Notes under the pieces: generated by a model
Database searches by the model: none
Told to the model about the DNA's origin: nothing
Seen by the model: the letters and a program-made list of their open reading frames with translations, nothing else
Source: Gelidibacter salicanalis
Lineage (GTDB): Bacteria; Bacteroidota; Bacteroidia; Flavobacteriales; Flavobacteriaceae
Direction: 5' to 3'
DNA length: 64,000 bases
NCBI RefSeq assembly: GCF_016469035.1
Contig: NZ_JAEHJZ010000035.1
Span: 43,883-107,882 of the forward strand
Made by a program: the position numbers and the translations under genes
In this document: positions 1-64,000 of the stretch, piece after piece
Numbering within the stretch: the first letter of the stretch is position 1
Layout: the number at the start of each line of letters is the position of its first letter

Positions 1-31
1 AGTATGTTAGGAAAGCTGTTGGGTATAATTT

Positions 32-63
32 AAAAAAAAAGACTACCCCAGTAGAGATAGCCT
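32..63 (-). terminator. Rho-independent terminator of the sus-type operon
   Basis: On the minus strand an AGGCTATCTC arm (+ positions 54-63) pairs with GGGGTAGTCT (40-49) around a four-base loop, using several G-U pairs, and is followed by a run of nine T (32-40). It lies about 85 bases past the stop of the last gene in the minus-strand operon, where a terminator is expected. The wobble pairs lower the certainty. Confidence 0.65.
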
Positions 64-146
64 TTTAAGGTTTTGAAGACTAATTCAAAGTAATGTAAAA
101 AAAAGCTTTATAGGCAATAATGCTAAATCAACAGGTTATATCACTG

Positions 147-1229
147 TTATATTTTTATCTCCTCCTGATTTCTCGCAACTAATAAATAATCGGTATACAT
201 TGATAAACCTTCCAACTCTTTATCAAGTTCAATGACATTAAAATCATCAGTAATTTGTTTATATATTGACTTATGATATTCCTTCCAAGGAATCTTATCC
301 TTTACCTCAAACAATGTCACTGTTTCTTTAAAACCTTTAGCCCATTGTTCAGAATTTTCATGTAAAACCAAACCTGTTAAGGTATTAAATGATTGTTCAG
401 ATTTTAAAAATTTAGCCAATCGTGGATTATCGTCGTATATTGCTTTAAGATAAGTATGATCTCTACCCACAAGGAATAAAAAATTATTTTCATCTGATCC
501 ATTGATGTGGTTTACTAAATTAACTTTTATATCTTCCTCTCTTGTTCCTCCAAAACCTGTTGACTTATTATTTATGAGTTGATGAATTATTTTCATGTCA
601 TTTGTGGAAATAACGTCTTCAAAATTTTTCAAACTCTTAATCAATAAACTTTTAGTATTTTTAACAAAAAGCTTTCCTTCTTCTGATGGATGATCTATAG
701 TATACGTTTTAAAAAACTTCTCATCTTTAATGACAGCTAATAACGAATCAATTGACTTTGTAAGCCCTTCTTTTTGATAGGGTTGAAGGATACTATATAA
801 GGTGTAACCAAAAGTTCGGGTTCGATCAAAATCAACACCTACAACTTCCAGAGGCTTTTCCAACGTCTTATTGAATTCAAAAATTTCTCTCCACGCTTCT
901 TTCCAACCTTCATAGAAGCCGCCATATATCGTATATCCAAGTAGAGATTCATTCCCTGTTGCTAAGTATTTGTTGTAGAAATAGGCTTCAGCGGGTCCGA
1001 ATTCAATAAACAGGGTTCTTAATCCAGTTTTCTCATTAAATGACTTTATAAGGTGCGGATATATGTTTGTAGCTACTGACGATGAATGATTTTCGCCTAA
1101 CAATAATAAGTTCTGTCCTTCTTGATCAAAAAATGTATCGAAATATTTATGGTTATTTATTTTGACCTGAGAGTAACAACTACCAATTGCAAAAAAGCAA
1201 ATGATAGCTATGAAAATTTGTATGCGCAT
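147..1229 (-). CDS. Exported ChaN/EreA-like (Tiki superfamily) protein
   Basis: A 360-residue protein with an N-terminal signal sequence (hydrophobic residues 4-20, then SCYSQ). The LLLLGENHSS segment around residues 41-50 and a later FLVGRDHTYL segment match the Glu/His-rich core of the ChaN-like, erythromycin-esterase-like and TraB/Tiki superfamily. The substrate cannot be told from sequence; esterase, haem-binding and peptidase roles all occur among relatives. It is the last gene of the sus-type operon, three bases after the TlpA-like gene, so it is probably co-expressed with the import genes. The ATG at 1229 directly precedes the signal peptide. The superfamily is fairly sure, the function is not. 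Confidence 0.6.
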   Translation of the reverse strand: MRIQIFIAIICFFAIGSCYSQVKINNHKYFDTFFDQEGQNLLLLGENHSSSVATNIYPHLIKSFNEKTGLRTLFIEFGPAEAYFYNKYLATGNESLLGYTIYGGFYEGWKEAWREIFEFNKTLEKPLEVVGVDFDRTRTFGYTLYSILQPYQKEGLTKSIDSLLAVIKDEKFFKTYTIDHPSEEGKLFVKNTKSLLIKSLKNFEDVISTNDMKIIHQLINNKSTGFGGTREEDIKVNLVNHINGSDENNFLFLVGRDHTYLKAIYDDNPRLAKFLKSEQSFNTLTGLVLHENSEQWAKGFKETVTLFEVKDKIPWKEYHKSIYKQITDDFNVIELDKELEGLSMYTDYLLVARNQEEIKI

Positions 1230-1232
1230 GGA

Positions 1233-2732
1233 TTATAGATTATGTTTTTTAAATAATTCTACCAACATTGGATCTGATGGAAAAGGAGCCGTTGCGTCAA
1301 CTATTTTACCTTCTGGGTCTAAGAAAATAAACCTTGGGATCATTTTAATATTATATGTTTGAGAAAGAATATCATTAGTTTCTTTTTTGGCAATTAATTG
1401 AACACCTGTAAGGTTTTTATCCTCAACAAAATTAAGCCACTTTTGATGGTCTTTTTCCTTATCAAAAGAAACACTCACAAACTGAATGTTCTTATCATGG
1501 TATTCTTTTTCAAGCCTTTGAAGGCTCGGAATTTCCTTTATGCAAGGCCCACACCATGTTGCCCATAAATCAATGTATGTGTATTTTCCTTTAAATTCAT
1601 TTAAAGCCACACTAGCGCCTAGGGTATTTTCAAATTTCACATTAGGAGCTTCACTCCCTTCAAGCATGCCCTCAAGATGTTTGTATTTGTCTTTAACAAT
1701 TTTAGACATTTCCGGATACCTACTAGAACCATCAAATTCAGAATAAATACGATTGGAGAAATCACTACGCAATGAATACGCCATATACTCATATCTTACT
1801 TTTTCTGGAAGCTCTCCTTCTAGCCAATCATAGAATTCTTTAGCATTAGGATCATTAGAAAAAGCCAGCTCATATTTTTTCTTCAAAATGCCTTGAATAT
1901 TATAAAAATAACCAAGACCGTTCTCTGCTATAGAACTTTCAATTGCAACATCCTTCAAAAAACCATAATAATCAGCAGGTAAATTGAGTTCTTTATCCTT
2001 GTTATATAATTCATAAATGCTAGGATAATTGACTTTAGCACTAACCATTGAAGAATAATTATTAGTTTCGTAAAAGCTCACCAAAGAAGGGCTTAAGCTA
2101 TGAGACGATTTAAAATCATTTAGGAAGGTCATTTTTTCTTCATAAAGTTTATCGGCATTCTGTTTAAAATCATCTGGTTCTCTTTGACTTACGTCATACC
2201 AGTTCTTCAAATATTTGTGCTTATAATCATTAAAAGTTTGCTCTTCTTTAATTGCGAATAAAATGTCATCATCAGCTGTACCTGAAAAAGCGAGCGAATT
2301 TTTGATGTCCATCGCATCCAGATCCATAAATATACTATCGCCCGGCTTAAGAAACAGGTAAACCATTTTAAAATCAAAAGTTCCCGTTTTCATAGTGGTA
2401 TCTATACCAGCTATAGTAGTATATGCGAATTCTTCTGTCATTGATTCTTTACCAAAAGAAAACCACCCCTTTAAAGGACTATCCGCTTTTAATTTCAATT
2501 TGAATTTACCTACAGAATCAAAATCAACAGGTTCAGTGGTCAAATCTTTTAAGAATTCATATTCATAATAAGAAAAGTTTATTGTAGTATCTTTTATGTT
2601 CTTTACTTGTCCAACGAGAATAATTTCATCGCTCCTATGTTTTTTTTTAGAAGCCTCCTGATCATTACAACTGAGCGCAGTACAAAATATTAGGGCTAAG
2701 AATATTGGGTACTTTAATTTTAAATAGTTCAT
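1233..2732 (-). CDS. TlpA-like thioredoxin-fold lipoprotein
   Basis: A 499-residue lipoprotein: a hydrophobic leader ending in an LSC lipobox near residue 22, a long N-terminal region of the DUF4369/beta-sandwich kind often found before thioredoxin domains in Bacteroidota, and a C-terminal AhpC-TSA/Redoxin domain with the WCGPC redox pair near residue 395 and the cis-Pro segment (MIPRF) about 70 residues later. Such proteins reduce or isomerise disulfides in the periplasm and commonly sit in sus-type operons with SusC/SusD. It lies seven bases from the upstream lipoprotein gene, consistent with one transcript. Family assignment is strong; its redox partner is unknown. Confidence 0.85.
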   Translation of the reverse strand: MNYLKLKYPIFLALIFCTALSCNDQEASKKKHRSDEIILVGQVKNIKDTTINFSYYEYEFLKDLTTEPVDFDSVGKFKLKLKADSPLKGWFSFGKESMTEEFAYTTIAGIDTTMKTGTFDFKMVYLFLKPGDSIFMDLDAMDIKNSLAFSGTADDDILFAIKEEQTFNDYKHKYLKNWYDVSQREPDDFKQNADKLYEEKMTFLNDFKSSHSLSPSLVSFYETNNYSSMVSAKVNYPSIYELYNKDKELNLPADYYGFLKDVAIESSIAENGLGYFYNIQGILKKKYELAFSNDPNAKEFYDWLEGELPEKVRYEYMAYSLRSDFSNRIYSEFDGSSRYPEMSKIVKDKYKHLEGMLEGSEAPNVKFENTLGASVALNEFKGKYTYIDLWATWCGPCIKEIPSLQRLEKEYHDKNIQFVSVSFDKEKDHQKWLNFVEDKNLTGVQLIAKKETNDILSQTYNIKMIPRFIFLDPEGKIVDATAPFPSDPMLVELFKKHNL

Positions 2733-2739
2733 AGTTGAT

Positions 2740-3630
2740 TTAATTATTTTTTGGGTTGAAAGTGCTTTCTTGCCAATTTCTATTAACGATAGTTAGATCA
2801 ATACCTTCCTGTTTGAACATAGCATTAACTAGGTCATATTTGCTTTTAATTTGGGGATAAAGATTGAGAATACTATCCCTAGTTTGTGGAGGTGTCGTTG
2901 CAGCCCAGGCCGCATATAAATCAAAATCTTGCTGATTGGATTTTATCAAATTTTGGTTGCTGCTAAGGAATCCTTTTTCATAGGCTTGATCTAAAGAATT
3001 TACCTGCCAATAATAAACACGGGCATCTGTATTAATCTCAACAAATGGTGCGTAGAAAGAATTGGAGTTAACTGCATCATTCCTTAAAATGTTGGAAAGA
3101 CCATAATAAAAAGTTTGTTTAAGTTTCACACTATCCAATCCAACATTTCTTAAGCTTCCCACTGTTAAATCTCCATTTGAATTGTACCAAATTTTCGAGA
3201 TATATTCATAGCTATTGAAAGCACTAGTGCCAGCAATCAAATCATTTTTAAAAAGATAGAAATTTCTTGGTACTATATGTAACTTATTATTTGGCAAACC
3301 ATTTATGAATTCCTTCTCAATCATATCAATGTAAATGAGCGCAGCCGTAGTATCTGCAGCTATTCTATCAGCTGATATATTTAAACCTTCTTCTGACACC
3401 AAATCTTTGTACATTCTTGGGTCAGAGACGTCCGTATATACTACAATACCATAATCATTGTATAATTTGAGAATTCTATTGCTTAACAATGTCCCTGGAA
3501 CTATATTCCCGGGCAGTTCATTAGGGACAACATAATCAGCTTCCAATGATGCTTCACTACTGCAAGAGACCATATACATGGTTACACCTAGAAGTATGGT
3601 TAAACGGATTGTTTTTAAAATATTTTTCAT
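2740..3630 (-). CDS. SusD-linked Mx1-type lipoprotein with a lost metal site
   Basis: A 296-residue lipoprotein (signal ending MVSC near residue 23). Position in the operon, length, and the order of short motifs match the 'substrate import-associated zinc metallohydrolase' (Peptidase_Mx1-like) lipoproteins that sit directly after SusD. Those proteins carry HExxH. Here the equivalent stretch, residues 173-182, reads TFYYGLSNIL, so both histidines and the glutamate are replaced; the following F-x-EIN...YYW segment still aligns with the family. I infer a non-catalytic, perhaps ligand-binding, relative. The gap to SusD is 12 bases. Family assignment is moderate because the key motif is missing. 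Confidence 0.55.
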   Translation of the reverse strand: MKNILKTIRLTILLGVTMYMVSCSSEASLEADYVVPNELPGNIVPGTLLSNRILKLYNDYGIVVYTDVSDPRMYKDLVSEEGLNISADRIAADTTAALIYIDMIEKEFINGLPNNKLHIVPRNFYLFKNDLIAGTSAFNSYEYISKIWYNSNGDLTVGSLRNVGLDSVKLKQTFYYGLSNILRNDAVNSNSFYAPFVEINTDARVYYWQVNSLDQAYEKGFLSSNQNLIKSNQQDFDLYAAWAATTPPQTRDSILNLYPQIKSKYDLVNAMFKQEGIDLTIVNRNWQESTFNPKNN

Positions 3631-3642
3631 AATCTTATTCTT

Positions 3643-5082
3643 TTATCTTGGATTTCTTTGCATTGAAGGATTATAGTCTAGTTCTATTTGAGGAATCTGT
3701 AAGATGTATCTCGGATCATTTTCAGAAAGAGTGTAAGTTTCGTTATCGTAAGTATGAGTAATTTCAGGCATACCATATCTTCTCAAATCGTACCATCTAT
3801 GAAACTCTCCAAAGAGCTCTCTTCTCCTTTCATCCTTTACCACCTGCACAACTTTTTCTTGGGTATCATAAGTCGTCGTAGAATATTTATAATAATCAGA
3901 CTCAAGTATAAAAGATGCATCAAACTTTGTCTTTCTAATAGTGTTTAAATCCTCCAGTGCATTATCAGGCTGACCCAACAAGGCATATGCTTCTGCTCGG
4001 TTAAGAAACGCCTCTTCAACTCTAAAACCTCTTGTAGGCTCTCCTAGACGATTTGGAAATGGTCTAAACTTAAAATACACCCTGCCTAAAGATCCCTTTA
4101 CATAAGTGAAGTAGTATAATCTCAAATCCCCTGGTTCATAGAGAGAAATTAAATCATCAGAGATAGCCAATGCTCCTGGAATATGAACATAATAATACAT
4201 CTCATTAGATCCGTACTTAAATAATACGTTGTCATTGGCGTCATTGAAATAATGGACTCCTTGACCATAGCCCCAACGTGTTTGAGCAAATTCCATAGAA
4301 TTATTAGATATGTCAAAAAGATTGTTATTCAAGCTAATAGTTCGGTCAGCATAGGAAATAACATCTTCATATTTCTTCTGATAAAGAGCCACTCGAGAAG
4401 CTAGCAAATTAGCTGATACGGGTGTTAGTTTAAACTTTGAAGTAATTCTTTGATCATTGTTTGTCATTAATTGAATGCCCATTTCTAAATCGGCATTAAT
4501 TTGATCATAAATCTCCTGCACAGAATTACGTGTATACGACTCTGATTTGACCGTTGGATCTAATTTTAAAGGAACCCCTAAATCAATACTTGCCGTGCTT
4601 TCATTATAGGGCGCAGCATATAAATTTATCAACTTGAAATAAGAAAATGCCCTGAGCGCCATAGCTTCGCCTTTAGTGTAGGCAATAGCTGCAGCATTAC
4701 CATTAGCGTCCTCAACGTTATCTACGACCACATTGGCATAATAAATTGCTTTGTAAAGATTTTTCCAAGCTTGGTCATAGCCATTAAACATTGAATTATG
4801 CTCATGGGTACTCTCAAAAGTAAATGGATGTAAAGGATACTCTCCCCGATCAGTGTTTAGGTATCTAATGTCCTGATCATCGGTCATCATCTCAACGTAA
4901 TAATCCAATGCAACTATGGTCCCGTAATCTTTAGTTGTTGGGTACCCATAATTTAACAATTCAACATAATCACTAATAGTTTCAGGCTTCAATTTATTTT
5001 GAGGCTCTTCTTCTAAAGCTTTGTCACAGGATGAAAAAGCCATAAGTATCAAAAAGGAAAATTTTATATATATAGATTTCAT
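3643..5082 (-). CDS. susD-like: RagB/SusD family outer-membrane nutrient-binding lipoprotein
   Basis: A 479-residue lipoprotein with a signal peptide ending FSSC near residue 19. The TPR-like helices typical of SusD (the TKGEAMALRAFSYFKLINLYA segment near residue 140) and the C-terminal ERRRELFGEFHRWYDLRR signature are present. SusD proteins cap the SusC barrel at the cell surface and bind the oligosaccharide, peptide or other ligand. The gene follows SusC after 17 bases. No adjacent glycoside hydrolase indicates the substrate, so the cargo is open. Confidence 0.93.
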   Translation of the reverse strand: MKSIYIKFSFLILMAFSSCDKALEEEPQNKLKPETISDYVELLNYGYPTTKDYGTIVALDYYVEMMTDDQDIRYLNTDRGEYPLHPFTFESTHEHNSMFNGYDQAWKNLYKAIYYANVVVDNVEDANGNAAAIAYTKGEAMALRAFSYFKLINLYAAPYNESTASIDLGVPLKLDPTVKSESYTRNSVQEIYDQINADLEMGIQLMTNNDQRITSKFKLTPVSANLLASRVALYQKKYEDVISYADRTISLNNNLFDISNNSMEFAQTRWGYGQGVHYFNDANDNVLFKYGSNEMYYYVHIPGALAISDDLISLYEPGDLRLYYFTYVKGSLGRVYFKFRPFPNRLGEPTRGFRVEEAFLNRAEAYALLGQPDNALEDLNTIRKTKFDASFILESDYYKYSTTTYDTQEKVVQVVKDERRRELFGEFHRWYDLRRYGMPEITHTYDNETYTLSENDPRYILQIPQIELDYNPSMQRNPR

Positions 5083-5099
5083 AGTATTCAGTTTTTAAA

Positions 5100-8000
5100 T
5101 TAAAAGGTCACATTAAAACTCAACATATAAGATGTTGGCAGCGGCAATGATTTATAAGGAAATGTTTCAGGATCATATCCATCCAGGCCTTTGTCTGCAA
5201 ACAGAAATAAATTATTGCCTTCCAATTGTACATATGCTCTAGAAAACTTAAGTGCTCTAAGAATACTTTCCGATAAATTGTACTGTAAAGTCACATTGCT
5301 TAACCTTAAGAAATCACCTTTTACTACACGTATATCACTTTTATTCCAATAGGTTTTGTGGTTGTTTTGACCTGTTTCATTTTTAAGATGTGGAATATTT
5401 GTTGAATTTTCATCACCCGGTTCCCTCCATGCATTGAGAAGTTCTTTATTTAAGTTTTGATCTGGAGAATACATCCATGAAGCTAGTATCTCCTCCTTTC
5501 TAAAATAATTGCCAAAACCGTATGTTAACAGTGCTGAAAGTTTAAAGTTTTTGTATTCAAATAAATTGCTTACCCCCCCCTGATATGGCGCCTCAATTGG
5601 ACCATTATAAACCAGATCATCAACTCCAAATTCTAAATCTCTCTTAGCGGTTGTTGTTTCTCCATTAGCCAAATTGAAATGGGCAACACCCTCTTCGTCA
5701 AGGTGACTATAGCTAACAGAGTATAATGAATTTAAAGGTTTACCAACAATTGCAGCATCTGGTTTATATGGGAATGGCGATAGCATTCTAGATACATTAG
5801 GATCAATATTTACTTTTTTGACTTCATTCTTATTATAAGCAAAGTTTACCGTAGTACTCCAATTGAAATTAGGTTTTGGAGCTCTAATATTTCTAGTTGT
5901 CAACCCGAATTCAATTCCTTTGTTTGACACATCAGCAAAGTTGATTGGTAACGTAGAAAAACCATTTACCTCTGAAATTCTGGTATATGTGATTAAATCT
6001 TCACTAAGTCGGTCATAAATATCAATGGCTCCTAGAACTCTGTTATTAAATAAAACAAAGTCTAAACCTATATTTGTACTGTAAGTTTTTTCCCATCTCA
6101 AGTCTGGATTGGCAGGAGAGGAAATCGTTAATAGATCTAAATCTGACCAGTAAGCCGGGTTTAGGAAAGATGCCACAATTTGTGGTGTGCTTTCCGAGTT
6201 GGTAGAACCTTGTAATCCATAAGACCCGCGTAAAGACAAGTTGTCAAAAACACTTTCTTTCATAAATTCTTCCTCAATAATGTTCCATCTTCCAGAAACT
6301 GACCAAGCAGGCTCCCATCTATATTTAGGACTAGAACCAAAAAGATTTGATCCATCGTACCTTATATTACCATTGATCACATATTTGTCATAAATGGAAT
6401 AGGTCAATACACCAAAATAAGAAGCAGACTTCGTTTTATAATCACGAATTTGCAAGTACGGTGCACCAGCCAATTCTTCTCCTATATTTTCACTTGTGGA
6501 AATGACCCTTCCTCTATCATGGAGATACCCCCACCCCACGGTATTATCTCCTCGATAATTGTTTACACGATATTCTCCACCTCCGTAGAATTGCAAAAAA
6601 TGAACATCAGTCTCAATTGGCGTGTACTCTAGAGCCATACGCGTCATATAATAGTCTTGGAAATTTGAATTTGAAAAAATCACACCTCCTCTGGGTAGAT
6701 TACTATCTGCTGGAGCAGGTTCTCCAAAATTAGACCTTCTTATTCCTGCCACTTGATTGGTGTTTTCAGTATAATAGGTTTCATTTAACTGGCTGCTCTT
6801 AGTATAGTTAACAACGCCAAAGACCTTTAAATTATTCAGAATATCAAAATCTAATGAAATTCTTGAGCTTGTGCTATTAGTATTTGCTTCTTGGTTAGAG
6901 TTAGAATATTCGTTCATTATATTGAACAAATAAAAATCACTATGCCCTCTATACATGTTAGGGCTTCCATCGGTATTATAAAGAGGAAACGTTCTACTTG
7001 TATTTATTGCGTAATCAAAAGGATTTGGTGTCGATCTCGTAAAATTTGATATCCCTGCTGGCACGTAACTGTAAGGATAGGAACTTCTATTAGTTGTGAA
7101 TGTAGAAAGATAAAACTCTAAATTAAATTTATCTGATAATTGGGTGTTCAACTTTACAGAACCATTATACCTCTGGTTTTTAGTAAGAATGTCTGTACCA
7201 TCCTGATTAAGATATGATAATGAAGCATAATAATTAACACTTTTGCTTCCTCCAGACACGTTGAAACTAGTTGTTGTTCCTACGGCGTCCCGAAACAATT
7301 CTTTAAACCAATCCGTGTTATATGTTTGTGCTAACCTTACTTCATCTCCAAATTGTTGCCAATTTTGTAAATCTCTGTTTTTATAGCGGGCATAAGCTCC
7401 TGCGAGACCTACAGAATTAACGTTGGCGTCAGAGTTATAATACTGCAATCCCGAATCAAAATAAAATTGCTCAATGTCAATTCTCTCCTTTGAGTTCATC
7501 AAGTTAAAATCATTGTATCGGGGTCTTTGAGTCACGCTTGTCCCTACATTGATATTAATAACAGGCTTTCCTTCCCGACCACGTTTAGTGGTGAGCACAA
7601 TGACACCTCCTGCAGCACGCACACCGTAAATAGCAGATGCTGAGGCATCTTTTAAAACAGTTATTGATTCTATATCTTGGGGATTAATTCCGGAGATTGA
7701 ATTACCAATACGGTTTACTAAATCAGGTGTATTCAGTTCCGCAGGGGTTAATGGCACGGGATCTTCTAATACGACACCATCAACAACCCATAAAGGCGAA
7801 GTATTTCCTGTTAAAGTAGATGTGCCTCTAATTTTCACTATGGGTACAGCTCCGACTTCGCCAGAACTTTTCACAACGGACAGGCCTGGAATTTGACCTT
7901 GTATTAAATTGTCAATTTGAGGATTCCAAGCAGGAATATCCTTGGTTTTGACTGTGCTAATAGCACCAGTACTCTTTTTCTCTATGATAGTGTTATAGCC

Positions 8001-8636
8001 AGTTAAAATGACCTCAGTTAAAGAGGCTACATCAGGAACCATCTTAACATTAATTGTTAATTCGCTCTTCACTTCCAAGGCCTGAGTTTCAAATCCTATT
8101 GAAGAGAACGTTAAAAAATCACCCTTTTCCACTTTAATAGAGTAATTTCCATCAAAATCAGTGGAGGTACCCTTGTTGGTGTTTTTCACTAAAACGGTAA
8201 CCCCAGGGAGTGGCATATCATTTTCGTCAGTGACTCTTCCTTCAATAGGTTGTTGAACATTGGAGTTTTCTTTATTGTTGACTATTATAATTGTATTTGT
8301 TCCTGAAATTTCGAATTTATAGTCATTATTTGAAAGGCTTTGTCTTAGCAAGTCTGAAACCAAAACCTCCCCCTCAGTTAGATTAATTGTAGGTGCATCT
8401 TTAAACAGGCTTCGAGGATAAATAAACTCATAATCCGTCTGATTCTTTATAATTTTAAAGACTTGATCTATAGTTACGATCTGATCTTTATAGATGGTAA
8501 CTTTTTCTTGGGAGAAGGTGTTTTCTGCAGTAAAACTAAAAACAGTTGTACAGAGTAAGAAAATAAAGGTTCTCATAAGTGTAAGGGATAGTCGTCTTTT
8601 AAAAGACAAACAGGTGGTGACTAATTTAATTTCCAT
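5100..8636 (-). CDS. susC-like: SusC/RagA family TonB-dependent transporter with STN domain
   Basis: A 1178-residue outer-membrane transporter. After a signal peptide (about residues 15-42) it has an STN domain (residues about 48-115) that lets it signal to a FecR anti-sigma factor, a carboxypeptidase-D-like beta-sandwich (about 130-215, GRVTDENDMPLPGV), a plug domain (about 225-355), and a long beta barrel ending in an aromatic-rich FNVTF terminus. The STN domain matches the FecR/ECF-sigma pair directly upstream on the same strand: ligand binding should be relayed through FecR to the sigma factor. Length and architecture are normal for the family. The substrate is unknown. Confidence 0.95.
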   Translation of the reverse strand: MEIKLVTTCLSFKRRLSLTLMRTFIFLLCTTVFSFTAENTFSQEKVTIYKDQIVTIDQVFKIIKNQTDYEFIYPRSLFKDAPTINLTEGEVLVSDLLRQSLSNNDYKFEISGTNTIIIVNNKENSNVQQPIEGRVTDENDMPLPGVTVLVKNTNKGTSTDFDGNYSIKVEKGDFLTFSSIGFETQALEVKSELTINVKMVPDVASLTEVILTGYNTIIEKKSTGAISTVKTKDIPAWNPQIDNLIQGQIPGLSVVKSSGEVGAVPIVKIRGTSTLTGNTSPLWVVDGVVLEDPVPLTPAELNTPDLVNRIGNSISGINPQDIESITVLKDASASAIYGVRAAGGVIVLTTKRGREGKPVININVGTSVTQRPRYNDFNLMNSKERIDIEQFYFDSGLQYYNSDANVNSVGLAGAYARYKNRDLQNWQQFGDEVRLAQTYNTDWFKELFRDAVGTTTSFNVSGGSKSVNYYASLSYLNQDGTDILTKNQRYNGSVKLNTQLSDKFNLEFYLSTFTTNRSSYPYSYVPAGISNFTRSTPNPFDYAINTSRTFPLYNTDGSPNMYRGHSDFYLFNIMNEYSNSNQEANTNSTSSRISLDFDILNNLKVFGVVNYTKSSQLNETYYTENTNQVAGIRRSNFGEPAPADSNLPRGGVIFSNSNFQDYYMTRMALEYTPIETDVHFLQFYGGGEYRVNNYRGDNTVGWGYLHDRGRVISTSENIGEELAGAPYLQIRDYKTKSASYFGVLTYSIYDKYVINGNIRYDGSNLFGSSPKYRWEPAWSVSGRWNIIEEEFMKESVFDNLSLRGSYGLQGSTNSESTPQIVASFLNPAYWSDLDLLTISSPANPDLRWEKTYSTNIGLDFVLFNNRVLGAIDIYDRLSEDLITYTRISEVNGFSTLPINFADVSNKGIEFGLTTRNIRAPKPNFNWSTTVNFAYNKNEVKKVNIDPNVSRMLSPFPYKPDAAIVGKPLNSLYSVSYSHLDEEGVAHFNLANGETTTAKRDLEFGVDDLVYNGPIEAPYQGGVSNLFEYKNFKLSALLTYGFGNYFRKEEILASWMYSPDQNLNKELLNAWREPGDENSTNIPHLKNETGQNNHKTYWNKSDIRVVKGDFLRLSNVTLQYNLSESILRALKFSRAYVQLEGNNLFLFADKGLDGYDPETFPYKSLPLPTSYMLSFNVTF

Positions 8637-8680
8637 AAATTTGCAAGGTGTTAGTTAGACATTAGTTTAATTTTCAAGCT

Positions 8681-8727
8681 AGAGGGACGAAGTGAGACAT
8701 CGGGAAATGATTAGCTTCGTTCTCTCT
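8681..8727 (-). promoter_or_regulatory. Imperfect inverted repeat between fecR and susC
   Basis: In the 94-base gap between the fecR stop and the susC start, GAGAGAACGAAG and CTTCGTCCCTC arms (minus-strand sense) can form a long imperfect hairpin in the susC leader. A run of six T follows it only on the plus strand, so a classical terminator for the minus-strand transcript is not formed. It could attenuate read-through or stabilise the susC message. Role inferred. Confidence 0.4.
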
Positions 8728-8730
8728 TTT

Positions 8731-9897
8731 TTATTTTAAAATCACATTTCTATCGCTTATTTCATAACTTTTAATACTGCCGACACTTTTAATGTTCTTG
8801 AGAATACTCTCGATACTCCTGTCTTTATAAAGAACACCTACAAACTCTACGTTTTCGATGTCTTTATTCTTAAATTCAACATTCATATTATACCATCTAG
8901 ATAAAACAGTCATAATTTCTTTTAAAGATTTATCTTCAAAACTGAAAACTCCATCTCTCCAAGAAACTTCATTGTAAACATTCACATTAGAAATTTGTGC
9001 TGTGTTATCCAAAACATTATAAGCGTATTGTTGATCTGGCTGCAAAGTTTGGCTATTATCAGAATGTAAAACCAAAACTTTACCTTCAACCAATGTTGTA
9101 TAAATGGTTGCTTCATCTTTATAAGCCTTCACATTGAACTGGGTTCCAACAACTTCAACCTTCTGACCTCGAGAAAATACTTGAAAAACGTCACCATTGT
9201 GCAACGAACTAGGCGATACTTCAAAATATGCCTCTCCATATACGAGTTCAACTTTACGAGAAGTTCCTTCAATAAAATTGATAGGATATTTTAATTGGCT
9301 TTCTGAATTGAGCCATACTGTAGTGTTATCAGATAATTTGACTACAAACTGACCACCTCTTGGAATGGTCAAATAGTTATATTGAATGACATTGTTGGTG
9401 ACAACACTTTGAGAATCGACTGCATTATAAACAATTTCGTCACCGTTGCTGCTGATATTTTGACTTTCATATAAGGTGCCTTTTTCTAATAAAACGATGG
9501 AACCGTTCTCTAAAGTCAAAGTGGCCTTATTGGTGCCAATTTGAATATTATTTTCAACTACCTTTAGATCTTTTGTTCCACTTGGGACGTCACGATTTAG
9601 AACGCTATAAGCAATAAAACCTCCTATTAAAATCACAGCCGCGTACTTTAATAGATTTGCATTAAAAACAGATAAAACCTTCTTTCTTTTAAAGCTTCCA
9701 ATACCTAGCTTTTTCTGGATATTATTGTAGATTTTTTCTTCTACAACTCCCCTATCTTCATCTTGATTTTCCCAAGTGTTGATTTCCTGATGGCTTTGGA
9801 AAAAATTTAGAAGTGCCTTAATCTCCTTCATATTGGCTTTTCCAGACAACAATTGCTCTATAAGAATTAGGAACTTTCTTTTATTATTTATGTTCAT
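8731..9897 (-). CDS. fecR-like: FecR-family anti-sigma factor
   Basis: A 388-residue inner-membrane protein. A cytoplasmic N-terminal segment (residues 1-80) should bind the sigma factor, a single membrane helix lies at about residues 82-102 (KYAAVILIGGFIAYSVL), the periplasmic FecR domain at about 170-275 (VVGTQFNVKAY), and a C-terminal DUF4974 domain, found in most Bacteroidota FecR proteins, at about 310-388. It would hold the ECF sigma inactive until SusC binds substrate. The gene lies 75 bases downstream of the sigma gene and upstream of susC on one strand, the classic regulator order. Confidence 0.92.
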   Translation of the reverse strand: MNINNKRKFLILIEQLLSGKANMKEIKALLNFFQSHQEINTWENQDEDRGVVEEKIYNNIQKKLGIGSFKRKKVLSVFNANLLKYAAVILIGGFIAYSVLNRDVPSGTKDLKVVENNIQIGTNKATLTLENGSIVLLEKGTLYESQNISSNGDEIVYNAVDSQSVVTNNVIQYNYLTIPRGGQFVVKLSDNTTVWLNSESQLKYPINFIEGTSRKVELVYGEAYFEVSPSSLHNGDVFQVFSRGQKVEVVGTQFNVKAYKDEATIYTTLVEGKVLVLHSDNSQTLQPDQQYAYNVLDNTAQISNVNVYNEVSWRDGVFSFEDKSLKEIMTVLSRWYNMNVEFKNKDIENVEFVGVLYKDRSIESILKNIKSVGSIKSYEISDRNVILK

Positions 9898-9972
9898 TTT
9901 TTTCTTTCAAAGGGGTCATACATAATAATGACGAAAAAAAACACTTGAACACCTGCTCAATAGCTAAAAAAA

Positions 9973-10569
9973 TTAATTATGGTAATGGTAGAGAATAAAA
10001 ATGATATATGAAGTAGTTGATATAGAACTCAAAGAGCCTCTTAAAATCTTAAGAGCTTTTGTTATATGACCTTCAACGGTACGTGGAGAAATATTTAATT
10101 TGCTGGCGATTTCTTTATGACTGAGATCCTCATTCCTACTTAAATTAAAAACAATTCGGCACTTTTCCGGAAGTTCGCTTATAATGGTCTCAAGGTATTC
10201 ATGAAGTTCCTTGTCCATTAGTTTGGTTTCGGGATTAGATGTCTGTATGCGTTCATTAAAGTTCTCCAACAAATCAACTGTAATAGCAGATTTGTTTTTT
10301 CGGAAATAATCATATGTTTTATATATGGCACTTGTATAGAGATAACTTTTTAAAGACACCTTTATGTCAAGTCTTTCGCGATTTCTCCAGATTTTCACAA
10401 AAACATCCTGCACAATATCTTCGCTGATTTGTTTGTTATTGACAAGATTATATACCGCAAAATACATTAATTCCCAATGTTCCTTATAGACTGAGGCTAA
10501 TGCAGATTCATCATTGTTGTTTAGACGATGAATTAAATCTCTTTCTTTTAGACTAAGTTTAGAAGACAT
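9973..10569 (-). CDS. ECF sigma factor, Bacteroidota FecI-like
   Basis: A 198-residue sigma-70 family protein: region 2 at about residues 10-80 (ISEDIVQDVFVKIWRNRERL) and region 4 with a helix-turn-helix at about 120-175 (CRIVFNLSRNEDLSHKEIA, NISPRTVEGHI). The C-terminal hydrophobic tail (TSYIIFILYHYHN) is common in this Bacteroidota ECF group. It is the first gene of the import locus and should transcribe susC/susD when released by FecR. Confidence 0.93.
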   Translation of the reverse strand: MSSKLSLKERDLIHRLNNNDESALASVYKEHWELMYFAVYNLVNNKQISEDIVQDVFVKIWRNRERLDIKVSLKSYLYTSAIYKTYDYFRKNKSAITVDLLENFNERIQTSNPETKLMDKELHEYLETIISELPEKCRIVFNLSRNEDLSHKEIASKLNISPRTVEGHITKALKILRGSLSSISTTSYIIFILYHYHN

Positions 10570-11210
10570 GAATAGAAGTTTATGTGAACGAAGTTAAAAA
10601 AATTAACGTATTTGTAACATTAAACACAAAAAAACCTATTTATTTAGATAAAGCTTGTGGTTTTCAAGAGTTCAAATTTTTAAAAAAAATTGAAATAAAT
10701 GTCCAGTTTATTTAGTAAAAAACTGCGCGTTTTAAAGAAGGCAAACAACTTTCATTTATCATCTATTATATTTTAGGATAATCATTTTTAAAAGCTGTTT
10801 TAAGGTTATTTGGAAAACCGACCGCACGGTTTAAAGTATTCAAAATGCACAAACTAATAGTTTGTGTATAGTAAATTTTTTAAACATACCTTTTAGAGAA
10901 AAAAAGTAAAGTTTAAATAAATCTAGCCTATTGAGTTTCTATTGCTTTTGATTAAAATAGTCCATCTACCACCGAAGCTGACTTCGTCAAAGTCATTATT
11001 AAATGAATAGGATACTATTCATGACCAGCAGTTGCGGTTCAGAAAACTGGAAATTTTGATGATAGAATCCAACTCAAAAAAATAATGTCGTCCGGCTAAA
11101 ACTATAGTAACCACAGCGCATTATGACAAACATAATTAGCCCAAAATACATTTGTTAATTTACAACTCTTTCGGAAGTTTTAGGTCTTTATATGCAAACA
11201 ACATTTTAAA
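10570..11210. other. AT-rich intergenic stretch with three small hairpins
   Basis: No convincing gene is visible. Three compact inverted repeats stand out: AAACCG/CGGTTT at 10815-10832, CACAAACT/AGTTTGTG at 10848-10866, and ATGAATAG/CTATTCAT at 11003-11022. None has a clear T-run, so I do not call terminators. The right part lies downstream of the XRE gene and may hold the end of its transcript. Confidence 0.5.
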
Positions 11211-11459
11211 TTAATTTTCTAATTCTTCCAAAGAAAAATTAAAACTATATAATTCCATTGGATGAATACCAAGACCTTTTGCAATAGGTAAGATTGTTGT
11301 GATTTTAGGTTCATTCTCATCAGCAAGGATTCTATAAATAGCTTTATTTTCAATGTTCCCAATTGAGGCAATAGTGGCGATATCTCGGTCACTTTCTTCA
11401 ATTAATTTTCTTAAATGTTCACTGAATGCTTTTCGATATCCTTTTCTCCACTCTTTCAT
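11211..11459 (-). CDS. Small XRE-type helix-turn-helix regulator
   Basis: An 82-residue protein that is almost entirely one HTH domain (residues about 10-68; LRKLIEESDRDIATIASIGN followed by an IYRIL recognition-helix region and a closing IAKGLGIHPMELY segment), the usual shape of single-domain XRE repressors in this phylum. I use the ATG at 11459; a GTG five codons upstream is also open. A 14-bp inverted repeat 35 bases upstream is a candidate autoregulatory operator. It stands between the sus locus and the sigma-Cas12f module and could regulate either, or only itself. Confidence 0.72.
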   Translation of the reverse strand: MKEWRKGYRKAFSEHLRKLIEESDRDIATIASIGNIENKAIYRILADENEPKITTILPIAKGLGIHPMELYSFNFSLEELEN

Positions 11460-11493
11460 TAGCACAATATCCACCCAAACGATCGAAAAAAAT

Positions 11494-11507
11494 TGTCAAG
11501 TTTGACA
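11494..11507. promoter_or_regulatory. Candidate operator TGTCAA-GT-TTGACA
   Basis: A perfect 6+2+6 inverted repeat between the XRE gene, which reads left, and the promoter of the structured RNA, which reads right. The symmetry and position suit a dimeric HTH repressor. Binding is inferred. Confidence 0.45.
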
Positions 11508-11544
11508 CTTTTAAATAATTTTTCTTATATTTACTCCATATTAA

Positions 11545-11552
11545 TATATTTG
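11545..11552 (+). promoter_or_regulatory. Bacteroidota -7 element TATATTTG
   Basis: A perfect match to TAnnTTTG, the -7 element of the Bacteroidota primary sigma factor. Transcription would begin near 11559 and run straight into the long-hairpin RNA. The -33 TTG element is not clear. This supports an independent RNA gene. Confidence 0.55.
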
Positions 11553-11576
11553 CGATACTTCTTAAAGTAAAATATT

Positions 11577-11757
11577 AGAAGCATTCGTTTTGAATCTCGC
11601 CTTTGGAAACTGGTAATTTTTAGGAAACGAGAGGATAAGTGAAATGCTCACGACCCGGGGCGTGGGCTCACTTATTGTTTCCAGGTATACCAGTACCTCA
11701 AAGGCATAAGTTGAGTCTTCACGTCCTTTTTGTTTGTATAAAAAAGGTCATGCTTCT
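11577..11757 (+). ncRNA. Long-hairpin structured RNA, 6S-like fold
   Basis: Nested complementary segments build one long bulged hairpin: 11577-11584 with 11750-11757 (AGAAGCAT/ATGCTTCT), 11599-11605 with 11699-11705 (GCCTTTG/CAAAGGC), 11610-11615 with 11688-11693 (CTGGTA/TACCAG), 11623-11628 with 11677-11682 (GGAAAC/GTTTCC), 11635-11642 with 11668-11675 (ATAAGTGA/TCACTTAT), and 11646-11652 with 11661-11667 (one G-U). A closing stem, a large asymmetric loop and a long terminal stem in about 180 nt is the layout of 6S RNA, which binds housekeeping RNA polymerase; a Flavobacteria-specific 6S family exists, but I cannot run its covariance model. The alternative is an RNA belonging to the sigma-Cas12f module just downstream, because it shares a 14-nt element with the RNA after that operon. 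That it is a structured RNA is well supported; its identity is open. Confidence 0.72.
11660..11673 (+). repeat. 14-nt element shared by both RNAs, copy 1
   Basis: GCGTGGGCTCACTT, identical to 13835-13848. Here it is part of the 3' arm of the terminal stem of the long-hairpin RNA. In both places AATGC occurs a short distance upstream (12 or 16 bases between). Confidence 0.8.
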
Positions 11758-11869
11758 CTACTTTTTTCAAAGCACCTTCTCTTTATAAATCATAAGAACT
11801 CGCTTTAGTAATTAAATATGAATCCAATTTAATTCTGGTGGAGGCTACCACCCATTTAAATGAGGTCTT

Positions 11870-12655
11870 ATGGTGCACACTAATTTTGAACAATTAAAAA
11901 ACGGCTGTCATGCAGCCTTTGCGGAAATCCATGCCCAATACAGTAGGCGTATCTTCTGGGTGGGCAAGCGAATGATCAACGATGATTTTGTTGTGGAATC
12001 ATTGGTCCAGGATACTTTTTTAAAGTTGTGGATCCATATGGACCGTATTGAAACGCCTGAGCATATTTTCTTTTTTCTCCGGTTCGTGATGAAAAGGGAA
12101 TGTATCTCCTATTATACACGGCCGAGAAACAGGTTTTTCAGAAAAGTCAATTCGTTAGAGTCCTATGACAATTTCCAGGACTATCTGGCGGGATACGATC
12201 CCATCCATGACACTGAAAATCTCAATGTCCAAAAATATGAACAGGCTAATTTCGATCGCATTAAAAAAATACTGCCCCTACTCAATGCGGAAAAACGACA
12301 CTTGATCGATCTCTGTTTAAAATACGGCTTTCAATATAAACCCATTTCGAAACTCATGGGAACCAGCATTACCGAAACCAGCAACAAGGTAAAAATGGCC
12401 ATTAGGGATATCCGGAGCATCATTAATCAGGGGAACCTGTTGGAATCCACAAAAAAACCAAGAAATATAGTGAAAATCCAAGGATCAATAACCGAGGCTC
12501 AAAAGCATATATTGGAACTCCGCTGTGAGGAAAAGCATTCCTTTGAGACCATTGCAACCGCGCTCAACCTTTCCCAAAAGGTAGTGCACCGAGAATTCCT
12601 GACGGCGTATAAATTACTACAGGAGAAACACCAACAACAATCACAATTTGCTTGA
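11870..12655 (+). CDS. Cas12f-associated sigma-70-family factor with two HTH modules
   Basis: A 261-residue protein. Residues about 5-90 form sigma region 2 (VVESLVQDTFLKLW helix, then the RFVMKRECISYY region). Residues about 130-190 form a region-4-like HTH (PLLNAEKRHLIDLCL, then YKPISKLMGTSITETSNKV). Unusually, residues about 206-252 form a second one (SITEAQKHILELRCEEKHSF, ETIATALNLSQ, VVHREFLTAYKLL). Ordinary ECF factors of this phylum have one region 4 and about 170-200 residues. It is followed after one base by the TnpB/Cas12f-like gene, so the two are translationally coupled. The block looks richer in G and C than its neighbours, suggesting transfer. I infer that it is recruited by the RNA-bound partner rather than by its own promoter sequence. 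No anti-sigma gene is adjacent. Confidence 0.85.
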   Translation: MVHTNFEQLKNGCHAAFAEIHAQYSRRIFWVGKRMINDDFVVESLVQDTFLKLWIHMDRIETPEHIFFFLRFVMKRECISYYTRPRNRFFRKVNSLESYDNFQDYLAGYDPIHDTENLNVQKYEQANFDRIKKILPLLNAEKRHLIDLCLKYGFQYKPISKLMGTSITETSNKVKMAIRDIRSIINQGNLLESTKKPRNIVKIQGSITEAQKHILELRCEEKHSFETIATALNLSQKVVHREFLTAYKLLQEKHQQQSQFA

Positions 12656-12656
12656 T

Positions 12657-13754
12657 ATGGAAAAGACCACACTAAAACTAACGCGAAAAATCCAGCTCTT
12701 GGTAGACCTCCCCACCAAGGAAGAACGAAAGGCGGCACTGGATATGCTCTACCAATGGCAGAACAGATGCTTTAGGGCAGCTAACCTTATCGTTACCCAT
12801 CTGTATGTACAGGAAATGATCAAGGAGTTCTTTTATCTATCGGAAGGCATAAAGTACAAACTGACTGATGAAAAAAAAGACGAATCCGGCATCTTGCAAC
12901 GTTCGCGAATCAACACCACCTATCGTGTGGTATCAGACCGCTTTAAGGGTGAAGTCCCCACAAACATATTATCAAATCTGAGTAATACCTTGCTTGCCTC
13001 CTTTAATAAAAATAGACCGGAATATTGGAGTGGCGAACGTTCCCTACAAAACTTCAGACGGGACATGGCATTTCCATTTGGCAAGGAGTGTATTAGTAAG
13101 TTGACGTTTGATGCCGAAAGAAATGCGTTCTGCTTTAGGTTGTTCCAGATTCCTTTTCGCACCTATTTAGGGAAGGATCATAGTGACAAACGGAAACTGC
13201 TCGAACGTGTCATAAAAGGAGAGACCAAACTTTGTATGTCACACATCAAACTGAAGGATGGCAAAATTTTCTGGCTCCCAATCTTCGAGATTGAGAAGGA
13301 AAACCACGTCCTAAAAGCGGAGGTAATTGCAGAGGCCTCATTGTCCATAGAATATCCCATTGTCGTAAAGGCCAATAACACCAAGCTTACCATTGGCACC
13401 AAAGAAGAGTTTCTGTACAGGAGGCTAGCCATACAGGCAGCCCAGAATAGAGCACAGGTTGGAGCCGCCTTTTCCAGATCGGGCAAAGGAATCAAAAGAA
13501 AATTAAAGGCCGTGGATAGGCTCAGTGACGCAGAAAGTAAATATGTCCGCCATCGTATACATGTTTATAGCAGACGGCTGATCGACTTTTGCATAAAGAA
13601 TCAGGCAGGAACACTCCTAATATTAAATCTTGAGGACCAGGTTGAATTAGCTAAAGAGGAAGCGTTTGTATTAAGGAATTGGAGCTATTATGACTTGATG
13701 GCCAAAATAAAATACAAGGCTGAAAAAGCTGGTATTGAAATTATTGTCGATTGA
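12657..13754 (+). CDS. Nuclease-dead TnpB/Cas12f-like RNA-guided protein
   Basis: A 365-residue protein (ATG at 12657; a TTG three codons upstream is also open) resembling the compact TnpB/Cas12f family: an N-terminal helical and beta region (LYQWQNRCFRAANLIVTHLYVQ), a middle segment like the WED domain, and a RuvC-like C-terminal half. Where active members have GIDxG at RuvC-I, this protein reads VVKANNTKL (near residue 240). Where they have an I-V-x-E-D-L glutamate at RuvC-II it reads LILNLED (near 324). It stops right after KAEKAGIEIIVD, so the CxxC zinc finger and the RuvC-III aspartate are absent. I infer RNA-guided binding without cleavage. Coupling to a sigma gene matches the recently reported dCas12f-sigma RNA-guided transcription systems of Bacteroidota, which I recall but cannot look up here. 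The fold is inferred from short motifs. Confidence 0.82.
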   Translation: MEKTTLKLTRKIQLLVDLPTKEERKAALDMLYQWQNRCFRAANLIVTHLYVQEMIKEFFYLSEGIKYKLTDEKKDESGILQRSRINTTYRVVSDRFKGEVPTNILSNLSNTLLASFNKNRPEYWSGERSLQNFRRDMAFPFGKECISKLTFDAERNAFCFRLFQIPFRTYLGKDHSDKRKLLERVIKGETKLCMSHIKLKDGKIFWLPIFEIEKENHVLKAEVIAEASLSIEYPIVVKANNTKLTIGTKEEFLYRRLAIQAAQNRAQVGAAFSRSGKGIKRKLKAVDRLSDAESKYVRHRIHVYSRRLIDFCIKNQAGTLLILNLEDQVELAKEEAFVLRNWSYYDLMAKIKYKAEKAGIEIIVD

Positions 13755-13767
13755 CAAATTATATAAC

Positions 13768-13850
13768 GAGGGTGCTTGTAAACCCGTAGGGTGAGGTCAT
13801 TGGCACTCACTGAATGCGTAAAGCATATACAACGCGTGGGCTCACTTTTT
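13768..13850 (+). ncRNA. Candidate guide RNA scaffold of the sigma-Cas12f module
   Basis: Starting 14 bases after the Cas12f-like stop, the sequence can form several nested stems: ACCC (13783-13786) with GGGT (13790-13793), GTGAG (13792-13796) with CTCAC (13807-13811 or 13842-13846), ATGC/GCAT at 13815-13827, and GCGT/ACGC at 13817-13836. Position immediately 3' of the gene is where TnpB/Cas12f-type guide RNAs are often encoded. The alternative GTGAG-CTCAC pairing resembles a repeat/anti-repeat joined in one RNA. If so the guide would be the bases after about 13848. The 3' boundary, guide and promoter are not determined from sequence alone. Confidence 0.5.
13835..13848 (+). repeat. 14-nt element shared by both RNAs, copy 2
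   Basis: GCGTGGGCTCACTT, identical to 11660-11673, here at the 3' end of the candidate guide scaffold and followed by TTTATGATAAGCC. Together the two copies bracket the sigma-Cas12f operon. Confidence 0.8.
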
Positions 13851-14799
13851 ATGATAAGCCTGAACTAATGATTTAACAAAAAATTACGGATTTATTATTC
13901 GTTATCAGAGGGACGATACGAAATAATCGTATTTTCCCAAATGGAATCTCATGGGCGTGAGCAGGAAACCCGTTTTGCTCTCGACTTGAACCATCTTGTG
14001 CCCACATTTTGCATCATCTGAACCCTCCAGAATATAACGTCAAGTGGGCATACTAATTATGGTATGTTTTCTTTGTAATAATTTACTTATTATATCCTGA
14101 GCGTTTTCCTTTTATGGTACTGCTGAATTTCGCTTTTTCTTTAGCCCTCCAATATAATCCTAACAACGAGAACACAACAAACTATCATCTACATCTCCAA
14201 TTTACTTCCCATAGTGCCTATCGCTGTTACCTTACGGATACTACATCCAAAATTTCGATCGAGTAAGGACTTATAAAAGGGAGGCACGACCGGTTATGCA
14301 GTCTGTCTCGAGCTAAATTTTAAACTTTGTGGAGAAATGGAATGGTGATCTCTTGTTAAGCGGACGCTATTCCAAAGTTGACCAATCTCAATTGCGAGAA
14401 ATCATTATTAAAATACTGACCGAATCTTTATACGGAAAATCCTAAACTTTGGAATTGGGTCCAAGACTTTTTTAATGAAGCGCTTTGCCCGTAATGGAGC
14501 TTTTCGCGAAATGGAGTGGCAATGGGCTGAAAGGACCAAACGCTAAATCGAAAAATTTATGGAAGGTATGGAGCAGACTTGAATTCAAAGTTGATTTGAC
14601 AATGTATTTCGATCAGTTGCCAAAAAATCTTGGGAAATACCAGAAATACATTTTTCTCTTCGGAAGGCAGAATCCTGCTTGGTTCTTTAACGCATACTAA
14701 AAATCCTTAGAAGATATTATTTCCTATAATTATCTTAATTTATGGATATGCTCTCAATTCTTTTTATATGAATTCCAATTCAATAACATGGTCAGTAAT
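13851..14799. other. Gene-poor, degraded stretch between module and CBASS
   Basis: No intact gene is seen. It contains a hairpin GATACGA/TCGTATT near 13914-13932, and a 7-bp inverted repeat TGCCCAC (14000-14006) with GTGGGCA (14045-14051). From about 14330 to 14700 several short open stretches in different frames are interrupted by stops (for example a frame reading EKWNGDLLLSGRYSKVDQ before a TAA), which looks like a decayed gene, perhaps of a mobile element; I cannot name it. The 71-codon ORF at 14485 is probably part of this decay. Confidence 0.5.
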
Positions 14800-16302
14800 T
14801 TAAACTAGCCAAAATGGCTTACCATATAACCTCATTATTGGCCATTCAAGAATATTTTCATAAGGATATTCCTTAATGGCATTTCTTATCATTTGTTGAT
14901 TTGCCTTGCCCAATAATAATTTACAGCATAATTCAAATACCTTAGATTCTTTATTTCTATTTAAAACTTCTACAATTTGGATCTCTGCTTTATCGGACAT
15001 AGGAATATTCCTATGTCTAACTATTTGGTAAAAATTGACCAAAGCTATATCCTTATGGATTTGGTCAGGAGCGGTGTGATAATAAGATTGTGCAAAATCC
15101 TTCACCCTATCCCAATTTATTTTGCCTTCAATACCCAAATGTATTAAATCCAGTAAATGTTCTTCAGAATTAGTAAAAAAATTAGATGCTTGTTCATTTC
15201 TTTGTTGAATACTTCTAATTAAAATATTTAAATTATTTTCTCCAATGCCAAAAGTTTTTATTTTCAAATTCAAGTCATCTGATAATCCACTTTTATTGAA
15301 TCCTTTCAAGTCTCTGTCTAATTGATAAACCCATTCAAAAAAAGCAATAGAAAGATTCTCATCACTGTTCCATTTATCAGCAAAATTGTCGGGATCCTCT
15401 CCGAATTTCGGAATGTCTGCAGGATTTCGAATGAGCCATTTCTCATTTTCATAATCCAATATATTATCAACCTCTAAATATCCATATCTAACTAAAAATT
15501 TATGCCTCTTCTTTACGTAATTAATAAAATCTTGTATTGTATTAAGTATGTTATTGCTTTTATTTACTTTGGTCGTTATTGTCGTAATTATTATAGAAAT
15601 TGGCCGATTGTCCTTTTTTGAAAAACCAACATCTCGATGACGTTTCATTATTTGAATAGCACGTTGTAATGCAGTCCTGATTAACTGTTTAGGCACATTT
15701 TCAACTGTTGAAAATAATTCCCTATTAGATTCGAATATTGCCCTTTTTTCAGTTTGAATAAATTCTGTAGAATAAACATTCTTTGATTTAAACCAGTAAT
15801 AGTAGCCTTTAGGATTACATGTCGACCAAGTATATCTATTATTTTCTTGGTTGGTAATATCAATTTTGTATGCTACATCACTATTCGATGGCAATGCTGG
15901 CAAAATATCAATATGAAATCCAGGACGCCCCTCTTCAGAAGCGTATTTAATAGTCCAGCATCTTCTACCTTCATCATCAAGCATTCTTTTATAATCGCTA
16001 TTTTCTTTTAATCTATTGCCAATATCATTTTTTAAAACTTTTGCATATTTTGACGGATTAATTTTAGTAAGTTCACATACTTGATCAATATCAAATTCTC
16101 CATCTTTATCATCCTTATATGGACGAACTACGGTGCCTAATCTAAATGAACCTTGTAAGTATACGTCTGGATGGCACCCAGACTCGTAAGTTCCGCCTTT
16201 TAACCAATTTTTTGTACTATTAAACCGTTCCTGAGCTTTCTTAAAATCTGAGGGTGATATATCCAAATACTGTGAGATTTGATGTAAAATTTCTTCTTCC
16301 AT
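14800..16302 (-). CDS. CD-NTase (cGAS/DncV-like nucleotidyltransferase), CBASS
   Basis: A 500-residue nucleotidyltransferase with the CD-NTase signature: G51-S52-F53, then D71-x-D73 (EFDID) and the third metal aspartate at about D132 (FHIDIL). The NFADKW segment near residue 325 is shared with the second nucleotidyltransferase of the operon. On sensing phage such enzymes make a cyclic oligonucleotide that switches on a killing effector. This copy has about 90 extra C-terminal residues of unknown function and ends in FWLV with no obvious Gly-rich tail. It is the last gene of the operon, ten bases after the patatin effector. The nucleotide product cannot be read from sequence. Confidence 0.88.
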   Translation of the reverse strand: MEEEILHQISQYLDISPSDFKKAQERFNSTKNWLKGGTYESGCHPDVYLQGSFRLGTVVRPYKDDKDGEFDIDQVCELTKINPSKYAKVLKNDIGNRLKENSDYKRMLDDEGRRCWTIKYASEEGRPGFHIDILPALPSNSDVAYKIDITNQENNRYTWSTCNPKGYYYWFKSKNVYSTEFIQTEKRAIFESNRELFSTVENVPKQLIRTALQRAIQIMKRHRDVGFSKKDNRPISIIITTITTKVNKSNNILNTIQDFINYVKKRHKFLVRYGYLEVDNILDYENEKWLIRNPADIPKFGEDPDNFADKWNSDENLSIAFFEWVYQLDRDLKGFNKSGLSDDLNLKIKTFGIGENNLNILIRSIQQRNEQASNFFTNSEEHLLDLIHLGIEGKINWDRVKDFAQSYYHTAPDQIHKDIALVNFYQIVRHRNIPMSDKAEIQIVEVLNRNKESKVFELCCKLLLGKANQQMIRNAIKEYPYENILEWPIMRLYGKPFWLV

Positions 16303-16312
16303 AAAGTTAATT

Positions 16313-17365
16313 TTAATAAAAATGGCTCTTTAATATGTGACTACCCTTTTCATGAAACTCTACCATAGCTAATTCTGCAAAATTCTTTATCCTTTGAGGT
16401 CTTTTCTCATCCATTTCAATATAATCATCCTCACATAGAATTACATTAATGCGATCGTATACAAAATTAGGGTTATCAATTTCTGTCTTGTCTATACCTT
16501 GGTGTAAGAGACTAATATAATTTTCTACCAACTGTGACTGGCTTTGCATAAATAAATCTATCAATCTTTTTCTGCCATTTTTTACCATCCAATAATAGAG
16601 ACCCCATTTTTTTCTCTCTGAGTCCCCTTCAGTGAATTTTTTATAACCAGTGCCTATGGATAAAACCTCCAAATCCTTTAAATCCTTTCCAAATGCTTTC
16701 AATCCTTCAATCACGCCAATTAAAGTAGGATTATTCGCCATTATACCACCATCTACTTTATTATTAAATGGTCTATGCATGCCATCTAAATCTAAATATT
16801 CAGAAGAGTAAGGATCAAAATATGTTGGAGCCGCTGATGTTGCCATTGCAGCCTTGTAGGCCGGGATATGTAAATCTCTTTTAAAACTAGGATGGTAAGG
16901 AGATTTAAGAACGCTCGGATTCCCCTTAATCATATCATATATTGGAATGGCAACGTGTGTCAAACAGTCATTTAGTCTTGGGTCATCATCACCTTGAAAA
17001 TATTCTTTAAATTTATTTCTGACCAAATCTTCTAATACTTCTCTTTTATGCGTAGCCCAAAAGATTTGCCTAAAAAAAGAATAGATTTTTCCTAGTTTAG
17101 AATACTTTGTCTTTCTGAATATTTTATCAGCGTTCTCTATATAAAGCTCATATATTTCTTGTGCAGGTATCCCAAGAGATAAAGCTAATGCAATAATTCC
17201 TCCTGTTGATGTGCCAGTTATTAATTGAAAATGGTCTTTAATTTTAGTTTTGCCATCATTCCTTTTAGCCAACTCTTGCTCTATCAAGGACAAATAATAT
17301 GCAGGAAAGACTCCTTTGATTCCTCCTCCATCAATGGAGAGAATTTTAAATTTTTCGTTATTCAT
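16313..17365 (-). CDS. capV-like: Patatin-like phospholipase, CBASS effector (CapV-like)
   Basis: A 350-residue patatin: the oxyanion loop DGGGIKG at residues 12-18, nucleophile elbow GTSTGG at 51-56 (Ser53), and catalytic Asp in the DGG motif near residue 205. These are complete, so it should be an active phospholipase. In CBASS, patatins of this type bind the cyclic nucleotide and degrade the inner membrane of the infected cell. The start overlaps the E2-like gene by eight bases, so translation is coupled. No membrane helix is seen. Confidence 0.9.
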   Translation of the reverse strand: MNNEKFKILSIDGGGIKGVFPAYYLSLIEQELAKRNDGKTKIKDHFQLITGTSTGGIIALALSLGIPAQEIYELYIENADKIFRKTKYSKLGKIYSFFRQIFWATHKREVLEDLVRNKFKEYFQGDDDPRLNDCLTHVAIPIYDMIKGNPSVLKSPYHPSFKRDLHIPAYKAAMATSAAPTYFDPYSSEYLDLDGMHRPFNNKVDGGIMANNPTLIGVIEGLKAFGKDLKDLEVLSIGTGYKKFTEGDSERKKWGLYYWMVKNGRKRLIDLFMQSQSQLVENYISLLHQGIDKTEIDNPNFVYDRINVILCEDDYIEMDEKRPQRIKNFAELAMVEFHEKGSHILKSHFY

Positions 17366-17831
17366 CCTTAAAAATTTTATCTAATGTTTCATTTGGATAC
17401 TCATTATGTCCACCACCATACCATTTCCCTTCAGCTAACCAAAGCTCGTAATAATATAACCATTCACTCGCCCAAGGAATGATTGTATTTACAATTCTCA
17501 TATTTGGCTTCCATTCCCGTTTTGAAGGCGAATACAAGCATAACTTTTGCTTGTCCGAATCATAAACATGTGGTAGTTTTTTTCTGTTCGGTGCTAATTT
17601 TAGAATTTTGTCAATTACATAGACTTCAGTGTATAAATTCCTTTTGTAAATAATCTTTATTTTATATTTTTCACTTAAGGGTGTTGGCTGCAATTCTATA
17701 GATATTTCAAAACTATTCCAGCTTTTCTTTAGAACCTTTGTATTTGGGAAAGCCTGCTTTAATATTTGCAGTTGTAGATAAGCAGGCATTCCAAAATGTT
17801 TTTTCTTTCTTCTGAAGAATTTACTTGCCAT
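17358..17831 (-). CDS. Stand-alone E2-like protein of type II-short CBASS
   Basis: A 157-residue protein (ATG at 17831; TTG four codons upstream also possible). The order H-x-Y...LCLY (Cys near residue 98), a W..N..I...TIIPWASEWLYYYE.W segment, and WYGGGH matches the bacterial E2-like proteins found next to CD-NTases, with Cys in LCLY as the predicted thioester residue. In short type II CBASS this E2, without E1 or JAB, primes the cyclase by modifying its C terminus. The gene overlaps the end of the CD-NTase at 17821 by 11 bases, so that enzyme is the likely substrate. Family from motifs only. Confidence 0.75.
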   Translation of the reverse strand: MASKFFRRKKKHFGMPAYLQLQILKQAFPNTKVLKKSWNSFEISIELQPTPLSEKYKIKIIYKRNLYTEVYVIDKILKLAPNRKKLPHVYDSDKQKLCLYSPSKREWKPNMRIVNTIIPWASEWLYYYELWLAEGKWYGGGHNEYPNETLDKIFKDE

Positions 17832-19104
17832 CTTTCCCCTCAAAATTGTGTTCTAGCACTTTCGAACCTACAGCACCTAAAAAACCTGTTTCTGTTGCCA
17901 TTTTTCTACGACCCACATTTCTCTCCATAGTACTTACTTTACCATAATTAGCAAAAGCTTTATTGGTTACTGTTTTCCCATACATATCAGACATAGACTC
18001 ACTTATATTTTGCAAACCTACACCCTGACTATTTCGAAGAATCTTTAGGTCTTCCTCAAGTTTGTCTAGCCATAAATAAAAATAGTCTTCTTTTTGTTTC
18101 ACAAAACTCCACTTATCAGCGAAATTTTCTCCTGCATTATCCTCACTTGGCATATTAACTGGATTAGCAACCCATTTTTCCAATTTACCGGTTTCTGGAT
18201 TTTCTCTTTCCTCAATTAAACCTCTCATTTTCATGACAATATTCGTGTACGCATCAATGATGTTTTCACTTTTGTCATATGCTCTACTCGCTAAGGTTGT
18301 TATGATTATTGAAATAGGCTTATTCTCACTATCGAATTTCTCTGAAGAAAACATAATATCTCTATGTCTTTTCAAAAGTTGAACTACCCTTTGCAACGGT
18401 AATTTTTCAGACTCAAAAACCCTAATTGGATCCACGGACTCCTTTAAACTAAAAATTCGTTCACTGCTCAATAAAGCCTTTTCAAAAAACCATTTTGCAT
18501 ACCCGAAAGGATTGCTTTTTAGCCAATTTTCTACATCTCTATCTGTGTTATAACCATTTTTTTCCCTGTCAGTGATTCTCATAGCCAAATTGTCTGTATC
18601 CAAACCGCTTCCTGTTCCGAAACTCTTTTCTAAGAGTATGGTTAGTCCTTCGTCTGCAAAAGAGGGTAAAATGTCCATATGATAACCAGCCGCATCAGCA
18701 TATTTCAAAGTCCAACATCTTCTACCACCTTCCTCATAATATTCCTTATCGTCGTATTCCATTAACATATAGTCATATGTGCCGTGTTCTTTAAGTCTAT
18801 TACCAATAGACTGTTTTAAATCCCTTTGACTCCACGAATCTGGCTTTCTGTTTAATCTACATACTAAGTCTACATCAATGTCACCATCTTCACAGATTGG
18901 TTTTATCAATGTTCCCAACATAAAAGACCCCTGAGGTATAATTTTAGGACTAAATTCTTTGAGTGGTGAGGTTTCATCTGCTAACCAATTACCTACCGTT
19001 TCGTAGCTTTTTACTACCTCTTCATATTGTGTTCTAGAAATATCAAGCTCTTTACCTAATCCTTTTAAAATCTTGCTAATTTCGGTTTTATATACAATTT
19101 CCAT
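17821..19104 (-). CDS. Second CD-NTase of the CBASS operon
   Basis: A 427-residue nucleotidyltransferase with G59-S60-F61 and the acidic set D75-D77-D79 (GDIDVD), third aspartate at about D144 (YHMDIL). It shares the NP...NFADKW core with the 500-residue enzyme but lacks its long C-terminal extension and ends in a polar tail (FEGKDGK) that could be the target of the adjacent E2-like protein. It overlaps the E2-like gene and sits three bases after the DUF2188 gene. Two complete cyclases in one operon is unusual. Confidence 0.88.
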   Translation of the reverse strand: MEIVYKTEISKILKGLGKELDISRTQYEEVVKSYETVGNWLADETSPLKEFSPKIIPQGSFMLGTLIKPICEDGDIDVDLVCRLNRKPDSWSQRDLKQSIGNRLKEHGTYDYMLMEYDDKEYYEEGGRRCWTLKYADAAGYHMDILPSFADEGLTILLEKSFGTGSGLDTDNLAMRITDREKNGYNTDRDVENWLKSNPFGYAKWFFEKALLSSERIFSLKESVDPIRVFESEKLPLQRVVQLLKRHRDIMFSSEKFDSENKPISIIITTLASRAYDKSENIIDAYTNIVMKMRGLIEERENPETGKLEKWVANPVNMPSEDNAGENFADKWSFVKQKEDYFYLWLDKLEEDLKILRNSQGVGLQNISESMSDMYGKTVTNKAFANYGKVSTMERNVGRRKMATETGFLGAVGSKVLEHNFEGKDGK

Positions 19105-19107
19105 ATC

Positions 19108-19338
19108 TTATCCTTTTGATTTTTTAGGGTCCATCGATCTCGGGTAGGTACGTTCTTCTTGAAAACCTCCTGAATTTTTGTGGATCTTGAGAGAACCACC
19201 ACCTTGATTTTGAATAAAATCTCTTGCAGTTTTAATAGCCTCTGGCTTGTTTGCATCAATAACTTTAGAAGCGCGCTGCGCATTCTCTTTCTTTAGTTTG
19301 TACACGCCATCATCGTGTACTAAATGAAAATTCTTCAT
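19108..19338 (-). CDS. DUF2188-like small protein
   Basis: A 76-residue protein with the shape of DUF2188: an N-terminal HLVHDDGVYKLKKENAQRAS strand-turn region, a central helix (KPEAIKTARDFIQNQ), a GGGSLKIHKNSGGFQEERTY strand pair, and a basic tail. Its biochemical role is unknown. As the first gene of the five-gene CBASS operon, three bases before a cyclase gene, it may be an accessory factor or a carried-along passenger. Confidence 0.7.
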   Translation of the reverse strand: MKNFHLVHDDGVYKLKKENAQRASKVIDANKPEAIKTARDFIQNQGGGSLKIHKNSGGFQEERTYPRSMDPKKSKG

Positions 19339-19410
19339 TTAATTTAGTTTTAATTTTGTAACAACGATTACGGACGTAATTACTTAAACCGCGAAAGAAA
19401 TCTGGATATT

Positions 19411-19440
19411 TTGTGAAAAGAATCTTTGGTGTTATATTTG
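19411..19440 (+). promoter_or_regulatory. Promoter: TTG (19411) and TATATTTG (19433-19440)
   Basis: TTG and TAnnTTTG elements separated by 19 bases, the expected Bacteroidota primary-sigma arrangement, reading right into the small hairpin RNA that follows. Confidence 0.65.
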
Positions 19441-19448
19441 CACCATAA

Positions 19449-19526
19449 AATAATGAGTAGTACTCTTTGCGTTTTACTACTCACTTGATTTAAAAAGTCC
19501 TTCCGGTCGAATGTTGGGACTTTTTT
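19449..19526 (+). ncRNA. Short transcript: leader-peptide-like ORF plus terminator
   Basis: From the promoter the transcript carries an 8-bp hairpin GAGTAGTA/TACTACTC (19455-19482), then AAAAGTCC/GGACTTTT (19493-19524) with a T-run, a good Rho-independent terminator. An 11-codon ORF at 19453-19488 (MSSTLCVLLLT, three consecutive Leu codons) lies inside the first hairpin. Promoter, short Leu-rich ORF, hairpin, terminator is the layout of a ribosome-mediated attenuator, but no amino-acid gene follows on this strand; it may be an orphan left by island insertion, or a small RNA. The rest of the 19339-19689 gap shows nothing else convincing. Confidence 0.5.
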
Positions 19527-19689
19527 CATGCTTAACAATGAGGCAATTAACTTTCCATATTGTTAAAATTATCTTAAATTGACAAGGTGTCATAATTAGC
19601 TATCTAAAAAATGTCAAATACAGATTAACGGTTTTAAAAACGCGATAACTTACATTTCATTTCCACGTATGTCGCTGACATATTTACAG

Positions 19690-21453
19690 TTAGGCAGCTT
19701 CATTATTTCCATACATCGAATTATTCTGAACATTGGTTTCTTGATTGCGCCATTCTTTTTTGCCTGACTGAATGATTTTAATTCCTGTAAAACCTAAAGT
19801 ATTGCGCTCATCATCAACTGGATAGTTACTTATTAAAATACCGAACTGATACGGATTCTTTTTAAAGAAGATGTTTCCAAAATCGCTCTCTAAATTACAA
19901 TTCCAGTTACGGTACACACGATTGCTGGTTTCATTATAGCCAGAAGCAATACGTACGGTCACACCTTTTTGCTTAAAGCGTGTTCCTTTTGTAGAAACAT
20001 CGTAAAATGTCGATTCAAAATAATCTAGTAAACGGTGGTAGGCGCTGTCATCAATAAACGATAATGTTTCGCGTCCTGCTTCTGTAATTAGCTGGTTATA
20101 GCCAAGTGTCTCTATATGCTCTATGGGCGTAAAAGCACCTTCGGATTGCCCTTTAACGAATTTTGTATGAGTGCTCAAACCTTTCACATTACTATTAAAT
20201 AATTGGTTGCGCCACTCATCATCCGCGAAAATCTCCCAATCTTGTTCAAATAGCGCATAATGCTCCAGTAAGGCTTTACTTGCCATAAGTTTGAAGTCAC
20301 GATTTCTATGGTAGCCACAAAAACGTCCTGTAATTCCTTGCGCACCATTTGCCAATTGCTTGTCTCTAGGTTCTATTCCAAAACGAACTTTTTCTTTGAT
20401 CATACCTAGATCCTTACCAGCGGTTAGTGCCTGTACAATTATAAGAACCACACGTTGTCCTCGTTTTAGAATGAGATCTGAAATTTCTTTAATGCCTTCA
20501 TTAATGCTATAGTCGCAAGTAACGTCTGAACCAATGACTATAATGGAGCATTGATTGTTATATTTCTTTTTTAGCAACCTTCTTAATTCAGTGGCTCTCG
20601 TCGTATTTGATTCCCTAATAATACCTAATCCATTCTCGAAAGTATTCAGATGCCTAACATATTCTTCGGTTTTTGGATGAACCGAATACACTTCTTCGCC
20701 TTTCACTTCTTGTACTTGCACTGGTCTAAACCCATCTGGAATATCTTCAATAATACCGTCTTCTAACATTTCTGAGATCCCATAATATTCAGGAGATCGC
20801 ACACCAACAATGACATCTACATCGGTAGCTCCGGTAAATTGTGCGTCTAAAATATCATAAGGAGTCGCGCTTACAGCTAACAATTTGATATCCGGCATAC
20901 GATAGCGTAATTCAGAAAAAAATGCAGATTCGAATGAAGACTCCATTCCTGAACCATATTGATCCTCGTCGCGAACGATTAACTGTACGTCATACTCGTT
21001 CACAACTTTATGAGGGTTTGGATGGTTAAAAAAATCGCTCATCTTCATAACTTTTAACGTTGATGGCTTCATTTCTCTTGTCACACAGTCGTAATATTCT
21101 TGTTGCAGTACACGGCAGTTTTGCTCGTACAAATCTGTATCACGCATACTAGTGACAAAAAGAATAGACTCGTACTCTTTAATTATGCCGATTGCTGGTA
21201 AAACATAGTTACATAAAAAATAGATGGTTCCAGACTTACCACTTTGCATCGATGCAACGAAGGCCATATTTTGGTGCCCTTCCTTTACTGAAAGCCCAAT
21301 ACGGAGTGCGTTGATAATTTGATTTGGGAAGATTCCTGTTCGTCTCGAATTATGCAAAGTATCCACAATATTATCTTGTAGAGATTGTGGTGCATCTAAT
21401 TGCTGGATTAGTGTTTCTATCTCAGCGTCCCAAAAATTTTGATAAGCAGTCAT
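19690..21453 (-). CDS. SF2 helicase-like ATPase of unknown defence role
   Basis: A 587-residue protein with superfamily-2 motifs: Walker A MQSGKSGT at residues 69-76, a DEDQ box at 162-165, SATPYD at 195-200, and a late QGITGRFCGY segment near 375 like motif VI. The C-terminal 150 residues match nothing I recognise. It resembles the helicase-like ATPases scattered through bacterial defence islands. It lies 88 bases downstream of hsdR on the same strand and may be co-transcribed. A nuclease motif is not apparent. Confidence 0.65.
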   Translation of the reverse strand: MTAYQNFWDAEIETLIQQLDAPQSLQDNIVDTLHNSRRTGIFPNQIINALRIGLSVKEGHQNMAFVASMQSGKSGTIYFLCNYVLPAIGIIKEYESILFVTSMRDTDLYEQNCRVLQQEYYDCVTREMKPSTLKVMKMSDFFNHPNPHKVVNEYDVQLIVRDEDQYGSGMESSFESAFFSELRYRMPDIKLLAVSATPYDILDAQFTGATDVDVIVGVRSPEYYGISEMLEDGIIEDIPDGFRPVQVQEVKGEEVYSVHPKTEEYVRHLNTFENGLGIIRESNTTRATELRRLLKKKYNNQCSIIVIGSDVTCDYSINEGIKEISDLILKRGQRVVLIIVQALTAGKDLGMIKEKVRFGIEPRDKQLANGAQGITGRFCGYHRNRDFKLMASKALLEHYALFEQDWEIFADDEWRNQLFNSNVKGLSTHTKFVKGQSEGAFTPIEHIETLGYNQLITEAGRETLSFIDDSAYHRLLDYFESTFYDVSTKGTRFKQKGVTVRIASGYNETSNRVYRNWNCNLESDFGNIFFKKNPYQFGILISNYPVDDERNTLGFTGIKIIQSGKKEWRNQETNVQNNSMYGNNEAA

Positions 21454-21541
21454 ACGTACAGTATTTTAGATTAATACTGCAATACTAAGACTTAACTATG
21501 CGGTGTAATTGCACAGTTAAGAATTTTCAGGAAGCTACTGT

Positions 21542-24500
21542 TTAATTCGCCTTATTAAAATCGCCTACTATTTTAAAGATCAAATCGGCTTGTTGCGTTG
21601 TGAATACACCATCAATGCCCATGGAGTGATAATTTTTAAAAGGAGAATCATATAACTTGCTTGGCTCTATTTTTCCGTTGGTGGTGAGGAATTTCTTGAT
21701 GGTATCCAAAAACTCTATCTGAATGGCATTAAATTGATAGTCATTAATGAATTGAGCAAAAGCACTATCGACCTTCTCTGGACTTAAGCCCATTAACGAT
21801 ACAATGAATGTCACAAGGCTAAACTGTGAACCCAATTCCTTTTCGATTGCTTCTTTATCAATGCCGCCTGAAAACAACATGTCTTCTAAAGCTTTGAGTT
21901 CGCTTTCGGTAATGGGTTCTCCTTTGCGAATTCTTGTAATCGTGATGTGATTTTCGTTATCTCGTATCAATTGCTCTAAACGATGGACATTGATCTGGAA
22001 TGGCGATACGGCATATACTTCGCCTGTCTCATTTGAGTGATGACTTGTTTTTATGCCTTCTTCTAATATATAATCTGCAAAATCTGTGGTTACGTAACGC
22101 TGATCTACGGGATCTATATACTTTACCAATTCGCGCACTCCTTTTCTTAATTTCTCAAGATGCACGATGCCATCCACTTTCCAAAAGTCTTCTTCCAGTG
22201 GCATTTTGATGATGTCTTCCTTTGCTTTGACGGCAGGAATGGTCGTTTTCTTCAATAGTTTTTTGGAGGTTGACGCAATCTTGGAAATAGGAATTATAAA
22301 ACTATTGACATATTCCTCGCTATTGGGAGTTTCTAGTCGTTTTGTGATCAATGTATATAATAACTTGTCATAGTATCGTGCCAAGTCGGTATCGCCTTGC
22401 TGTGGCTTTACTAGGGTTGCCAGTTCCTCTTCAATGCGCTTGATATCACGTTTAGATAAGTGATTCCAGATCTCGCGGTTATCATTACCAAACTCATGGA
22501 CTATTTCCAATTTCATTTTGACATCGAACCTTTCAAGATTCAGTGTGGCAATTTCCCGATGCAAACCATCTAATAATTCAGTTTTGAAATCCTGTAATGA
22601 CGTGTCATCTTTGAATTGAGGACTTTTTAAATATTCTGCAAGTTGCAAGCGCAGGCTGAATAAAATTTCGGTCAAACTCTTTTGAGCACTTGCATCAATA
22701 CCTTTTGGATTTTCTTCAAAAAACTCAAAGTTTCCGCAGAGATCAAAAATCAAGAAATGCGATTTATCCTCCCCTACACCAAATAGATCGGGACGTAAAC
22801 GCGAACCTCTCCCAATCATCTGCCAGAACTTAGCATAGGATTTTACAGGCTTATAGAATACCAGATTTACGCAACTTGGCGCATCAATCCCGGTATCCAT
22901 CATATCTACCGAAATGGCTATTTGCGGTAAACGTTCTTTTTCTTCATCGCAAAACCGATTGATAAACTCTTTGGCTTTGGGTTCATTATGTGTAATAACT
23001 TTGACATAGTCATTACCAAACAGCTCTTTATCAAGTTCCATAAAGGTATCTTTAAGAAACTGTGCATGTTTTTGATTTTTGGCAAAAATGATGGTTTTAC
23101 CCAACTCGTCCCCTCCTCTTTTTTTAATACCATGATCTAAAACATATTTTAGAGTTTCGATGGCTGTTGGCTTATTAAACAACCAACTATTTAACTCTGA
23201 TGCCGAAATCCACTCGTTCCCTGTGGCTTCTTCGCCATCTAATATTTCATCTTCAAACTCTTCCTTCTCTTCCTCGGACAGCTCGCTGTACTTGATGCCG
23301 TGGGTTAAAAACTGAGTCGGTAAGGTAATTGTTCTGTATGGCGACAAATGCCTATTTGCTACTGCTTCGTCAAAAGTGTAAGCATCTGTTGGCGACTGGT
23401 CAGCCAAGCCAAACATCTGGTAGGTATTCCTATCTATTCTATCGATAGGTGTTGCGGTCAATCCTAAAAACAAGGCGTCGAAGTACTCGAAAATCGCTTG
23501 GTACTTTTTATAAATAGAACGGTGTGCCTCATCAATAATAATTAAATCGAAATGACCAACGCCATAAAAACGTGCTTCATCATCACGACTGCCATCGATT
23601 AATCCCATCATGGTTTGATAGGTCGAAAAAGCAAAACGCGCATCAGGATTGTCTTTTTCTTCTAATAAATTCACACTGGTATGTTCAGGTAAAAGCTTCA
23701 CAAAGTTACGTTTGGCCTGATCAACAAGGCTGGTTCTATCGGCCAAAAACAAGACACGTTTTGCCCAATTACATTCTAACATGACTTTTGAAAATGCAAT
23801 AGATACTCTAGTTTTACCTGTTCCTGTGGCAAGTACTAATAAGGCACCTCTATTGGTGCCAATCAGTTTGCCTGTGGTTTTATCGGTACCAGCGAAATGC
23901 TCTGCGATACTTTTAATGGATCGCATTTGGTAGGATCGCCCCGCAATATCCGTATCGATTGGCGCCAAGCGGATATCTTTACGATGTGTACGCCGGAACA
24001 TGGCCGTCTGTAATTCGGCTTTGGTATAAAAACCATGAACTGGTCGTGATTGCTTGTAAAACTGATCGTCCCACAAGTAAGTTTCATAACCATTACTGTA
24101 ATACATGATGGGGCGACGTCCGTGCATTTTCTCCAAACTATCTGCATAAAGCTGTGCTTGGTTTTCGCCTATGGTAACGCTTTCTAAAGTCCGTTTAGCT
24201 TCTATGAGCGCCAATGGCAATCCGTCATCATCCCAAAGCACATAATCCACATAGCCCGTCTCAGAGACGTTGGTAGATTTTGGCATGTACTGCACTTTGT
24301 ATTCCTTATCGTTAATGCCATTTAAATCCCAACCCGCTTCACGCAAAGCGAGATCTATGATATATTTACGGGTTTCAGCTTCGTTACGCGGATGATGCAC
24401 CTCATCGGCCGTATTGGCTTCTACTTTATTGGCTTGTAATTGTGCTTGTAAATCGTCTATCTGCTTTTTGAAGAGTTCGTTTTCATAAGCAAGCAATTGT

Positions 24501-25030
24501 CGTTCTTCTTCTTTAGCTACTAATTGTGCTTGATAGGTATTGAGTTCCTTATCAAGTTGGATTTGTAATTGTTGGATTTGTCTTTTAGAAAGTGCATTGG
24601 CACCTTCTCTAGGAATTATTTCGAAATCAAAAATACCAGTATCCTCATAATCTTCCTGCGCATAAGATCTACCAAACCATTTGGCATAATAAAATAAAGC
24701 TTCAATAGCATTGTGGGCATCTGCGTCATTTACAGGTTTGTTGTGTGATGCCAAATTTCCAACTTTACGAATAATATGAAGGTCATTATACAGTTTATGG
24801 TTGAACTGTTCTTTAAACTGTGTTTGCACCATGAGACTGTTTAAGCTGGTATCATAAGGTGTTTCTAGTTCGGCATCATTGGCATACATCCAATTGATGG
24901 CTTCTTCCAATGCCATGCGACTATAGACCAATGAGGTACGCGGGTCTGTAATGACCGATTGTTCTGCCTTAACCGCTCTGTCAAAAAAAGTGGCAAACTC
25001 GTTTTTAAGAAACTGGAAATTCGAATTCAT
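21542..25030 (-). CDS. hsdR: Type I restriction enzyme R subunit
   Basis: A 1162-residue HsdR of the EcoEI kind: an N-terminal DUF4145 helical domain (about 1-130), a coiled coil (about 140-210), an HSDR_N nuclease with a GYVDYV...LIEAKRT PD-(D/E)xK core (near residue 260), then SF2 translocase motifs (TGTGKTR, DEAH, LTATPID, a GRGSR motif VI) and a C-terminal EcoEI_R_C-like region. It cuts unmethylated DNA after translocation, in complex with HsdM and HsdS. It is separated from hsdS by about 4 kb of inserted genes, all on the same strand. Confidence 0.95.
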   Translation of the reverse strand: MNSNFQFLKNEFATFFDRAVKAEQSVITDPRTSLVYSRMALEEAINWMYANDAELETPYDTSLNSLMVQTQFKEQFNHKLYNDLHIIRKVGNLASHNKPVNDADAHNAIEALFYYAKWFGRSYAQEDYEDTGIFDFEIIPREGANALSKRQIQQLQIQLDKELNTYQAQLVAKEEERQLLAYENELFKKQIDDLQAQLQANKVEANTADEVHHPRNEAETRKYIIDLALREAGWDLNGINDKEYKVQYMPKSTNVSETGYVDYVLWDDDGLPLALIEAKRTLESVTIGENQAQLYADSLEKMHGRRPIMYYSNGYETYLWDDQFYKQSRPVHGFYTKAELQTAMFRRTHRKDIRLAPIDTDIAGRSYQMRSIKSIAEHFAGTDKTTGKLIGTNRGALLVLATGTGKTRVSIAFSKVMLECNWAKRVLFLADRTSLVDQAKRNFVKLLPEHTSVNLLEEKDNPDARFAFSTYQTMMGLIDGSRDDEARFYGVGHFDLIIIDEAHRSIYKKYQAIFEYFDALFLGLTATPIDRIDRNTYQMFGLADQSPTDAYTFDEAVANRHLSPYRTITLPTQFLTHGIKYSELSEEEKEEFEDEILDGEEATGNEWISASELNSWLFNKPTAIETLKYVLDHGIKKRGGDELGKTIIFAKNQKHAQFLKDTFMELDKELFGNDYVKVITHNEPKAKEFINRFCDEEKERLPQIAISVDMMDTGIDAPSCVNLVFYKPVKSYAKFWQMIGRGSRLRPDLFGVGEDKSHFLIFDLCGNFEFFEENPKGIDASAQKSLTEILFSLRLQLAEYLKSPQFKDDTSLQDFKTELLDGLHREIATLNLERFDVKMKLEIVHEFGNDNREIWNHLSKRDIKRIEEELATLVKPQQGDTDLARYYDKLLYTLITKRLETPNSEEYVNSFIIPISKIASTSKKLLKKTTIPAVKAKEDIIKMPLEEDFWKVDGIVHLEKLRKGVRELVKYIDPVDQRYVTTDFADYILEEGIKTSHHSNETGEVYAVSPFQINVHRLEQLIRDNENHITITRIRKGEPITESELKALEDMLFSGGIDKEAIEKELGSQFSLVTFIVSLMGLSPEKVDSAFAQFINDYQFNAIQIEFLDTIKKFLTTNGKIEPSKLYDSPFKNYHSMGIDGVFTTQQADLIFKIVGDFNKAN

Positions 25031-25425
25031 AAACTCTAAAATGCTAAATGGTTCTAAATCTAATCAATTTATAGTGAATACTCCTACAGTTAATTCCTTA
25101 TAAAGTTCTAGGATCTAAAGGTTTTTACACGTCCTGAAAGTTTTCGGGATCACAAATTCAACAGCTCCTGAGAATACCGCTTTAAATTATTTACTAGAAA
25201 TTTCATGAATGTAGCGGACTTTTAGTCTGGTTAAATATCTTCCACAGTTTCTTCCACAGTTCTCACTAATATTAATACCGACATTTATCATGTCGATTAT
25301 CATGTCGGTTATCCTGTCATTTGTACCGACGTTTCTTCCGAACCTTACTCCTATAGTTTCCATGACATTTACCCTGACATTTATCCTGACACTTATCCTG
25401 TGATTTCTACCGACGTTTTTATTCT
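25031..25425 (-). repeat. Degenerate repeat and winged-helix-linker remnant
   Basis: The stretch 25241-25425 is dominated by a degenerate repeat of about 12 bases, on the plus strand CATTTATCCTGA or CATTTACCCTGA. The same motif links the AlbA_2 gene to the small winged-helix gene. A 21-bp segment (25241-25261) is an exact copy of 25601-25621, 360 bases away, where it encodes the start of the small winged-helix module. So this is a further, decayed copy of the linker and module start. The part from 25031 to 25240 holds nothing I can name. Confidence 0.6.
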
Positions 25426-25632
25426 CTATTTATCAACTACTTGCCAATATCCTCCTTTATTTGGGCCTATTCGTTTTAATTTTCCTTGCTTTTTTAATTT
25501 ATCTATGTGATACTCTATTCCTCGTCTGGTAATAAGAGTATGAGTTTCAAGTTTTTTAACAGTAATAATTGGCGTTTCTTTCATGAGCCTTAAAATAGTC
25601 TCCACAGTTTCTTCCACAGTTTTCATTGACAT
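25426..25632 (-). CDS. Orphan winged-helix module, duplicate of the upstream C-terminus
   Basis: A 68-residue ORF (VEETVETILRLMKETPIITV, a TRRGIEYHIDKLKKQGKL helix pair, GPNKGGYWQVV end). It closely parallels the last 75 residues of the AlbA_2 protein just upstream (ISKLRKQNRLERIGPDKSGFWQVI). The tandem layout and shared linker repeats indicate a duplicated C-terminal domain. It has its own ATG but may be translated poorly or serve as a swappable cassette. Confidence 0.5.
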   Translation of the reverse strand: MSMKTVEETVETILRLMKETPIITVKKLETHTLITRRGIEYHIDKLKKQGKLKRIGPNKGGYWQVVDK

Positions 25633-25666
25633 TTACCCTGACATTTTACCCTGACATTTTCATTCA

Positions 25667-27082
25667 CTAGTTATCAATCACTTGCCAAAAACCACTTTTG
25701 TCTGGTCCTATTCGTTCAAGTCTATTTTGCTTTCTCAATTTTGAAATAGTTCTATAAACAGTTCTTTCCGAAACCTTTAATTCGTTGGCTAGCTCAGGGA
25801 TTGTTATATGCTTATTTTCGATCATAAACTGAATAATTTTCCTTGACATTACCCCTGACGTTTCTTCCGAACCTTCTTCCGAACCTTTTATAGAAGAATC
25901 TTCATTCATTTCTTCTATAGGAATTACGATTTTAAATACGTCGCCTTCTGTAAAAGTAGGTACTGCCCCTGGGGTATAAAGTTTAAGTAATTTGTAAGTA
26001 TTGCGCACACCAGAACCTAATTCATCCACCCAACCAATTTCTTTAAAGAATTTGGCGATGATGGGATTTTTAGGAAATGGGGAAAAGTTGGCAGGATCTA
26101 TCGCTCCGCTACCGTGTGGCTTATTCCAATTTTCGGTGCGCACTTGGTTTGCTTCAATAATCAACTTTGCAGGAAAGGGATTGGTATATTCTCTATGCAC
26201 CAATACATTCCCTATAATCTCTCTAAACAGATGATCACGCAGATTCACTCGTTGCCCGTTAATTATTGTAAACTTTTCGGGGAGGTGTTTTGCGATGAAT
26301 GCCATTAAGCGCTCATAACTCTCAATGATATTTGTACGCACATCGTCACGATCGTCATAGCGGTCGGTGTTTGTTACACGCTGGATCGCGTCTGTTTTAT
26401 GATGGGGCAATACGTTTTGAATGCAAACATCTGTGCCAAAAAGCAAGACAGCAGCAAGCGTATAACCTTCATTACCCGTTTTCATATCCCGCTTAAACAG
26501 TCCTGCCGAACGCAATAACTCTTCATTATCCATCTCCAACCATGGGTGCGTGGGTTGCTGGCTTCTCGCCAGATTTCTTACTTTATCAAAAAGGCTTGGT
26601 TTGAAATCTGATATTTGAACAAAGGGAAATACTTGATTTTCTGAATAGCTATTCTGCTTGGACAAGTATAACTGAGCCACCAGATCTGAGTTTTTTGAAA
26701 TATTAAAATCGCCATCCTGGTTGCGATCAAATATTTTTCCTCGCGTAGCGTGCACCTGCGAACTTTCTGGTACATAAACGACAATAAGCTTTTTGCCTTC
26801 TATCGTAACAACCTCAGGCGACAGGTAATATGGCGGATTTAAACGCTCTGGATTATTAGCACTGGTCACAATATTGTCTAAAATATTTTGTACTTGACTT
26901 TCTTGTACGCCAGTGATTGTTTTATCATCATTTACTCCTAAAATGAGATACCCACCACTACGATTTAAAAACCCACAAACAGAATCAAAAGCGTCTTTGT
27001 TAAGACCAATACTCGCCACTTTGAACTCAACTTGAGTCCCTTCTCCCTGATTTATTAAATTTTGCAGTCTTGTTTCTGTCAT
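25667..27082 (-). CDS. AlbA_2 (Schlafen-type) putative DNA-binding/ATP-binding protein
   Basis: A 471-residue protein: an N-terminal AlbA_2/Schlafen domain (residues about 1-140; EGTQVEFK, GGYLILGVNDD), a middle HATPase-like region (about 260-390; FREIIGNVLVHREY, GSGVRNTYKLL), an acidic Glu/Ser-rich linker (about 395-415) and a C-terminal winged helix (about 420-471). Such proteins are frequent passengers of type I restriction loci. It lies 95 bases downstream of the reverse transcriptase gene on the same strand. Its function in defence is not known. Confidence 0.82.
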   Translation of the reverse strand: MTETRLQNLINQGEGTQVEFKVASIGLNKDAFDSVCGFLNRSGGYLILGVNDDKTITGVQESQVQNILDNIVTSANNPERLNPPYYLSPEVVTIEGKKLIVVYVPESSQVHATRGKIFDRNQDGDFNISKNSDLVAQLYLSKQNSYSENQVFPFVQISDFKPSLFDKVRNLARSQQPTHPWLEMDNEELLRSAGLFKRDMKTGNEGYTLAAVLLFGTDVCIQNVLPHHKTDAIQRVTNTDRYDDRDDVRTNIIESYERLMAFIAKHLPEKFTIINGQRVNLRDHLFREIIGNVLVHREYTNPFPAKLIIEANQVRTENWNKPHGSGAIDPANFSPFPKNPIIAKFFKEIGWVDELGSGVRNTYKLLKLYTPGAVPTFTEGDVFKIVIPIEEMNEDSSIKGSEEGSEETSGVMSRKIIQFMIENKHITIPELANELKVSERTVYRTISKLRKQNRLERIGPDKSGFWQVIDN

Positions 27083-27177
27083 AATTTATAAAGATACCAT
27101 TGTATCCGCGCTTTCAGCATCTCAAAATATTCGTTGCCGTTTATGCGATGATTAAGTCATTTAATCGTTTCAAATCT

Positions 27178-28743
27178 TCAATTTTTTGAAGCTATTGTTT
27201 TTCTAAGCTTTTTTACTTTACTCTCCTCTATTTTTTTAATAGCGTTGACCATCAAAACATGGAATCTAGCCCAGCTTTTTCTCGATTGCTTTTTGATACT
27301 ATTTCCTCCATTAAATTCATAGAAAGATACATTCGCTTTTTCAACATAACTCAAGTAATTCCCCCAATCATAACGATACGTTTTAGTTTTACCATTATAA
27401 ATCTGTCGTCTTTTAGCTCCTTTGTATGTAAAACGTTTGAACAATGAACTTTTATAAATTTCATCATCGGTAGTATGTGCATTGATAGCTAAAGAAGAAG
27501 CTCTTTTAAAAGCACGCTTCATAGACCGATTAAATTTTGAATAACCAGCGGTTTTAATTAAAACACGTTGTCCGTCATATTCAAAACCTAAATACTCTAA
27601 AGCTTTATTTTTTTCTTTATTTGTGACTTCATCAACTTCATAACCTTTAAACTGACCTGCCTGTTGTTGAAAATGATAGACTTTCGTTTTTTCAGGTTGT
27701 ATTTCAAGCTTTACTTTGTTTGCAACTAACGCACGTAAATGATCAATAGCTTCTTGTTGTTTTTCTCTTGGAACTACAATGACTAGGTCATCACTATACC
27801 TCTGGTAAAAGCCTTTAACATCATCACTATCTATAAAGTTTTGAACTTCTTGATCAAAATCTAACATATAAATATTAGCTAGTGTAGCACTCAACGCAGT
27901 TCCTTGAGGAATCCCTTCAGTTCTTGTAGATTTAGATATTAAGTTGACACTGTTTTTTAAAAACTCATCCTTATCACAGTATGCGATAGCGTTATTTTCT
28001 TTTAAAAAACGCTTATGCTTAATTGCTTTCTGTTTTAGCTTAGGCGTCTTTGGATCGTTTTCCGTTCTCGTTTTAACCCATATTCGATCTTTATAATTTC
28101 TGAACAGCAAGTCTTCATTTACATATCTCATATCAATTAGAGATTTATAAACCCTAAAATGATCATCAGGAAGTGTGTTTGAGCCATCCCAAACTTCTGA
28201 CCATTTTTGTTTGAGTATTTTGTGATCTAAGTTATCAAAGAACTTAGTAATATCGGCAACGATAACAGTAAGATCCTCATCTTCCTTATCCTTTATAAAT
28301 TGAAACGTTTCTAAAGCAAAATCAACATTACATTTGTTCTTCCCCTGTTTGCCTTCAATTTCAATTTTACGATAGGCTACTACAGCCTTATCAAAAGTTT
28401 TCGATTTTAATAATGTGTTATATCTATCAGAAAGCAGGTAACTGTAATAGGAATAAATTTGAGCATCAAAATGACTTGCAAAGAATATTTCACGAGCTTT
28501 AGGTCTTATTGCCTTAACCCGAGTTCTTTTTTTACTTTTCTTATTAAGTAAACCTGTTGTATTTGCTCTAAATTTTCTTTGAAAAATAGTACGGTGTAAA
28601 AATGGGAGAAAACCATGTCTTTCAATTTTATTAGCATCCGTGATGTAGTTCTCCAATTTAGAGGTGTCTTTACGCTCTAATGGAAAACCTATATGAGGAT
28701 ACTTTTTAAATTTTATCCAAGGATGTTCTTCTTCTTTTTTCAT
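27178..28743 (-). CDS. Reverse transcriptase, defence-associated (DRT-like)
   Basis: A 521-residue RT. Palm motifs: VADITKFFD (Asp164), EGIPQGTALSATLANIYM (residues about 276-293), the catalytic YSDD at 316-319, and an EYLGFEYDGQRVLIKTAG segment near 385, all complete. It lacks group II intron maturase and endonuclease domains and the retron VTG motif. It has an N-terminal YPHIGFPL segment and a basic C-terminal extension of about 120 residues, as in the defence-associated 'unknown group' RTs. I cannot assign a DRT number. Directly upstream is a structured noncoding stretch that may be its template. It interrupts the hsd operon between hsdS and hsdR. Confidence 0.85.
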   Translation of the reverse strand: MKKEEEHPWIKFKKYPHIGFPLERKDTSKLENYITDANKIERHGFLPFLHRTIFQRKFRANTTGLLNKKSKKRTRVKAIRPKAREIFFASHFDAQIYSYYSYLLSDRYNTLLKSKTFDKAVVAYRKIEIEGKQGKNKCNVDFALETFQFIKDKEDEDLTVIVADITKFFDNLDHKILKQKWSEVWDGSNTLPDDHFRVYKSLIDMRYVNEDLLFRNYKDRIWVKTRTENDPKTPKLKQKAIKHKRFLKENNAIAYCDKDEFLKNSVNLISKSTRTEGIPQGTALSATLANIYMLDFDQEVQNFIDSDDVKGFYQRYSDDLVIVVPREKQQEAIDHLRALVANKVKLEIQPEKTKVYHFQQQAGQFKGYEVDEVTNKEKNKALEYLGFEYDGQRVLIKTAGYSKFNRSMKRAFKRASSLAINAHTTDDEIYKSSLFKRFTYKGAKRRQIYNGKTKTYRYDWGNYLSYVEKANVSFYEFNGGNSIKKQSRKSWARFHVLMVNAIKKIEESKVKKLRKTIASKN

Positions 28744-28753
28744 TTTAAAAATA

Positions 28754-29068
28754 AGGGTCGAGATTAGCTAGTAGCAGGCTTGTGATTGAACAATGCTCTA
28801 TCGACACTTTCACCAGTTATGGTTATAATGTCGCTACACTTTTCAGGTATAGAAATTGTGTATATTACCCTAACAGCCATAAAGATAACTGTAGAAATAA
28901 TGAAAGACAACTTCAAACTGAAACACCTAACAACCATATTACTAGCTGTCTTGTCTCTAGGTAAGCAGATAATCGCGCCCTCTATTGACATTGGTATTCA
29001 GTACTCACTTAACGTATGTCTTAAGTGATTGCATTCGTGCGAAACGTTCTTCTCGGCCACTCGACCCT
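28754..29068 (-). ncRNA. Candidate RT-associated noncoding RNA
   Basis: The gap between hsdS and the RT gene is bounded by a perfect 9-bp inverted repeat: AGGGTCGAG at 28754-28762 and CTCGACCCT at 29060-29068. In the RT transcript these would close a domain of about 315 nt ending about 10 bases before the RT start codon. Inside, CACTTAA/TTAAGTG forms a 7-bp hairpin. A closing inverted repeat directly upstream of an RT is the hallmark of template RNAs in retrons and in some DRT systems. Several reading frames across it are unusually open, but none looks like a normal gene. Confidence 0.65.
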
Positions 29069-29128
29069 ATGTTATAAAATTAACAATATAACTCAATTTA
29101 ATCTTTTGAATATTTAGTATTATACTAA

Positions 29129-30337
29129 TTACTGCACCAACTCCCCTTTAAAAGCCTTCTGCAACAAACAATTAAATAAATTTTCACTTTCTTTTAGCTC
29201 TTGTTGTGCTAATTCTTTTTGCCGTTCTATCAATGCTATTTTTTCTGCGAATTGGTTTTGGAGTGCGATTTGAGGAACTATAATTTCAAATGTCTCTAAT
29301 TGCTCTTTAGTAATTGACTCTCTTGTTGCTGCATTACTTGAACCTACACCTATAAATTTCACTTTACTATTTGGGGAAATTATTAAGTGTAATAGAAAAA
29401 CGGGGTTTAATATATTTTTCTTACTTCTTAAAATAGAAACGTGCTGATTTACTCTTGCCGGCAAAATTTCATCGGGAACTATTGCGCATCTTGCAACGGA
29501 CGCACCAGTTATATTTATTAGCACGTCATCCTTCTTGATTGTAACGTTTTTTAATTTTGCTGCTTGGTCTTCATTGATAAGTGCTAAATCTTTTAGTTTA
29601 AATTTATTGTCGTGAATATTTAAACTTCTTATTAATGACATACCTTCTTTTTCATAGGCCTCCTTTCCTCCTCTAGGTGTTGCGCCGCTTCCAATTTTCG
29701 TAGTGAGTTTCTTTAAATTTAAGGTGTTCCAATTCATTTGATTAATCACTGGATCCCCAAACATCTCCAAAAATATAGACTGGGCTAGCAAGTCGTATTC
29801 TGTGAGTAGTTGTTTGGTTTTATCACGTAAGGCTGCGGCATCGTCTAAAATTTGGGCGATGTTTTGTTGGGTTTTTAGCGGTAGGAGGGGGATTTCTAAA
29901 GAACCCAATCTCTTTTTAGTAATTCTTCTTCTAGTAGTTCCTGTACTTTGCCTATCAATCTCACTTCTATTAAATGGGCTATTAATCATATAAGCTAGAT
30001 AAGGTGTACAGACATCTTTAGTTGGCCGGATAATGCAAACATCGACTGCTGTAACAAACTTCTCTGTCCCTTCTAAAGGAAAAATACAACATCTCCCTAA
30101 CGGGTCGGGCATTCTTGCTACGAGAATATCTCCTTTTTCTAAAAACGTACATCTTAATTTATTAGCGGTTTCTTTATTCATAAACCTCGCAGATTTATTT
30201 ATAAAGAACCCATCCCCAATATCAGCAAGTTGAATTAATCGTATTTTGCCTTCTGGATCTTGATCTTTTGATTCTATCCAATCTCCATCTTGAAATAGCC
30301 CATCTTTTAAAATATTAGACAATTTATCTTTAACCAT
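29129..30337 (-). CDS. hsdS: Type I restriction enzyme specificity subunit
   Basis: A 402-residue HsdS with two target recognition domains (about 1-150 and 200-350), each followed by a conserved helix (LPLKTQQNIAQILDDAAAL and VPQIALQNQFAEKIALIERQKEL). It selects the bipartite DNA site for methylation and restriction. The start codon overlaps the hsdM stop by one base, so translation is coupled. Length is normal for the family. Confidence 0.95.
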   Translation of the reverse strand: MVKDKLSNILKDGLFQDGDWIESKDQDPEGKIRLIQLADIGDGFFINKSARFMNKETANKLRCTFLEKGDILVARMPDPLGRCCIFPLEGTEKFVTAVDVCIIRPTKDVCTPYLAYMINSPFNRSEIDRQSTGTTRRRITKKRLGSLEIPLLPLKTQQNIAQILDDAAALRDKTKQLLTEYDLLAQSIFLEMFGDPVINQMNWNTLNLKKLTTKIGSGATPRGGKEAYEKEGMSLIRSLNIHDNKFKLKDLALINEDQAAKLKNVTIKKDDVLINITGASVARCAIVPDEILPARVNQHVSILRSKKNILNPVFLLHLIISPNSKVKFIGVGSSNAATRESITKEQLETFEIIVPQIALQNQFAEKIALIERQKELAQQELKESENLFNCLLQKAFKGELVQ

Positions 30338-31884
30338 TAAGCTTGAATTTGTTTCATTAATAAACCTCTCTCTTCATTGAGCTTTCTCAACCGTTCCATA
30401 ATTATCTCTGGCTCATCATACTCCACCTCCTCATAAACTATCTCTTTATAGCGGTTGATGGACAAATCCCAATCGTTGGCTTTGATTTCTTTAAATGGCA
30501 CTAAAAAGGATTGGTCGGTACGTTTGCGTTGGGCTTCGGTAGATTGCTTCGGGTATTTTAATGAGGCAAAACGTTTGATGATATCGGGTAAATTAAACTT
30601 GTCGTGTAAGTTTTTAAGGTCTTCGACTGCGCTCAGACCGTCCTCGATATCGCCAAAAGAGAAGGCTTCAAAAACATCGGCATCTACCAATAAGTTACGT
30701 TTTTGATCTAAAGATTTTCCGTCTGCTAGCATATCGTAAAACCATACGTTGTCAGTCCCGCCATTATCGGTTTTGATAAATATGATAATGGCAGTACTCA
30801 CTCCAGAATAGGGTTGAAAAATACCACTTGGTAAGGAAATTACGGCTTCCAGTTTATGGTTGGCTACAATTTCTTCACGGATGCTTGTGTACGCTTTTCC
30901 ACTCCCAAACATCACACCGTCTGGTACAATTACAGCCGCACGTCCCCCTTTTTTGAGTTGGCGTAACATTAATGCTAAAAATAGGAGTTCGGTTTTTGTG
31001 GTATCGGTTACATTACGCAGTCCTGGGGCAATGCTCTCTTTGTCAATGGTACCTTTAAATGGTGGGTTCGCCAAAATCAAAGTATAGGCATCGCTGATGT
31101 CATTGTCTTTACTTATGGCATCCACATCGATGATATTAGGTTCTTCCACACCATGTAAGAATAAGTTCATAGACGCAATACGCAACATGGTGGCGTCGAA
31201 CTCGCTGCCACTAAACATGTCTTTATTGATATGTTCACGATGTTTGTCCAGCTCCGTAACATCGTAGTGTTTGTCAATATATTCTTTAGCCGCCACTAAA
31301 AAACCTGCCGTTCCTGCTGCAGGATCCGAAATGGTATCTTCTAAAGTGGGCTGCATCATTTGAACCATCATCTTGATGATATGGCGTGGGGTTCTAAACT
31401 GACCTGCTGTGCCACCACCTTCTAATTTAGAAAGAAGATATTCGTAAATATCGCCTTTTATGTCTTGGTTGGACATATCCAGTCGCTCCAATTTTTCCAT
31501 AACTTGGTCTAAGACGGCTGGCTTAGAAATGCCAAAAGTGGCACCTTTCATATAGGTACTGAACAGGCTTTTTTCACTTCCTAATGAGCGGATGAATGGA
31601 AAAATGCCATCGACCGTATTACTGAAAATGGCATGTCGTTCATTAACGTCCATTTCCTTTAAATTCTTCCATCGGAAATCTTGTTGGTCAGCTCCAAAAA
31701 TGGGTGTAAATTCTTTGTTCAAACGTTTTGACATGCGCTCATTACGGGTTTCGGTCTCATCCAAATCTTTGATAAAGATGAGATAGGTCAACTGCTCAAC
31801 AATGGTAATGGTATTGGATATGCCGCCCGTCCAAAAGGTATTCCAGATTTGGTCTATTTGTGATTTTAATTCTCCTGTGATCAT
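30337..31884 (-). CDS. hsdM: Type I restriction enzyme methyltransferase subunit
   Basis: A 515-residue N6-adenine methyltransferase: an N-terminal HsdM_N helical domain (about 1-140), the SAM-binding motif DPAAGTAGFL near 185, and the catalytic NPPF motif (LILANPPFKG near 275). With HsdS it methylates the recognition site, and with HsdR it forms the restriction complex. It lies ten bases downstream of the DUF2130 gene. Confidence 0.96.
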   Translation of the reverse strand: MITGELKSQIDQIWNTFWTGGISNTITIVEQLTYLIFIKDLDETETRNERMSKRLNKEFTPIFGADQQDFRWKNLKEMDVNERHAIFSNTVDGIFPFIRSLGSEKSLFSTYMKGATFGISKPAVLDQVMEKLERLDMSNQDIKGDIYEYLLSKLEGGGTAGQFRTPRHIIKMMVQMMQPTLEDTISDPAAGTAGFLVAAKEYIDKHYDVTELDKHREHINKDMFSGSEFDATMLRIASMNLFLHGVEEPNIIDVDAISKDNDISDAYTLILANPPFKGTIDKESIAPGLRNVTDTTKTELLFLALMLRQLKKGGRAAVIVPDGVMFGSGKAYTSIREEIVANHKLEAVISLPSGIFQPYSGVSTAIIIFIKTDNGGTDNVWFYDMLADGKSLDQKRNLLVDADVFEAFSFGDIEDGLSAVEDLKNLHDKFNLPDIIKRFASLKYPKQSTEAQRKRTDQSFLVPFKEIKANDWDLSINRYKEIVYEEVEYDEPEIIMERLRKLNEERGLLMKQIQA

Positions 31885-31893
31885 GTATCGTAA

Positions 31894-33177
31894 TTAGGAA
31901 TTATTGCTTAAATTATTGAATTTTAGGGTCATGGTTGGATTCCCATGAGTTAACTTTTTGATGGTTAAATCGTCTGTCTTATTGTTTGCCAAACGTAAGT
32001 TATTTACAGATGACAACAATGCATCTTTGGTTTTTTGTAGATGAGTCATGGTTTTATCAATCTCATCTATAGCTGTTTTAAATTGGCGACTTGCTAAGTC
32101 ATAGTTTCTTGAAAAGCCAGTTTTGAAGTCGTTTATTTTATCTTCAAAGTTAGTAATGTCGACATTTTGGTTTCGCACCAAACTTAACTCAGCTTTGTAT
32201 TGTAAGGATTTCATGCCAGCATTTCTTAAAAGTGTAATGATAGGAATAAAAAACTGCGGACGTACTACATACATTTTATCATATTTGTAAGACACATCTA
32301 CAATGCCGGTATTATAAAACTCGCAATCCGACTCTAACAGAGTAACTAATACGGCATACTCACAGCCTTTATCCTTCCTATCCTTATCTAGTTTTGCAAA
32401 GAAATCTTCATTTTTCTTTTTTGAAGCTGTTAGGTCGTTTTCATTCTTCATTTCAAACATAATAGAAATGATTTCATTACCGTTTTCATCAAGTTCTCTA
32501 TAGATATAATCGCCTTTGGTTCCTTGAGAAGCATCGTTATCTTTTTCAAAATATGCATTTTGAAATGCCGTTGCTCTTAGCTTATTAAATTCGATTTCGC
32601 AATGTTGTTCCAAGGTCTCTCCAAGCATTTTAGTAGAGAGCTTTTGCTTATAGTCTTTTAGACGCTCTATTTCTTCCTCTTTTAGCTTGATAGCTTCATC
32701 CTTATGCTCAAGCTTGTTTTTAAATTGCTCCTTTAAAGAGCTTTCCAAAAGCGCTCTTTCAGTTTCCTTAGATTTCAAATCATTGATAAGTTGATCTCTT
32801 TCTTTTTCAATAGCGGTGACTGCATTTGAAACTTCTAATTGTCTTTGTAATTCCGCATTTTCGATCTTGGATTGTAAATCATGAATTTGTTTCTCTTTTT
32901 TTGAAACCTCCTCAATTAATTCTGATCTACTTCTATGTTTTAATGCTTCTATTTCACTCTGCTTTTCTGCTAATTTTTGTTGGAAAGCAATATTCAATTC
33001 AGACTCTTTTAGCTGAAGGGCTGCCTGCTTTTCTTTATTAGCCGACTCCAAACGATTGTTAAGCTCATCTTGAAATTGCTGGTCCCTCACCTGCTTAACA
33101 ATATCTGTGTAGACACTGTCATCTACCTTAAAAACTTCTTTGCAATTTGGGCATTTTACGTTTGTGCTTGTATTCAT
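31894..33177 (-). CDS. DUF2130 coiled-coil protein
   Basis: A 427-residue protein: an N-terminal CPNCKEVF zinc-ribbon half (CxxC at about residues 9-12), a long coiled coil (about 35-185, rich in K/E/Q), and a C-terminal DUF2130 domain (about 190-420; GTKGDYIYRE, CEYAVLVTLLE, YVVRPQFFIPII), a region with restriction-endonuclease-like or RmuC-like features in this family. It is often encoded near restriction systems. It lies between the receiver gene and hsdM, on the same strand with short gaps. Confidence 0.85.
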   Translation of the reverse strand: MNTSTNVKCPNCKEVFKVDDSVYTDIVKQVRDQQFQDELNNRLESANKEKQAALQLKESELNIAFQQKLAEKQSEIEALKHRSRSELIEEVSKKEKQIHDLQSKIENAELQRQLEVSNAVTAIEKERDQLINDLKSKETERALLESSLKEQFKNKLEHKDEAIKLKEEEIERLKDYKQKLSTKMLGETLEQHCEIEFNKLRATAFQNAYFEKDNDASQGTKGDYIYRELDENGNEIISIMFEMKNENDLTASKKKNEDFFAKLDKDRKDKGCEYAVLVTLLESDCEFYNTGIVDVSYKYDKMYVVRPQFFIPIITLLRNAGMKSLQYKAELSLVRNQNVDITNFEDKINDFKTGFSRNYDLASRQFKTAIDEIDKTMTHLQKTKDALLSSVNNLRLANNKTDDLTIKKLTHGNPTMTLKFNNLSNNS

Positions 33178-33241
33178 AGCTTTAAGTATTAATGATTATG
33201 AAACAAATGTATGATTGAAGTGTGCAGAGTGATTGCAGAGT

Positions 33242-34399
33242 TTATTCGGTGAAAATTTCGTCTATGTATGTTCTTGTACCGTCCGGACTTGGTTTCGTTG
33301 TTACTTTTATAATTTGATCAAGCTTTAAAATGTGTTTTTCCATTTTATAATCTGGAATTTTAATTGTCTTAGTTTTATCATCTGCTTCAAAAACACCCCA
33401 GCCACTATTTTGAATTTCTATCACTTTCCCGGAAATAGAATCTATTGGCGCAGTAAACTTTCTTAGTTCCCATTTCTCTTGATTTAAATTCTTATCTGGA
33501 TTATCATCTAAGAAATCTTTCATGTATTCGAGAATATCCAGTAGCAGATAAACAGTGCTCTTATAAAGGTTATGATTTTTACTTAAAGATAGATATTCAT
33601 CCGCTCGTAGCTTTTTTCCGTTATCATGAGAGCCGTCCTGAGTTATATTTAACAGTCTATAAATATTCTCTGCCACCATGGGATGAATCAATTCTGCTTG
33701 ATACACATAACTACTATTAAGTCCTGAAAGAAAAATACTTGAGCCATTAATTCCTCCTTCTTCCTTTCTAACTTCATCAGGTATTAATCCGATCTCATTT
33801 AATTTATCGAAAAGGGCTTCAAGAATTTTCCTCATAGGATTCAGCATATCCTGGGCTACCTCAATTTTTTCTGGATTCTCTATATCTCTAACCAATTTAA
33901 GAACCCTATTGAATTGTTTTTTACCTAAATATGCACCCGTACACATCTCAAAGGGATTAAAATATTTATACTTTAGCTTAGTTAGCTCTCTGTTCTCACA
34001 AGCATCTATCAGCATTTTAAAAAGTTCATCTTCATCTTCATCAACACCCTTGTTAAACACATGTGGAAACGCATTATTAAATTCTGGTGATGCGTATGTT
34101 GTTGCTTGTCCTGTTAGCACAAAATAGGCAATTGTATTATCCAAATCTCTAATTCTATCTTTTGTCTTATGCACCCACCATGTGTCTTCGGTTCCAGGTA
34201 CATCAGTTTCATTTTCAAAAAATTTAGCATCTAATAAAACAGCGTCATACTTTGAAAGATTCGTTTCAAGTTCTCCGCAGCCTCCACTCATTGATTTGAA
34301 TGGCCATAGTTGAATATCATAATCTGTAGCTGTCTTATGAACGGCAGATAGATCTTCATGCTGATCATCAATCCAAAGTACATTGTATTTTTTACTCAT
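33242..34399 (-). CDS. Receiver-domain protein paired with the methylase-kinase fusion
   Basis: A 385-residue protein. Residues 1-125 are a receiver domain with all key residues: acidic pair D11-D12 (WIDDQ), phosphoacceptor D57 (LLDAKF), T96 (VLTGQ) and K117 (NKG). The middle part (about 130-300) is helical and unrecognised, and the last about 60 residues have an OB/cold-shock-like pattern (GKVIEIQNSGWGVFEADDKTKTI). No DNA-binding HTH is seen, so it is not a standard response regulator. It overlaps the kinase-fusion gene by eight bases, implying coupled translation and a cognate phosphotransfer pair. Confidence 0.75.
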   Translation of the reverse strand: MSKKYNVLWIDDQHEDLSAVHKTATDYDIQLWPFKSMSGGCGELETNLSKYDAVLLDAKFFENETDVPGTEDTWWVHKTKDRIRDLDNTIAYFVLTGQATTYASPEFNNAFPHVFNKGVDEDEDELFKMLIDACENRELTKLKYKYFNPFEMCTGAYLGKKQFNRVLKLVRDIENPEKIEVAQDMLNPMRKILEALFDKLNEIGLIPDEVRKEEGGINGSSIFLSGLNSSYVYQAELIHPMVAENIYRLLNITQDGSHDNGKKLRADEYLSLSKNHNLYKSTVYLLLDILEYMKDFLDDNPDKNLNQEKWELRKFTAPIDSISGKVIEIQNSGWGVFEADDKTKTIKIPDYKMEKHILKLDQIIKVTTKPSPDGTRTYIDEIFTE

Positions 34400-36845
34400 T
34401 TATCATAGGTATTATTGGGAAACTAAATCTAAAGATAACAGGAAATATATCCTCTTCATTTAAGGTTAACTCCCAATCTGGATTGTCAAAATATGAAGCG
34501 ATTCTATTAATATCATAACCGCCTAAACCAGAGCCATTATCTACACTGCTGGTAGAAAATTTGGCAATGAATTTTTCTTTACTAAAATTTTCGGGAAAAG
34601 GCAACCCATTGTTTTTCATTTCTATAATCATTAATTCTTCTGTGACTTTTAGTTCAATTATTAAAAGATTTAATTTACTAATATTTTTGAATCCATATTT
34701 TTCTGCGTTCGAGATGATGTTATCTATTAATATTTGAAATAATGTGAGATTGGCCAATATCGCTTTTCCCTTAATTTCATCATTTGATGCTTGTTCAAAA
34801 TGCAGGGTGAATTTATCTCGAGAACTTTTAAGACCTCTTAAAACTTTCTGTATGTCTTTAACCGATATAGGAGTTAATTCGTGATTTTCTAATACTAATC
34901 CTTTTTCACCCTTTTCGAGGATGGCACTAATGTGATTAATATCTTCCTTAATCTGTATAAGATCATTTATAAGACTCGTTTTGTATCGTTCTGCATATTG
35001 TTTTTTAACTTCATCAAAACCGCTAGTATCATTTGATTCGAAAAACCGAATTAAACTTTTAGCATTAGATAAAATATTTTGTCTTGGTGTGCCTAAAGAA
35101 TGCTTTAATGATGCAAACTCATCAAAACTTTTAACTTCTTGTCCATGGGCTAAAGCATTTCTCTCCTTTTGAAGTACTTTGAATTTTTCAGAAAGTTCTA
35201 ATATACCCTTGACCTTAGCTGTTTGCTCCTCAATAGTTGGTACATCAATCTTAATTTCAAAAAAATCGTCTCTATTTAAGGATGTTACAGCGCCAGGGTT
35301 TTGAAATGCTGCTACCTGCTTAAGAACTTTTGTCGATCTTAATTCACTAATTAAATAATGAGGGTCAACCTTAAAATTATTTGAATGTACTTTAATAGCA
35401 ACCACGTCTATTCCAATAAAAATTGGCACACCCTTATATTCAAATAAGGTAGGTTTTAGAGATTTCCATCTCATAGAAATAAGAATACAATTACTGTCTA
35501 TCCTATTAGAATGAAAAGGAAGCTCTCTTTCCTTTATTTCATCTAAATTTAATAGGTAGGAAACGTCATTGTCTTTAAGATTACTAGTACGAACAAATTT
35601 TCCCTTAGTTTTATTTTCATTACCAACTCTTTGTCCTCTTATTGGCTGTACTAATTCATATAGCGAAACACCATTAAAATCTTCTAAAAAATATCTTTTA
35701 ATATTTAAATTATAGTGGTTTTGCCTTACTTGATCGATTGACACTTCCATAACAGTTTTGGAACGACTAAATTCATTTAAGTGATCAAGTAATCTATCTA
35801 CGTCAAGATGCTTTTCTCGTTTATTTTCATTATTTAGAAAAGAGGAAGCATCAATCAGTTTAATAACTCGATTAGAAATCCTCTTTCGTGTTAAAATCAT
35901 TATACATACTGGGATTCCGGTATGTTTTAAAATTCCATCAGGTAAAGAAACTATAGTTTCGATTAACCCTTCCTCAACTAAATATTCTCGAAATCTTTGC
36001 TCTTCACCACCTTTAAATAGTAATCCTTGAGAAATCACACAAGCAACTTTTCCGTCAAAATTGATAGACTTTAAACCTTTATTTATAACGTAGGTTTCTG
36101 CAGTCATTCTTTTCCTGCCAAATTGATCTGCGATAAAAGAATCAATTTTATAATTAAATGGCGGATTAGATACTATTAAGTCAAAATCTTTGAATTCCGG
36201 CCAGTTATTTATAGAATCCTCAACCCTGTAATCGATATTAAAAGTTCTGGATTTTTCTAACCTAAGTAATCTCAACTTACCTAATGCCCAAGTAGAATTA
36301 TTAATTTCTTGTCCGAAATAACTTTCTGCATTATTAAGATATGTGGCAAAAGAAGCTAGTCCCGCAAAGGGGTTAAAGACTTTAGCTCTAGCTGGAATAA
36401 CAATTAATTCCATAACTAAGCTACTAATTTCATTAGGCAGTAAAAATTCTCCAGAATGTTTACCCTGAATACTTATCAGCCTAAATAATAGGTTCTCAAA
36501 AACTTTATTAAATACGGACACTGGAATATTGTTCCCTATTTTATCAAACTCTTCTATCATATCTTGAATAGGCCATTCGGGGATATTATTTATGATAGGC
36601 TTATAGATATGGATGATTTCAAAGTATCTAAAATCGTCCTCTAAAGCATAGAACAATCCTTCGTAATCAACCTCCCTTTTTGTAAATTCTTTACCAATGA
36701 TTCCATCATAGAATGCGGACAAAAGAAATAAATATAGATGGTATTCATCCACAGGTAAAACTTGGCGCAAATTAATTATTGATTGCCAATATTGCTCAGT
36801 TAACCTTATCACATCTCTATTTTCCATATAATTACCTTCACTCAT
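34392..36845 (-). CDS. N6-methyltransferase - specificity domain - histidine kinase fusion
   Basis: An 817-residue protein (ATG at 36845; TTG three codons upstream also open). Order: an N-terminal helical region (1-120); a type I-like N6-adenine methyltransferase (about 120-380) with a FNPFAGLASF SAM motif and catalytic NPPF near residue 228; an HsdS-like recognition segment (about 390-560) ending in a VPTIEEQTAKVKGILEL helix; then a histidine kinase with an H-box LKHSLGTPRQN (His near 582), N-box DNIISNAEKYG (near 710) and G-box GSGLGGYDI (near 772). DNA recognition, methylation chemistry and phosphotransfer are thus in one chain. It is followed by an overlapping receiver gene. I know of no established name for this architecture. 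Confidence 0.8.
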   Translation of the reverse strand: MSEGNYMENRDVIRLTEQYWQSIINLRQVLPVDEYHLYLFLLSAFYDGIIGKEFTKREVDYEGLFYALEDDFRYFEIIHIYKPIINNIPEWPIQDMIEEFDKIGNNIPVSVFNKVFENLLFRLISIQGKHSGEFLLPNEISSLVMELIVIPARAKVFNPFAGLASFATYLNNAESYFGQEINNSTWALGKLRLLRLEKSRTFNIDYRVEDSINNWPEFKDFDLIVSNPPFNYKIDSFIADQFGRKRMTAETYVINKGLKSINFDGKVACVISQGLLFKGGEEQRFREYLVEEGLIETIVSLPDGILKHTGIPVCIMILTRKRISNRVIKLIDASSFLNNENKREKHLDVDRLLDHLNEFSRSKTVMEVSIDQVRQNHYNLNIKRYFLEDFNGVSLYELVQPIRGQRVGNENKTKGKFVRTSNLKDNDVSYLLNLDEIKERELPFHSNRIDSNCILISMRWKSLKPTLFEYKGVPIFIGIDVVAIKVHSNNFKVDPHYLISELRSTKVLKQVAAFQNPGAVTSLNRDDFFEIKIDVPTIEEQTAKVKGILELSEKFKVLQKERNALAHGQEVKSFDEFASLKHSLGTPRQNILSNAKSLIRFFESNDTSGFDEVKKQYAERYKTSLINDLIQIKEDINHISAILEKGEKGLVLENHELTPISVKDIQKVLRGLKSSRDKFTLHFEQASNDEIKGKAILANLTLFQILIDNIISNAEKYGFKNISKLNLLIIELKVTEELMIIEMKNNGLPFPENFSKEKFIAKFSTSSVDNGSGLGGYDINRIASYFDNPDWELTLNEEDIFPVIFRFSFPIIPMINE

Positions 36846-36905
36846 AAACTTCAATTAATATAACTTTGCAAATTAACAAATGTAATATGCAATGTATTTG
36901 CATAG

Positions 36906-37910
36906 TTACAAATCATAAAATTGATTCATTGCTTTTGTCTGTTCTCGCATTTTTATTTTTAGCTCTTCTGGTTCCAATACCTCAACATCTTGGCCATAGG
37001 ATAAAATCTGCTGAACCAACTCATTGTTCATAATAGTATCAAACCAAACTTGATCTTCTTTATTTTCTTCTTCGAAAAACTCTTCGTAATCCGGTTGAAA
37101 TGGTTTTGTCTTGAAATACTTTTCTCTACCATTGTAAAAACGTAGAACGACTTTCACAACTTCTTCATCTGCTGGTCTTACCACACCCACCATCGTTCTA
37201 AAAAACGTATCCCAGTCCTTATCTGACTCGACATAATCCTTATCTTCAAGAACTTTAAAACCAATCAGCCTTTCATCTAATGGGATACTCCATTGCTGAA
37301 TACTTTTCGAACTATTCAACCCAAATACAAACCACCTTCTGTTGTATTGTTTAAGTATATGTGGATGAAATTCAAAAACCTTCGACTCCTGATATTTGAA
37401 CCCTTTATAACTAATTTGAAGTACTTCCTTTTTCTTAATGGCTAAATAAAGTGGTTTCAGATGTTGAATACCTTTATATTCTTCGTTTTGGTCGTAAAAC
37501 AGGATTTTGGAGATTTCCGTTTCTTGATCTTCATCGTCCTGAAACTTGATCAAAGCTTCGGCCAGTTTATCGTACTTAGGATGATTTTCAAAACGACTTA
37601 ATAACTGCTGCGCGGCATCAATTAAATATTGTTCATGACCCAATAATGGACGTTGTGCAATTGAGAATTTCTGATCGGTATATTTTAAAACACGAATATT
37701 ATCGGGTAATGGTGCGCCAAAACCATTTTCTTTATCTCTAAATACTTTAAGATCATCTCGCAAAGTTCTAGTTGAAATGCCGTCCCCTGGATATAACTCG
37801 GCAATACCCTCATTCACGAAATTCAGTAATTCCTCAAAATTGAAGGACTTATTGCGAAAGCAATAGTCTAGAATATTATATCTTAAATGTGCGTGGGTGC
37901 TGTTGGCCAT
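36906..37910 (-). CDS. WYL-domain transcriptional regulator (BrxR-like)
   Basis: A 334-residue protein: an N-terminal winged helix (about 1-75; TRTLRDDLKVFRDK), a WYL domain (about 150-235; LQISYKGFKYQE, HPHILKQYNRRWFVFGLN) and a WCX C-terminal domain. Such regulators stand at the head of BREX, CBASS and restriction islands and repress them, some responding to a nucleic-acid or nucleotide ligand. It is the first gene of the minus-strand island, 61 bases before the kinase fusion. A 26-bp palindrome upstream is its likely operator. Confidence 0.88.
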   Translation of the reverse strand: MANSTHAHLRYNILDYCFRNKSFNFEELLNFVNEGIAELYPGDGISTRTLRDDLKVFRDKENGFGAPLPDNIRVLKYTDQKFSIAQRPLLGHEQYLIDAAQQLLSRFENHPKYDKLAEALIKFQDDEDQETEISKILFYDQNEEYKGIQHLKPLYLAIKKKEVLQISYKGFKYQESKVFEFHPHILKQYNRRWFVFGLNSSKSIQQWSIPLDERLIGFKVLEDKDYVESDKDWDTFFRTMVGVVRPADEEVVKVVLRFYNGREKYFKTKPFQPDYEEFFEEENKEDQVWFDTIMNNELVQQILSYGQDVEVLEPEELKIKMREQTKAMNQFYDL

Positions 37911-37941
37911 AATAACATTAAAGTCATCACTAAGAAGTTCT

Positions 37942-37955
37942 AAGAAAAGCTTTTC
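37942..37955. promoter_or_regulatory. Perfect palindrome AGAAAAGCTTTTCT upstream of WYL gene
   Basis: A 14-bp palindrome 32 bases upstream of the WYL start, likely near its promoter. It could be a second operator half, or the overlap may be chance in AT-rich DNA. Confidence 0.4.
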
Positions 37956-37976
37956 TAGTCAGTGATTGTATTAATC

Positions 37977-38002
37977 TATAAATATAGAAATCTATATTTA
38001 TA
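37977..38002. promoter_or_regulatory. 26-bp inverted repeat, candidate WYL operator
   Basis: Two perfect 12-bp arms, TATAAATATAGA and TCTATATTTATA, separated by two A bases, about 65 bases upstream of the WYL start. WYL regulators of the BrxR kind bind inverted repeats upstream of their own genes. The sequence is AT-rich, which makes chance palindromes more likely, but 12 paired positions is long. Confidence 0.55.
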
Positions 38003-38263
38003 TAAGATTGAAATTATTGGTATTTGAAGATATGCATAGACCATTAGATTCACACTATTACTTTATGTATCGATTTCTATGGAATCTACACATATCCCAA
38101 TATCGTTGTGTTAGATATAAATACATTATTATATGCAATCACATGGTTAGTCAATGTCACACTTGTGACACCACTTTTGTTCTGTTTTTCCTAACAAACA
38201 TGCTCAAATATAAGAAAATAGTATCCTGTGATAATCATTTAATCCAATTAAAAAAACAATGCT
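38003..38263. other. AT-rich gap between WYL gene and gene fragment
   Basis: No gene supported. A 96-codon plus-strand open frame (38008-38298) has biased composition and no recognisable domain; I take it as chance. Confidence 0.4.
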
Positions 38264-38437
38264 GTTATTACATGATACTTAAGAAAATACAGCTTTAGAA
38301 TCGTCGAAGACAGGAAACAATTTGAGGATATCGACCAAGCAAAGATTGACGAATTCAAAGGTGCTGATGGTAATTCATATGATCATCTATTAACCGCTGG
38401 AAAGTGCGTTCCTTTTTGGACTAACTACAATTTTTGA
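38264..38437 (+). pseudogene. 3' fragment of an unidentified gene
   Basis: A frame opening after a TGA near 38270 reads about 53 codons to a TGA at about 38437, with ordinary protein composition (SFRIVEDRKQFEDIDQ, IDEFKGADGNSYDHLL, CVPFWTNYNF). It has no start codon in a suitable place, so it looks like the tail of a truncated gene at the edge of the island, next to the tRNA. The family is not recognised. Confidence 0.45.
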
Positions 38438-38530
38438 TTAAACTCAACATTGGATTAATCCTTAATCCATTTAATCTGTTACTAATTAACTGCGTTTACT
38501 AACAACCCAAATGTTTATTTAAAAACAACA

Positions 38531-38554
38531 TTATTCTGTACCTATTCTGTACCC
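38531..38554. repeat. Tandem 11-bp repeat TATTCTGTACC beside the tRNA
   Basis: TATTCTGTACC occurs twice back to back just before the tRNA terminator. It could be part of an attachment site for the island, but no second copy at the far side was found by eye. Confidence 0.4.
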
Positions 38555-38562
38555 ATAGCCAT

Positions 38563-38593
38563 AAAAAAAGCCTCTCAATTTCTTGAAAGGCTT
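38563..38593 (-). terminator. Terminator of the tRNA-Met transcript
   Basis: On the minus strand AAGCCTTTCAA and TTGAGAGGCTT pair with one mismatch around a short loop and are followed by seven T (38563-38569). It lies just after the tRNA gene. Confidence 0.85.
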
Positions 38594-38604
38594 GATTTTG
38601 CTAG

Positions 38605-38677
<73 letters not shown>

Positions 38678-38747
38678 ATATAATTAAAGTGATTCTCTTA
38701 GCTTTTAACTTTCGGTTCATAATGCCGACTGTATCATTTTAGGACTG

Positions 38748-38755
38748 CAAATATA
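38748..38755 (-). promoter_or_regulatory. Promoter of tRNA-Met: TATATTTG
   Basis: A perfect TAnnTTTG on the minus strand, with a TTG about 18-19 bases further upstream, directed at the tRNA gene. Confidence 0.65.
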
Positions 38756-38759
38756 AGAG

Positions 38760-39111
38760 CTTTTTTCTAATTACAAAAGTTTTATTCATAAAAACTCCTA
38801 ACAAATTTATGCTCGAAGTTCAACACCTAACTGCGCTAAGGGTAATCTTCTGTGGTTAAGGCCTCAAGCACTACCTATGAATTTATATTTTTATAATCTA
38901 ACGTTTTTATAGTTGGAAGCCTTTCGCTACACTGACCAAAATGGTCCGTTCTTAAAGCAACGTTTAAGCTTGGTCATTTTTACTAATCCTTGTCGCCAAT
39001 AAACACCAAACTCCATTGTTCGACTTTACAAAACCCTCGATGCTTCATACATTATTCCGTTAGAGCTTCAAGTTGTTAAGAAATTTGTCGCCTGTGCCAT
39101 TTGTCAAATTG
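38760..39111. other. Intergenic stretch without a gene
   Basis: No open frame of note. GACCA/TGGTC (about 38936-38950) and a later TTGGTC can form alternative small hairpins. Nothing else is supported. Confidence 0.4.
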
Positions 39112-39642
39112 CTATTTTTTAGACCGTGGTGGATACCCAGATAATACCTTTGCAACGATGGCCTTAAATTGAATCTCTCTAGCCTCGGGGGTGGCAGTCA
39201 CATTGTATTTACTCGTGCTGATGGCTTGCCAAAACAGGCCGGATTTAGTTTCATCAACAAATTCGAAGACAATCTCCCTATTTATTTTGGCCTGTCCTAC
39301 AGGAAGCCCAATCGATACACCACCCCCAACATTTCTTCCGCTCCCGCCAACCCCTACACCTACGTTATTGCGTTGTGCTTCTTGATACTGACTACTCTGA
39401 ATGTTTATGAGAAAATCTGGTGCATCTGACAAACTTAAACCCTGAGCCTGCAAACCGGAATCTAACGCATCTAAAAGTCGCTTAGAATCCAATTCACTCA
39501 TGCCCGTGTCCATAGTCTCGTAATAATTGTAAGTTTTATAAGTGCCAAAATCTGTAGCGCTCTCATAATCATAGTTAACGCGCACCGTTGCACAGGAAAA
39601 CACGACTAAAGAAAGCACCAATAACAAAAGTCCTTTTTTCAT
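39112..39642 (-). CDS. DUF4136 lipoprotein
   Basis: A 176-residue lipoprotein with signal ending FSC (Cys17) and a DUF4136 domain (VNYDYESATDFGTYKTYNYY; LLDALDSGLQAQGLSLSDAPDFLI; a glycine-rich GVGVGGSGRNVGGG loop). Members are periplasmic or outer-membrane lipoproteins of unknown function. It appears to be a single-gene unit. Confidence 0.87.
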   Translation of the reverse strand: MKKGLLLLVLSLVVFSCATVRVNYDYESATDFGTYKTYNYYETMDTGMSELDSKRLLDALDSGLQAQGLSLSDAPDFLINIQSSQYQEAQRNNVGVGVGGSGRNVGGGVSIGLPVGQAKINREIVFEFVDETKSGLFWQAISTSKYNVTATPEAREIQFKAIVAKVLSGYPPRSKK

Positions 39643-39751
39643 GATTTTTATTTTAAAGATACTAAAATTCAGAACGCCATCAAGATTATCACTATCTAAT
39701 GAAGATATACCCTAAAGAGAAATTGGCTTGAAAAAGAAATTTCTAAAAGCG

Positions 39752-40477
39752 TTATTTACTTGGTGGCATTGTCGGTCTGACCTCAATTTTACTTGGCAAG
39801 GTACGCTCGTTCATTTTAACAAGATCAACCACCAATTCCCCTATATCTTCAATTTGAATTTTCCAAGCATCACTACTATCTGGCTCATTCCCATTAAAGT
39901 TGGTCGAAACTGATCCTGGCATTATGGTGCTTACCTTAATGTTGTGTTCTCTCAAATCTAACATCACAGATTGGGTAAAGCCTGTAACTCCAAATTTACT
40001 CGCATTGTAAGCAGAACCTCCAGCAAAAAAATTAGTGCCTGCCAAACTGGAAATGCTTATAAAATACCCTTTAGATTTTTTTAGAGCCTCAACACTCGAT
40101 TTAATGGTATAAAACACTCCGGATAGGTTGGTATCTATAGTTTCTTGCCATTGTTCTGGTGTCAACTTTTCAATAGAGCCAAAGTGACCCAAACCTGCAT
40201 TGGCTACTACAATATCCAGTTGTCCAAATTGTGCCAATACTTGTTTCACGGCATGTTGTTGACTGTCGTATTTTCTAACATCAGCCACAACGCCCAACGC
40301 TTTTGCAGATGATGTAGAAGCGTTTTGAAGATTTTCTGCCGCTTCCTTGGCACGAGTTTCATCTCTACTGGTAATGGCCACATTAACGCCTTCATTCATT
40401 AAACTCAATGCAACACCATAACCTATACCTGTAGTACCACCGGTAATTAAAGCAACTTTATCTTTTAAATTTTTCAT
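39752..40477 (-). CDS. SDR-family NAD(P)-dependent oxidoreductase
   Basis: A 241-residue classical short-chain dehydrogenase: the TGGTTGIGYG nucleotide-binding motif (about residues 13-22), NAG (about 93-95) and the catalytic Ser and YNASK (about 154-158). It resembles 3-oxoacyl-ACP reductase and related sugar or alcohol dehydrogenases. The substrate is not deducible; no pathway partner is adjacent. Confidence 0.9.
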   Translation of the reverse strand: MKNLKDKVALITGGTTGIGYGVALSLMNEGVNVAITSRDETRAKEAAENLQNASTSSAKALGVVADVRKYDSQQHAVKQVLAQFGQLDIVVANAGLGHFGSIEKLTPEQWQETIDTNLSGVFYTIKSSVEALKKSKGYFISISSLAGTNFFAGGSAYNASKFGVTGFTQSVMLDLREHNIKVSTIMPGSVSTNFNGNEPDSSDAWKIQIEDIGELVVDLVKMNERTLPSKIEVRPTMPPSK

Positions 40478-40570
40478 TTTATCTTGGTTTTACCCAAAGT
40501 TACGAAATGAAAAAATGCAGCCTCAGATACAAGTCCTAAAATTGTATTAAAACTTCATTTAAAATGCTAC

Positions 40571-40830
40571 TTATTTTTCTTCTGGCGCTGACTTGTCTAC
40601 TGAATTGGCCAAGGCTGGGAGAAATGATTTCCTGTAGGAATGGCCACAATACCCAAACCTATAATTAAAATGAAGAATGTAAATACTTTACCCCCCACGG
40701 TAATGGGATAAACATCGCCATAACCAACGGTGGTTAAGGTAATTATTGCCCATCATAAACTATCAAAAATGGAGGCGAAATGTTCTGGTTGCGCCTGGTT
40801 TTTTAAATATAAAACTGCGCAATGACAGAT
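40571..40830 (-). pseudogene. Potassium-channel-like pseudogene
   Basis: On the minus strand the frame encodes a pore-helix and selectivity filter ([12 protein letters not shown]) followed by a membrane helix ([19 protein letters not shown]), the signature of an Ion_trans_2 channel. It carries an in-frame TGA just before WAIIT, and a frameshift after IPTG that puts the [14 protein letters not shown] tail in another frame; the N-terminal membrane helices are missing. It is a decayed gene. Confidence 0.8.
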
Positions 40831-40869
40831 GAATTTCCAAATTTTAAGTTTACTATCTATAATGAACAA

Positions 40870-41018
40870 CCTCGACCCAAGGGTACGAGGTATCAAGTAG
40901 AAGCTCCTTTTTTATTTCGACGCAGAGCGTCGGGGAATAAAACCCAAGGATCCCGCTAAAAAGCGGGATTAGTTCAACTAACAATTTTTAATTCATTGCT
41001 TCGCAACTTTTAAAAATT
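40870..41018. repeat. Cluster of intergenic palindromes after obgE
   Basis: Four inverted repeats in about 150 bases: CCTCG/CGAGG (40870-40890), CGACGC/GCGTCG (40918-40932), ATCCCGCT/AGCGGGAT (40950-40969), and CAATTTTTA/TAAAAATTG (about 40979-41018). This looks like a composite intergenic repeat element. One or more may end the obgE message, but no clear T-run follows on the minus strand. Confidence 0.6.
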
Positions 41019-41044
41019 GAGTTTCACTAATTTAAATGTGAGGT

Positions 41045-42043
41045 TTAAACATTCAACATTTTCCAAAGTTTATCTTTTAGCTCTGTAATTCCTTTTTGTG
41101 CAACAGAAGAGATAAACATATATTCGATGGGTAAGGTTTTATCAAGTTCAATTTTAAGCTCTGCTTCAAGTTCAGCATCCAGCATATCGCTTTTAGAAAT
41201 GACCACAAAGCGTTCCTTATCTAACATTTCAGGATTGTAGCGACGCAATTCATCCAACAAAATTTCGTACTGTTTATGGATATCGGGAGCATCCGCTGGT
41301 ACTAAAAATAGAAGTATGGAATTACGCTCAATATGTCTTAAAAAGTAATGTCCAAGCCCCTTGCCTTCTGCAGCTCCCTCAATTATCCCAGGAATATCAG
41401 CCATTACAAAAGATTGAAAATCACGATATTCAACAATCCCTAAATTGGGCTTGAGAGTTGTAAACTCATAATCGGCAATTTTTGGTTTTGCCGAGGTAAT
41501 GACAGATAATAATGTCGATTTTCCTGCATTGGGAAAACCTACAAGACCTACATCGGCTAGGACTTTAAGTTCCAACAGAATGTCGCGTTCAGTTAAAGGA
41601 ATACCCGGTTGTGAGTAGCGTGGCGTTTGGTTTGTTGACGTTTTAAAATGCCAGTTACCTAGCCCGCCTTTTCCACCTTCAACAATGACCTTTTCTTCAC
41701 CGTTTTCAGTGATCTCAAAAATAATATCGTTGGTTTCAAAATCTCTTACTACGGTTCCCAATGGCACATCAATATAAACGTCTTCACCGTCAGCACCTGA
41801 ACTTCTAGAGCCACTACCATGGCCACCATGGCCAGCTCTAATATGTTTTTTAAATTTTAAATGGTATAGTGTCCATTGGTTTTCATTGCCTCTAATAATG
41901 ACATGGCCTCCACGACCACCATCACCACCGTCAGGGCCACCTTTGGTTATGAATTTTTCACGGTGCAAGTGCATAGAGCCTTTACCTCCGTTTCCGGATT
42001 GCACGTTCATTTTTACGTAATCAACAAAATTTCCTTCAGTCAT
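41045..42043 (-). CDS. obgE: Obg GTPase
   Basis: A 332-residue GTPase: the glycine-rich Obg fold (residues about 1-158; [26 protein letters not shown]) and the G domain with GFPNAGKST (G1), DIPGI (G3) and SKSD (G4). It acts on the large ribosomal subunit and in stress control. I use the ATG at 42043; a GTG two codons upstream is open. It lacks the variable C-terminal OCT domain, normal for this phylum. Confidence 0.96.
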
Positions 42044-42167
42044 GTTCACTTCCCACTATTGTGGCATTTTATGCAATGCATTGTAACAATTTCTATATAA
42101 AACGCCACAATTCATTATTCAATTAAATTTATAATCCCAAATTAAGGGTGACCAGCTCAGGAATGTA

Positions 42168-43277
42168 CTATAATGAATCAATCACCTTAATCAATCGGTC
42201 TGTAATTTCAGAGATATTACCAACGCCATCAACCCCACAATATTTATCTTGGGCCATATAGTATTCCTTTAAAATGGCTGTCTTTTTGTAGTATTCAGTG
42301 ATACGGTTTCTGATAATTTGTTCATCAGCATCATCAGGTCTACCACTCGTTTTCCCACGCCCTAATAAACGCTCTACCAAAACCTCATCATCAACCTCAA
42401 GAGCAATCATCGCATTAATTTGCGAATCTTTTGCATCCATCAACTTATCCAGAGCTTTTGCTTGGGCATTGGTTCTTGGGAAACCATCAAAAATAAATCC
42501 ATTGGCACCCGCATTTTTTTCAACTTCAGCATTAAGCATATCAATAGTAACTTGATCTGGCACCAACTCCCCTTTATCCATAAAAGATTTGGCAAGCATT
42601 CCTAAAGCCGTTTTATTTTTTATATTATATCTAAACACATCACCTGTGGAAATATGTACGAGGTTATAGGTCTCCTTCAAAAAATTGGCCTGGGTTCCTT
42701 TGCCAGCACCTGGAGGTCCAAATAGGACAAAATTAGTCATGTGTTGTGTGGTTTTTAGTTGATATACTTCAGGCAGATCCCTTCCCAGTCCGTCGTAGTC
42801 CAATCCGTAACCCACAATGAATTTATTAGGAATATCAATACCGATATAATGTAGTTTAAAATCTTTTTTATACGCTTCAGGCTTATGAAATAAGGTTGCG
42901 ATTATTAATTGTTTGACGTTTTCATTTTCGAAAATACGATGGATTTCCTCCAAAGTATTCCCAGAATCAATGATGTCTTCAAGAATTACAACCGTTCTAC
43001 CCGTCAAGTCTTGCGTCAACCCAATCAAACGTTCAATATCCTCAGTAGATTTCACCCCTTCATAGGATGCTAACTTAATAAAGGTAACTTCACAAGGCGT
43101 TGGATATTTCTTCACAAAATCACTCACAAACATGAATGACCCATTTAAGACGCCCACAAATACAGGAACTTCATCTTTTAAATTGGCTGATACTTCATCT
43201 ACCATTCTCTGTATTGCAGCATCAATTTCCTTTTCAGAAATAAACGGCTTAAAATGTAAATCGTGAAGTTTGATCAA
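42168..43277 (-). CDS. hpt-adk: Hypoxanthine phosphoribosyltransferase - adenylate kinase fusion
   Basis: A 369-residue fusion. Residues about 1-178 are a purine phosphoribosyltransferase with the PRPP loop VVILEDIIDSGNT, and residues about 180-369 an adenylate kinase with P-loop GPPGAGKGT, DGFPRT lid-side motif and GRxxxSGRxDD. It joins purine salvage to AMP/ADP interconversion in one chain. The start is a TTG at 43277, since no ATG fits. It is divergent from purK, whose promoter shares the gap. This fusion occurs in other Flavobacteriaceae. Confidence 0.94.
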   Translation of the reverse strand: MIKLHDLHFKPFISEKEIDAAIQRMVDEVSANLKDEVPVFVGVLNGSFMFVSDFVKKYPTPCEVTFIKLASYEGVKSTEDIERLIGLTQDLTGRTVVILEDIIDSGNTLEEIHRIFENENVKQLIIATLFHKPEAYKKDFKLHYIGIDIPNKFIVGYGLDYDGLGRDLPEVYQLKTTQHMTNFVLFGPPGAGKGTQANFLKETYNLVHISTGDVFRYNIKNKTALGMLAKSFMDKGELVPDQVTIDMLNAEVEKNAGANGFIFDGFPRTNAQAKALDKLMDAKDSQINAMIALEVDDEVLVERLLGRGKTSGRPDDADEQIIRNRITEYYKKTAILKEYYMAQDKYCGVDGVGNISEITDRLIKVIDSL

Positions 43278-43299
43278 TGGTTTAGGTTTTTAAAAGATG

Positions 43300-43307
43300 C
43301 AAAGATA
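43300..43307 (-). promoter_or_regulatory. Promoter element TATCTTTG of hpt-adk
   Basis: A perfect TAnnTTTG on the minus strand 22 bases upstream of the TTG start, leaving a very short leader. Confidence 0.55.
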
Positions 43308-43374
43308 CGCTTTTTGATTTAAATTTTACCTCTGAAATTTTGTGATTTGATTTACTGTTTTCAGAGTTTAACCG

Positions 43375-43382
43375 TACTTTTG
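43375..43382 (+). promoter_or_regulatory. Promoter element TACTTTTG of purK
   Basis: A perfect TAnnTTTG on the plus strand about 50 bases upstream of the purK start, back to back with the hpt-adk promoter. Confidence 0.55.
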
Positions 43383-43433
43383 CGTTATTAATGATCTAAA
43401 TTTAACTGATTTTTCTCTGTAAGGACTCTAAAC

Positions 43434-44588
43434 ATGAATTATTTTTCTTCTCAATTTAAACTTGGTATTCTTGGTGGAGGCCAATTGGGCAAAATGTTGC
43501 TTTCAGAAACTCGAAAATTCGATATTTACACCTGCGTTCTTGACCCTAGTGACGAAGCACCCTCAAAAATCGCCTGTAATGAATTTACCAAAGGTGATTT
43601 GATGGATTATGACACGGTGTTCAATTTTGGAAAAAACGTAGATGTCCTTACCATAGAAATTGAGAATGTCAATGTCAACGCTTTGGAAGCTTTAGAGAAA
43701 CTGGGCACAAAAGTATTCCCGTCTTCTCAAACCTTAAGGATTATTCAGAACAAGGCCACCCAAAAATTATTTTATGTAGACCATAAGATCCCAACCGCTG
43801 ATTTTGTACGATTTGCCTATGTATCAGAAATTGAAGACGCTATTGACAATGGCGGACTCCAATTACCGTTTGTGTGGAAAGCAGCCCAGTTCGGGTATGA
43901 CGGCAATGGTGTAAAGGTGGTACGAAGCAAAGCCGACTTAAAGGAATTGCAGGATGGCGAGTGTATTGCAGAAACCATGATTCCGTTTAAAAACGAACTC
44001 GCGGTTATTGTGAGTCGTAATTCAAACGGAGAAGTAAAAACCTATCCTGTGGTAGAAATGGAATTCCATCCTGAAGCCAACCAAGTAGAATATGTTATTT
44101 GCCCGGCAAGAATCAGTTTCAAAGTGGCTAAAAAGGCTCAAGAAACGGCATTAAAAGTATCTGAAGCATTCAATCATATTGGTTTATTGGCGGTAGAAAT
44201 GTTTCAAACTGAAAATGATGACATTTTGGTCAATGAAGTGGCTCCAAGACCACACAATTCAGGACATCATACTATTGAATCTGGTTACACCTCACAATTT
44301 GAACAGCATTTAAGGGCTATTTTAAATCTGCCATTGGGCAAGACAGATCATAAAGTAGCAGGGGTTATGGTGAATTTAGTAGGTGCCGAAGGCTATTCTG
44401 GAGACGTACATTACGAACATATAGATAAAATCATGGCAATGGAAGGTGTAACACCTCATATTTATGGTAAAAAACAAACGCGACCGTTCCGAAAAATGGG
44501 ACACGTCACCATTGTTAATGAAGACTTGAATACGGCTCGAAAAATTGCAGAAGACGTCAAGAATTTAATCAGGGTTATCAGTCTATAA
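43434..44588 (+). CDS. purK: N5-carboxyaminoimidazole ribonucleotide synthase
   Basis: A 384-residue ATP-grasp enzyme (GILGGGQLGKM at residues 10-20; the FVWKAAQFGYDGNGV ATP-grasp loop near 145; NEVAPRPHNSGHHTIE near 265). It carboxylates AIR in purine synthesis and precedes purE on the same strand, the usual pair. Confidence 0.96.
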   Translation: MNYFSSQFKLGILGGGQLGKMLLSETRKFDIYTCVLDPSDEAPSKIACNEFTKGDLMDYDTVFNFGKNVDVLTIEIENVNVNALEALEKLGTKVFPSSQTLRIIQNKATQKLFYVDHKIPTADFVRFAYVSEIEDAIDNGGLQLPFVWKAAQFGYDGNGVKVVRSKADLKELQDGECIAETMIPFKNELAVIVSRNSNGEVKTYPVVEMEFHPEANQVEYVICPARISFKVAKKAQETALKVSEAFNHIGLLAVEMFQTENDDILVNEVAPRPHNSGHHTIESGYTSQFEQHLRAILNLPLGKTDHKVAGVMVNLVGAEGYSGDVHYEHIDKIMAMEGVTPHIYGKKQTRPFRKMGHVTIVNEDLNTARKIAEDVKNLIRVISL

Positions 44589-44879
44589 TGACGCATCAAC
44601 TTATAGCTGAAAATCCAGATTTTAAGTTTTATAATCATTAGTGTCCGACAAAGACTTAAGACCGCTGCGCTGAAAGACATGAGACATAAGACTTGATTCG
44701 CAAACATTTGAAAATTAAGCCCATCTGATTTTCATCTTTAAGCTCAATAACTAAAACGCCCTTTAGGGCTTTAGCAAGGTGATATATTTTTAAATTTCCC
44801 TGACAGCTTGCTGCTGTTAGCAAAATCAAATTGTATAAGATTTTAATCGGACAACAATGTTTTATAATTAAAAAATTTT
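44589..44879. other. purK-purE spacer with small hairpins
   Basis: No gene. CCCTTTAGGG and TTGCT/AGCAA can form short hairpins, and a repetitive GACTTAAGACC / GACATAAGACTT motif is present at about 44654-44694. The two genes are unusually far apart for a purKE operon, so purE may have its own promoter. Confidence 0.4.
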
Positions 44880-45362
44880 ATGAGCAAAATAGGAATCATT
44901 ATGGGAAGCAAAAGCGACATGCCAGTTATGCAAGACGCTATTGATATTTTAAAACAATTCAACATTGATGTTGAAGTGGATATTGTATCAGCTCACAGAA
45001 CCCCTGAAAAATTATTCGATTATGGAAAACATGCACATACACGCGGATTTTCAGTAATTATTGCGGGTGCAGGCGGCGCCGCACATTTACCAGGAATGAT
45101 AGCTTCCTTATCGCCCTTGCCAGTAATTGGGGTTCCTGTAAAAAGCAGCAACTCTATTGATGGCTGGGATTCTGTGCTATCCATTCTTCAAATGCCTGGC
45201 GGGGTCCCTGTAGCTACAGTCGCTTTAAATGGCGCTAAAAACGCGGGCATTTTGGCCGCCCAAATAATAGGAAGCTCTGATGCTCAGGTTCAGGGAAAAA
45301 TTATTGCCTATAAAGAAGATTTAAAAGCTAAGGTCTTAGAATCGGCTAGAGATTTGAAATAG
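44880..45362 (+). CDS. purE: N5-carboxyaminoimidazole ribonucleotide mutase
   Basis: A 160-residue PurE with the GSKSDMPVM phosphate-binding loop at the N terminus, SAHRTP near residue 39, and GAGGAAHLPGM near 66. It moves the carboxyl group made by PurK. Normal length and complete. Confidence 0.96.
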   Translation: MSKIGIIMGSKSDMPVMQDAIDILKQFNIDVEVDIVSAHRTPEKLFDYGKHAHTRGFSVIIAGAGGAAHLPGMIASLSPLPVIGVPVKSSNSIDGWDSVLSILQMPGGVPVATVALNGAKNAGILAAQIIGSSDAQVQGKIIAYKEDLKAKVLESARDLK

Positions 45363-45392
45363 AAACCCCCGACAAAGCCGGGGGTTTCTTGC
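45362..45392 (+). terminator. Terminator after purE
   Basis: GAAACCCCCG and CGGGGGTTTC form a perfect 10-bp stem around a short loop, directly after the purE stop. The T-run is short (TTTCTT). Confidence 0.85.
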
Positions 45393-45556
45393 TATTAATC
45401 AACTAATAGAGGTTTTTTTATAAAACTTCTTTAAAACTATCCGGCAAAGGTAAAATTTATTTTCATTTAGAGCCCTAAAAACCAAGTTAATTATCAGACT
45501 GTCACTGTTTTATTGACAGCCCATTCTCACAAACATTGACCATACAATCCAAATTT

Positions 45557-47590
45557 ATGACTATTTTAAACACACCATTTCAAACCACTTATAACACTGC
45601 TCCATTTTCTCAGATAAAGGACGACGATTTTTTACCGGCGTTCAAAATTGCGATTGAAGAGGCTAGAGCAGAAATAGATGCTATAATCCATACTGAAGCG
45701 GATGCTTCATTTGAAAACACGGTTGAAGATTTAGAATTTTCCGGACAACAATTGGATCGTATTTCCAGTATATTTTTTAATCTGAATTCGGCAGAAACCA
45801 ATGATACCATTCAGAAGATTGCTCAAGACGTGTCGCCATTGCTATCAGAGTTTAGTAATGACATTACGTTAAACGAAGCTTTGTTTAAAAGAGTCAAAGC
45901 CGTTTACGACAGCCAAGACAGCTTAAATTTAACCGTTGAACAGCACACCTTGTTAGATAAACAATACAAAAGCTTTTCCCGAAATGGCGCCAACCTTCCA
46001 GAAGATAAAAAACAACGCCTCAGAGCTATTGACAAGGAATTAAGCCAACTACAATTAAAATTTGGCGAAAATGTGTTGGCAGAAACCAATAACTTTGAAA
46101 TGCTCATCACCAATAAGGAGGAGCTTTCAGGATTGCCAGAAGGCGTCATGGAAGCCGCAAAGCAATTGGCAGAAAGCAAAGAGAAGGAAGGCTGGATGTT
46201 TACTTTAGACTATCCTAGCTATATTCCATTTATGACTTATGCGGATAATAGAGCGCTCAGAAAAAAGCTCGCTATTGCTGCAGGAAAAAAAGCATTTAAG
46301 GGCGATGCCTTAGATAATCAAGACAACGTTTTACAAATTGCCAAATTACGTTTTGAACGCGCCCAATTGTTAGGCTACAAAACCCACGCTCATTTTGTAT
46401 TGGAAGAGCGCATGGCAAAAACGCCACAAAAAGTTGAAGAATTTTTAGAAGAATTAGCGGTAAAGGCTAAACCCGCCGCCTTAACTGAATTTAAGGAACT
46501 TCAAGAATTTGCGAAAGAATTGAACGGGATAAGTGATCTCCAAAAATGGGACTCCGCCTATTATGCTGAAAAATTGAAACAAAAACGTTTTGATTTGGAT
46601 GACGAGAAGCTCAAACCGTATTTCAAACTTGAAAACGTTATAGACGGCGCCTTTAAAGTCGCTCAAAAATTGTTTGGGTTAGAATTTGAAGAAATCACCA
46701 CTATTGATAAATATCACGAGGAAGTCCTTACCTATAAAGTCGCCGATGCTGAAGGCGAATTGGTATCAATTTTTTATGCTGATTTTTTCCCAAGACCAGG
46801 AAAGCGTAATGGCGCGTGGATGACCGTGTACAAGCCTCAATTTATAAAAGACAACAAAAAAGAACGCCCACACATTTCTATAGTGTGCAATTTCACAAAA
46901 CCTACCAAGACCAAGCCATCACTATTGACTTTTAATGAAGTGACTACCTTATTTCATGAATTTGGACATGCCCTTCACGGCATGTTAGCCAACACTACCT
47001 ACCCAAGTTTGTCGGGAACAAGCGTTTTTTGGGATTTTGTGGAATTACCAAGTCAAGTGTTTGAAAATTGGTGTTATGAAAAAGAAGCATTGGAGTTATT
47101 TGCTACCCACTACCAAACTGGAGAACTAATCCCTATGGACTTGGTCAAAAAAATAAAAGATTCTTCGGCCTTTCATGAAGGCATGCAAACCTTGCGTCAA
47201 TTGAGTTTTGGTCTTTTGGATATGAGTTGGCACGGCACGGATCCAACAGCAATCACCGATGTTAAATCGTACGAATTGAAAGCTTTTGAAGGCACTCAAT
47301 TATTTCCAGATGTGAAAGAAAACTGCATGAGCACGTCATTTTCCCATATTTTCCAAGGAGGTTATTCTTCCGGATATTACAGCTATAAATGGGCTGAAGT
47401 TTTAGATGCTGACGCATTTGAGTTCTTTAAGGAAAAAGGTGTTTTTGATAAAGAAGTGGCTACTAAATTTAAAGATCATGTGCTCTCCCAAGGTGGCATT
47501 GAAGATCCAATGGTGCTTTATAAACGATTTAGAGGGAAAGAACCACAACCGGAAGCCTTATTAAGACGCGCCGGACTGATTGAAAAATAG
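45557..47590 (+). CDS. dcp: M3 family peptidase (dipeptidyl carboxypeptidase-like)
   Basis: A 677-residue oligopeptidase of the M3 family with zinc motif FHEFGHALHG near residue 470 and a distal glutamate segment. It trims short peptides in the cytoplasm or periplasm. I use the ATG at 45557 (MTILNTPF); the longer frame begins with a TTG seven codons upstream. No signal peptide is obvious. Confidence 0.92.
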   Translation: MTILNTPFQTTYNTAPFSQIKDDDFLPAFKIAIEEARAEIDAIIHTEADASFENTVEDLEFSGQQLDRISSIFFNLNSAETNDTIQKIAQDVSPLLSEFSNDITLNEALFKRVKAVYDSQDSLNLTVEQHTLLDKQYKSFSRNGANLPEDKKQRLRAIDKELSQLQLKFGENVLAETNNFEMLITNKEELSGLPEGVMEAAKQLAESKEKEGWMFTLDYPSYIPFMTYADNRALRKKLAIAAGKKAFKGDALDNQDNVLQIAKLRFERAQLLGYKTHAHFVLEERMAKTPQKVEEFLEELAVKAKPAALTEFKELQEFAKELNGISDLQKWDSAYYAEKLKQKRFDLDDEKLKPYFKLENVIDGAFKVAQKLFGLEFEEITTIDKYHEEVLTYKVADAEGELVSIFYADFFPRPGKRNGAWMTVYKPQFIKDNKKERPHISIVCNFTKPTKTKPSLLTFNEVTTLFHEFGHALHGMLANTTYPSLSGTSVFWDFVELPSQVFENWCYEKEALELFATHYQTGELIPMDLVKKIKDSSAFHEGMQTLRQLSFGLLDMSWHGTDPTAITDVKSYELKAFEGTQLFPDVKENCMSTSFSHIFQGGYSSGYYSYKWAEVLDADAFEFFKEKGVFDKEVATKFKDHVLSQGGIEDPMVLYKRFRGKEPQPEALLRRAGLIEK

Positions 47591-47693
47591 GCCAATTTAA
47601 ATGAAGAAAAATTTTGATATATAAGACGTAAAAAAATTAATTATGGTCACTCATGCTATGATGAATTTGCTCAATAATTAGGAATTATTTACC

Positions 47694-47701
47694 TACTTTT
47701 G
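47694..47701 (+). promoter_or_regulatory. Promoter element TACTTTTG of the ECF sigma gene
   Basis: A perfect TAnnTTTG 22 bases upstream of the sigma-factor start, suggesting transcription by the primary sigma with a short leader. Confidence 0.5.
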
Positions 47702-47723
47702 ATACAAACTGCTATAGAAACAG

Positions 47724-48278
47724 ATGTCAGAACATCCAATCAACCCAAATAAGTGGATTGAACTTTACTCAGATTATCTCTTTAATTATACTATTACAAG
47801 AGTTAATGACCGAGAGATCGCCAAAGATCTAATTCAAGACACTTTTTTTGCTGGCTTAAAGTCAATGAAAAACTTCAAAGGCGAAGCCAGTGAACGTACT
47901 TGGCTTATTTCTATCTTAAAGCGAAAGATTATTGATTATTACAGAAAAATAAATTCCACCAAAGGTCAGGCTGAAGTCCGAATGACCTACAGCAATTCAG
48001 AAGATCATGAAGGCGATTGGCTTGAAGAGCGCGTAGAGGATGAAGGGTATTTAAACGCTCAAGAAACACTAGAAAACACTGAACTTGGTGACGCCATCTA
48101 TGACTGTATGGATAAATTAACAGAAAAGCAAGCTAGAGTCTTCAAAATGAAGACCATATTAAATTATGAAACTGAGACGATCTGTAATGAATTAAAAATC
48201 ACTCCGTCTAACTTATGGGTTATTATTCACCGTGCTAGAACTGCTATGGCAGAATGCATGGAAAAAAACTGGTTATAA
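47724..48278 (+). CDS. ECF-type sigma-70 factor
   Basis: A 184-residue sigma factor: region 2 (about 15-80; REIAKDLIQDTFFAGLKSM, RTWLISILKRKIIDYYRK) and region 4 (about 125-180; TEKQARVFKMKTILNYETE, ELKITPSNLWVIIHRARTAM). It is followed six bases later by a small Cys-containing protein that is probably its partner. Confidence 0.92.
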   Translation: MSEHPINPNKWIELYSDYLFNYTITRVNDREIAKDLIQDTFFAGLKSMKNFKGEASERTWLISILKRKIIDYYRKINSTKGQAEVRMTYSNSEDHEGDWLEERVEDEGYLNAQETLENTELGDAIYDCMDKLTEKQARVFKMKTILNYETETICNELKITPSNLWVIIHRARTAMAECMEKNWL

Positions 48279-48284
48279 TTTAGC

Positions 48285-48539
48285 ATGTCAAAATCATTTT
48301 TTATTTCAAAAGAAGACGCATTCCATATATGTGACAAATCACAATACAAGGAATCAACCCTATGGGAAAAGGTAAAGTTAATGTTTCGCTGCATTTATTG
48401 CCGCAATACCCGTTTTTATGTAAGTCGCAATACCAAATTGACTGAAGCCATCAAAACTTCAAGACTTGACTGTTTAAAAGAACATGAGCGCCAAATGCTG
48501 GAGGCGCAATTGAAAAAACATTTAAAAAACGAAGTGTAA
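48285..48539 (+). CDS. Small Cys-containing protein, probable sigma partner
   Basis: An 84-residue protein with FHICDKSQ near residue 14 and FRCIYCRN near 35, so an H-x-x-C and a C-x-x-C as in zinc-binding anti-sigma factors, followed by a basic helix. Its position directly after an ECF sigma gene supports an anti-sigma role. It has no membrane helix. Family not certain. Its 3' end overlaps the convergent UbiA-like gene by 18 bases. Confidence 0.6.
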   Translation: MSKSFFISKEDAFHICDKSQYKESTLWEKVKLMFRCIYCRNTRFYVSRNTKLTEAIKTSRLDCLKEHERQMLEAQLKKHLKNEV

Positions 48540-49352
48540 TATCAACCAGAGAATAGGTACACCTTCCACCCAAAACGAACTGTAATAATCAGGTCTTTTT
48601 TTATTGGAAAACACAATAAACAGCACCGTTATAAAAGTTACTGCTAAGGTCAATAAGATCAGTTTAGGCGTTAATTCTTCTTTTGCAAACTCTAACACTA
48701 AAAAAACCATAGCCAATAGCACCCCTATAATTTTTGTGTTTTTAACCCCTATTTTCTGCGGAATGGTGGCCAATTTCAAGCTGTCATATTGTAAATCCCT
48801 TATTTCAAAGGGCAGCATTAAGAGCATCACCAACAAAAAACGCTGAATGGCCGTTAGCCAAACATCTATATTAAAGGGCATTGTACTATTTAATACAGGA
48901 AGCAAAACGGTTACTCCTGCCCAAACCAGCGCAATAACATACACTTTTAGACCTCCAATATTTCTGAGGTTTTTTTGCTGATCCATAAACAGGTAGCGTG
49001 GTAAGAAAGGAATGGCATAAAAAAAGGTTACCAACCCAAAAACTGCGATATAAATTAAAGTTCGAAGTTCCAACTGCAAGCCAAACCAAACCATAAACAC
49101 GAAGCATAGCAATGAAAATACTTGGATTATTTTCAGCCATTCTGCCAAGCTTCGGTGGTGAAATCTCGCCAATCCAAAATACTTTACAAAATTATAACCG
49201 GTAATAGTGGAAAAATAAACGAAGAAAAGCAAGGGCCAATCCGGTACTAAATGCAGTTCCAAAAGCGTGACGTACGTCATTGAAAGTACAGCTAAAGCCA
49301 CATGCATACTACTATTGATATAAAAATCGAATAACGACCATAAACGCTTCAT
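48522..49352 (-). CDS. UbiA-like membrane protein
   Basis: A 276-residue protein with about eight membrane helices. FEIRDLQYDS near residue 183 resembles the second aspartate-rich motif of UbiA prenyltransferases and is followed by TIPQKIGV, typical of the family. The first motif (NxxxD), expected in the second helix region, is only a weak GYNFVKY. It may be a divergent prenyltransferase; the substrate is unknown. Confidence 0.6.
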   Translation of the reverse strand: MKRLWSLFDFYINSSMHVALAVLSMTYVTLLELHLVPDWPLLFFVYFSTITGYNFVKYFGLARFHHRSLAEWLKIIQVFSLLCFVFMVWFGLQLELRTLIYIAVFGLVTFFYAIPFLPRYLFMDQQKNLRNIGGLKVYVIALVWAGVTVLLPVLNSTMPFNIDVWLTAIQRFLLVMLLMLPFEIRDLQYDSLKLATIPQKIGVKNTKIIGVLLAMVFLVLEFAKEELTPKLILLTLAVTFITVLFIVFSNKKRPDYYSSFWVEGVPILWLILHFVF

Positions 49353-49438
49353 TTTACAAAAATAAGCAATGTGTTAATAAGAGTTTCAATTGGTTAAAAA
49401 CTTTAGTTTTACTTCACTAAAAATGGTCTTTAATTCCG

Positions 49439-49446
49439 TAAATTTG
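49439..49446 (+). promoter_or_regulatory. Promoter element TAAATTTG of gcvP
   Basis: A perfect TAnnTTTG 26 bases upstream of the gcvP start. Confidence 0.6.
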
Positions 49447-49471
49447 CGCTTCAAAACACAACTATATTTTA

Positions 49472-52321
49472 ATGAATACAAACGCTTTTGCTCTTCGACA
49501 TATTGGTCCTGATGACAACGACCAAAATCAGATGCTCAAAACCATTGGAGTTGATAGTTTAGATCAACTTATTTTTGAAACCATTCCTGACGATATCCGC
49601 TTGAAAAACGGATTGAATCTTGATGAACCAATGACGGAATATGAGTATTTAAATCACGTTCTTGAACTTTCAAAAAAGAACAAAATCTTTAAATCCTATA
49701 TTGGTTTAGGCTACCACCCTACTATTGTACCGGCTGTCATACAGCGTAACGTACTTGAAAATCCGGGTTGGTACACCGCCTATACACCTTACCAAGCTGA
49801 AATTGCCCAAGGCAGACTGGAAGCGCTTTTAAATTTCCAAACCGTCATTACTGATTTGACAGGAATGGAAATTGCCAATGCTTCTTTATTGGATGAAAGC
49901 ACTGCTGCTGCTGAGGCCATGAGCTTATTGTTTGCCGTTCGCGATCGTGATCAGAAGAAAAAAGGTGTCAATAAATTTTTTGTTTCTGATGCTATTTTAC
50001 CCCAAACATTATCTTTGTTACACACCAGATCAGCGCCTATTGGCATTGAATTGGTAGTTGGTTGTGAGGATGATTTTAGTTTTTCGTCAGAATTTTTTGG
50101 TGCTATCTTACAGTATCCAGGAAAAGACGGATTGGTAAGTGACATCAAATCGTTTATAGAACAAGCAAACGCCAACCAAATAAAAGTGGCCGTTGCCGCG
50201 GATATTTTGAGTTTGGTAAAATTGGAAGCCCCAGGCAAATTTGGTGCTGACGTAGTTGTCGGAACAACGCAACGCTTTGGCGTTCCTATGGGTTATGGTG
50301 GGCCACATGCCGCTTATTTTGCTACAAAAGAAGCCTACAAACGCGATTTGCCAGGACGTATTATTGGCGTGACCAAAGATATGAATGGCAACAGAGCCTT
50401 GCGCATGGCCTTACAAACACGCGAACAACACATAAAACGTGACAAAGCAACTTCAAACATCTGTACTGCACAAGTGCTTCTGGCGGTTATGGCGAGCATG
50501 TATGCCGTTTATCACGGTCCTAAAGGACTAAGATTTATTGCTGACAAAGTACACAATACTGCTTCAAGTGTAGCCAAAGCTTTAACTCAATTAGGCTATA
50601 AACAAAAAAATACATCGTTTTTTGATACCATCAAAATTGAGGCGAATGCTGATAACATTAAAAAGATTGCAGAACGTCATGAAGTGAATTTCTACTATCC
50701 TAATGCAGATACCATCACGATTTCAATCAATCAAACAACATCTTTAAAAGATGCCAATGAAATTATTGCAATTTTTGCTGAAAATCGTCAGAAAGACACC
50801 ATTATTCTATCAGAAATTGAAGATGCTAACTGCATCACTGAAGCCTTACAACGTCAGTCAGAATTTTTAACTTTAGACGTATTCAACAAGCACCATTCTG
50901 AAACTGAATTGATGCGTTATATTAAAATGCTGGAGCGCAAAGATTTATCTTTAAACCACTCGATGATTGCTTTAGGGTCTTGTACGATGAAACTTAACGC
51001 TGCCGCAGAAATGTTGCCGTTAAGCTGGCCCAACTGGGGAAGTATTCATCCCTTTTGCCCAATTGAACAAGCTGAAGGCTATCAGATTGTACTAAAAGCT
51101 CTTGAAGACCAACTCACGGAAATTACAGGTTTTGCGGGTACGTCCTTACAACCAAATTCTGGTGCACAAGGTGAATATGCAGGATTGATGGTAATTAAAG
51201 CGTATCATGAATCACGCAATGAAGGTCATCGTAACATTTGTTTAATTCCTTCTTCAGCTCACGGCACCAACCCTGCAAGTGCGGTTATGGCGGGAATGAA
51301 AGTTGTAGTGACCAAATCTACTGAAGAAGGAAATATCGATGTAGATGATTTGCGTGAAAAAGCGATTAAACACAAAGATAATTTATCATGTTTGATGGTG
51401 ACCTATCCATCAACTCATGGTGTTTACGAATCTGCAATTAAAGAAATTACCCAATTAATTCATGACAATGGAGGCCAAGTTTATATGGATGGCGCCAACA
51501 TGAATGCACAAGTTGGATTGACCAATCCGGGTAACATCGGCGCAGATGTATGCCATCTTAATTTACACAAAACCTTTGCCATACCTCATGGTGGTGGCGG
51601 ACCGGGTGTTGGACCAATTTGTGTGGCAGAACAGTTAGTTCCGTTTTTACCGGGCAATCCTGTGATTAAAACTGGTGGTGATAAAGCCATAACGGCCATT
51701 TCTGCGGCGCCATTTGGATCCTCTTTGGTATGTTTAATCTCTTATGGGTATATCAAAATGTTAGGCGCTGAAGGATTGACCAAAGCAACAACCACAGCCA
51801 TTTTAAATGCCAACTATATCAAACAGCGCTTACAAGGCCAATTTGATACCTTGTATTCCGGAGAACGTGGACGTGCAGCTCATGAAATGATTGTAGACTG
51901 TCGCCCATTTAAAGAAAATGGTATCGAGGTTACTGATATCGCAAAACGTTTGATGGATTATGGATTCCATGCACCAACCGTATCCTTCCCAGTGGCAGGA
52001 ACATTGATGATTGAACCTACTGAAAGCGAAAGTAAAGAAGAGATGGATCGGTTTTGTGATGCCATGATTTCTATCAAGAAAGAAATTGACAACGCTTCAA
52101 AAAACGATGATCAGAATGTGCTTAAAAATGCACCACATACTTTGGCAATGCTAACATCTGATCAATGGGACTTCCCGTATTCAAGAGAAACGGCAGCTTA
52201 TCCATTAGATTATATCCAAGATAATAAGTTTTGGCCAACCGTAAGACGTGTTGACGATGCTTATGGCGATAGGAACTTAATCTGTACGTGTGCGCCTATT
52301 GAAGATTATATGGAGGCTTAA
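49472..52321 (+). CDS. gcvP: Glycine dehydrogenase (P protein) of the glycine cleavage system
   Basis: A 949-residue single-chain P protein, joining the two halves found separately in some bacteria. The PLP lysine lies in HLNLHKTFAIPHGGGGPG near residue 705, and the N-terminal half has YTPYQAEIAQGRLEALLNFQT. It decarboxylates glycine and passes the aminomethyl group to GcvH. No other gcv gene is adjacent, as usual in this family. Confidence 0.97.
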   Translation: MNTNAFALRHIGPDDNDQNQMLKTIGVDSLDQLIFETIPDDIRLKNGLNLDEPMTEYEYLNHVLELSKKNKIFKSYIGLGYHPTIVPAVIQRNVLENPGWYTAYTPYQAEIAQGRLEALLNFQTVITDLTGMEIANASLLDESTAAAEAMSLLFAVRDRDQKKKGVNKFFVSDAILPQTLSLLHTRSAPIGIELVVGCEDDFSFSSEFFGAILQYPGKDGLVSDIKSFIEQANANQIKVAVAADILSLVKLEAPGKFGADVVVGTTQRFGVPMGYGGPHAAYFATKEAYKRDLPGRIIGVTKDMNGNRALRMALQTREQHIKRDKATSNICTAQVLLAVMASMYAVYHGPKGLRFIADKVHNTASSVAKALTQLGYKQKNTSFFDTIKIEANADNIKKIAERHEVNFYYPNADTITISINQTTSLKDANEIIAIFAENRQKDTIILSEIEDANCITEALQRQSEFLTLDVFNKHHSETELMRYIKMLERKDLSLNHSMIALGSCTMKLNAAAEMLPLSWPNWGSIHPFCPIEQAEGYQIVLKALEDQLTEITGFAGTSLQPNSGAQGEYAGLMVIKAYHESRNEGHRNICLIPSSAHGTNPASAVMAGMKVVVTKSTEEGNIDVDDLREKAIKHKDNLSCLMVTYPSTHGVYESAIKEITQLIHDNGGQVYMDGANMNAQVGLTNPGNIGADVCHLNLHKTFAIPHGGGGPGVGPICVAEQLVPFLPGNPVIKTGGDKAITAISAAPFGSSLVCLISYGYIKMLGAEGLTKATTTAILNANYIKQRLQGQFDTLYSGERGRAAHEMIVDCRPFKENGIEVTDIAKRLMDYGFHAPTVSFPVAGTLMIEPTESESKEEMDRFCDAMISIKKEIDNASKNDDQNVLKNAPHTLAMLTSDQWDFPYSRETAAYPLDYIQDNKFWPTVRRVDDAYGDRNLICTCAPIEDYMEA

Positions 52322-52342
52322 GAGTATCATATTTTACACTTT

Positions 52343-52375
52343 AGAGCGCTCTTTAAAATTTTAAATGAGCGCTCT
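52343..52375 (+). terminator. Terminator-like hairpin after gcvP
   Basis: AGAGCGCTC and GAGCGCTCT pair perfectly over 9 bp about 20 bases past the gcvP stop. The following sequence is only moderately T-rich. Confidence 0.65.
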
Positions 52376-52502
52376 ATTGTTGATTTATATTTGTATAAAG
52401 GATTTTTTTAATAATTTGGCAAAAAAGACTAAAAAAGCCAACAATTAGCTGTATTCAAAACGATTATTAAGTACATTAGTAAATTGAACAAATTTAAAGA
52501 CA

Positions 52503-53561
52503 ATGGCAACAAAGATTACTGGTACCGGTAGCTATATCCCAGAAAGTATCGAAAAAAATGAAGACTTTCATAACCATCAATTTTTAAATGTTGACGGCTC
52601 TAGTTTAACACATCCCAATTCTGTAATTATTGAGAAATTTAAGGCTATTACAGGAATTAACGAACGCCGTTACGCTTTTGATCATTTAACGTCTTCTGAC
52701 TTGGCATTTTTTGCTGCAGAAAAAGCAATCGCTAATGCGGGTATTGATCCGGAAGAATTGGATTATATCATCATGGCACATAATTTTGGTGATGTCAAAC
52801 ACAATACGGTGCAAACCGACGTCTTGCCATGTTTAGCCTCAAGGGTTAAGCACAGTTTAAGGATCAAAAACCCTAAATGTGTTGCTTATGATATTCTTTT
52901 TGGATGTCCTGGTTGGATTGAAGGTGTTATCCAAGCTAATGCGTTTATAAAAGCAGGTATCGCTAAAAAGTGTTTGGTAATTGGTTCTGAAACGTTATCC
53001 CGGGTGGTAGATAAACACGATCGTGATTCGATGATTTATAGTGATGGCGCTGGCGCGACAGTTATTGAAGCTACAGATGAAGAAGGGGGTATCTTAGCCC
53101 ATGAAACTGGAAGCTATACGTATGATGAAGCCTATTACCTGTTTTTCGGAAATTCCAATAATAAAGAGTTGTGCCCTGACACGCGCTATATTAAAATGGA
53201 TGGCCGTAAAATTTACGAATTCGCTCTAAAGCATGTGCCACTAGCCATGAAAACCTGTCTGGATAAAGCCAATCTTGATATCAAAGATGTTAAAAAAATA
53301 TTCATTCACCAAGCCAATGAAAAGATGGATGAAGCCATTCTGAAACGCTTCTACAAACTTTACGATGCTGAAATTCCTGAAGGCATTATGCCTATGAGTA
53401 TTCAGGAATTAGGAAACAGTTCTGTGGCCACAATTCCTACCCTTTTTGATCTGGTCAGAAACAATAAGATAGCAAACCAGAGCGTGAATAAAGGTGATAT
53501 TATCATGTTTGCCAGTGTTGGTGGAGGCATGCATATCAATACCATAGTTTATCAATACTAA
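52503..53561 (+). CDS. 3-oxoacyl-ACP synthase III-like (FabH family) enzyme
   Basis: A 352-residue thiolase-fold enzyme with the catalytic triad of the FabH family: Cys in FGCPGW (near residue 139), His in FIHQANEK (near 266), Asn in LGNSSVATIP (near 303). It begins fatty-acid or a related chain by condensing an acyl-CoA with malonyl-ACP; the starter is unknown. It is followed one base later by a glycosyltransferase, suggesting a joint envelope or secondary-product role. Confidence 0.87.
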   Translation: MATKITGTGSYIPESIEKNEDFHNHQFLNVDGSSLTHPNSVIIEKFKAITGINERRYAFDHLTSSDLAFFAAEKAIANAGIDPEELDYIIMAHNFGDVKHNTVQTDVLPCLASRVKHSLRIKNPKCVAYDILFGCPGWIEGVIQANAFIKAGIAKKCLVIGSETLSRVVDKHDRDSMIYSDGAGATVIEATDEEGGILAHETGSYTYDEAYYLFFGNSNNKELCPDTRYIKMDGRKIYEFALKHVPLAMKTCLDKANLDIKDVKKIFIHQANEKMDEAILKRFYKLYDAEIPEGIMPMSIQELGNSSVATIPTLFDLVRNNKIANQSVNKGDIIMFASVGGGMHINTIVYQY

Positions 53562-53562
53562 A

Positions 53563-54753
53563 ATGAAAATTGGTGTTGTTGTAGATAATGAATTTGACCA
53601 TGACCACCGTGTTCAAAAAGAAATACGTTTGTTGCAACAAGAAGGCCACAGCATTTCTGTACTCTGTTTTGATTTCAAAAAAACCTATAAAACTTATCCT
53701 AATCTTATTGTAGAAAGGGTTAGAATTCCCCGAAAAGTACGCGACTTACTTGTACTATTAAGCACAAATTTCAACTTTTACGAAGCGTTGTGGCAAAAAC
53801 ATATTACTACATTTATCAGTAAACATAAGTTGGACGCTTTACATGTGCACGACCTTTATTTAGCTAAAGCGGCCAGCAAAGGAATTCAACACTCACAACA
53901 CGATATTCCGCTCACTTTAGATTTACACGAAAACTACCCTGCTGCCATTAACTCTTATGAATGGGCTATTAAAGGATGGCGAAAATATGTAGTGCAGCCT
54001 CAAAAATGGTATCACAAAGAAGGCGACTATTTAAAATACGCTGACCATCTGATTGTTTTGAGCGATTCTTTTAAACAGGATCTGACCCAGCGGTTTCCGT
54101 TTTTAGAATCTAACACCATTTATGTGCATCCCAACATGCCGGATTTTGAAAGCTATCAAGCCTTTGAAAAAACAGATTATGCTGTAGCTTTCGATTCTGA
54201 TTTACCAACCCTGTTTTACTTTGGGGTGGTTGCCAAACGCAGAGGAATCATGGATGTTTTACCTTGGATTATTGAGCTTCTGGAAGAAGGAACGCAGTTT
54301 CACACACTTATTATTGGACCAACGGATAAGGCTGATAAAAGCAGGTTCCAAAGCTTTATTGATCACCCGGTGTTAAAGGATTATATCACGTATATTCCTT
54401 GGGCAGATGTAAAATACCTTCCTGCCTACCTGAAGAAAATATCGATTGGTTTAGCGCCATTTCAAGTTAATGCCCAACACGATTCGGGCGTTGCCAATAA
54501 ATTATTTCAGTATATGTATGGTGAAATCCCGATATTGGCCACCAAGTGCAAGGCACAGCAGCAACTCATAGAAAGTTCAGCATCTGGATTACTTTACAGC
54601 ACCAAAGAAGAATTTAAGCAGGCAGTGCATGAATTGATAACAAGTAAATCTTTACGTGCAGAACTTGGGGCCAATGGTAAGAAAAAATTGCTTGCCCTTT
54701 ATGAAAACAAAACAGACCGACAATTTTTAAACATTTATAAAGAACTTAATTAA
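53563..54753 (+). CDS. GT4-family glycosyltransferase
   Basis: A 396-residue glycosyltransferase with a GT-B fold: N-terminal DHDHRVQKEIRLLQQEGH and a C-terminal nucleotide-sugar domain (YFGVVAKRRGI near 220; an ANKLFQYMYGEIPILATKC segment near 312 with the acidic/glycine features of GT4). Acceptor and sugar are unknown. It starts one base after the FabH-like gene, so it is coupled. Its end overlaps the convergent nuclease gene by eight bases. Confidence 0.88.
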   Translation: MKIGVVVDNEFDHDHRVQKEIRLLQQEGHSISVLCFDFKKTYKTYPNLIVERVRIPRKVRDLLVLLSTNFNFYEALWQKHITTFISKHKLDALHVHDLYLAKAASKGIQHSQHDIPLTLDLHENYPAAINSYEWAIKGWRKYVVQPQKWYHKEGDYLKYADHLIVLSDSFKQDLTQRFPFLESNTIYVHPNMPDFESYQAFEKTDYAVAFDSDLPTLFYFGVVAKRRGIMDVLPWIIELLEEGTQFHTLIIGPTDKADKSRFQSFIDHPVLKDYITYIPWADVKYLPAYLKKISIGLAPFQVNAQHDSGVANKLFQYMYGEIPILATKCKAQQQLIESSASGLLYSTKEEFKQAVHELITSKSLRAELGANGKKKLLALYENKTDRQFLNIYKELN

Positions 54754-55549
54754 AACTCCAGCCTTTATAGCTGCTTGAGGCTTCCAATTTATCTTCAAGT
54801 GCATCTTCCAACTCAGGAAAGAAATCAATACCCGTTAACACCTCTACAGAATCTACAGGCACCACAAAATTGTATAAGGGTTCCTCAGAATCGCGATGTG
54901 GCATTAAAAACGCAATCATTTTTTCATGTTCTGCATCATAAATTACTTTATAAAACTGATTAGGCACGGCAACCCTCTCGTTTCCTATGGTTTCCAAATC
55001 GCCTTTTAAAACACCACCCGTAACCACAAATACACCATCATATTTGCGAGCCCAATAACGCACTTTTTGTTCTAAGGTATTCCAAATGCCCGAATTAAAG
55101 TCATGGGTCTGGGGGCTAATGTTACTTGTCAAGAACGTTTCGTCATAGGCCTCCTTAGTATAGCTTTTGTCTCCTGCAGGACAGAGATGTCCGCGGTCAT
55201 AACCAGAATTTTTATAATTACGCCAACTTGCGGCTCCTGTTTTGACCGCTAGATCAACTTCAAAATACGGCCGCTTAAAGTTTGATTTGGAAAGGTGCGA
55301 TTTCTTAAGTTCATAGGCCACCCATTCTGCCTGTTCATGGGGCTCACTATAAGATAAGGAATAGCCGTTGTGATGGACCACTTGACCGGTTGTACTTGTG
55401 GGCAAATAAAAAGTTCTGCTTTCTGACTTGACACTTGCCCCTTCCCTTACACTTTCCGCGACATCTTTTTCATTAATAAAATGCTCATAGCCATATACGC
55501 CTATAACAAGAAGTATCGCGAGAATTCCGTAAAGTTTTCTTTTTCTCAA
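54746..55549 (-). CDS. DNA/RNA non-specific endonuclease (NUC family), membrane-anchored
   Basis: A 267-residue protein with an N-terminal membrane helix (about 5-20) and the DRGHLCPAGD motif of the betabetaalpha-metal nucleases near residue 120 (catalytic His), with the metal-binding Asn in the SNISPQTHDFNSGIW stretch near 143. It is probably exported or faces the periplasm and degrades DNA or RNA. The start is a TTG two codons after an in-frame TAA, so no ATG is available. It lies three bases after the phosphatase gene. Confidence 0.9.
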   Translation of the reverse strand: MRKRKLYGILAILLVIGVYGYEHFINEKDVAESVREGASVKSESRTFYLPTSTTGQVVHHNGYSLSYSEPHEQAEWVAYELKKSHLSKSNFKRPYFEVDLAVKTGAASWRNYKNSGYDRGHLCPAGDKSYTKEAYDETFLTSNISPQTHDFNSGIWNTLEQKVRYWARKYDGVFVVTGGVLKGDLETIGNERVAVPNQFYKVIYDAEHEKMIAFLMPHRDSEEPLYNFVVPVDSVEVLTGIDFFPELEDALEDKLEASSSYKGWSFN

Positions 55550-55552
55550 AAT

Positions 55553-57220
55553 TTAATCCAATACAAATTCTAAAGGCTGACCCGTAGCTGCATTAGGAAA
55601 GCTAATGCCCAAAATGGCAGACATTGTAGGTGCAATGTCAGTGATATGTGTTTTTTTATAAGTACTGCCATGGGTAATACCATGTCCAAATAACAATAGC
55701 GGTACGTGTGTGTCATAATTAAACGACGACCCATGCGTTGAACCCGTTTGACTGTATGAGATAACTGCCGGATCTAGAATATAAATCACATCTCCAGAAC
55801 GTTTTTGATTATAGCCATTTTGAATCAATTCCTCTATACCGGTTGTAAATGATGTTTGTGACATGGATATTCCTGAGTAGGCTTTATCGATATGTGTATA
55901 GGCTATTATTTCATTTACAATAGCATTCTGAACCTCATAGAGATCCAAGTCCATCTCTGAAAGTTTTGATCTGTTTAAGAATATTTGGTTATTACTGATT
56001 GTTTCAACAAGATCTTCAGTTTTATATTTCGCTTTTAAAAAGGCGTACAATTGCTCTTTAAATACTCTTCCATCAAAATAACCTGCGGGAATATTCACAC
56101 TTTTCAAATATGCCGGCACCTCTACCGCGGCATGATCTGCGGTAAGAAAAACTGTATAATTACCTTTGCCCACTTTCGCGTCCAAACCTTTAAATAAGCG
56201 TTCCAAATCTTTATCAAGTCGTAAATAGGTATCTTGAACTTCTTTAGAGTTGACGCCAAAATTATGTCCTATATAATCTGGACTGGAATAACTAATGGCC
56301 AAGACATCAGTAAACTCATCTTTACCCAATGCTTCACCATCAATGGCTGCCAAAGCAAAATCGGTAGTAATACTGTTTCCATAAGGTGTTGCTTTTATGA
56401 TGTCAAAGCCCATATTTTTATCGTTCAGAGCCATTAAGTCATAAGGAAAGGTAGCAGTTTCCTTACCATTAAAACCGCCTTCAAATGTGTTTTCGTCAGA
56501 ACCACTTTCCGTGTAGGTTGCAATATCATATAAGGTATTCCATTCCTTTAAATAGGATTGGGCTTGATTTGACGTATTAAATTTCTGAACCCATTGTGGC
56601 ATTTCACTCATATAATAGGTACTTGTAATCCAACGCCCTTCGTCCGCACCGTGGAACCAATACGCGGCATTTGCCGTATGTCCCGCAGGAAGAATAGCGC
56701 CTCTATCTTTAAGGGCAATCCCAATTGTTTTCCCTCTCATTTGAGTAAAAAGTCTATTCTCATCTCCAAATGTGGTGGTTTTCATTCGTCTTGGTGACAT
56801 CTTCCCTGCATCGTGAGTAGTACCTATGGATGTTACAGTACTATCCTCTGTACAATAAACTGATTTTTTAATTTCTTTATCATACCAATTATTGCCAATG
56901 ATGCCGTGATATTTTGGAGTTGTTCCGGTATACACTGAAGTGTGTCCAGGACCTGTGTAGGTTGGTACATAATTAAAGTGATGATTCTTACAATCAAAGC
57001 CCTCAGTCATCATTCGCTTAAAACCTCCATCACCATATTTATCATAAAAACGAGTTAAATAATCATAACGCATTTGATCCACAACAATGCCCACAATTAG
57101 TTTTGGTTGCGTACTAATAGTATTATCTTTGCTCGCCTTGCTTTTAGTATTATTTTGTTGTGCTTGAAAAGAGGAAACAAAAAACAATGTGAGGATAATG
57201 CTGTAAAGAGAAATTTTCAT
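55553..57220 (-). CDS. Exported alkaline-phosphatase-superfamily enzyme (PafA-like)
   Basis: A 555-residue secreted enzyme (signal peptide residues 1-20, ending FQAQQ). The nucleophile Thr is in YTGPGHTSVYTG, and metal-binding residues are seen in VVDQMR and FLTADHAAVEVP. PafA-type phosphate-irrepressible phosphatases of Bacteroidota release phosphate from monoesters. I use the ATG at 57220; the longer open frame starts with a TTG and lacks a signal start. Confidence 0.9.
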   Translation of the reverse strand: MKISLYSIILTLFFVSSFQAQQNNTKSKASKDNTISTQPKLIVGIVVDQMRYDYLTRFYDKYGDGGFKRMMTEGFDCKNHHFNYVPTYTGPGHTSVYTGTTPKYHGIIGNNWYDKEIKKSVYCTEDSTVTSIGTTHDAGKMSPRRMKTTTFGDENRLFTQMRGKTIGIALKDRGAILPAGHTANAAYWFHGADEGRWITSTYYMSEMPQWVQKFNTSNQAQSYLKEWNTLYDIATYTESGSDENTFEGGFNGKETATFPYDLMALNDKNMGFDIIKATPYGNSITTDFALAAIDGEALGKDEFTDVLAISYSSPDYIGHNFGVNSKEVQDTYLRLDKDLERLFKGLDAKVGKGNYTVFLTADHAAVEVPAYLKSVNIPAGYFDGRVFKEQLYAFLKAKYKTEDLVETISNNQIFLNRSKLSEMDLDLYEVQNAIVNEIIAYTHIDKAYSGISMSQTSFTTGIEELIQNGYNQKRSGDVIYILDPAVISYSQTGSTHGSSFNYDTHVPLLLFGHGITHGSTYKKTHITDIAPTMSAILGISFPNAATGQPLEFVLD

Positions 57221-57333
57221 GATATTTAGGTTGAGTTTAAATATCAAAAATACAGCTTTTTAAAATATGATAATTTTAAATTAAGGTTAAATACGTCGCA
57301 GTTTTTTTTACTTTAGCAGTAATAAAATTTAAT

Positions 57334-58071
57334 ATGAGCTACCTACATAGTATTGGTCAATATTTTTTGATGATAAAGGAAATATTCCGCAAGCCCACAA
57401 AATGGTCTGTGATGCGGCGTCTAGTATTTAAGGATATTGATGATTTAATTATTAATTCCATAGGTATTGTATCCTTTATTGCGTTTTTTGTTGGAGGTGT
57501 TGTAACCATTCAAACCGCTCTGAATATGACCAATCCGCTCATTCCAAAAACACTGGTGGGTTTCGCAACACGGCAGTCGGTTATTTTAGAGTTTGCCCCC
57601 ACCTTTATCTCCATTATTATGGCAGGAAAGGTTGGGTCTTTTATCACCTCAAGCATTGGAACGATGCGCGTTACTGAGCAAATTGATGCTTTAGAAGTTA
57701 TGGGGATCAATGCCATCAATTATTTGGTGTTTCCTAAATTCATTGCGCTAATGCTCTATCCGTTTTTGATTTCTATTGCTATGTTTTTAGGAATTCTTGG
57801 CGGAATGGCCGCTTGTGTTTTTGGAGGCTTTGCTTCTTTAGATGACTATATTGCAGGGATACAAATGGACTTTATACCATTTCATATGCTATATGCATTT
57901 ATTAAAACTTTTGTTTTTGCTTTTTTATTGGCAACTATTCCTTCCTACCATGGATTTTACATGACGGGTGGGGCATTGGAAGTTGGTAAAGCTAGTACCA
58001 CCTCTTTTGTATGGACGAGTGTGGCAATTATTCTACTAAACTATATTTTAACCCAAATGATGTTAAGCTAA
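57334..58071 (+). CDS. mlaE: MlaE-family ABC transporter permease
   Basis: A 245-residue membrane protein with the MlaE fold (GVVTIQTALNMTNPLIP; FVGKVGS-like MAGKVGSFITSSIGTMRVTEQIDALEVMG coupling segment near 105). It forms the membrane part of a phospholipid transporter maintaining outer-membrane asymmetry. Its stop overlaps the ATPase start (TAATG). Confidence 0.94.
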   Translation: MSYLHSIGQYFLMIKEIFRKPTKWSVMRRLVFKDIDDLIINSIGIVSFIAFFVGGVVTIQTALNMTNPLIPKTLVGFATRQSVILEFAPTFISIIMAGKVGSFITSSIGTMRVTEQIDALEVMGINAINYLVFPKFIALMLYPFLISIAMFLGILGGMAACVFGGFASLDDYIAGIQMDFIPFHMLYAFIKTFVFAFLLATIPSYHGFYMTGGALEVGKASTTSFVWTSVAIILLNYILTQMMLS

Positions 58072-58838
58072 TGATTGAAGTCAATGATATCCATAAATCT
58101 TTTGGTGGTTCTGAAATATTAAAAGGCATCTCCACCACTTTCGAAAAGGGAAAAACCAACCTTGTTATCGGACAGAGTGGCTCTGGAAAGACAGTATTTC
58201 TAAAGACATTGCTCGGCTTATTTACTCCTGAAAAAGGCTCAATTTCTTATGATGGCAGAAAGTACTCTGATTTGTCTTCTGACGAAAAAAGTGAATTGAG
58301 AGCAGAAATGGGCATGGTTTTTCAAGGTAGTGCACTCTTTGACTCTATGACCATTGCAGAAAATGTTAAGTTTCCGTTGCGGATGTTCACAAAACAGAGC
58401 AAAAGCGAAATGGAAGATCGAGTCAATTTTGTGTTAAAAAGAGTCAATCTTGATGATGCCCATAACAAATTACCAAGTGAAGCTTCGGGTGGGATGCAAA
58501 AACGTGTCGCTATTGCTAGAGCTATTGTAAATAAACCAAAATATTTATTTTGTGATGAACCGAACTCTGGATTAGACCCAAGAACAGCGACGGTTATTGA
58601 CAACCTCATTCAAGAAATTACTCAAGAATATGATATCACAACCATCATCAACACGCATGATATGAACTCCGTAATGGAAATTGGGGAAAAAATTGTGTTC
58701 TTAAAAGATGGACTTAAAGAATGGGAAGGCTCCAATAAAAACATATTTAAAACAGATAATGAAGCAGTGACCGGCTTTGTGTATTCGTCCGATTTATTTA
58801 AGAGAGTACAAAAAATGTATTTAGAAGAAGATCTATAG
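58071..58838 (+). CDS. mlaF: ABC transporter ATPase partner of MlaE
   Basis: A 255-residue ATPase: Walker A GQSGSGKTV (near 36), Q-loop MVFQGSALF, signature EASGGMQKRVAIARA, Walker B YLFCDEPNSGLDP, H-loop INTHD. I use the ATG at 58071 (MIEVNDIHKSF); the longer frame is not preceded by a good start. No MlaD-type substrate-binding gene is present in this window. Confidence 0.95.
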   Translation: MIEVNDIHKSFGGSEILKGISTTFEKGKTNLVIGQSGSGKTVFLKTLLGLFTPEKGSISYDGRKYSDLSSDEKSELRAEMGMVFQGSALFDSMTIAENVKFPLRMFTKQSKSEMEDRVNFVLKRVNLDDAHNKLPSEASGGMQKRVAIARAIVNKPKYLFCDEPNSGLDPRTATVIDNLIQEITQEYDITTIINTHDMNSVMEIGEKIVFLKDGLKEWEGSNKNIFKTDNEAVTGFVYSSDLFKRVQKMYLEEDL

Positions 58839-58900
58839 AGCGTTTCTTCGCTACACGTTTTCGTAAACTCATCAAATTGCATGATTAATTAGAGTAGCAC

Positions 58901-60373
58901 CTAACTTTGACGCCTTACCACCAAAGAGTCCATTTTATACTTCTGCTTTAACCAACGCTTCAATTTTGCTTGTTCCTTAGCAATATCATCTTCTTTGACA
59001 TCTTTATTCCATTTCACTGTAAATTCTGATATTGTATCTAGCTTTTTAAAATTGGATGAAATGACACTGGAGTATGACAGCCTATCAATATTCTCATAGT
59101 TGATTTTCACTTCTTTGGTCAATTCTTCAAAAGGAATTTGAAGTGCTTCGTATTTTGATAATTTTCGAACTTTGTCTTCTAAAAAAATTATCTTCTCGTT
59201 TTGAGACAACAAATCCAAAGAATCGCGATATCGCAACTGCGACATGTATCTCAAATTATCCAAATTTTTAGATCTGTTTTGATTAAATTCCAATTTTGTA
59301 TTGAACAGTGAAGGGTAATCCTTTAAACGACTTCTTAAAACAGAAATCGTACTTTCTGGTATTTGATCTAATCCAAAACTATTAAATTCTAAAATGGATT
59401 GCTTGCCTTCAATCCCTGAATACTTGTACACCGCATTAGATTTAATATAATCAGCATGGGGTAAGCCTTCCAATTCATTTTTTATATACGCTTGTGCAGC
59501 ATTTTCAAACTTACTTTGTCTCCACACATCAATAAACGTAATGATGGCAGGAATCATCACGACAACTGCAACTGCTGTGGCTATTCTGGACGTACGCTTA
59601 CGCTTTGCTGAATTGGCATATTTCAACATCGGAAAACCCAATATTTTGACCACTAGAAAGGTTGCCAACGCAATAAAAATAGTATTGATGGTAAATAAAT
59701 ACATCGCACCAAAAAAGTAAGGGAAATTACCTTTTGCCAATCCGTAACCGGCTGTACATAGAGGCGGCATTAATGCTGTTGCAATGGCTACACCAAAAAT
59801 TACTGAGGCAATTGTGCCTTTTTTAGTTCTGGCAATAATCAGCGCCAAACCACCAAAAAACGCAATCATGACGTCCCGAATATCAGGTTTTACACGTCCT
59901 AATAATTCGGAAGTATCTTCACTTAGTGGAAAAAACTTGAAGAATAAAAATGCCGTGGTCAAACTCAAGACAATCATGATGACCAAATTTATCAATGAGC
60001 GTCTTAAAGTATCAATATCATTGATAGCTATGGAAAGTCCAACCCCAAGTATTGGCCCCATTAAGGGAGAAATTAGCATGGCACCAATAACAACTGCAGC
60101 AGAATTGGCGTTCAACCCGATAGAAGCCACGAAAATAGAGCAAATAAGAATCCAAGCGGTGGCGCCTTTAAATGGGATATCGCCTTTAATGGCTGCCAAA
60201 GTTGCATCTCTGTCAGTGTCTTCACGAAAATCCAACAACTCGCTAAAAAACTTTTTAATGCTTACCCATAACCCTTGAGCATCCTTTTTTACAGCGTCTT
60301 TAGTCGCTTCAACTGCTTTATCCTGTTCTTTTGATTTTTCTTCTTCTGAAAAATTGAACTTATTTTCTTCCAT
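58901..60373 (-). CDS. DUF389 membrane protein
   Basis: A 490-residue protein: an acidic/charged N-terminus, a DUF389 membrane domain with about six helices (about 70-265; IGLNANSAAVVIGAMLISPLMGP signature) and a long C-terminal soluble domain (about 280-490) specific to Bacteroidota members. Transport is suspected for the family but the substrate is unknown. I use the ATG at 60373; a TTG precedes it. Confidence 0.85.
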   Translation of the reverse strand: MEENKFNFSEEEKSKEQDKAVEATKDAVKKDAQGLWVSIKKFFSELLDFREDTDRDATLAAIKGDIPFKGATAWILICSIFVASIGLNANSAAVVIGAMLISPLMGPILGVGLSIAINDIDTLRRSLINLVIMIVLSLTTAFLFFKFFPLSEDTSELLGRVKPDIRDVMIAFFGGLALIIARTKKGTIASVIFGVAIATALMPPLCTAGYGLAKGNFPYFFGAMYLFTINTIFIALATFLVVKILGFPMLKYANSAKRKRTSRIATAVAVVVMIPAIITFIDVWRQSKFENAAQAYIKNELEGLPHADYIKSNAVYKYSGIEGKQSILEFNSFGLDQIPESTISVLRSRLKDYPSLFNTKLEFNQNRSKNLDNLRYMSQLRYRDSLDLLSQNEKIIFLEDKVRKLSKYEALQIPFEELTKEVKINYENIDRLSYSSVISSNFKKLDTISEFTVKWNKDVKEDDIAKEQAKLKRWLKQKYKMDSLVVRRQS

Positions 60374-60466
60374 CAATTCAGTTATTGGGTTTTACTAATA
60401 AACCAAAATATAATCTAGTGGTATATCGTCTAGGTTACTCAATGCGCATTTTAAGTATTGAAGTGA

Positions 60467-61549
60467 TTACCCGTAATTTTCTCCAAATTCTTGTTTCACT
60501 TTTTGTAGCACTTGTTTAATATCCTGCTCTTTAGATTTCGGAAATATAAGCAAAACTTCGTCTTTGTCAACTATGATATAATCTTTAAGCCCGTCAACCA
60601 CTACAATCTTATCGCTTTTAGTTCTGATCATATTACCTGAAGCATCCTCAGTCAAAGCTCTGGCATTTACCACGGCATTTTGATGCTCATCTTTATTCAA
60701 TTTATCATACAAACTACCCCAAGTACCCAAATCATTCCAATCAAATTCCGCGGGTAAGACGTAGACATTTTCAGAAGATTCCATAATGGCATAATCCACT
60801 GAAATATTTTCTGACTTTCCGTAGTTCTCGGCAATAAAGAGATCTTCATCATCCGTGTTATAAATATTAATTCCTTTTTCAAAGACCTCAAACAATTGAG
60901 GTTGATGAAATTGAAAGGCCTTAATTACACTAGTAGCACTCCACATAAATATGCCCGCATTCCATAAAAAATTACCTTGGCTGATAAAGGTTTTTGCGGT
61001 GTCATAATCTGGTTTCTCCCTGAATTGTCGTACCGGTTTTATAGTATCATTAGTGTTTTTGTCATATTCTATATACCCGTAACCCGTATTTGGGAATGTG
61101 GGCTGAATCCCCAAGGTCATCAAGGCATCATTTTTTTCACAAAACTCAAAAGCTTGTTGTACGTTTTGGGTGAATTTGGATTCATCTTCAATCCAATGAT
61201 CACTTGGAGCAACAATCATTACCGCATCAGGATTTTCCTTTTGTATTTTTAAAGAGGCGTATAAAATGCAAGGTGCTGTATTACGCATTGCAGGTTCCAA
61301 TAATACCTGACGTTCCGTAACTCCTGGTAGTTGCTCAAACACCAAATCCTTATACATCGCATTGGTGAGAATAAAAATATTCTCATTTGGGATTAATTTT
61401 GAGAGCCGCTGGAATGTTTTTTGGATAAGGGTATCTCCAGTGCCCAACATATCATGAAATTGCTTTGGAAAATCCTGTGTGCTCATAGGCCAGAATCGTG
61501 ATCCTACGCCACCCGCCATCAAAATGGCGTAATAATTTTTATTTTTCAT
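60467..61549 (-). CDS. manC: Mannose-1-phosphate guanylyltransferase
   Basis: A 360-residue nucleotidyltransferase with AGGVGSRFWPMS (residues 13-24) and VAPSDHWI near 115, and an FxEKPD segment near 175. It makes GDP-mannose for surface glycans. It lacks the C-terminal isomerase domain of the bifunctional enzymes, consistent with its length. Confidence 0.94.
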   Translation of the reverse strand: MKNKNYYAILMAGGVGSRFWPMSTQDFPKQFHDMLGTGDTLIQKTFQRLSKLIPNENIFILTNAMYKDLVFEQLPGVTERQVLLEPAMRNTAPCILYASLKIQKENPDAVMIVAPSDHWIEDESKFTQNVQQAFEFCEKNDALMTLGIQPTFPNTGYGYIEYDKNTNDTIKPVRQFREKPDYDTAKTFISQGNFLWNAGIFMWSATSVIKAFQFHQPQLFEVFEKGINIYNTDDEDLFIAENYGKSENISVDYAIMESSENVYVLPAEFDWNDLGTWGSLYDKLNKDEHQNAVVNARALTEDASGNMIRTKSDKIVVVDGLKDYIIVDKDEVLLIFPKSKEQDIKQVLQKVKQEFGENYG

Positions 61550-61673
61550 ATCATTATGTTGTTAATGCAATTCCGAAACTTCGGAATCATTAATCTATAT
61601 TCTAATATTCCATTTTTAAAAAAGAAAACTTTCAACATTTTAGAACCTTGTTTTAAAACAATACTCTAACCCA

Positions 61674-62285
61674 TTAAACTTCTGTCTGTGCCGGAATAAG
61701 CTCCACCTCCGCATTTGGGTTGAAAAGATACAACTTTCCTGACGTTACTTCAACACCTTCATGGCGCGTACGTCTTTTAACTCCTTTTCGAAAAATTCGT
61801 CCATTGTAAAGTTTAAATTCCGCTCCCAACGGAACTTCAAAAATATACGTTTTATCATTGGGCGGATCATAGTGTTTTAAAGCCAATGCTAATTTAACAT
61901 CAGTATCACTACTGGCCTTCGGATTTTTAAAATGCCGTGCCAAAAGCGGCAACAATTCAATCGGAAACACATTCGGATTCAAAAAAGGCAACATTAAGCG
62001 TTGAAAGGTATGCTTCCACTCTTTCCCGTGTGGCTTAATGTATCTCCCGTAATCATTAAAAGCCTCAAAATGAGCTATTTCATGAATTAAAGTTATCAAG
62101 AATCGATAATGATTGAGATTAGAATTGATGGTTATTTGATGTTTATTATTTGGCAATTTCCTGTAATCGCCATGTCGGGTCTTGCGTTCTTTTTTGATTT
62201 TCACCACCAAGTTATCATGCTTTAAAAGCTCGATAACATCAGGGATTGCCTGATACGGAATGTATTCTTGAAGCGTATTGTGCAT
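61674..62285 (-). CDS. SprT-like zinc-binding protein
   Basis: A 203-residue protein with a SprT-like domain: HEIAHFEAFNDYG (HExxH, near residue 64) and a later H in HGKEWKHTF. Unlike DNA-protease SPRTN no PIP-type motif is apparent. I use the ATG at 62285 (MHNTLQEY); longer open sequence upstream has poor starts. Confidence 0.85.
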   Translation of the reverse strand: MHNTLQEYIPYQAIPDVIELLKHDNLVVKIKKERKTRHGDYRKLPNNKHQITINSNLNHYRFLITLIHEIAHFEAFNDYGRYIKPHGKEWKHTFQRLMLPFLNPNVFPIELLPLLARHFKNPKASSDTDVKLALALKHYDPPNDKTYIFEVPLGAEFKLYNGRIFRKGVKRRTRHEGVEVTSGKLYLFNPNAEVELIPAQTEV

Positions 62286-62475
62286 GGGGGCAAAAATACG
62301 AGATTTGGGCATAATGTGTAAAGAATTTTGTAATTTTAGGCAACAAAAGTTTACCATATAATTAAAGTTAGTCCACTGCGCAATGGTTATCTTTATTGAC
62401 AAAGTGGGTGTAGAGCAAAACCCAGCAACTTAGAATTAAAAATACTCACATCTTATATATAACAACTGACATTAC

Positions 62476-63384
62476 ATGGCATTTATAGATTATTACAAAA
62501 TTTTGGGCATTGACAAATCGGCCACAACAGCTGAGATAAAGAAGGCCTACCGCAAGTTGGCACGCAAACACCATCCGGATGTCAATCCAAACGATAAAAC
62601 AGCTGAGAAAAAGTTCAAGGAAATCAATGAGGCCAATGAAGTATTGAGTGACGCTGATAAGCGCAAAAAATATGATAAATATGGCAAAGATTGGCAACAC
62701 GGCGAAGCACAGGAACAAGCACAACGCCAGTACCAATCGCAAAGGCAGTATCAGCAACAGGGTTCTGGTAATTTTGGTGGGGGCAATTTCTCAGATGGCG
62801 AATTTTCAGATTTTTTTGAGTCTATGTTTGGGGGCGGTGGCGCCTCTAGAGGCCGTGGAAGAGGGACAGGGTTTAGAGGTCAGGATTTCAACGCTCAACT
62901 ACAGTTAGACTTAAAAGATGTTTATGAAACACAAAAAAGAGTACTGACCGTAAATGGGAAAAACATCAGATTGACCATTCCTGCGGGGGTTGAAAATGGC
63001 CAGGTTATTAAGATAACCGGAAAAGGAGGCCCGGGCGTAAATGGCGGACCACATGGCGATTTGTTGATTGAATTTAACATCAGCAACAGTACGGAATTTA
63101 AACGTGATGGCTCTAATCTATATGCAACAGAAACCATTGATCTTTATACAGCAATTTTAGGTGGCGATGTGACCGTAGACACTTTTGATGGTAAAGTAAA
63201 GCTAAAGGTCAAGCCAGAAACCCAAAACGGCACTAAAGTAAAACTTAAGGGTAAAGGATTCCCTGTATATAAAAAGGAGGGGCAGTATGGCGATCTTTAT
63301 ATTACCTATGATATTGTCATGCCAACCAATCTATCTTCTAAAGAAAAAGAGTTGTTCACTGAACTTAAAAATTTAAAATCATGA
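62476..63384 (+). CDS. cbpA: DnaJ-family chaperone CbpA-like
   Basis: A 302-residue Hsp40: J domain with HPD (residues about 33-35; [11 protein letters not shown]), a Gly/Gln-rich linker (about 76-125), and two C-terminal substrate-binding domains without the CxxCxGxG zinc fingers of DnaJ. It is a type II Hsp40 for DnaK. It overlaps cbpM by four bases. Confidence 0.95.
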
Positions 63385-63674
63385 GTACAGAAACTTATAT
63401 CCCCTTAAAAACCTTATGCACGCACTACAAAGTGGAAACCTCCTTTTTTCAAGGTTTAAATGAGTATGGCTTAATTGAAATAACAACCATTGAACATGCA
63501 CCTTGCGTCCATCATGACCATATTAAAAATTTAGAATCGATAATCCGATTACATCAAGATTTACATATTAATTTTGAAGGCATTGACACCGTGATGAACC
63601 TTTTGGAAAAAATCAATACGCTGCAAAATGAATTGATCGCTGCAAAAAACAGATTACGGATATTTGAGGAATAA
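63381..63674 (+). CDS. cbpM: CbpM-family chaperone modulator
   Basis: A 97-residue helical protein with a MerR-like fold in its first 50 residues ([21 protein letters not shown]) and a coiled-coil end. CbpM binds the J domain of CbpA and inhibits it. The overlapping ATGA start supports operon expression. Confidence 0.9.
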
Positions 63675-64000
63675 ACTCTAACGCATTTATAGAGAATTGT
63701 ATATCCGTTTTTTGTTATACAGGTAAAAAATCCGCGAACATCTCCGTAATCAGCGGGAAACAAAAATAAGCGTAGGGAAAAATTACCCACGCTGATCTCG
63801 CAGATTTACGCTAAACAGAAACAAATAATTGTTTTTTTTTGATAAAACGCACATATTATAATGAATCAATTTATATCATTATGATGTGTTACGAACAATC
63901 AACTCTAGAGATGTTCTAATTTATAAACCTATATCTTTTTTCACAATCTTTAGTCCTAAATAGTCGACCCTTAAAAAGAGGCTTTATGATTAATCAGGCT
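63675..64000. repeat. Intergenic end with a REP-like hairpin
   Basis: AGCGTAGGG (63769-63777) and CCCACGCT (63786-63793) pair with one bulge, set within a CGCG/GCAGATTTACGC-type motif of the sort repeated between flavobacterial genes. Beyond 63800 nothing is recognised before the window edge. Confidence 0.45.

What the first reader, a model, noticed from the sequence alone, without database searches (positions are those of the whole stretch)
11870..13754. Sigma factor coupled to a nuclease-dead Cas12f-like protein: RNA-guided transcription module
Seen: a sigma-70 family gene whose stop is followed after one base by a TnpB/Cas12f-like gene that lacks the RuvC-I aspartate (VVKANNTKL), the RuvC-II glutamate (LILNLED) and the entire zinc-finger/RuvC-III end, with structured RNA before and after. 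Known, recalled and not checked: nuclease-dead Cas12f homologues linked to ECF sigma factors in Bacteroidota have recently been reported to recruit RNA polymerase by guide RNA. Inference: this locus is such a system, here as a free-standing two-gene operon whose partner sigma has an extra HTH and no anti-sigma gene.
Basis: partly seen in the sequence, partly recalled or inferred. Interest (0 to 1): 0.95.

Follow-up and report, generated by a model that had tools for sequence, protein, structure and literature searches.

The report
RNA-guided transcription starter targeting itself
A bacterium probably of the family Flavobacteriaceae carries a sigma factor and a cutting-dead CRISPR-like protein, close relatives of a recently solved pair, plus a guide RNA that matches a switch-like RNA leader in front of its own genes, so it may start transcription past a built-in stop signal.

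Summary
The 365-aa protein is a full-length orthologue of the solved nuclease-dead Cas12f of PDB 9n9c/9n9m, and its sigma gene of the RpoE in 9n9q; relatives keep the two genes adjacent. So it is a new member of the known dCas12f-sigma RNA-guided transcription system.

New here: (1) a guide RNA (scaffold 13767-13833, guide 13834-13850) behind dcas12f. (2) The guide matches a G-flanked site, 11660-11676, upstream of its own sigma gene, and more weakly (3 mismatches) one before a susC-susD-peptidase operon. (3) Both sites sit inside the same ~155-nt leader: promoter-like box, two mutually exclusive folds supported by compensatory changes, terminator-like end. The target is the terminator's 5' arm. 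(4) The leader has no Rfam match where tested and occurs in 67 of 397 family genomes, 49 of them without intact dCas12f.

Most likely mechanism: RNA-guided polymerase starts downstream of the R-loop, giving mRNA without the terminator's 5' arm, bypassing the leader's stop and activating its own operon and perhaps the uptake operon. Binding, start site and termination are untested. The solved F. taeanensis guide does not match its own leader; its candidate site lies behind another copy.

The parts
11545..11552 (+). TATATTTG, vegetative-type Bacteroidota -7 box (TAnnTTTG, consensus recalled) upstream of the leader
   Evidence: TAnnTTWG lies within 110 nt upstream of 73 of 76 distinct leaders versus mean 14 (max 18 in 20 rounds) after dinucleotide shuffling; peak 33-29 nt before the leader (coordinate)
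11578..11733 (+). Structured leader element, bistable (folds A and B)
   Evidence: CM R1 hit 151 bits, E 3e-31 (the window was in the training set); conserved in relatives; covariation
11578..11599 (+). Leader strand 1 (pairs with strand 2 in fold B)
   Evidence: RNAalifold on 28 sequences, counts
11628..11652 (+). Leader strand 2 (pairs with strand 1 in fold B, with strand 3 in fold A)
11659..11659 (+). G directly before the target (candidate 5'-G TAM)
   Evidence: G in 28 of 29 guide-leader comparisons with at most 4 mismatches; the G-TAM rule itself is recalled, and this G is part of the conserved leader
11660..11676 (+). Self-target of the guide = leader strand 3 = 5' arm of the terminator-like hairpin
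   Evidence: 1 mismatch in 16 (position 15) to the guide at 13834-13849
11706..11726 (+). Leader strand 4 = 3' arm of the terminator-like hairpin
   Evidence: s3:s4 helix
11727..11731 (+). T-run directly after strand 4 (intrinsic-terminator-like)
   Evidence: sequence; TTTT at this place in 62 of 77 leaders
11870..12655 (+). Sigma factor (RpoE of the dCas12f system), 261 aa
   Evidence: PDB 9n9q_C E 2e-102 over 1-260
12657..13754 (+). Nuclease-dead Cas12f, 365 aa
13767..13833 (+). Guide-RNA scaffold, ending GCATATACAAC
   Evidence: scaffold behind dcas12f in 21 of 21 intact loci by regular expression; CM R2 finds it in 79 of 80 named loci
13834..13850 (+). Guide sequence GCGTGGGCTCACTTTTT
   Evidence: follows the conserved CATATACAAC; true 3' end unknown

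Best explanation
The locus is an RNA-guided transcription-initiation module: sigma (RpoE), nuclease-dead Cas12f and a single-guide RNA encoded on the same strand. The guide brings dCas12f-sigma-RNA polymerase to the DNA of a structured leader in front of its own sigma-dcas12f operon (11660-11676) and probably of a susC-susD-S9 peptidase operon elsewhere in the genome. The leader looks like an attenuator: read from a vegetative promoter it can fold into a terminator (strand 3 with strand 4, then T-run) or into a competing long hairpin (strand 2 with strand 3). Because the R-loop occupies strand 3 and transcription starts downstream of it, the RNA-guided transcript lacks strand 3 and cannot form the terminator. 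The module would thus bypass the leader's stop signal, activating itself (positive feedback) and the uptake operon. Shown by computation: orthology, guide RNA, target, leader, its two folds and its distribution. Inferred: binding, activation, start-site position, attenuation and its bypass.
For: Orthology of both proteins to the solved pair. Both genes adjacent in 21 of 21 intact loci. Guide scaffold in 21 of 21. Scaffold CM hits in 19 of 19 dCas12f genomes but in only 1 of 49 leader-positive genomes without intact dCas12f, and that one carries a dCas12f fragment next to it. Of 37 genome-wide matches to the common guide sequence with at most 1 mismatch in 19 genomes, 24 are leaders, 12 are the gRNA genes and 1 is neither (my count). 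Leader within 700 nt upstream of the sigma gene in 16 of 21 loci, a 17th about 1 kb upstream; strong leader hits upstream in 37 of 80 named loci. Of 75 named loci with a guide and enough upstream sequence, 20 have an upstream match with at most 3 mismatches (shuffled upstreams 0.9%); 19 of the 20 are in loci with a leader and preceded by G. 57 of 117 guides are within 2 of 14 nt of a known leader strand 3, shuffled guides 0.1%. Fold B: 20 of 37 pairs with changes on both sides, shuffled mean 6.6, 0 of 500. Fold A: own partner strand among the best 10% for 60 of 66 leaders (P1) and 50 of 66 (P3). In the F. taeanensis group four guide-like sites lie about 185-215 nt behind a leader.
Against: No expression, binding or start-site data. 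The guide fits the window's own leader with 1 mismatch but the SusC leader with 3 (positions 1, 11, 15); with up to 3 mismatches the own genome has 11 hits to the 17-nt pattern against 4 for the reversed pattern, so the SusC site stands out only by its leader. In the 21-locus set only 10 of 27 guides match a leader of their genome with at most 3 mismatches (two more guides, second spacers of L043 and L048, match their own leader with 2). The guide of the solved F. taeanensis system has 6 mismatches to its best upstream match. 5 of 21 loci lack a leader within 700 nt. 15 of 77 leaders show no TTTT after strand 4, three of them because strand 4 was not recognised. In the strand-exchange test the fold-B helices and s2:s3 show only weak preference for the own partner (best 10%: s1:s2 15, s3:s4 14, s2:s3 12 of 66); they are conserved rather than strongly covarying. 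Strand 3 looks the same in genomes without dCas12f, so its conservation is not evidence for guide matching. That transcription starts downstream of the R-loop is recalled, not checked.
Confidence: 0.58

Rival explanations
1. Plain RNA-guided activation: dCas12f-sigma starts transcription at these sites as in the solved system, but the leader is only an old neighbour; its folds and terminator have no functional tie to the guide.
For: The leader exists without intact dCas12f in 49 of 378 family genomes and in 65 of 296 order genomes examined, so it has its own role; 17 of 27 guides do not match a leader of their genome within 3 mismatches; in the F. taeanensis group the candidate site lies behind the leader, not in it.
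Against: 57 of 117 guides in 79 loci carry strand 3, and candidate targets sit in or behind a leader in both guide types.
Confidence: 0.24
2. Roadblock repressor: the R-loop inside the leader stops RNA polymerase coming from the vegetative promoter (TldR-like), so the self-site gives negative feedback.
For: The site lies downstream of a vegetative-type box and inside the leader; nuclease-dead TnpB relatives (TldR) are RNA-guided repressors (PMC13418256, abstract and passages seen).
Against: The partner is a sigma factor in 21 of 21 intact loci, and a PDB entry holds both proteins; a roadblock would need no sigma.
Confidence: 0.12
3. The guide RNA acts on the leader RNA: as a copy of strand 3 it pairs with strand 2 or 4 in trans and shifts the fold (antitermination or sponge).
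For: The guide equals strand 3, which pairs with strands 2 and 4.
Against: The solved relative binds DNA (9n9m 'dCas12f-gRNA-DNA complex'); sites outside the leader in the F. taeanensis group could not act this way; no trans-pairing energy was computed.
Confidence: 0.05
4. Decayed TnpB/Cas12f remnant without function.
For: Missing catalytic residues and C-terminus.
Against: 20 intact relatives share the same end at 63-81% identity, with conserved sigma partner and scaffold.
Confidence: 0.01

Closest known systems
dCas12f-sigma RNA-guided transcription system of Flagellimonas (Allomuricauda) taeanensis, PDB 9n9c, 9n9m, 9n9o, 9n9q
   Same: Same two genes in the same order, dCas12f 74% identical over 364 aa, sigma full-length homologue, same guide scaffold family behind dcas12f. 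L226 (A. taeanensis JCM 17757) encodes the solved protein without a difference over the 364 residues compared. That the PDB entries are from this species and what the system does are recalled.
   Different: The window's guide matches the leader upstream of its own operon; the F. taeanensis guide TTGTGGGATATACGCT does not (best upstream match 6 mismatches), and its candidate site (3 mismatches to that guide) lies 187 nt behind another leader copy, before a frame that looks SusC-like by eye.
TldR, nuclease-dead TnpB repressors (PMC13418256; abstract and passages seen)
   Same: Exapted nuclease-dead RNA-guided protein regulating transcription.
   Different: TldR represses; here a sigma partner points to activation, and the protein is nearer to Cas12f.
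Transcription attenuators with four strands (trp type, recalled)
   Same: Strands 1:2 and 3:4 (terminator-like) compete with 2:3.
   Different: No conserved leader peptide seen (by eye, not tested systematically); occurs before SusC and sigma genes; signal unknown; no Rfam match over the leader.

Membership tests
dCas12f-sigma RNA-guided transcription system | Nuclease-dead Cas12f: RuvC acidic residues lost | tested here: met
   RuvC-I Asp and RuvC-II Glu positions of 9nzo align with S and L; no acidic residue in these columns in 21 relatives, read by eye
dCas12f-sigma RNA-guided transcription system | Sequence and fold of the solved dCas12f | tested here: met
dCas12f-sigma RNA-guided transcription system | Adjacent sigma gene of the same kind as in 9n9q | tested here: met
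   E 2e-102 over 1-260; one base apart
dCas12f-sigma RNA-guided transcription system | Guide RNA encoded behind dcas12f | tested here: met
   Scaffold CM E 9e-16 in the own genome (window in the training set), regular expression in 21 of 21 loci; transcription not tested
dCas12f-sigma RNA-guided transcription system | Genomic target with 5'-G TAM (rule recalled) | tested here: met
   G before 11660-11676 and before the C242 site
dCas12f-sigma RNA-guided transcription system | Guide-dependent recruitment of RNA polymerase and new start sites | not testable with these tools
   Needs ChIP-seq, reporter and 5'-end mapping
Known Rfam leader or riboswitch family | Match to a covariance model over the leader | tested here: not met
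   No match at E up to 1 in window 9000-16000; 18 leader loci gave 3 matches below gathering scores, all outside the leaders

The most novel reading that the evidence does not exclude
Flavobacteriales possess an undescribed family of bistable attenuator leaders, mostly before SusC-type uptake genes, and the dCas12f-sigma systems have specialised as RNA-guided bypass starters for it: their guides carry the terminator's 5' arm (or a site behind the leader), so the RNA-guided transcript starts past the stop, and the same leader on their own operon makes a self-reinforcing switch.
Probability: 0.38. Interest if true: 0.86.

Novelty: new variant of a known kind. Interest (0 to 1): 0.72.

Why it matters
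It gives a natural, testable circuit for RNA-guided transcription: what the guide matches, why it may match there, and how the module could control itself. It also points to a widespread leader family before SusC genes that has no Rfam match where tested and that exists without dCas12f, so it opens how Flavobacteriales control nutrient-uptake operons. If the bypass is right, an RNA-guided start site placed inside an attenuator would be a way of switching genes that I do not know from the literature.

Tried and rejected
Considered the upstream structured RNA as a second guide RNA: rejected, as it has no CATATACAAC scaffold and the guide-like sequence is one arm of a larger conserved element. 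Considered a leader peptide from the ATG at 11645: rejected by eye, because loop lengths differ between relatives by numbers that break the frame; not tested systematically. Considered that the leader belongs to dCas12f alone: rejected, as 49 of 378 family genomes without a dCas12f match at E 1e-20 carry it, and of these 49 only one (a fragment) has a match with a profile at E 0.001. Considered Flavo-1, an RNA motif known in Flavobacteriaceae (PMC9723704: passages and section 19 seen): no Rfam hit over the leader. A first pair count for fold A on alignment A4 was poor for P1 and P3 (63% and 67% paired against 47% and 51% with exchanged strands), because A4 is fitted to fold B; I replaced it by an alignment-free strand-exchange test, for which 66 of 77 leaders could be parsed. 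In that test s0:s1, s1:s4 and s4:s5 show little or no preference for the own partner (5, 5 and 16 of 66 in the best 10%); I claim nothing for them.

Literature: the papers on the dCas12f-sigma system were not found in the library; the G-TAM and the start downstream of the R-loop are recalled. For the leader, the listings showed no description; that is no proof of novelty.

Circularity and overlap: the first leaders were found through guide matches, so model R1 was trained on leaders with guide-like strand 3; R1 scores 154 positions, but the figures lean on this set. The 80 named loci overlap with the 21 unnamed ones (several contigs have the same length), so the two sets are not independent.

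Full report

HOST. Relatives of the same family f1 have contigs of exactly the length of named Flavobacteriaceae contigs (for example G102:C41 and a Sinomicrobium contig, 273156 bases; G377:C53 and a Cellulophaga baltica contig, 735892 bases), so the host is most likely Flavobacteriaceae, order Flavobacteriales (inference).

RELATIVES. In the host's genus 1 of 10 genomes has the protein, namely the host. In 397 genomes of the family 19 have it at E 1e-20, with 24 matches; three of these are fragments or broken copies (L026, L027, L031) and were left out, leaving 21 intact loci including the window. All 21 keep the sigma gene directly upstream, have dCas12f of nearly the same length with the same early end, and no acidic residue at the RuvC-I and RuvC-II columns, read by eye. 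A scan of named genomes gave 249 relatives, of which the best 80 were kept; these 80 overlap with the 21.

THE GUIDE RNA. Behind dcas12f lies a conserved RNA, GAGGGTGCTTGTACACCCGTAAGGTGAGG...CACTCACTAAATGC...GCATATACAAC, followed by a guide (window scaffold 13767-13833, guide 13834-13850). A regular expression finds it in 21 of 21 intact loci, 27 copies, some in tandem. A covariance model (R2) finds it in 19 of 19 dCas12f genomes and in 1 of 49 genomes that have the leader described below but no intact dCas12f; in that one (G029) it lies next to a dCas12f fragment. In the 80 named loci it is present in 79, 117 copies; the miss, L255, ends 14 nt after the matched coding stretch.

THE TARGET. 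The window's guide GCGTGGGCTCACTTTT matches 11660-11675 with one mismatch (position 15), starting 210 nt before the sigma start codon, and a second place in the own genome, G000:C242, with three mismatches (positions 1, 11, 15). The second place lies upstream of a SusC gene (TIGR04056), a SusD gene and a peptidase S9 gene. By sequence alone that second match is not remarkable: with up to 3 mismatches the own genome has 11 hits to the 17-nt pattern against 4 for the reversed pattern; the eight hits with 3 mismatches to the pattern were not followed. What sets the C242 site apart is that it lies in a copy of the same leader. Searching the 19 dCas12f genomes for the common guide sequence with up to 2 mismatches, 37 hits have at most one mismatch; by my count are leader elements, 12 are the gRNA genes themselves and 1 (G329:C24) is neither. 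The base before the target is G in 28 of 29 guide-leader comparisons with at most 4 mismatches; this agrees with the recalled 5'-G TAM, but the G is also part of the conserved element, and one genome is counted with two identical guides.

THE LEADER. The target is not in an ordinary promoter. It lies in a ~155-nt element that is conserved over its whole length. It occurs within 700 nt upstream of the sigma gene in 16 of 21 loci and about 1 kb upstream in a 17th, L050. A covariance model (R1, 154 positions) finds it in 18 of the 19 dCas12f genomes, 39 copies (the miss, G385, has its dcas12f at a contig end), in 67 of 397 family genomes (in 5 of the 67 the best E is above 1e-9), and in 65 of 296 genomes sampled from the order, with up to 8 copies in one genome of another family (its listing was cut short). 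Of the 67, 18 have dCas12f at E 1e-20 and 49 do not; a profile search of these 49 found one dCas12f fragment and nothing else. dCas12f and leader still go together strongly (18 of 19 against 49 of 378, Fisher p 2e-14), though related genomes are not independent. Alignment A4 holds 77 leaders: 17 upstream of sigma-dcas12f, 1 duplicate, 59 others; of the 59, 43 are followed by an open frame of at least 900 aa starting within 1600 nt, and 16 are not. Seven such frames that I chose for NCBIfam (six from other genomes and that of the own C242 operon) are all SusC/RagA. Some leaders stand before ordinary ECF sigma genes; the one checked (L160) is followed by a FecR gene. Rfam has no match over the leader.

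TWO FOLDS. Fold A is one long hairpin: the window folds this way at -52.4 kcal/mol, z -3.4. Fold B has a 5' hairpin (strands 1:2) and a 3' hairpin (strands 3:4) ending at a T-run, which is the shape of an intrinsic terminator with a long loop; RNAalifold chooses it on 28 sequences, and the own genome's SusC leader folds this way, z -4.5. On 75 distinct sequences fold B has 20 of 37 pairs with changes on both sides (shuffled mean 6.6, 0 of 500 as high; sliding the partner by 1-3 columns drops pairing from 96% to 37-51%); the alignment was fitted to B, which favours it. Fold A's variable helices were tested without an alignment: 5' and 3' strands of the same leader pair at -10.8 kcal/mol on average against -3.2 with strands of other leaders (P1), and -10.6 against -5.2 (P3); the own partner is among the best 10% in 60 and 50 of 66 (11 of 77 leaders could not be parsed). 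In the same test the more conserved helices show only a weak preference: s1:s2 15, s3:s4 14 and s2:s3 12 of 66. So fold A has strong and fold B moderate support; they exclude each other, as in a four-strand attenuator. A TTTT follows strand 4 in 62 of 77 leaders (in three of the other 15 the script did not recognise strand 4). A TAnnTTWG box, the vegetative -7 box of Bacteroidota (recalled), lies upstream of 73 of 76 distinct leaders against a mean of 14 after shuffling; in the window it is 11545-11552.

PUTTING IT TOGETHER. The guide equals strand 3, the 5' arm of the terminator-like hairpin. From what is recalled of the solved system, polymerase starts downstream of the R-loop. Wherever exactly that is, the transcript lacks strands 1 to 3 and cannot form the 3:4 terminator. 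This gives a simple reading: vegetative transcription enters the leader and is held by the attenuator; RNA-guided transcription starts past it. In the window this would act on the module itself (positive feedback) and probably on a SusCD-peptidase operon. The strand-3 sequence is no local oddity of this guide: 57 of 117 guides in 79 named loci are within 2 of 14 nt of a known strand 3, against 0.1% of shuffled guides, and of 75 named loci with a guide and enough upstream sequence 20 have an upstream match with at most 3 mismatches, 19 of them preceded by G in a locus with a leader, where shuffling predicts under 1%.

RESULTS AGAINST. Only 10 of 27 guides in the 21-locus set match a leader of their own genome with at most 3 mismatches (the second spacers of L043 and L048, not among the 27, match their own leader with 2); others carry different sequences such as GCCTTCCC. 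The guides of F. taeanensis and three relatives (TTGTGGGATAYACGCT) do not match the leader before their own sigma gene (6-7 mismatches). Searching those four genomes with up to 3 mismatches gave many chance-level hits (for the F. taeanensis genome 54 against 41 for the control pattern; its rows were cut from the listing). Of the 12 loci fetched, 4 have a leader: three sites with one mismatch in two relatives and one in the F. taeanensis genome itself (2 mismatches to the pattern, 3 to its own guide). All four lie about 185-215 nt behind the leader and are preceded by G; in F. taeanensis the next large frame looks SusC-like by eye. This fits a start behind the leader's stop, but it means that a target inside strand 3 is not the only arrangement. 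No function has been measured.

VERDICT. Known kind (RNA-guided transcription by dCas12f and sigma), new member by sequence, and to my knowledge a new variant by circuit: self-targeting through a bistable leader whose terminator arm is the target. Whether the original papers mention self-targets or this leader could not be checked, as they were not found in the library.

Noticed in passing
window 14800-19104 (-): CBASS-type defence genes: two CD-NTase-like cyclases, a patatin-like phospholipase effector and an E2-like protein; two cyclase genes in one cluster is unusual to my knowledge.
   Followed up: partly
window 5100-10569 (-): TonB/SusC-like receptor, FecR anti-sigma and ECF sigma cluster directly upstream of and pointing away from the module; R1 found no leader there.
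   Followed up: partly
L049, L050, L268, L271, L273-L276: A second class of guides with CCTTCCC/GCCTTCCC-like sequences; upstream of L049's sigma gene lies a related GCCTTCCC sequence within a palindrome-like stretch, perhaps another kind of leader target.
   Followed up: no
L047, L257, L262, L263, L269: Leeuwenhoekiella loci carry three to six guide RNAs with different guides, suggesting a regulon of several targets (L047 and L262 appear to be the same genome).
   Followed up: no
L043 (9450-9600 of the oriented locus): One guide RNA is followed by a second CATATACAAC and a second guide, like a one-repeat CRISPR-like array.
   Followed up: no
G170:C12:220887-220956, G336:C3 and C13: Guide-RNA-like copies away from the intact dcas12f genes found in those genomes.
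   Followed up: no
L033 (IMG/VR contig, 12377 bases): A viral-collection contig encodes a 36%-identical dCas12f relative; tblastn found no sigma gene of this family on it at E 1e-10.
   Followed up: no
L175 (G336:C5): A leader stands before a short 155-aa frame that begins like the dCas12f-type sigma, perhaps a truncated copy (by eye).
   Followed up: no
window 13880-14790: About 0.9 kb with no ORF above 71 aa between the guide RNA and the CBASS genes, with a short inverted repeat 14362-14379 / 14445-14462.
   Followed up: no
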